Origin: a bacterium Ga0077546
GTDB taxonomy: Bacteria; Cyanobacteriota; Vampirovibrionia; Obscuribacterales; Obscuribacteraceae
Direction: 5' to 3'
Assembly (NCBI GenBank): GCA_001464165.1
Contig: LNEX01000345.1
Coordinates: forward strand, 1 to 11,378
DNA length: 11,378 bases
Shown: in pieces, positions 1-11,378 of the stretch
How the letters are laid out: each line of letters opens with the position of its first letter
How positions within the stretch are numbered: the first letter of the stretch is position 1
Position numbers and translations under genes: made by a program
The notes under the pieces: generated by a model
What the model saw: only the letters and a program-made list of their open reading frames with translations
Databases searched by the model: none
Told to the model about the DNA's origin: nothing

Positions 1-2
1 TC

Positions 3-89
3 ACTGGCAATAACGTAAAGCACCTAGAAGATGCTTGCGAACTAGCTCGCGGGCTGCAGCCATCGACGGTCATCATCGAGGCACAATAA
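3..89 (+). CDS. C-terminal tail of an unrecognised protein (partial)
   Basis: One open frame enters from the left edge and ends at TAA 87-89, giving 28 residues that end in STVIIEAQ. The other two forward frames stop within the first 20 bases, so this is the only candidate. The tail is mildly acidic with a helical pattern (HLEDACELARGL). I do not recognise the family and the fragment is too short for a functional call. Its stop codon lies inside the first ATAAACTA box, so any regulation at those boxes would overlap the end of this gene. Confidence 0.5.
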   Translation, partial: TGNNVKHLEDACELARGLQPSTVIIEAQ

Positions 90-141
90 ACTAAAAACCA
101 TCCGGCATGATAAACTAAAAATAATACACCTCAATAAACTA
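86..141 (+). repeat. Three ATAAACTA boxes at exact 24-bp spacing
   Basis: The octamer ATAAACTA occurs at 86-93, 110-117 and 134-141. The first two copies extend to ATAAACTAAAAA; the third continues as GAGA. The spacing is 24 bp both times, while the sequence between boxes is not conserved. The boxes lie between the upstream gene's stop and the first fic gene. They could be an iteron-like or operator array, or a decayed tandem repeat. The function is inferred. Confidence 0.55.
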
Positions 142-193
142 GAGATGAACAGATCGCGAACGCTTACTTAGGAGCGGCTTTCTAGGGGAGGTT

Positions 194-1594
194 ATGAAAG
201 GTTGGTATATTCCAACCCGCCCAGATCAACCAGGAGGCCAGAGCACGGCTTGGTTTGCCTCGTTCTGGCATTTTTGCGCCGACTACTTGAGAGACCGCTT
301 CGCAGAAGATTGGTGCCTTTCACCGGAAAACTCTTTGCTTTTGCACGTTGGAAATCGCGCAGTTCCCGCTCAACTGGTGGTGCGTTCTCCCAAGGCAAAA
401 AACAATACAACATCTCTTCCATACAGAACATCGATCTTAGATGCTCAACTCGCAATGCCACCCCAAGAACACACCCAACAAGTGGATGGACTCAATGTTT
501 ATTCACTGCCAGCGGCGTTAATGTTCTGCTCTCCAACATTCTTCAGACAAAACCCAACTGACGCCCGCGCAGCACTATCAGCCATCCCAAGCGCCTCAGA
601 CGTATTGAACATGCTGCTTGCAGGAGGGCACACCGTAGTTGCCGGACGTCTTGCTGGCGCGTTCAGAAACATAGGCCGGTCACGGATTGCAGATGACATT
701 GTGAACACAATGAAGGTTGCTGGATACGATTGCCGCGAAGAAGACCCGTTCGTAGCGCCAGCACCGATTATATTCTCGCGGACAGAGCGAAGCCCTTACG
801 TCAATCGCATCAAGCTAATGTGGGAGACAATACGGGACCCTGTGCTAGAGCGCTTTCCGACATCACCCAGTTTACCAAAAGATAAAAACGCTTACTTAAA
901 GCAGGTACAAGACAACTATGTCACAGACGCATACCACTCGCTGTCCATTGAAGGATACAGAGTTAGCCGCGAATTGATTGAGAAAGCCAGAAAGGGAAAT
1001 TGGAACCCAGACGCTGATGAGAAAGATCACGAGCTCAGAAATGCACTGGCAGCAAGAGGCTACTGGCAGTCATACCAGACTGTTCGCCAGAGCCTCGCCT
1101 TAGTACTTCGTGGCGCAAATCCTGGAGAAGTTGCAGATGATGATCATGGCAGATGGTATCGCGAGCTATTTGCTCCAAGCGTGACAGCCGGACTACTCAA
1201 ACCCTCTGACCTGGCAGGTTACAGAACTGATCAAGTATTCATACGCCATTCTAAGCATGTGCCACCAAGCAAGGACGCCGTCCGAGAATTGATGCCTGCA
1301 TTGTTCGAATTATTGCGCGAAGAAAAAGAGCCCGCTGTTCGTGCCGTGCTCGGACATTTTTTGTTCGTATACATTCATCCGTATATGGACGGCAACGGAC
1401 GCACCGGACGCTTCTTGATGAACGTGATGCTCGCTGCCGGTGGCTACCCATGGACGGTCATGCCGGTGGCCCGCCGAACTGAATACTTGAGCGCGCTGGA
1501 AGACGCGAGTGTCAATCAGAAAATTGTTCCCTTGGCTAACTTGCTTGCATTATTAGTTAGCGAAACAATGGCAGGAAAGCCAGAGGCTAAGTAA
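194..1594 (+). CDS. Fic-domain protein with long N-terminal domain (Fic1)
   Basis: This 466-residue protein is a probable Fic AMP-transferase (or another nucleotide/phosphate-moiety transferase), expected in the cytoplasm. The catalytic motif HPYMDGNGRTGR lies at residues 395-406, with catalytic His395 and the phosphate-binding GNGR loop. An inhibitory [S/T]xxxE[G/N] motif, SLSIEG, lies at 249-254 ahead of the Fic core, which marks a class II enzyme held off by its own helix, with Glu253 as the inhibitory residue. The first 200 or so residues (TRPDQPGGQS near the start, GGHTVVAGRLAGAFR around 150) form the extra domain seen in this long Fic type; they may sense or bind a target. The start is fixed: no other start codon exists in frame upstream before a TGA at 146-148. 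The SD GGGGAGG at 185-191 lies only 2 bases from the ATG, unusually close. The target is unknown. The family and intact active site are clear. Confidence 0.92.
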   Translation: MKGWYIPTRPDQPGGQSTAWFASFWHFCADYLRDRFAEDWCLSPENSLLLHVGNRAVPAQLVVRSPKAKNNTTSLPYRTSILDAQLAMPPQEHTQQVDGLNVYSLPAALMFCSPTFFRQNPTDARAALSAIPSASDVLNMLLAGGHTVVAGRLAGAFRNIGRSRIADDIVNTMKVAGYDCREEDPFVAPAPIIFSRTERSPYVNRIKLMWETIRDPVLERFPTSPSLPKDKNAYLKQVQDNYVTDAYHSLSIEGYRVSRELIEKARKGNWNPDADEKDHELRNALAARGYWQSYQTVRQSLALVLRGANPGEVADDDHGRWYRELFAPSVTAGLLKPSDLAGYRTDQVFIRHSKHVPPSKDAVRELMPALFELLREEKEPAVRAVLGHFLFVYIHPYMDGNGRTGRFLMNVMLAAGGYPWTVMPVARRTEYLSALEDASVNQKIVPLANLLALLVSETMAGKPEAK

Positions 1595-1687
1595 ATGGTT
1601 ATAGAGAAAGGGGCGTTGCCGGTCCGCAGGTTAAGCCAAAAGATTCAAAAAAGCAGCTGGCGCGGCATCTTGCTACAAAGAGAGATG

Positions 1688-1722
1688 AACGTGTCGAAAA
1701 AATCGTCTTTTTTCGACACGTT
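1688..1722. promoter_or_regulatory. Perfect 15-bp inverted repeat (TGTCGA sites 1 and 2)
   Basis: The arms aacgtgtcgaaaaaa (1688-1702) and ttttttcgacacgtt (1708-1722) match perfectly around the 5-base spacer tcgtc. Each arm carries a TGTCGA hexamer, at 1692-1697 forward and 1713-1718 reverse. The T run faces the loop rather than trailing the stem, so a DNA-binding site is more likely than a terminator. The site lies 79-113 bp upstream of fic2. Confidence 0.6.
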
Positions 1723-1725
1723 TCC

Positions 1726-1754
1726 TTGACCTGTCGATCCAATCGACATATCAT
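1726..1754 (+). promoter_or_regulatory. Sigma70-type promoter for fic2
   Basis: A -35 element TTGACC (1726-1731, 5 of 6 consensus) is followed after 17 bp by a -10 element TATCAT (1749-1754, 5 of 6). Transcription would start about 1761, some 40 bp ahead of the fic2 ATG. The spacer contains the inverted pair tgtcgat-cca-atcgaca, and the -10 straddles the left arm of the next inverted repeat. A protein bound at these sites should block RNA polymerase. Confidence 0.6.
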
Positions 1755-1767
1755 ATAAATATGTCGA
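1732..1767. promoter_or_regulatory. Operator-like TGTCGA sites 3-5 over the fic2 promoter
   Basis: Two overlapping inverted repeats share a middle site. The first is tgtcgat (1732-1738) / atcgaca (1742-1748) with a 3-base spacer. The second is tcgacatat (1743-1751) / atatgtcga (1759-1767) with a 7-base spacer. With the upstream palindrome this gives five TGTCGA hexamers in alternating orientation (+ - + - +). Their centres are 21, 19, 11 and 19 bp apart, close to whole helical turns. The likely binder is the C-terminal winged helix of Fic2 itself; that is inference. Confidence 0.6.
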
Positions 1768-1800
1768 AATTTGGGCTAATTTTAAACAGATAGGGATATT

Positions 1801-2880
1801 ATGGCTTTTGACCGCAATAAACCATTCAATCACTTGCCTGATTTACCTCCCAGCCAGGAGCTAGAAACCCATACTGTCTTAAAAAAATGCATAGCGGCCC
1901 GGGCTGCGCTTGCCGAACTCAAAGGCGCGGGAGGGCTTATTCCCAATCAGACTCTTCTGATTCGGTCGATCGGCCTGCAAGAAGCCAGATTGTCTTCCGA
2001 GATTGAAAACATCGTCACCACAACCGACGATCTCTATCAAGCAATGGCAGACTCAATCGACAAGGCCAATCCTGCTACAAAAGAGGTCTTGCGCTACCAG
2101 GAAGCGCTTGCTGCTGGCTACAAAACAATTATTCAACAGCCAATACTGACTACAAATCTGTTCTGTAGCATTGCTTCCCTCATAACGCAGCACGATATGA
2201 ACGTTCGCAAGATTCCGGGCACCAAAATTGTCGATGGCAACAGGAAGGCAATTTATACTCCGCCAGATGGTGAAGCGCTGATTCGCGACAAGTTAAAGAA
2301 CCTAGAACAATTCATCCATGACCATCAAGACTTAGACCCACTGGTGAAACTAGCAGTGATGCACTATCAGTTTGAGGCGATTCACCCATTCACCGATGGC
2401 AACGGCAGGACCGGAAGAATAATCAATATTCTCTATCTGGTACAACAGCAGCTGCTCTCAATGCCAGTGCTGTATCTTTCGCGCTACCTCATCGAACACA
2501 AAAATGAATACTACGCAGGGTTGCGTGGTGTCACCGAGAATTCGAACTGGGAGCAGTGGATAGCATTTTTTCTTGACGGTATCGAGCAAACAGCTCGTGA
2601 TACACGTGAAAAAATAGCTGAAATAAAATTGGCTATGGACGAAACTCAAGAGCTGATCAAAGAAAAATTGCCAAAGATCTATTCCAAAGATTTGGTTGAA
2701 ATTTTGTTCTACCACCCTTACTGCAAGATTCGATTTCTTGAAGACCGCGAGATTGCCCGCAGACAAACGGCTTCAAACTATCTGCGCTTACTTGAAGAAA
2801 TAGGTATTCTGCAGAGCGTGCGCTCTGGAAGAGAAACCTATTATATAAATCGACGCTTGCTTCGCATTCTTACTAGTTAG
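1801..2880 (+). CDS. Fic protein with N-terminal Fic_N and C-terminal winged helix (Fic2)
   Basis: This 359-residue protein has the layout and length of the Shewanella SoFic type. A Fic_N region carries the inhibitory motif SSEIEN at residues 65-70 (Ser65, Glu69, Asn70). The Fic core carries HPFTDGNGRTGR at 195-206 (catalytic His195). A C-terminal region from about 290 looks like a winged helix: the segment DREIARRQTASNYLRLLEE resembles a helix-turn-helix and is followed by a short beta wing with YYINRR. Family knowledge gives AMP transfer to a protein hydroxyl, with self-inhibition by Glu69. The start ATG 1801 follows a weak SD (agggat). The upstream promoter is embedded in a TGTCGA operator cluster, so the winged helix may repress its own gene. 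The gene is 206 bp downstream of Fic1 but has its own promoter, so it need not be co-transcribed. The target protein is unknown. Confidence 0.93.
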   Translation: MAFDRNKPFNHLPDLPPSQELETHTVLKKCIAARAALAELKGAGGLIPNQTLLIRSIGLQEARLSSEIENIVTTTDDLYQAMADSIDKANPATKEVLRYQEALAAGYKTIIQQPILTTNLFCSIASLITQHDMNVRKIPGTKIVDGNRKAIYTPPDGEALIRDKLKNLEQFIHDHQDLDPLVKLAVMHYQFEAIHPFTDGNGRTGRIINILYLVQQQLLSMPVLYLSRYLIEHKNEYYAGLRGVTENSNWEQWIAFFLDGIEQTARDTREKIAEIKLAMDETQELIKEKLPKIYSKDLVEILFYHPYCKIRFLEDREIARRQTASNYLRLLEEIGILQSVRSGRETYYINRRLLRILTS

Positions 2881-2896
2881 AATCTCGCAAAAGTTG

Positions 2897-2931
2897 CAAT
2901 TCAATTCAATTCAAATCAAATCAAATCATTT
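2897..2931 (+). repeat. Pentanucleotide tandem repeat, seven units
   Basis: After fic2 the bases run as three CAATT units, three CAAAT units and a final CATTT, all in a strict 5-bp register. The switch from one unit type to the other halfway suggests two rounds of slippage. It lies 140 bp upstream of the next gene and outside any coding frame. I see no good promoter beside it. Confidence 0.6.
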
Positions 2932-3070
2932 CGGCAAAGATTCAAGAAGAATTGGCAAAGTCGCATCCTCGCAAGACAACCCATCGCAATGCTGCTTCAT
3001 AAAGCCTTTTGGAATTTTGAATGTAATGATACGTTGTCTACTCTCCAACGAAAGTTTTGCGAGGTAGGCT

Positions 3071-4987
3071 ATGGCTGCGAATGAAACAATTAGCAGAGAG
3101 CAATTTGCCTCGTTGGTATTGAAGTTAATATCCGAGTACAGCGATGATCCGTGGCGGGCTGACTTGGAACAATTCTCGCTAAGTGCTGCCGGCGCAGGCG
3201 GGCCGAAGAACTTGTCACTGATAAGGTTCTATCAAGTCTACCTAGAGTCAAGCAGTCCAGATAATTTGCTAGCGTTGCAGCGGCAGATTAGATTGCTCAC
3301 TAACCCTGCCCCTCTGCCAACCAATAGAAATGATCTGTTAGCTCGCTTGTTGCCTTGCCTCCGCACGCTTTCCTCCTTTCAGACCAGCAACATCAAAGCC
3401 CGCGCTATGGCACCTCCAGATACTTCTTCTGGCGAGCTTGTCTTTTTTCCCTACGCCGATGTTCTGGCCGTTGGACTGGTCTTCGATAAGGGAGAAACTG
3501 TACAGCACGCAAGACATTTTGAACTTGAGCGCATCGGTCTTGACGCCGAAGCAGCAATAGACATTGCCGTTCAAAATCTCAAGCAATTGAGCCTTGATTC
3601 TATGCGCCCCGTCCAGTATGGGTTCTATACTTCACCCTGGAAAGATACCTACGACGGCTGCCGCCTGCTGCTCCCTGAGATTTTCTCAAAACTCTCAGTA
3701 CAGGGTGAAGTGGTTGCGCTCTCGGCCGCAGCAGACAACTTATTTGTGACTGGCTCAGAAGACATAATCGGCCTTGAGTTGATGACTACTCTGGGAGCAG
3801 CCTTGATGAAGTGTCCTTCCGGCCTCTCCGCACTGCCATTGGTGCTACGTGATGGCGCATGGGAATCATTTCAACTCGCCGTTGACCACCCCGCATTTGA
3901 TACCATAAATACCTATCGACAGAATGTCTTGAGGATGCTCTACAAAGAGCAAGAGGCCCTTCTGCAGCAATCTTCGCCAGCCGGTCGCAGCTCTAAGATC
4001 ACGCCTTTCGTCTTTGACCATGATAGAGAGAGAGGCTTTCTCTTCAGCAAAACAAGTGTTCTGGATGGTAGCGTCAACCTAATACCCGAAACCGACGTAG
4101 TAGAATTCTTCAAAAAGAACTGGCTGAGGCAGGAAGAGTGCGTGGCCAGAGCGTCCTTGGCCAGAGTGACTGAGATACTGGCGTCAAAGCTTACTAAAGA
4201 TCCGATTTTGCAGCCAGGTCGATGGTATCTAAATGAATTCCCTTCAGCAGCGGAACTTGCCGCACTCGGCAAGATGCCGCCAGAGCAATCGCCACTGGTA
4301 TCAGCGAAAACAAGTTTCGAAGAAACCGATTTGTCTGTTTTCGAAATTCTTGTGTCTCTTCCTATTCCGATGGGTGCCATACCTACCAGCTCTACGCTCG
4401 AAAAGCCGAACACACAAGTATGCGAGTTTATCTACTCGGGGTCGGTTAGCGAACTGCAAGAATTCTACCTATCTAATCTGCGGATTGGAGGCTTTAACCA
4501 GTTAGAGACTGAACAAGGTGCGTTCTTCGAAACTGGATTGTACGGAGCCGGATGCACGAGAGAGGTCACCTTCGGTCCAAGCAAGATACGCGGAGAATCT
4601 CTCTTGCGCCTTGTCAAGCGAGTCAGCTATGACACGCTAGCGACGCGCAATGCGCTAATTAAACAGAGCGAGAAATTGCGATCGCTAGAACAGTTTTTTG
4701 GTTTGTCTATACCAGAAGACACACGAATTAAGGGCGAATTTAGAACATCCGACAACAGTGGATCTCAGTATTTACTGTCTAACAATTCTCCCGATACACT
4801 TGTGCAATTCTTCCGAACGCAGATACTTGGTCCCTTTCCAATATACATGGGACCGGACAGCTCGGGCGGCCCTCATATTTTGATGGATACCGAATCGGGT
4901 ATTTCCGTCTTAGTCGCGGCCAAAACCACTGCCGAAGGCACTTTACTTACTCTGTCACGAGATTGGACACCCGGCAACAAGCCGTAG
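3071..4987 (+). CDS. DUF1444-like protein with duplicated C-terminal modules
   Basis: This is a 638-residue, apparently soluble protein; I see no signal peptide or membrane segment. Residues about 125-240 resemble DUF1444 (the Bacillus YtpQ family, unknown function): a strand-rich DVLAVGLVFDKG segment, then GLDAEAAIDIAVQNLKQLS, then CRLLLPEIF, then NLFVTGSED. YtpQ is only about 270 residues, so this protein is more than twice as long. The extra part contains two similar modules, about 431-520 and 547-630. Each runs as [L/S]IP, a variable strand, then S-x-x-x-L-x-x-F-[Y/F] and an aromatic/glycine turn, recalling small alpha-beta domains with the pattern 'S-x-E-x-V-x-x-F-Y'. The start ATG follows gagg at 3061-3064 with a 6-base spacer. 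It is 152 bp upstream of the glycosyltransferase gene. The function is unknown; the DUF1444 match was made by eye. Confidence 0.75.
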   Translation: MAANETISREQFASLVLKLISEYSDDPWRADLEQFSLSAAGAGGPKNLSLIRFYQVYLESSSPDNLLALQRQIRLLTNPAPLPTNRNDLLARLLPCLRTLSSFQTSNIKARAMAPPDTSSGELVFFPYADVLAVGLVFDKGETVQHARHFELERIGLDAEAAIDIAVQNLKQLSLDSMRPVQYGFYTSPWKDTYDGCRLLLPEIFSKLSVQGEVVALSAAADNLFVTGSEDIIGLELMTTLGAALMKCPSGLSALPLVLRDGAWESFQLAVDHPAFDTINTYRQNVLRMLYKEQEALLQQSSPAGRSSKITPFVFDHDRERGFLFSKTSVLDGSVNLIPETDVVEFFKKNWLRQEECVARASLARVTEILASKLTKDPILQPGRWYLNEFPSAAELAALGKMPPEQSPLVSAKTSFEETDLSVFEILVSLPIPMGAIPTSSTLEKPNTQVCEFIYSGSVSELQEFYLSNLRIGGFNQLETEQGAFFETGLYGAGCTREVTFGPSKIRGESLLRLVKRVSYDTLATRNALIKQSEKLRSLEQFFGLSIPEDTRIKGEFRTSDNSGSQYLLSNNSPDTLVQFFRTQILGPFPIYMGPDSSGGPHILMDTESGISVLVAAKTTAEGTLLTLSRDWTPGNKP

Positions 4988-5070
4988 CCATCAAAAGGAG
5001 CTGCAGAGTTTACTAGCACTCACCTATTAAAAAAACGGCCAATCTTTGCTCTGCTGTATCATAATCAAAA

Positions 5071-5115
5071 GTTGTGAGCGCTAATGGTTGCGAGCGCTAA
5101 AAGTTTTGCGCAAAA
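5071..5115. promoter_or_regulatory. Direct repeat plus palindrome upstream of the GT9 gene
   Basis: The 14-mer gttgtgagcgctaa (5071-5084) recurs as gttgcgagcgctaa (5087-5100), 13 of 14 identical and 16 bp apart. Each copy contains the palindromic hexamer AGCGCT. A perfect 12-bp palindrome, ttttgcgcaaaa, follows at 5104-5115, ending 24 bp before the start codon. A possible -10 element CATAAT lies at 5060-5065 but lacks a clear -35. The arrangement looks like a regulator-binding region; the binder is unknown. Confidence 0.4.
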
Positions 5116-5139
5116 AGAGTCTTAGACAAGGGAATTGAA

Positions 5140-6087
5140 GTGGCTTATTTTTTGGCACCAGTGGCAAATGGTCTGGGTGATCTAATTGTTTCTCTGCCTG
5201 CCTTGCAAGCGTTGATTAAGTCCGGCCAGCTAACTTACTTGATAACCCGCTCACCTTTTCAAGAAGGCTTAGAGGCGCGAATTGCGGGCTTGGCTGGGTC
5301 TATTCGCGAGGTCGATTTTGACACAGCCAAGCTCAAGGCCGATGACAACTATTTCAATCTTCGCAACCATCCACTGCAAACCGATCATATTTGGGCCTCA
5401 CCAGAGTTTGAGCGGCAATACCCAGGATACAAAATCAACCACGTATTGAAAGGTATCTGCGCAGACTTCGGTATTGCCGCCGACTACGATCAATTAACGC
5501 CGCTTCCATTCACTGCTCGCAGTGAAGCAAAAGACACGGTGCTTTTTATTCCTGGCTCTGCTGGCATAGTCAAATGTTGGCCAACCAAGCACTGGCTAGA
5601 CCTCGCCAAAGCTCTTCAATTGCGCGGGCAAAAAGTAGCAGTGCTGGGGCAACCGCAGCGCTCGGAGATTGTGCGAGATTGTTTGCAAGCGGGCTTAGAG
5701 CATATAGCAACGCCTAAAATCATTGATGCACTTGACGCGATTAGCTCCGCAAAATCTGTCGTAGCAGTAGATACAGGTCTTATGCATCTGGCCATTCATC
5801 AAAATATTCCCACTGTTTCTTTGTTTCGCTATAACACCATGTTTCAACGGGATTATCCCCATGTGCGCTCATTAGCAGCACCGCGGTGCCAGCAGAGCTG
5901 TATTGACCTAGAATTTTCAGCCGTTCCCAATAAGGTTATAGAATTTGATTCTGTTAAGGAAAACGAGAATCTCACCTACTGGGAAACCTGGAAGTGCACA
6001 GCCGAAAAATGGGAAGAGCGCTGCATGTGGGCCATCAGCGTAGAATCAGTTTTAAATGCGGTCAGTGAGTTAGGAAGCGTGAATTGA
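5140..6087 (+). CDS. Glycosyltransferase family 9 (heptosyltransferase-like)
   Basis: This 315-residue protein is of the ADP-heptose:LPS heptosyltransferase type (GT9, GT-B fold) and probably adds a sugar to an envelope glycan at the inner face of the membrane. Visible hallmarks are GLGDLIVSLPALQAL at 11-25 (N-terminal acceptor-side loop), the nucleotide-sugar region IPGSAGIVKCWPTKHWLDLA at 137-156, and DTGLMH at 211-216. A Cys-rich tail follows (Cys250, Cys254, Cys286, Cys295, with CMWAIS), as in many GT9 proteins. The start is GTG 5140, chosen because MAYFLAPVANGLGD begins directly at the first strand and an SD (aaggga) precedes it. The stop is 24 bp from the next gene's ATG, so the two are probably co-transcribed. 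The exact donor and acceptor cannot be told; a role in LPS core synthesis is inference. Confidence 0.85.
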   Translation: MAYFLAPVANGLGDLIVSLPALQALIKSGQLTYLITRSPFQEGLEARIAGLAGSIREVDFDTAKLKADDNYFNLRNHPLQTDHIWASPEFERQYPGYKINHVLKGICADFGIAADYDQLTPLPFTARSEAKDTVLFIPGSAGIVKCWPTKHWLDLAKALQLRGQKVAVLGQPQRSEIVRDCLQAGLEHIATPKIIDALDAISSAKSVVAVDTGLMHLAIHQNIPTVSLFRYNTMFQRDYPHVRSLAAPRCQQSCIDLEFSAVPNKVIEFDSVKENENLTYWETWKCTAEKWEERCMWAISVESVLNAVSELGSVN

Positions 6088-6111
6088 ATCTCAAAAATGG
6101 AGACCACCTAA

Positions 6112-7038
6112 ATGAGCCAGCTTGATCATATTTATGACGCCATTGTAGTTGGTGCCGGGCCGGCTGGCATAAGTTGTGCCCTTGAATGCATCGAGAATGC
6201 TTTAGACGTTATTGTTCTTGATCGCGCAGAGCGCATCGGCGGGCAACTGTCATCGATACCAGGGCCATTGCAAAATTTCTCAGCGGGCTTTTATGCCACT
6301 GGTGATGCCTTGCGCGACGAGATGGAAAAGGTTGCCAACCTCGCTTTGCCCCAGCGCATAGTGACCGGAATAAATGTCGAATCTTTCAAGTTATCAGAGC
6401 GTACACTTCAAACGAATCAAGGCACCCTGAAAGCACGCACCATCTTTTTGGCCACCGGCTATCGCGTGCGCGAATTAGATATTAGCCTAACTACTGGTTT
6501 TGAGAAAGACATTTACTACCATAGTGGTTCTTTCAAGAAAGAACTTGCGAATAAGAACTTGGTAGTGATCGGAGGAGGCGATAGTGCCATGTTTACAGCA
6601 CTAGATATGGCAGAAATTTGTCCAGATATCAAAGTACTTGTGCGTGGTACCACACTGAAGGCGCGTCCAGATGTTATGGCGAGAGTTGATGCACATCCTC
6701 GCATTACCGTCTTACTAAATACCAGTCTAAAGACATTGAAAGGTGCGCCGAATCTTCAATCAGTAGTTGTCGCAAATCCAGACGGCGAAACCGAATTACC
6801 TTGCCACGAGTTAATTGCCAAACTTGGCTATGCGCCAAACACAGAAGCATTTATAGACCAACTCAAAAGCGATGAACGAGGCCACGTAATCGTTGACCAG
6901 AGTTTTGCCACTTCTATTGAAGGCGTCTTTGCTGGCGGTGACATCGTGCAACCAGGCTACGACCGCATTGCCTTTGCCTCAGGCAGCGGAATGATGGCAG
7001 CTCGGTCTATGCGCAAATTAGTTGGTCACAATGTTTAA
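6112..7038 (+). CDS. Thioredoxin-reductase-like FAD/NAD(P) oxidoreductase lacking CxxC
   Basis: This 308-residue two-dinucleotide-binding-domain flavoprotein is of the thioredoxin reductase fold. It has an FAD-binding GAGPAG at 14-19, an ERIGGQL-like segment at 40-46, ATGYR at 114-118, an NAD(P)-binding GGGDSA at 154-159, and the C-terminal FAD motif GVFAGGDIV at 271-279. Where thioredoxin reductase carries its redox CxxC (around 135-140, just before the NADPH domain) this protein has YYHSGS, so it cannot reduce thioredoxin by the usual dithiol relay. Known relatives without CxxC are ferredoxin/flavodoxin-NADP reductases of this fold and YpdA-like reductases; I cannot choose between them. It has an SD (ggag 6099-6102) and lies 24 bp after the GT9 gene. 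Its last 226 bp occur again at 10456-10681, and its present 3' end may have been supplied by the inserted block. Confidence 0.88.
   Translation: MSQLDHIYDAIVVGAGPAGISCALECIENALDVIVLDRAERIGGQLSSIPGPLQNFSAGFYATGDALRDEMEKVANLALPQRIVTGINVESFKLSERTLQTNQGTLKARTIFLATGYRVRELDISLTTGFEKDIYYHSGSFKKELANKNLVVIGGGDSAMFTALDMAEICPDIKVLVRGTTLKARPDVMARVDAHPRITVLLNTSLKTLKGAPNLQSVVVANPDGETELPCHELIAKLGYAPNTEAFIDQLKSDERGHVIVDQSFATSIEGVFAGGDIVQPGYDRIAFASGSGMMAARSMRKLVGHNV
6813..7038 (+). repeat. Left copy of 226-bp direct repeat (flavoprotein 3' end)
   Basis: This copy is codons 235-308 plus the stop of the flavoprotein gene. It aligns without gaps to 10456-10681 at a constant offset of 3643. Positions 6813-6890 are identical (78 bp). 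From 6891 on there are 20 substitutions in 148 bp. Immediately 5' of 6813, and after the stop codon 3', the two copies share nothing. It could be the attL-like junction of an inserted segment. Confidence 0.85.
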
Positions 7039-7054
7039 AACATATCCAAACCTA

Positions 7055-7477
7055 TTAACGAATATGCAGCCGGTCAATTAAGATATTAAAGCTGATACCA
7101 AGGGCTAATATCATCACGCACATCAAAATTCGGCCAGCAAGTGGACCGTACTTTTTAGTAAGCTCGTATGAGCGCCAGTCGAAAACTGTAGGAAATAAGC
7201 ACATCAGCACCGCGCAAAACGCGCCACCGCCCCAGGCACCTGTGTGCATCAAATTACTAGTTTTCCAGACTACAACAAAGACGAGAGTCGCCAGCACGAC
7301 CCTTATAAATTCCTGGCGCTGAGAAAGAATAGGTTTGCCGGCAGCCGGTTTCTGATTGCCCAGGCTATGATTACCCAGACTATGATTACCCAGACTATGA
7401 TCTGTGTTGAGCTTATCCAGGTCTACAACAGGCTCAACCTGCACGGCCGCTTGGCCATTATGCTGTGAATTATTCAT
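7055..7477 (-). CDS. Small three-helix membrane protein with HSLGN repeat
   Basis: This 140-residue protein is unrecognised. The N-terminal 55 or so residues are polar and hold (HSLGN)x3 at about 28-42, encoded by three 15-bp repeats. Three hydrophobic stretches follow, roughly 58-72 (VVLATLVFVVVW), 81-97 (GAFCAVLMCLFPTVF) and 115-133 (ILMCVMILALGISFNIL), so it should sit in the membrane. A good SD (ggagtg, complement of 7485-7490) lies 7-9 bases before the ATG and supports the start. Its stop is 16 bp from the stop of the convergent flavoprotein gene, with no room for a separate terminator. No function is proposed. Confidence 0.7.
   Translation of the reverse strand: MNNSQHNGQAAVQVEPVVDLDKLNTDHSLGNHSLGNHSLGNQKPAAGKPILSQRQEFIRVVLATLVFVVVWKTSNLMHTGAWGGGAFCAVLMCLFPTVFDWRSYELTKKYGPLAGRILMCVMILALGISFNILIDRLHIR
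7353..7397 (-). repeat. 15-bp tandem repeat x3 inside a coding region
   Basis: The unit tgattacccagacta (plus-strand reading) fills 7368-7382 and 7383-7397 exactly. A copy with two changes fills 7353-7367. Read on the minus strand, the units give HSLGN three times in frame. Copy number can change in steps of five residues without shifting the frame, and the identical pair suggests recent slippage. Confidence 0.8.
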
Positions 7478-7536
7478 TGTGGATCACTCCAATTGCGTCG
7501 CCGCTTAGTAATAAATCGTGTTTTCCGATAGTAAAG

Positions 7537-7565
7537 GTTCTATTTAAGCCCATAGCTTGTGACAA
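7537..7565 (-). promoter_or_regulatory. Possible promoter for the membrane-protein gene
   Basis: On the minus strand, TTGTCA (complement of 7560-7565, 5 of 6) is followed after 17 bp by TAGAAC (complement of 7537-7542, 4 of 6). It lies about 60 bp upstream of the gene starting at 7477. The rest of the 7478-7737 gap shows no convincing gene. It holds a short CAG-rich run (7581-7599) and a weak terminator. Confidence 0.3.
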
Positions 7566-7650
7566 AACCATTACAGGAACCAGCTGCAGCAGCAGCAGGA
7601 ACGCTACCTCAACTTCTAACAAGCAATCTATCCATTCATCCTAATGCCGT

Positions 7651-7685
7651 AAAAAATGACTGTCTTGTCTAATCCAAACAAAGTC
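7651..7685 (-). terminator. Weak terminator after the 316-residue gene
   Basis: On the minus strand the pieces GACT-TTGT and ACAA-(gac)-AGTC pair around a 9-base loop with a 3-base bulge. They are followed after one base by six T residues (complement of 7651-7656). It begins about 50 bp after the stop of the gene ending at 7738. The stem is short and A+T rich, so the call is tentative. Confidence 0.3.
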
Positions 7686-7737
7686 AATGTCGTTCATGTG
7701 CCGAATTGAAAAGTGTGCCGTAGTTGTGCTGCGAAAT

Positions 7738-8688
7738 CTAGCGTCCAATGAGGTTCTTGAAGGCATCGTTGAACTGCTGATTTGGTCCAAAAACTTTTTG
7801 ACCAACTTGATCTCCGAGGCTGCCCGCTTCGCGCTTGATTGGATCGCGAGACCAGCCAAAAATAGCATTTTCGCCATGCACCTCAAAACCTAGACCGGCC
7901 GAAGAGGCTAAAATTCCGCCATAGAAGTGATATAGGGTACCGGCTGAATCAACTTTAGAGAGTTTATTTTTAGCTCCTTCATCGAATTTTTCGAGACGGT
8001 TAAAGACATTGTCTGATTGCTTCTTTGAGAAAGTATCGAAAGGATAACCCATGTCTGGGCGAGGAGAGTCTGTTACTGGAGCCTGTCCACGCTCAACTGA
8101 AGCGATGTTCTTGGTGAAATTAGCCAAGGTCAGAGTGGCTAAGTACTTGTCGTTGTTGCAAACGAACATAGCTCTTTCGACCAGAGTCTTCTGGCTAATA
8201 GCGCCCTGGTCAGCTTGGAGATCCTTCATCAGCTTTTGCTCATAGGGTCTCGTTACTTTGGCGCTATAGGCATCATCAAACATGGGTGGCTCATTGGTAT
8301 TTTTACCGAGATAGCCGCCGACAGTCAGATCTTTCAAGATCTCCAGGCCGTTGAGACCCTTTGTTCTGTTGGAAAAAGGTTCGTTAAAGGCATCGGAAAC
8401 TCCATCTCTAATTCTCACGAAATGTTGTCTGACGTTGGAGGGAAGGCCCTCGAACAGCCGAATATTCTCAGCAACTAAAATTGGTTTATCAATTGGTTTA
8501 TCATTTGATTTATCAAATTGCGGCGTTCCCACTATTTCGAGGTCACCAAATTGACTCTTGAGCAAAGCGTTTGCATTGCTGTTATCCCTAAGGGGGCGGT
8601 TTGAGGTCTGGAGCTCGGGAGCAACAAAACCACTAAAAGAAAGCGAAGAAGACTTTTCTAGCGCTTCAGATTGTTCCAATCTAGACAT
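7738..8688 (-). CDS. Unrecognised 316-residue protein
   Basis: I do not recognise this protein. The start at 8688 (MSRLEQSEALEK) is preferred over one 23 codons upstream because GAGGTG lies 6 bases before this ATG. The N-terminal 80 or so residues are low in complexity and Ser/Asn rich. They include DKSN-DKPI-DKPI, encoded by three 12-bp repeats at 8479-8514. From about 80 the sequence looks folded, mostly helical (NIRLFEGLPSNVRQHFVRIRDGV), with EILKDLTVGGYLG and a C-terminal part of YHFYGGILASSAGLGFEV and NAIFGWSRDP. There is no signal peptide or clear membrane helix; ILASSAGLGF is too short and flanked by charges. A loose tail may precede a conserved domain. It is followed by a weak terminator, and a 16-bp palindrome lies 76 bp upstream of the start. 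Confidence 0.65.
   Translation of the reverse strand: MSRLEQSEALEKSSSLSFSGFVAPELQTSNRPLRDNSNANALLKSQFGDLEIVGTPQFDKSNDKPIDKPILVAENIRLFEGLPSNVRQHFVRIRDGVSDAFNEPFSNRTKGLNGLEILKDLTVGGYLGKNTNEPPMFDDAYSAKVTRPYEQKLMKDLQADQGAISQKTLVERAMFVCNNDKYLATLTLANFTKNIASVERGQAPVTDSPRPDMGYPFDTFSKKQSDNVFNRLEKFDEGAKNKLSKVDSAGTLYHFYGGILASSAGLGFEVHGENAIFGWSRDPIKREAGSLGDQVGQKVFGPNQQFNDAFKNLIGR
8479..8514 (-). repeat. 12-bp tandem repeat x3 inside a coding region
   Basis: The unit aattggtttatc fills 8479-8490 and 8491-8502 exactly, and atttgatttatc fills 8503-8514. On the minus strand this gives DKSN, DKPI, DKPI in frame. It is a short minisatellite in the low-complexity N-terminal region of the unknown protein. Confidence 0.7.
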
Positions 8689-8763
8689 AAGACGCACCTC
8701 ACAGGGGGGATATTGGCGCTTGATTTTGCTTTTAGTAAGAGATACCGATCGCTGCAACCGCTA

Positions 8764-8779
8764 CAACCAAACTTGGTTG
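8764..8779. promoter_or_regulatory. 16-bp near-perfect palindrome
   Basis: The sequence caaccaa-ac-ttggttg has 7-bp perfect arms and a 2-base centre. It lies 76 bp upstream of the minus-strand start at 8688, where an operator could sit. I could not fix a promoter next to it. Confidence 0.35.
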
Positions 8780-8825
8780 AGCCAATATGAATTTATCGCA
8801 GACTCTGTGACAAATACATACCAAA

Positions 8826-8842
8826 GTCGCCTCTCCGGCGAC
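8826..8842 (-). terminator. GC hairpin, possible terminator of the MFS gene
   Basis: The arms gtcgcc and ggcgac pair perfectly around the 5-base loop tctcc. On the minus strand the stem is followed by TTTGG, a short T run only. It lies about 50 bp past the restored stop of the MFS pseudogene, which suits a degraded terminator. Confidence 0.3.
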
Positions 8843-8889
8843 AGCAATAGGTTAAACAGGCGGTGGCTGGCAATTGAATTGTCCGCAGC

Positions 8890-9569
8890 TCATGTCTCCA
8901 CAAAATCAATATCTTTTCCGAAGGTTTCTTCCATCAGAGCAATCGAGACGATCGCCCCGGCAAAACATAACCCCCAGTGATCATGGCGCTGTTAACTGGC
9001 CCGCAAATCGATGCGAGATAGCTGAAAAGAGCAGTGATTGGAATTGTTGAAGCTCTCACTAGGTTTGGAACAAGAGTCGTAGCCGTGGCTCTTAGATTTG
9101 TTCCGAACTGCTCTGCCGTAGACGTCACCACCACCGACCAGTAGCCTACAAAAAATCCAAGCGGCAAACACAATAGACCATAAACTTGCGGTGGACTGTT
9201 TAGCACAAGAGCTGCCGAAACAAGCGCGCCAGCAACAAAGACTAGCATCGCCAGTTTTCTGCTGCGCAAGAACTGGCTAAGTATGCCACTAAGCACTTCA
9301 CCAAGAGTTCCCCAGAGCAAACCGCCCACAATCATTCCAGCCATCTGCATGTTGAGCAGAAGCACACCGGCCGCCAATGAGTTTTGAGGAGCAACACCAA
9401 GACTTTCAAGACTGGGGATTCGCACCACAGCAAACAAGACAATGTCATAGACATCAACTAGAAAACCTAAGCCAGCAATGAGAAGGATGGGGATTATCTG
9501 CGCACTGGGAAGGTCTGCAGTTGCCAGTCTGGATTGGTTCTCCGGCTTGGGACCGATCTGCAAAGCCAT
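8890..9569 (-). pseudogene. MFS transporter with internal deletion and frameshift
   Basis: This is a major facilitator superfamily transporter remnant. The start at 9569 has an SD (gaggtg). Residues 25-90 hold helices 1-2 (GLGFLVDVYDIVLF, then GGLLWGTLG). The sequence then jumps at about residue 90 directly into what looks like the second half: VLSGILSQFLRSRK, then a helix, then GYWSVVVTSTAEQFGTNLRAT. About 200 residues (helices 3-7) are missing with the frame intact, so the open frame is 211 codons against about 400 or more in the family. Near the end a second lesion occurs. After GGYV the frame reads LPGRSSRLL and stops, but a shift at the A run 8962-8965 restores GAIVSIALMEETFGKDIDFVET and a stop at 8890-8892, a normal MFS tail. 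One T missing on the minus strand explains this. Two independent lesions argue for a true pseudogene. Confidence 0.75.
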
Positions 9570-9672
9570 ACAACACCTCAGTTAGTTTCTACATGAGTTT
9601 GACCCGAGTACTCACATATAGGCACAATGACCACACAGTAATCAGCAACAGGCGGCTCCTAAGTCACTACAA

Positions 9673-10332
9673 TCAACGCTGCTTACTTTTCTCTTTGTTA
9701 TCTTTTAAAAACAATTCGTAGGCTGTGGGCGCAATAGCTGCTGCTACCACGGCACCGATTGCAAGCTCAGCTAATGCTACTTTAGGATTAAACGCACTTC
9801 CCCTAACTAAACATTTATACGCTTCCATAGCACCCTTAATTGCAGTCCATTCAGCCATAGCAAGCAACTGAGCATCTGTGCTCTTTCGTATTAATAACAT
9901 TTGCCCCTCTGGTATCACTTCTTTGTCTGTGATTGTTGCTACTTGCTTCCTGCTATTATCCTTTGAGTGAGAGTCAATAAACTCAACTTTAGTCTCGTTG
10001 CCGGTGGTGGTCAGAACTAGTTCAGGTGCAAACTTTAGGTTCTGAACTTGCTTAAGTTCCTCGACAAATTTTTTAGCTTCAGCTGGCGGCATTGTCGTGA
10101 TTTTTTCTCTTAAGTCCATAGCACAAGAATAAGCCGGCTGACCTTCCATTGCCTCAGCAAACTTTGTTACTTCAGGATTTGCTTGTCCTTGAGGAGCAGA
10201 CGGTTTAATCGATTCATTTTTCAAGATAGATACAAGGTCTAAGTTGTGCCCATTCTGATCAGGTGAATCTAGGCCGCTCGACGATCTATAACCCGTTGAC
10301 AGTTCAAATAAATTACGTTCTGCTCCAGCCAT
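9673..10332 (-). CDS. Unrecognised protein with C-terminal membrane anchor
   Basis: This protein is not recognised. The start at 10332 (MAGAERNLFELS) is preferred because TTGAGGAA precedes it at about 8 bases. The frame stays open to an ATG at 10428, and that 32-residue extension contains the repeated phrase RQAKL twice, so a longer form is possible. The 219-residue form has a Ser/Asn-rich N-terminus, then LREKITTMPPAEAKKFVEELKQV, a strand-rich middle (LVLTTTGNETKVEFIDS, then KQVATITDKEVI), and helices to about 180. A hydrophobic segment, AELAIGAVVAAAIAPTAYELFL, follows at about 184-207, and the protein ends in a Lys-rich tail, KDNKEKSKQR. That layout suits a tail-anchored membrane protein with most of its mass in the cytoplasm. 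It is followed within about 100 bp by the MFS pseudogene on the same strand. Confidence 0.65.
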   Translation of the reverse strand: MAGAERNLFELSTGYRSSSGLDSPDQNGHNLDLVSILKNESIKPSAPQGQANPEVTKFAEAMEGQPAYSCAMDLREKITTMPPAEAKKFVEELKQVQNLKFAPELVLTTTGNETKVEFIDSHSKDNSRKQVATITDKEVIPEGQMLLIRKSTDAQLLAMAEWTAIKGAMEAYKCLVRGSAFNPKVALAELAIGAVVAAAIAPTAYELFLKDNKEKSKQR

Positions 10333-10455
10333 CGTGTTGTTCCTCAACTTTGCTTGTCTAATCTGCCCTAGCTTCGCCTGTCTAGTGTTACCAAATAGCT
10401 GTGACAATTCCATACCAACCAAGACCACTAGACCGACCTACTTAACTACTTAAGC

Positions 10456-10681
10456 AATTGCCAAACTTGGCTATGCGCCAAACACAGAAGCATTTATAGA
10501 CCAACTCAAAAGCGATGAACGAGGCCACGTAATAGTTGACCAGAGTTTTGCCACTTCCATTGACGGTGTCTTCGCCGGTGGTGACATAGTGCAGCCAGGC
10601 TACGACCGCATTGCCTTTGCATCAGGCAGCGGCATGATGGCAGCTAAGTCTATGTTTAAGTTGATTGGTCACAATGTTTGA
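10456..10681 (+). pseudogene. Displaced 3' end of the flavoprotein gene (right direct-repeat copy)
   Basis: This copy encodes the last 74 residues of a thioredoxin-reductase-like flavoprotein, with no start codon and an in-frame TAA at 10451-10453 just ahead. It is 206 of 226 bases identical to 6813-7038, with no gaps. Most differences are silent third-base changes. The residue changes are few: Glu to Asp, Arg to Lys, Arg to Phe and Val to Ile. The stop is TGA here and TAA in the full gene, at the same codon. That silent-change pattern means both ends evolved under selection as functional gene ends before this one was cut off. It lies 170 bp before folE and probably marks the original neighbour of folE. 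Confidence 0.85.
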
Positions 10682-10851
10682 GGGTTCACCGTGCGTTCAC
10701 GAGAACCATTGTAATTTAAATGAGTAAACTGACACGATGGGTGAACTATGGAAGCAACAATACATCTTCTACCACTAGCATCGAAATTGCAGTCAGAGAA
10801 GACTGCTGCTACTAAATTCTAGACGTCGAGAAAATTTCTCGAGCCATAACC
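10682..10851. other. Gap before folE with conflicting short frames
   Basis: Two short open frames occur. One begins at ATG 10720, is in the folE frame and stops at TAA 10813-10815 (31 codons). The other begins at ATG 10748, preceded by gatgggtga, is in another frame and stops at TAG 10820-10822 (24 codons). The second ends in SEKTAATKF and would join the folE frame if one base were lacking near 10819. I see no strong promoter, riboswitch or hairpin here. Confidence 0.4.
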
Positions 10852-11373
10852 ATGATATTAGAGGCTATTGGTGAAGATACTGCCCGACCTGGTGTTAAGG
10901 AGACACCCGCCCGTGTGGCGCGCATGTACCAGGAGCTCTGTTATGGTATCGGCGTCGACGCAGCATCCGAGATAACCTGCAAGTTCAACGAAGGCACCGA
11001 GGGTCTTGTCGTCGTTAAAGATATTGCTTTCACAAGTCTTTGCGAACACCACTTAATACCATTCAGCGGAGTCGCTCACATTGCTTACCTGCCTGCAAAC
11101 GGCACCGTCACAGGACTTTCTAAACTAGCGAGAGTTGTTGAACTAACTGCTCGCAGGCTGCAAGTGCAAGAGCGTATGACTGAAGAAATTGCTGACGCAG
11201 TTTTAGCCGGCATCGAGCCGAAGGCTGTCTGCGTCATGCTCGAAGCCGAGCACATGTGTATGTCTATGCGCGGCATAAAGAAGGCTGGGTCACGAACTTT
11301 GACCACGGCTTTCCGCGGGCAGTTTGAACTCGACAAAGAATTGCGTAGTGAAGTGTTATCGCTACTGAAGTAA
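10852..11373 (+). CDS. folE: GTP cyclohydrolase I (FolE), 5' end uncertain
   Basis: GTP cyclohydrolase I converts GTP to 7,8-dihydroneopterin triphosphate, the first step of folate (and other pterin) synthesis, as a cytoplasmic homodecamer. Counting from ATG 10852, the zinc ligands are Cys64, His67 and Cys136 and the catalytic histidines are His66 (CEHH) and His134 (HMC). GLSKLARVVE and RLQVQERMTEEI form the substrate and oligomer region, and GEDTARPGVKETPARVARMY is the usual N-terminal signature. The 173 residues are short for the family (about 180-220). Family-like sequence continues upstream (VEKISRAIT just before this Met), while the frame is open only back to a TAA at 10813-10815 with no ATG, GTG or TTG start. 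So either this ATG, which has no good SD, is used, or a frameshift near 10815-10822 hides the real start at ATG 10748. The catalytic core is complete to the last codon. Confidence 0.9.
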   Translation: MILEAIGEDTARPGVKETPARVARMYQELCYGIGVDAASEITCKFNEGTEGLVVVKDIAFTSLCEHHLIPFSGVAHIAYLPANGTVTGLSKLARVVELTARRLQVQERMTEEIADAVLAGIEPKAVCVMLEAEHMCMSMRGIKKAGSRTLTTAFRGQFELDKELRSEVLSLLK

Positions 11374-11378
11374 GGTCC

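Follow-up and report, generated by a model that had tools for sequence, protein, structure and literature searches.

Why does the end of one flavoprotein gene occur twice on the same strand, with a block of other genes in between, and by which route could such an arrangement arise? The locus lies in a stretch of 11,378 nucleotides (the window) from a relative of the non-photosynthetic cousins of cyanobacteria; its features are collected in Table 1. Pairwise comparison revealed that the last 226 bp of the flavoprotein gene (6813-7038) are duplicated without gaps at 10456-10681, an offset of 3643, and an automated repeat search returned 224 nt at 92% identity. The first 78 bp, which we call the core, are identical in both copies (78/78). 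The remaining 148 bp up to the stop codon (repeat bases 79-226), tail A in the complete gene and tail B in the displaced copy, differ at 20 sites, of which 12 are silent, seven fall in four changed codons (E/D, R/K, R/F and V/I, tail A versus tail B) and one lies in the stop codon (TAA versus TGA). These measurements agree in every respect with the original prediction. To the left of 6813 and 10456 and to the right of both stop codons the copies are unrelated. No N occurs anywhere in the window. The join at copy 2 is spanned by an imperfect palindrome of 11 nt (10444-10459), and no inverted repeat of at least 7 nt was detected within 40 nt around copy 1. In 200,000 random placements of 20 differences over 226 bp, an identical run of at least 78 bases appeared in only 0.27%. 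The third-position differences, 14 in number, all lie outside the core (hypergeometric P 0.0014). A chance origin of the contrast between core and tail was thus rejected by both tests, which means that the two segments have different histories or that the length of the core was set by the assembler.

Table 1. Coordinates, strand and basis of the features of the window
Feature	Position	Strand	Basis or remark
Glycosyltransferase family 9 (GT9) gene, left neighbour of the flavoprotein gene	5140..6087	+	Pfam PF01075
Complete flavoprotein gene (308 aa, thioredoxin-reductase-like) ending in tail A	6112..7038	+	Pfam PF07992
Core, copy 1	6813..6890	+	78 bp identical to 10456-10533
Tail A, end of the complete gene's coding sequence, with TAA as stop	6891..7038	+	Differs from tail B at 20 sites
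Cargo ORF, 140 aa, convergent with the flavoprotein gene, no family	7055..7477	-	ORF list, family searches
Cargo ORF, 339 aa, no family	7738..8757	-	A 316-aa protein of a Melainabacteria MAG is nearly identical
MFS transporter gene, decayed (large internal deletion, altered C-terminus)	8934..9569	-	Family search, alignment
Cargo ORF, 251 aa, no family	9673..10428	-	One of its relatives is a protein of a Melainabacteria MAG
Core, copy 2, where the displaced gene end begins; cargo abuts it on the left	10456..10533	+	Repeat comparison
Tail B, displaced coding end, stop TGA	10534..10681	+	TGA also in L108, L109, L110 and L002
Conserved folE-upstream element (GGTTCACCG..GTTCAC)	10682..10701	+	Alignment with L002, L001 and L113
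folE, damaged 5' end: stop after 24 codons and a gap of 37 bp relative to L002	10748..10851	+	Alignment
folE core, 173-aa open frame from an internal ATG	10852..11373	+	Pfam PF01227; 90% to L002 folE

The two tails differ by 13.5%, and the body of the flavoprotein gene lies at distances of 12.4%, 13.7% and 15.2% from those of L108, L109 and L110. Since the divergence between the tails is about that between species of this clade, they correspond to the alleles of two lineages, and the expectation that the block had come with a different gene end was borne out. Which of them fits the gene body better is less clear-cut. At the DNA level tail B fits slightly better than tail A, a difference that is not significant; at the protein level P0001 is closer to tail A (2 differences versus 4 to tail B) and P0002 is equally far from both (3 and 3). 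P0001 and P0002 differ from each other only at residues 300, 303 and 304, and the 14 residues that distinguish the window protein from P0001 leave positions 129-269 untouched (longest-run P 0.002), a mosaic pattern at the protein level.

Comparison with relatives located the site without the block. Among 13 loci of close or moderate flavoprotein relatives, a set that leaves out the distant L003 and L004 (37%, both without an adjoining GT9 gene or folE), the GT9 gene adjoins the flavoprotein gene in 10 and folE follows it directly, after a gap of 225-281 bp, in nine. This is the empty site that the original prediction had called for, and it implies that the block 7039-10455 separates the flavoprotein gene from its usual neighbour and that 10456-10681 is a second 3' end in front of folE. 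Tail B, the folE-upstream element and folE together reproduce the ancestral layout, and the conserved upstream element points to tail B and folE forming one unit. In the three closest genomes compared (flavoprotein identity 87-91%; 91% for G043 and 90% for G048) the same stop codon is followed by other convergent cargo and there is no local folE, and these genomes have the next gene to the right in common. Different cargo next to a shared right-hand gene indicates that this spot exchanges cargo. No second gene end lies beside the cargo of these three: a gene-end search gave one match each in G043, G048, G050 and G002 (E up to 0.001). On the short contigs of L108, L109 and L110 (7.9, 7.9 and 10.6 kb) the longest exact downstream repeat of the gene-end region was 12 bp in L108 and 13 bp in L110, with none of at least 11 bp in L109. 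Cargo plus a second gene end was found in the window alone and on no other contig.

The cargo is a 3.4-kb set of chromosomal-type genes, partly decayed. The MFS transporter was the sole family match, and neither a toxin-immunity family nor an ICE or IME signature appeared among the cargo family matches. No recombinase family was present in the 12 cargo ORFs scanned (the four main ones against Pfam, NCBIfam and PHROGs; eight further ORFs of 64-140 aa against Pfam only), and a Pfam search of the five ORFs downstream of the gene in relatives found no recombinase or mobility family. The G+C content (0.43-0.49) does not distinguish the cargo. Relatives of two cargo proteins sit on ordinary Melainabacteria MAG contigs. 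The 339-aa ORF has relatives in 3 of 194 genomes (36-38% identity over parts), the same three that a 53-genome search of the order recovered, and the 251-aa ORF was found in none of 60 genomes, a result of little weight because that search had no positive control. A phage element was rejected, as PHROGs gave no match in the cargo. Viral contigs held no relative of the 339-aa protein and no exact match to the join pattern; three distant flavoprotein relatives (27-43% identity) were found there. The plasmid collection yielded 88 matching records, all below 60% identity. A tRNA or Rfam-family insertion target was likewise rejected, none being found.

We tentatively favour an origin by RecA-type recombination that brought in a foreign gene end together with its cargo and was closed by one illegitimate join, at a locus that varies between strains. 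The empty site in relatives, the differing cargo of the closest genomes, the allele-level divergence of the tails, the mosaic pattern of the proteins and the lack of a recombinase in the 12 cargo ORFs scanned are in its favour. The ancestral unit would have been GT9-flavoprotein(tail B)-folE, and the donor DNA would have come from a related lineage in which a flavoprotein end with tail A was followed by convergent cargo genes. With the transfer in this direction and tail B as the older end, homologous exchange would have taken place inside the identical 78-bp stretch, and the other end of the incoming DNA would have been attached to the beginning of this stretch by a join that involved no homology. 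The most economical route may be one crossover with a circle formed from a donor fragment, part of its gene piece having been lost beforehand. The flavoprotein would thereby have been left intact with its last 49 codons replaced by another version, and the old end and folE would have been displaced 3.6 kb downstream, where folE is now damaged. A single crossover is expected to duplicate part of the homologous sequence beside the insert and to show an identical stretch for the exchange, and both were found. Gene-end duplications of 109-950 bp at the lacZ end, obtained in E. coli conjugation and described in PMC3240628, were explained there by a single crossover with a circle missing part of the fragment. 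The window resembles this case from the study of homology-facilitated illegitimate recombination in its partial gene-end duplication beside foreign DNA, but the lacZ case involved a laboratory plasmid, whereas the window is natural DNA and its two ends are diverged alleles. The linear-DNA form of the process, an insertion with a deletion in the recipient as outlined in PMC3240628, does not match, for the window has two copies of the gene end and has kept folE. Four observations count against the favoured RecA reading: 1) the combination of repeat and cargo was found in the window alone and three close relatives have no second end, 2) the length of the identical stretch is near an assembler k-mer size, 3) tail B has F in place of R at a position where 14 aligned proteins do not vary, a substitution suggestive of decay, yet the adjoining core shows no difference at all, and 4) DNA and protein comparisons give the gene body no consistent affinity to one of the tails.

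The main rival is an assembly chimera, possible although on the improbable side. Sequences of two strains present together would have been joined through a shared stretch of about one k-mer, the first strain having flavoprotein(tail A)-cargo with folE lost and the second flavoprotein(tail B)-folE. K-mer sizes of 77-79 are common in assemblers and the 78-bp core is close to them. The first 79 bp of the window are also homologous to part of an AAA ATPase gene in L108 (96% over 74 bp), after which the homology breaks off, as in a contig that starts one k-mer before a graph branch, and cargo without a local folE is the arrangement of G043, G048 and G050. However, a shared core would account for the switch of tails and not for the junction at which cargo abuts the core on its left; that junction requires separate read support or a read that is itself chimeric. 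There is no N at the join, and the lesion in folE would be left unexplained.

Site-specific integration, one of the two routes originally proposed, would involve a small element with an attP-like gene end whose integrase has since been lost, a CIME-like or e14-like remnant, and we regard it as unlikely. The empty site and the arrival of a different end with the block speak for it, as do the position of the insert right at the coding end, the replacement end that preserves an intact gene, the 226-bp repeat at both borders and the palindrome at copy 2 as a possible site feature. The parallel with e14 in icd of E. coli K-12 is close: according to the account in PMC11148124, that element sits at the 3' end of a metabolic gene, gives it a new coding end and leaves the old one behind itself as the fragment icdC. 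We measured 12 differences in its 165-bp end, including Glu/Asp exchanges like that in the window. An empty site and a replacement end with identical core and diverged rest, both expected of elements of the e14 type, are present. Yet e14 has intE, xisE and phage genes, whereas the chromosomal-type cargo of the window yielded no recombinase gene in the 12 ORFs scanned, and other insertions at the same site, in the three relatives, have no repeated gene end. The 78-bp stretch is also far longer than the 11 identical bp at the e14 border and the longest run of 29 bp inside its end, and copy 1 is devoid of the inverted repeats looked for. CIMEs, defined in PMC7563491 as cargo that is bounded by two repeats at a gene's 3' terminus and has no recombination genes, and frequent in Streptococcus salivarius according to the same source, show a similar layout, again with no recombination genes found. 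They derive from ICEs or IMEs, and no such signature was seen in the cargo families or in the five ORFs of relatives, in a comparison of few strains. At T6SS effector and Rhs loci, as described in PMC5361080, a new gene end with cargo enters at a conserved stretch and shifts the old end downstream, as in the window; there toxin-immunity modules are exchanged, whereas the new end of the flavoprotein encodes nearly the same protein. Local duplication of the gene end within one genome, followed by gene conversion of the 78-bp core only, would explain a close direct repeat on one strand but is highly improbable, because the largely silent differences and the clade-level divergence show that both tails evolved as separate coding ends, and tail B with folE has the ancestral layout.

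The locus looks like a variation of known recombination accidents, and a novel class of mobile element is not suggested; finding a repeated and replaced gene end does not by itself prove an integrase. A broader and doubtful idea is that Obscuribacterales-type Melainabacteria exchange cassettes without an integrase and that the 3' end of the GT9-linked flavoprotein gene serves them as a permanent anchor, where recombination in the last quarter of the gene would let strains swap tail and cargo and occasionally leave a fossil tail with folE. If so, the difference between the tails of P0001 and P0002 and the three different cargoes would be traces of this exchange. Should the join prove to be one of assembly, the window would be an example of strain variants imitating an integrated element. 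If it is real, it would be a snapshot of a possible loss of an operon neighbour, in which incoming cargo pushes the old end and folE away, folE suffers damage and sister genomes have none.

The final 226 bp of the flavoprotein gene were found again at 10456-10681, gap-free and at an offset of 3643, in a window of 11,378 bp with zero N. The first 78 bases of both copies (the core) are identical and the remaining 148 (tail A in the complete gene, tail B before folE) show 20 differences, twelve of them silent, seven within four changed codons and one in the stop codon; the repeated gene end of the original prediction is thus present as described. When 20 differences were placed at random over 226 bp, an identical run of at least 78 appeared in 0.27% of 200,000 placements, and none of the 14 third-position differences lies inside the core (P 0.0014). 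Based on these statistics, core and tail have different histories or, alternatively, the core length was set by the assembler.

Features of the flavoprotein locus and its repeated gene end
Feature	Position	Strand	Remark
GT9 (glycosyltransferase family 9) gene	5140-6087	+	
Flavoprotein gene	6112-7038	+	Pfam Pyr_redox_2
Core, copy 1	6813-6890		78 bp
Tail A	6891-7038		Coding end of the complete gene
Cargo	7039-10455		Between flavoprotein stop and core copy 2
Core, copy 2	10456-10533		78 bp
Tail B	10534-10681		Displaced end before folE
folE	from 10852	+	

Close named relatives of the flavoprotein belong mostly to Candidatus Melainabacteria or Obscuribacterales records. A search of 194 genomes around genome G002 gave matches in 20 at E values up to 1e-60, twelve of which provided the 13 loci compared here (L001, L002 and the eleven stretches L108-L118); the other eight genomes, with matches of 36-42%, were left out. 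Two distant loci (L003 and L004, 37%), with neither a GT9 nor a folE neighbour, are not among the 13. In nine of the 13 (L001, L002, L111-L114 and L116-L118) folE lies on the same strand behind the flavoprotein gene, 225-281 bp on, so that flavoprotein-folE is the ancestral, empty layout and the predicted empty site exists in relatives. As a rule GT9 stands in front, being found in seven of these nine loci (L117 and L118 show no GT9 match) and also in L115, whose contig stops just past the flavoprotein gene. In L002 the flavoprotein gene (9145-10070) is divided into two frames of 149 and 157 aa, which may reflect a frameshift there or an assembly error. The three loci where folE is not the next gene are the closest by identity: L108 (91%), L109 (90%) and L110 (87%, partial gene).

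In these three, the flavoprotein stop is followed by a convergent gene that differs per locus, encoding according to Pfam a Glyoxalase (118 aa) in L108, a DNA photolyase (496 aa) in L109 and a Band 7 protein (332 aa) in L110. The next gene is common to all and is directly preceded by a similar stretch; it encodes 619 aa with DUF4388 and GGDEF in L110, and its start is also present in L108 and L109. No recombinase family was identified by Pfam in the five ORFs of these stretches. The flavoprotein end has one match in each of the corresponding genomes (G043, G048 and G050), and no exact repeat of the gene-end region above 13 bp occurs downstream on the same contigs (7.9-10.6 kb). The flavoprotein gene end is therefore a spot where cargo varies between genomes, and in these three it is unduplicated. 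A local folE was not found in the three genomes; the sole match in each is a 58% relative elsewhere, through which the local gene may have become dispensable. L108 retains GGGTTC directly behind the flavoprotein stop, which may be what is left of a former folE. The left flank of the GT9-flavoprotein pair is variable too, as L109 has there (641-4350) both an AbiEi/AbiEii pair and a gene for an HTH plus IrrE-like peptidase.

The cargo of the window contains four minus-strand ORFs (140, 339, 211 and 251 aa) without recombinase, transposase or phage families in Pfam, NCBIfam or PHROGs, and eight smaller ORFs with zero Pfam families. A 316-aa protein of a Melainabacteria MAG (Q8T09_13980) is nearly identical to the 339-aa protein, and the 251-aa protein has a relative at 53% in this MAG (Q8T09_13950); another relative of the 251-aa protein, at 52%, lies on a contig with a length of 256,760, equal to that of the contig of P0003, a 90% flavoprotein. 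The 211-aa ORF (8934-9569) encodes an MFS transporter from which one large internal part is missing compared to a 418-aa frame in L132 (G013), and long open frames are also found in L131 and L133 (genomes with related long frames: G013, G016 and G029). The G+C content of the cargo is not distinct from the rest of the window. The cargo looks like partly decayed chromosomal material rather than a working element. The 5' end of folE is damaged (10748-10851): 24 codons are followed by a stop and a 37-bp gap relative to L002, the native start is lost, and the remaining open frame is a 173-aa core with an internal ATG start.

Tails A and B diverge by 13.5%, similar to the distances of the flavoprotein body from L108 (12.4%), L109 (13.7%) and L110 (15.2%); the divergence between the tails thus equals that between species of the clade. 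Tail B continues into GGGTTCACCGTGCGTTCAC, an element also placed before folE in L002, L001 and, less closely, L113, which suggests that tail B and folE probably form one unit. Tail B is at 12.2% from L108 and 12.8% from L109, in line with the body, and tail A at 16.9% from each, a difference in fit that is not significant at the DNA level (Fisher P 0.14 and 0.30). In the final 49 residues the related protein P0001 (95% overall) has two differences from A and four from B, and P0002 (95%) three from each; tail B alone has F at a column occupied by R in all 14 aligned proteins. P0001 and P0002 (both 308 aa) differ solely at residues 300, 303 and 304, and none of the 14 differences between P0001 and the window flavoprotein falls within 129-269 (longest-run P 0.002). 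Both patterns point to mosaicism of the gene among strains, the tail varying independently of the body. The second Fic gene region (1681-2885) is 96% identical to L108 versus only 86% for the GT9-flavoprotein region (5029-7036), so these adjoining segments have different histories.

Recombination between diverged alleles plus one illegitimate join is the reading we favour, at slightly below an even chance. A chromosome arranged body-core-B-folE would have met a circle core-A-cargo, and one crossover inside the core would yield body-core-A-cargo-core-B-folE. The circle could have been produced by a recombinase or by incoming DNA that was trimmed and rejoined. The trim-and-rejoin route is documented in E. 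coli, where 14 sequenced cases showed duplications of 109-950 bp, explained by a circle missing part of its fragment (PMC3240628). For T6SS effector arrays, old ends are likewise modelled as displaced by incoming ends, and Rhs loci are cited there for this too (PMC5361080).

An assembly chimera is possible but less probable. Assembler k sizes of 77-79 are common, and the core length of 78 bp is close to them. Moreover, window bases 1-79 match L108 at 6675-6602, in an AAA ATPase gene (96% over 74 bp), and diverge at 79/80, as in a contig beginning one k-mer ahead of a branch; this is a hint that the sample contains strain variants and that k was about 77-79. Right after this start there is a 24-bp imperfect tandem repeat (80-127). 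A graph error could exchange tail A for B past the core, but would not easily make the cargo-core join at 10455/10456. An intact empty site together with a free 3.6-kb circle would fit the same graph too.

A remnant of an integrase-type element at the gene end is unlikely: no recombinase was found among the cargo ORFs scanned, and the identical stretch is much longer than at e14/icd (the prophage at the icd 3' end of E. coli K-12), a single and thin yardstick; tRNA-type sites can have longer cores. The one site-like feature seen is an 11-nt imperfect palindrome over the join between cargo and core copy 2 (10444-10459). For e14 a 165-bp end with 12 differences is described (PMC11148124); in our MG1655 alignment 11 bases are identical at the annotated e14 border and the longest identical run in the icd end is 29. 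Unlike the window, e14 has intE and xisE. DLP12 at argU has a 47 bp core (PMC6379469). On the e14 comparison RecA would suit the window better than a site-specific route. The integration originally proposed for the repeat is partly supported: relatives show the empty flavoprotein-folE layout, but no recombinase was found in the cargo. The feature fits best as a recombination product of an already known kind, at a locus that varies between strains; its interest is modest unless repeated, integrase-free tail exchange at the flavoprotein gene emerges from reads and further strains.
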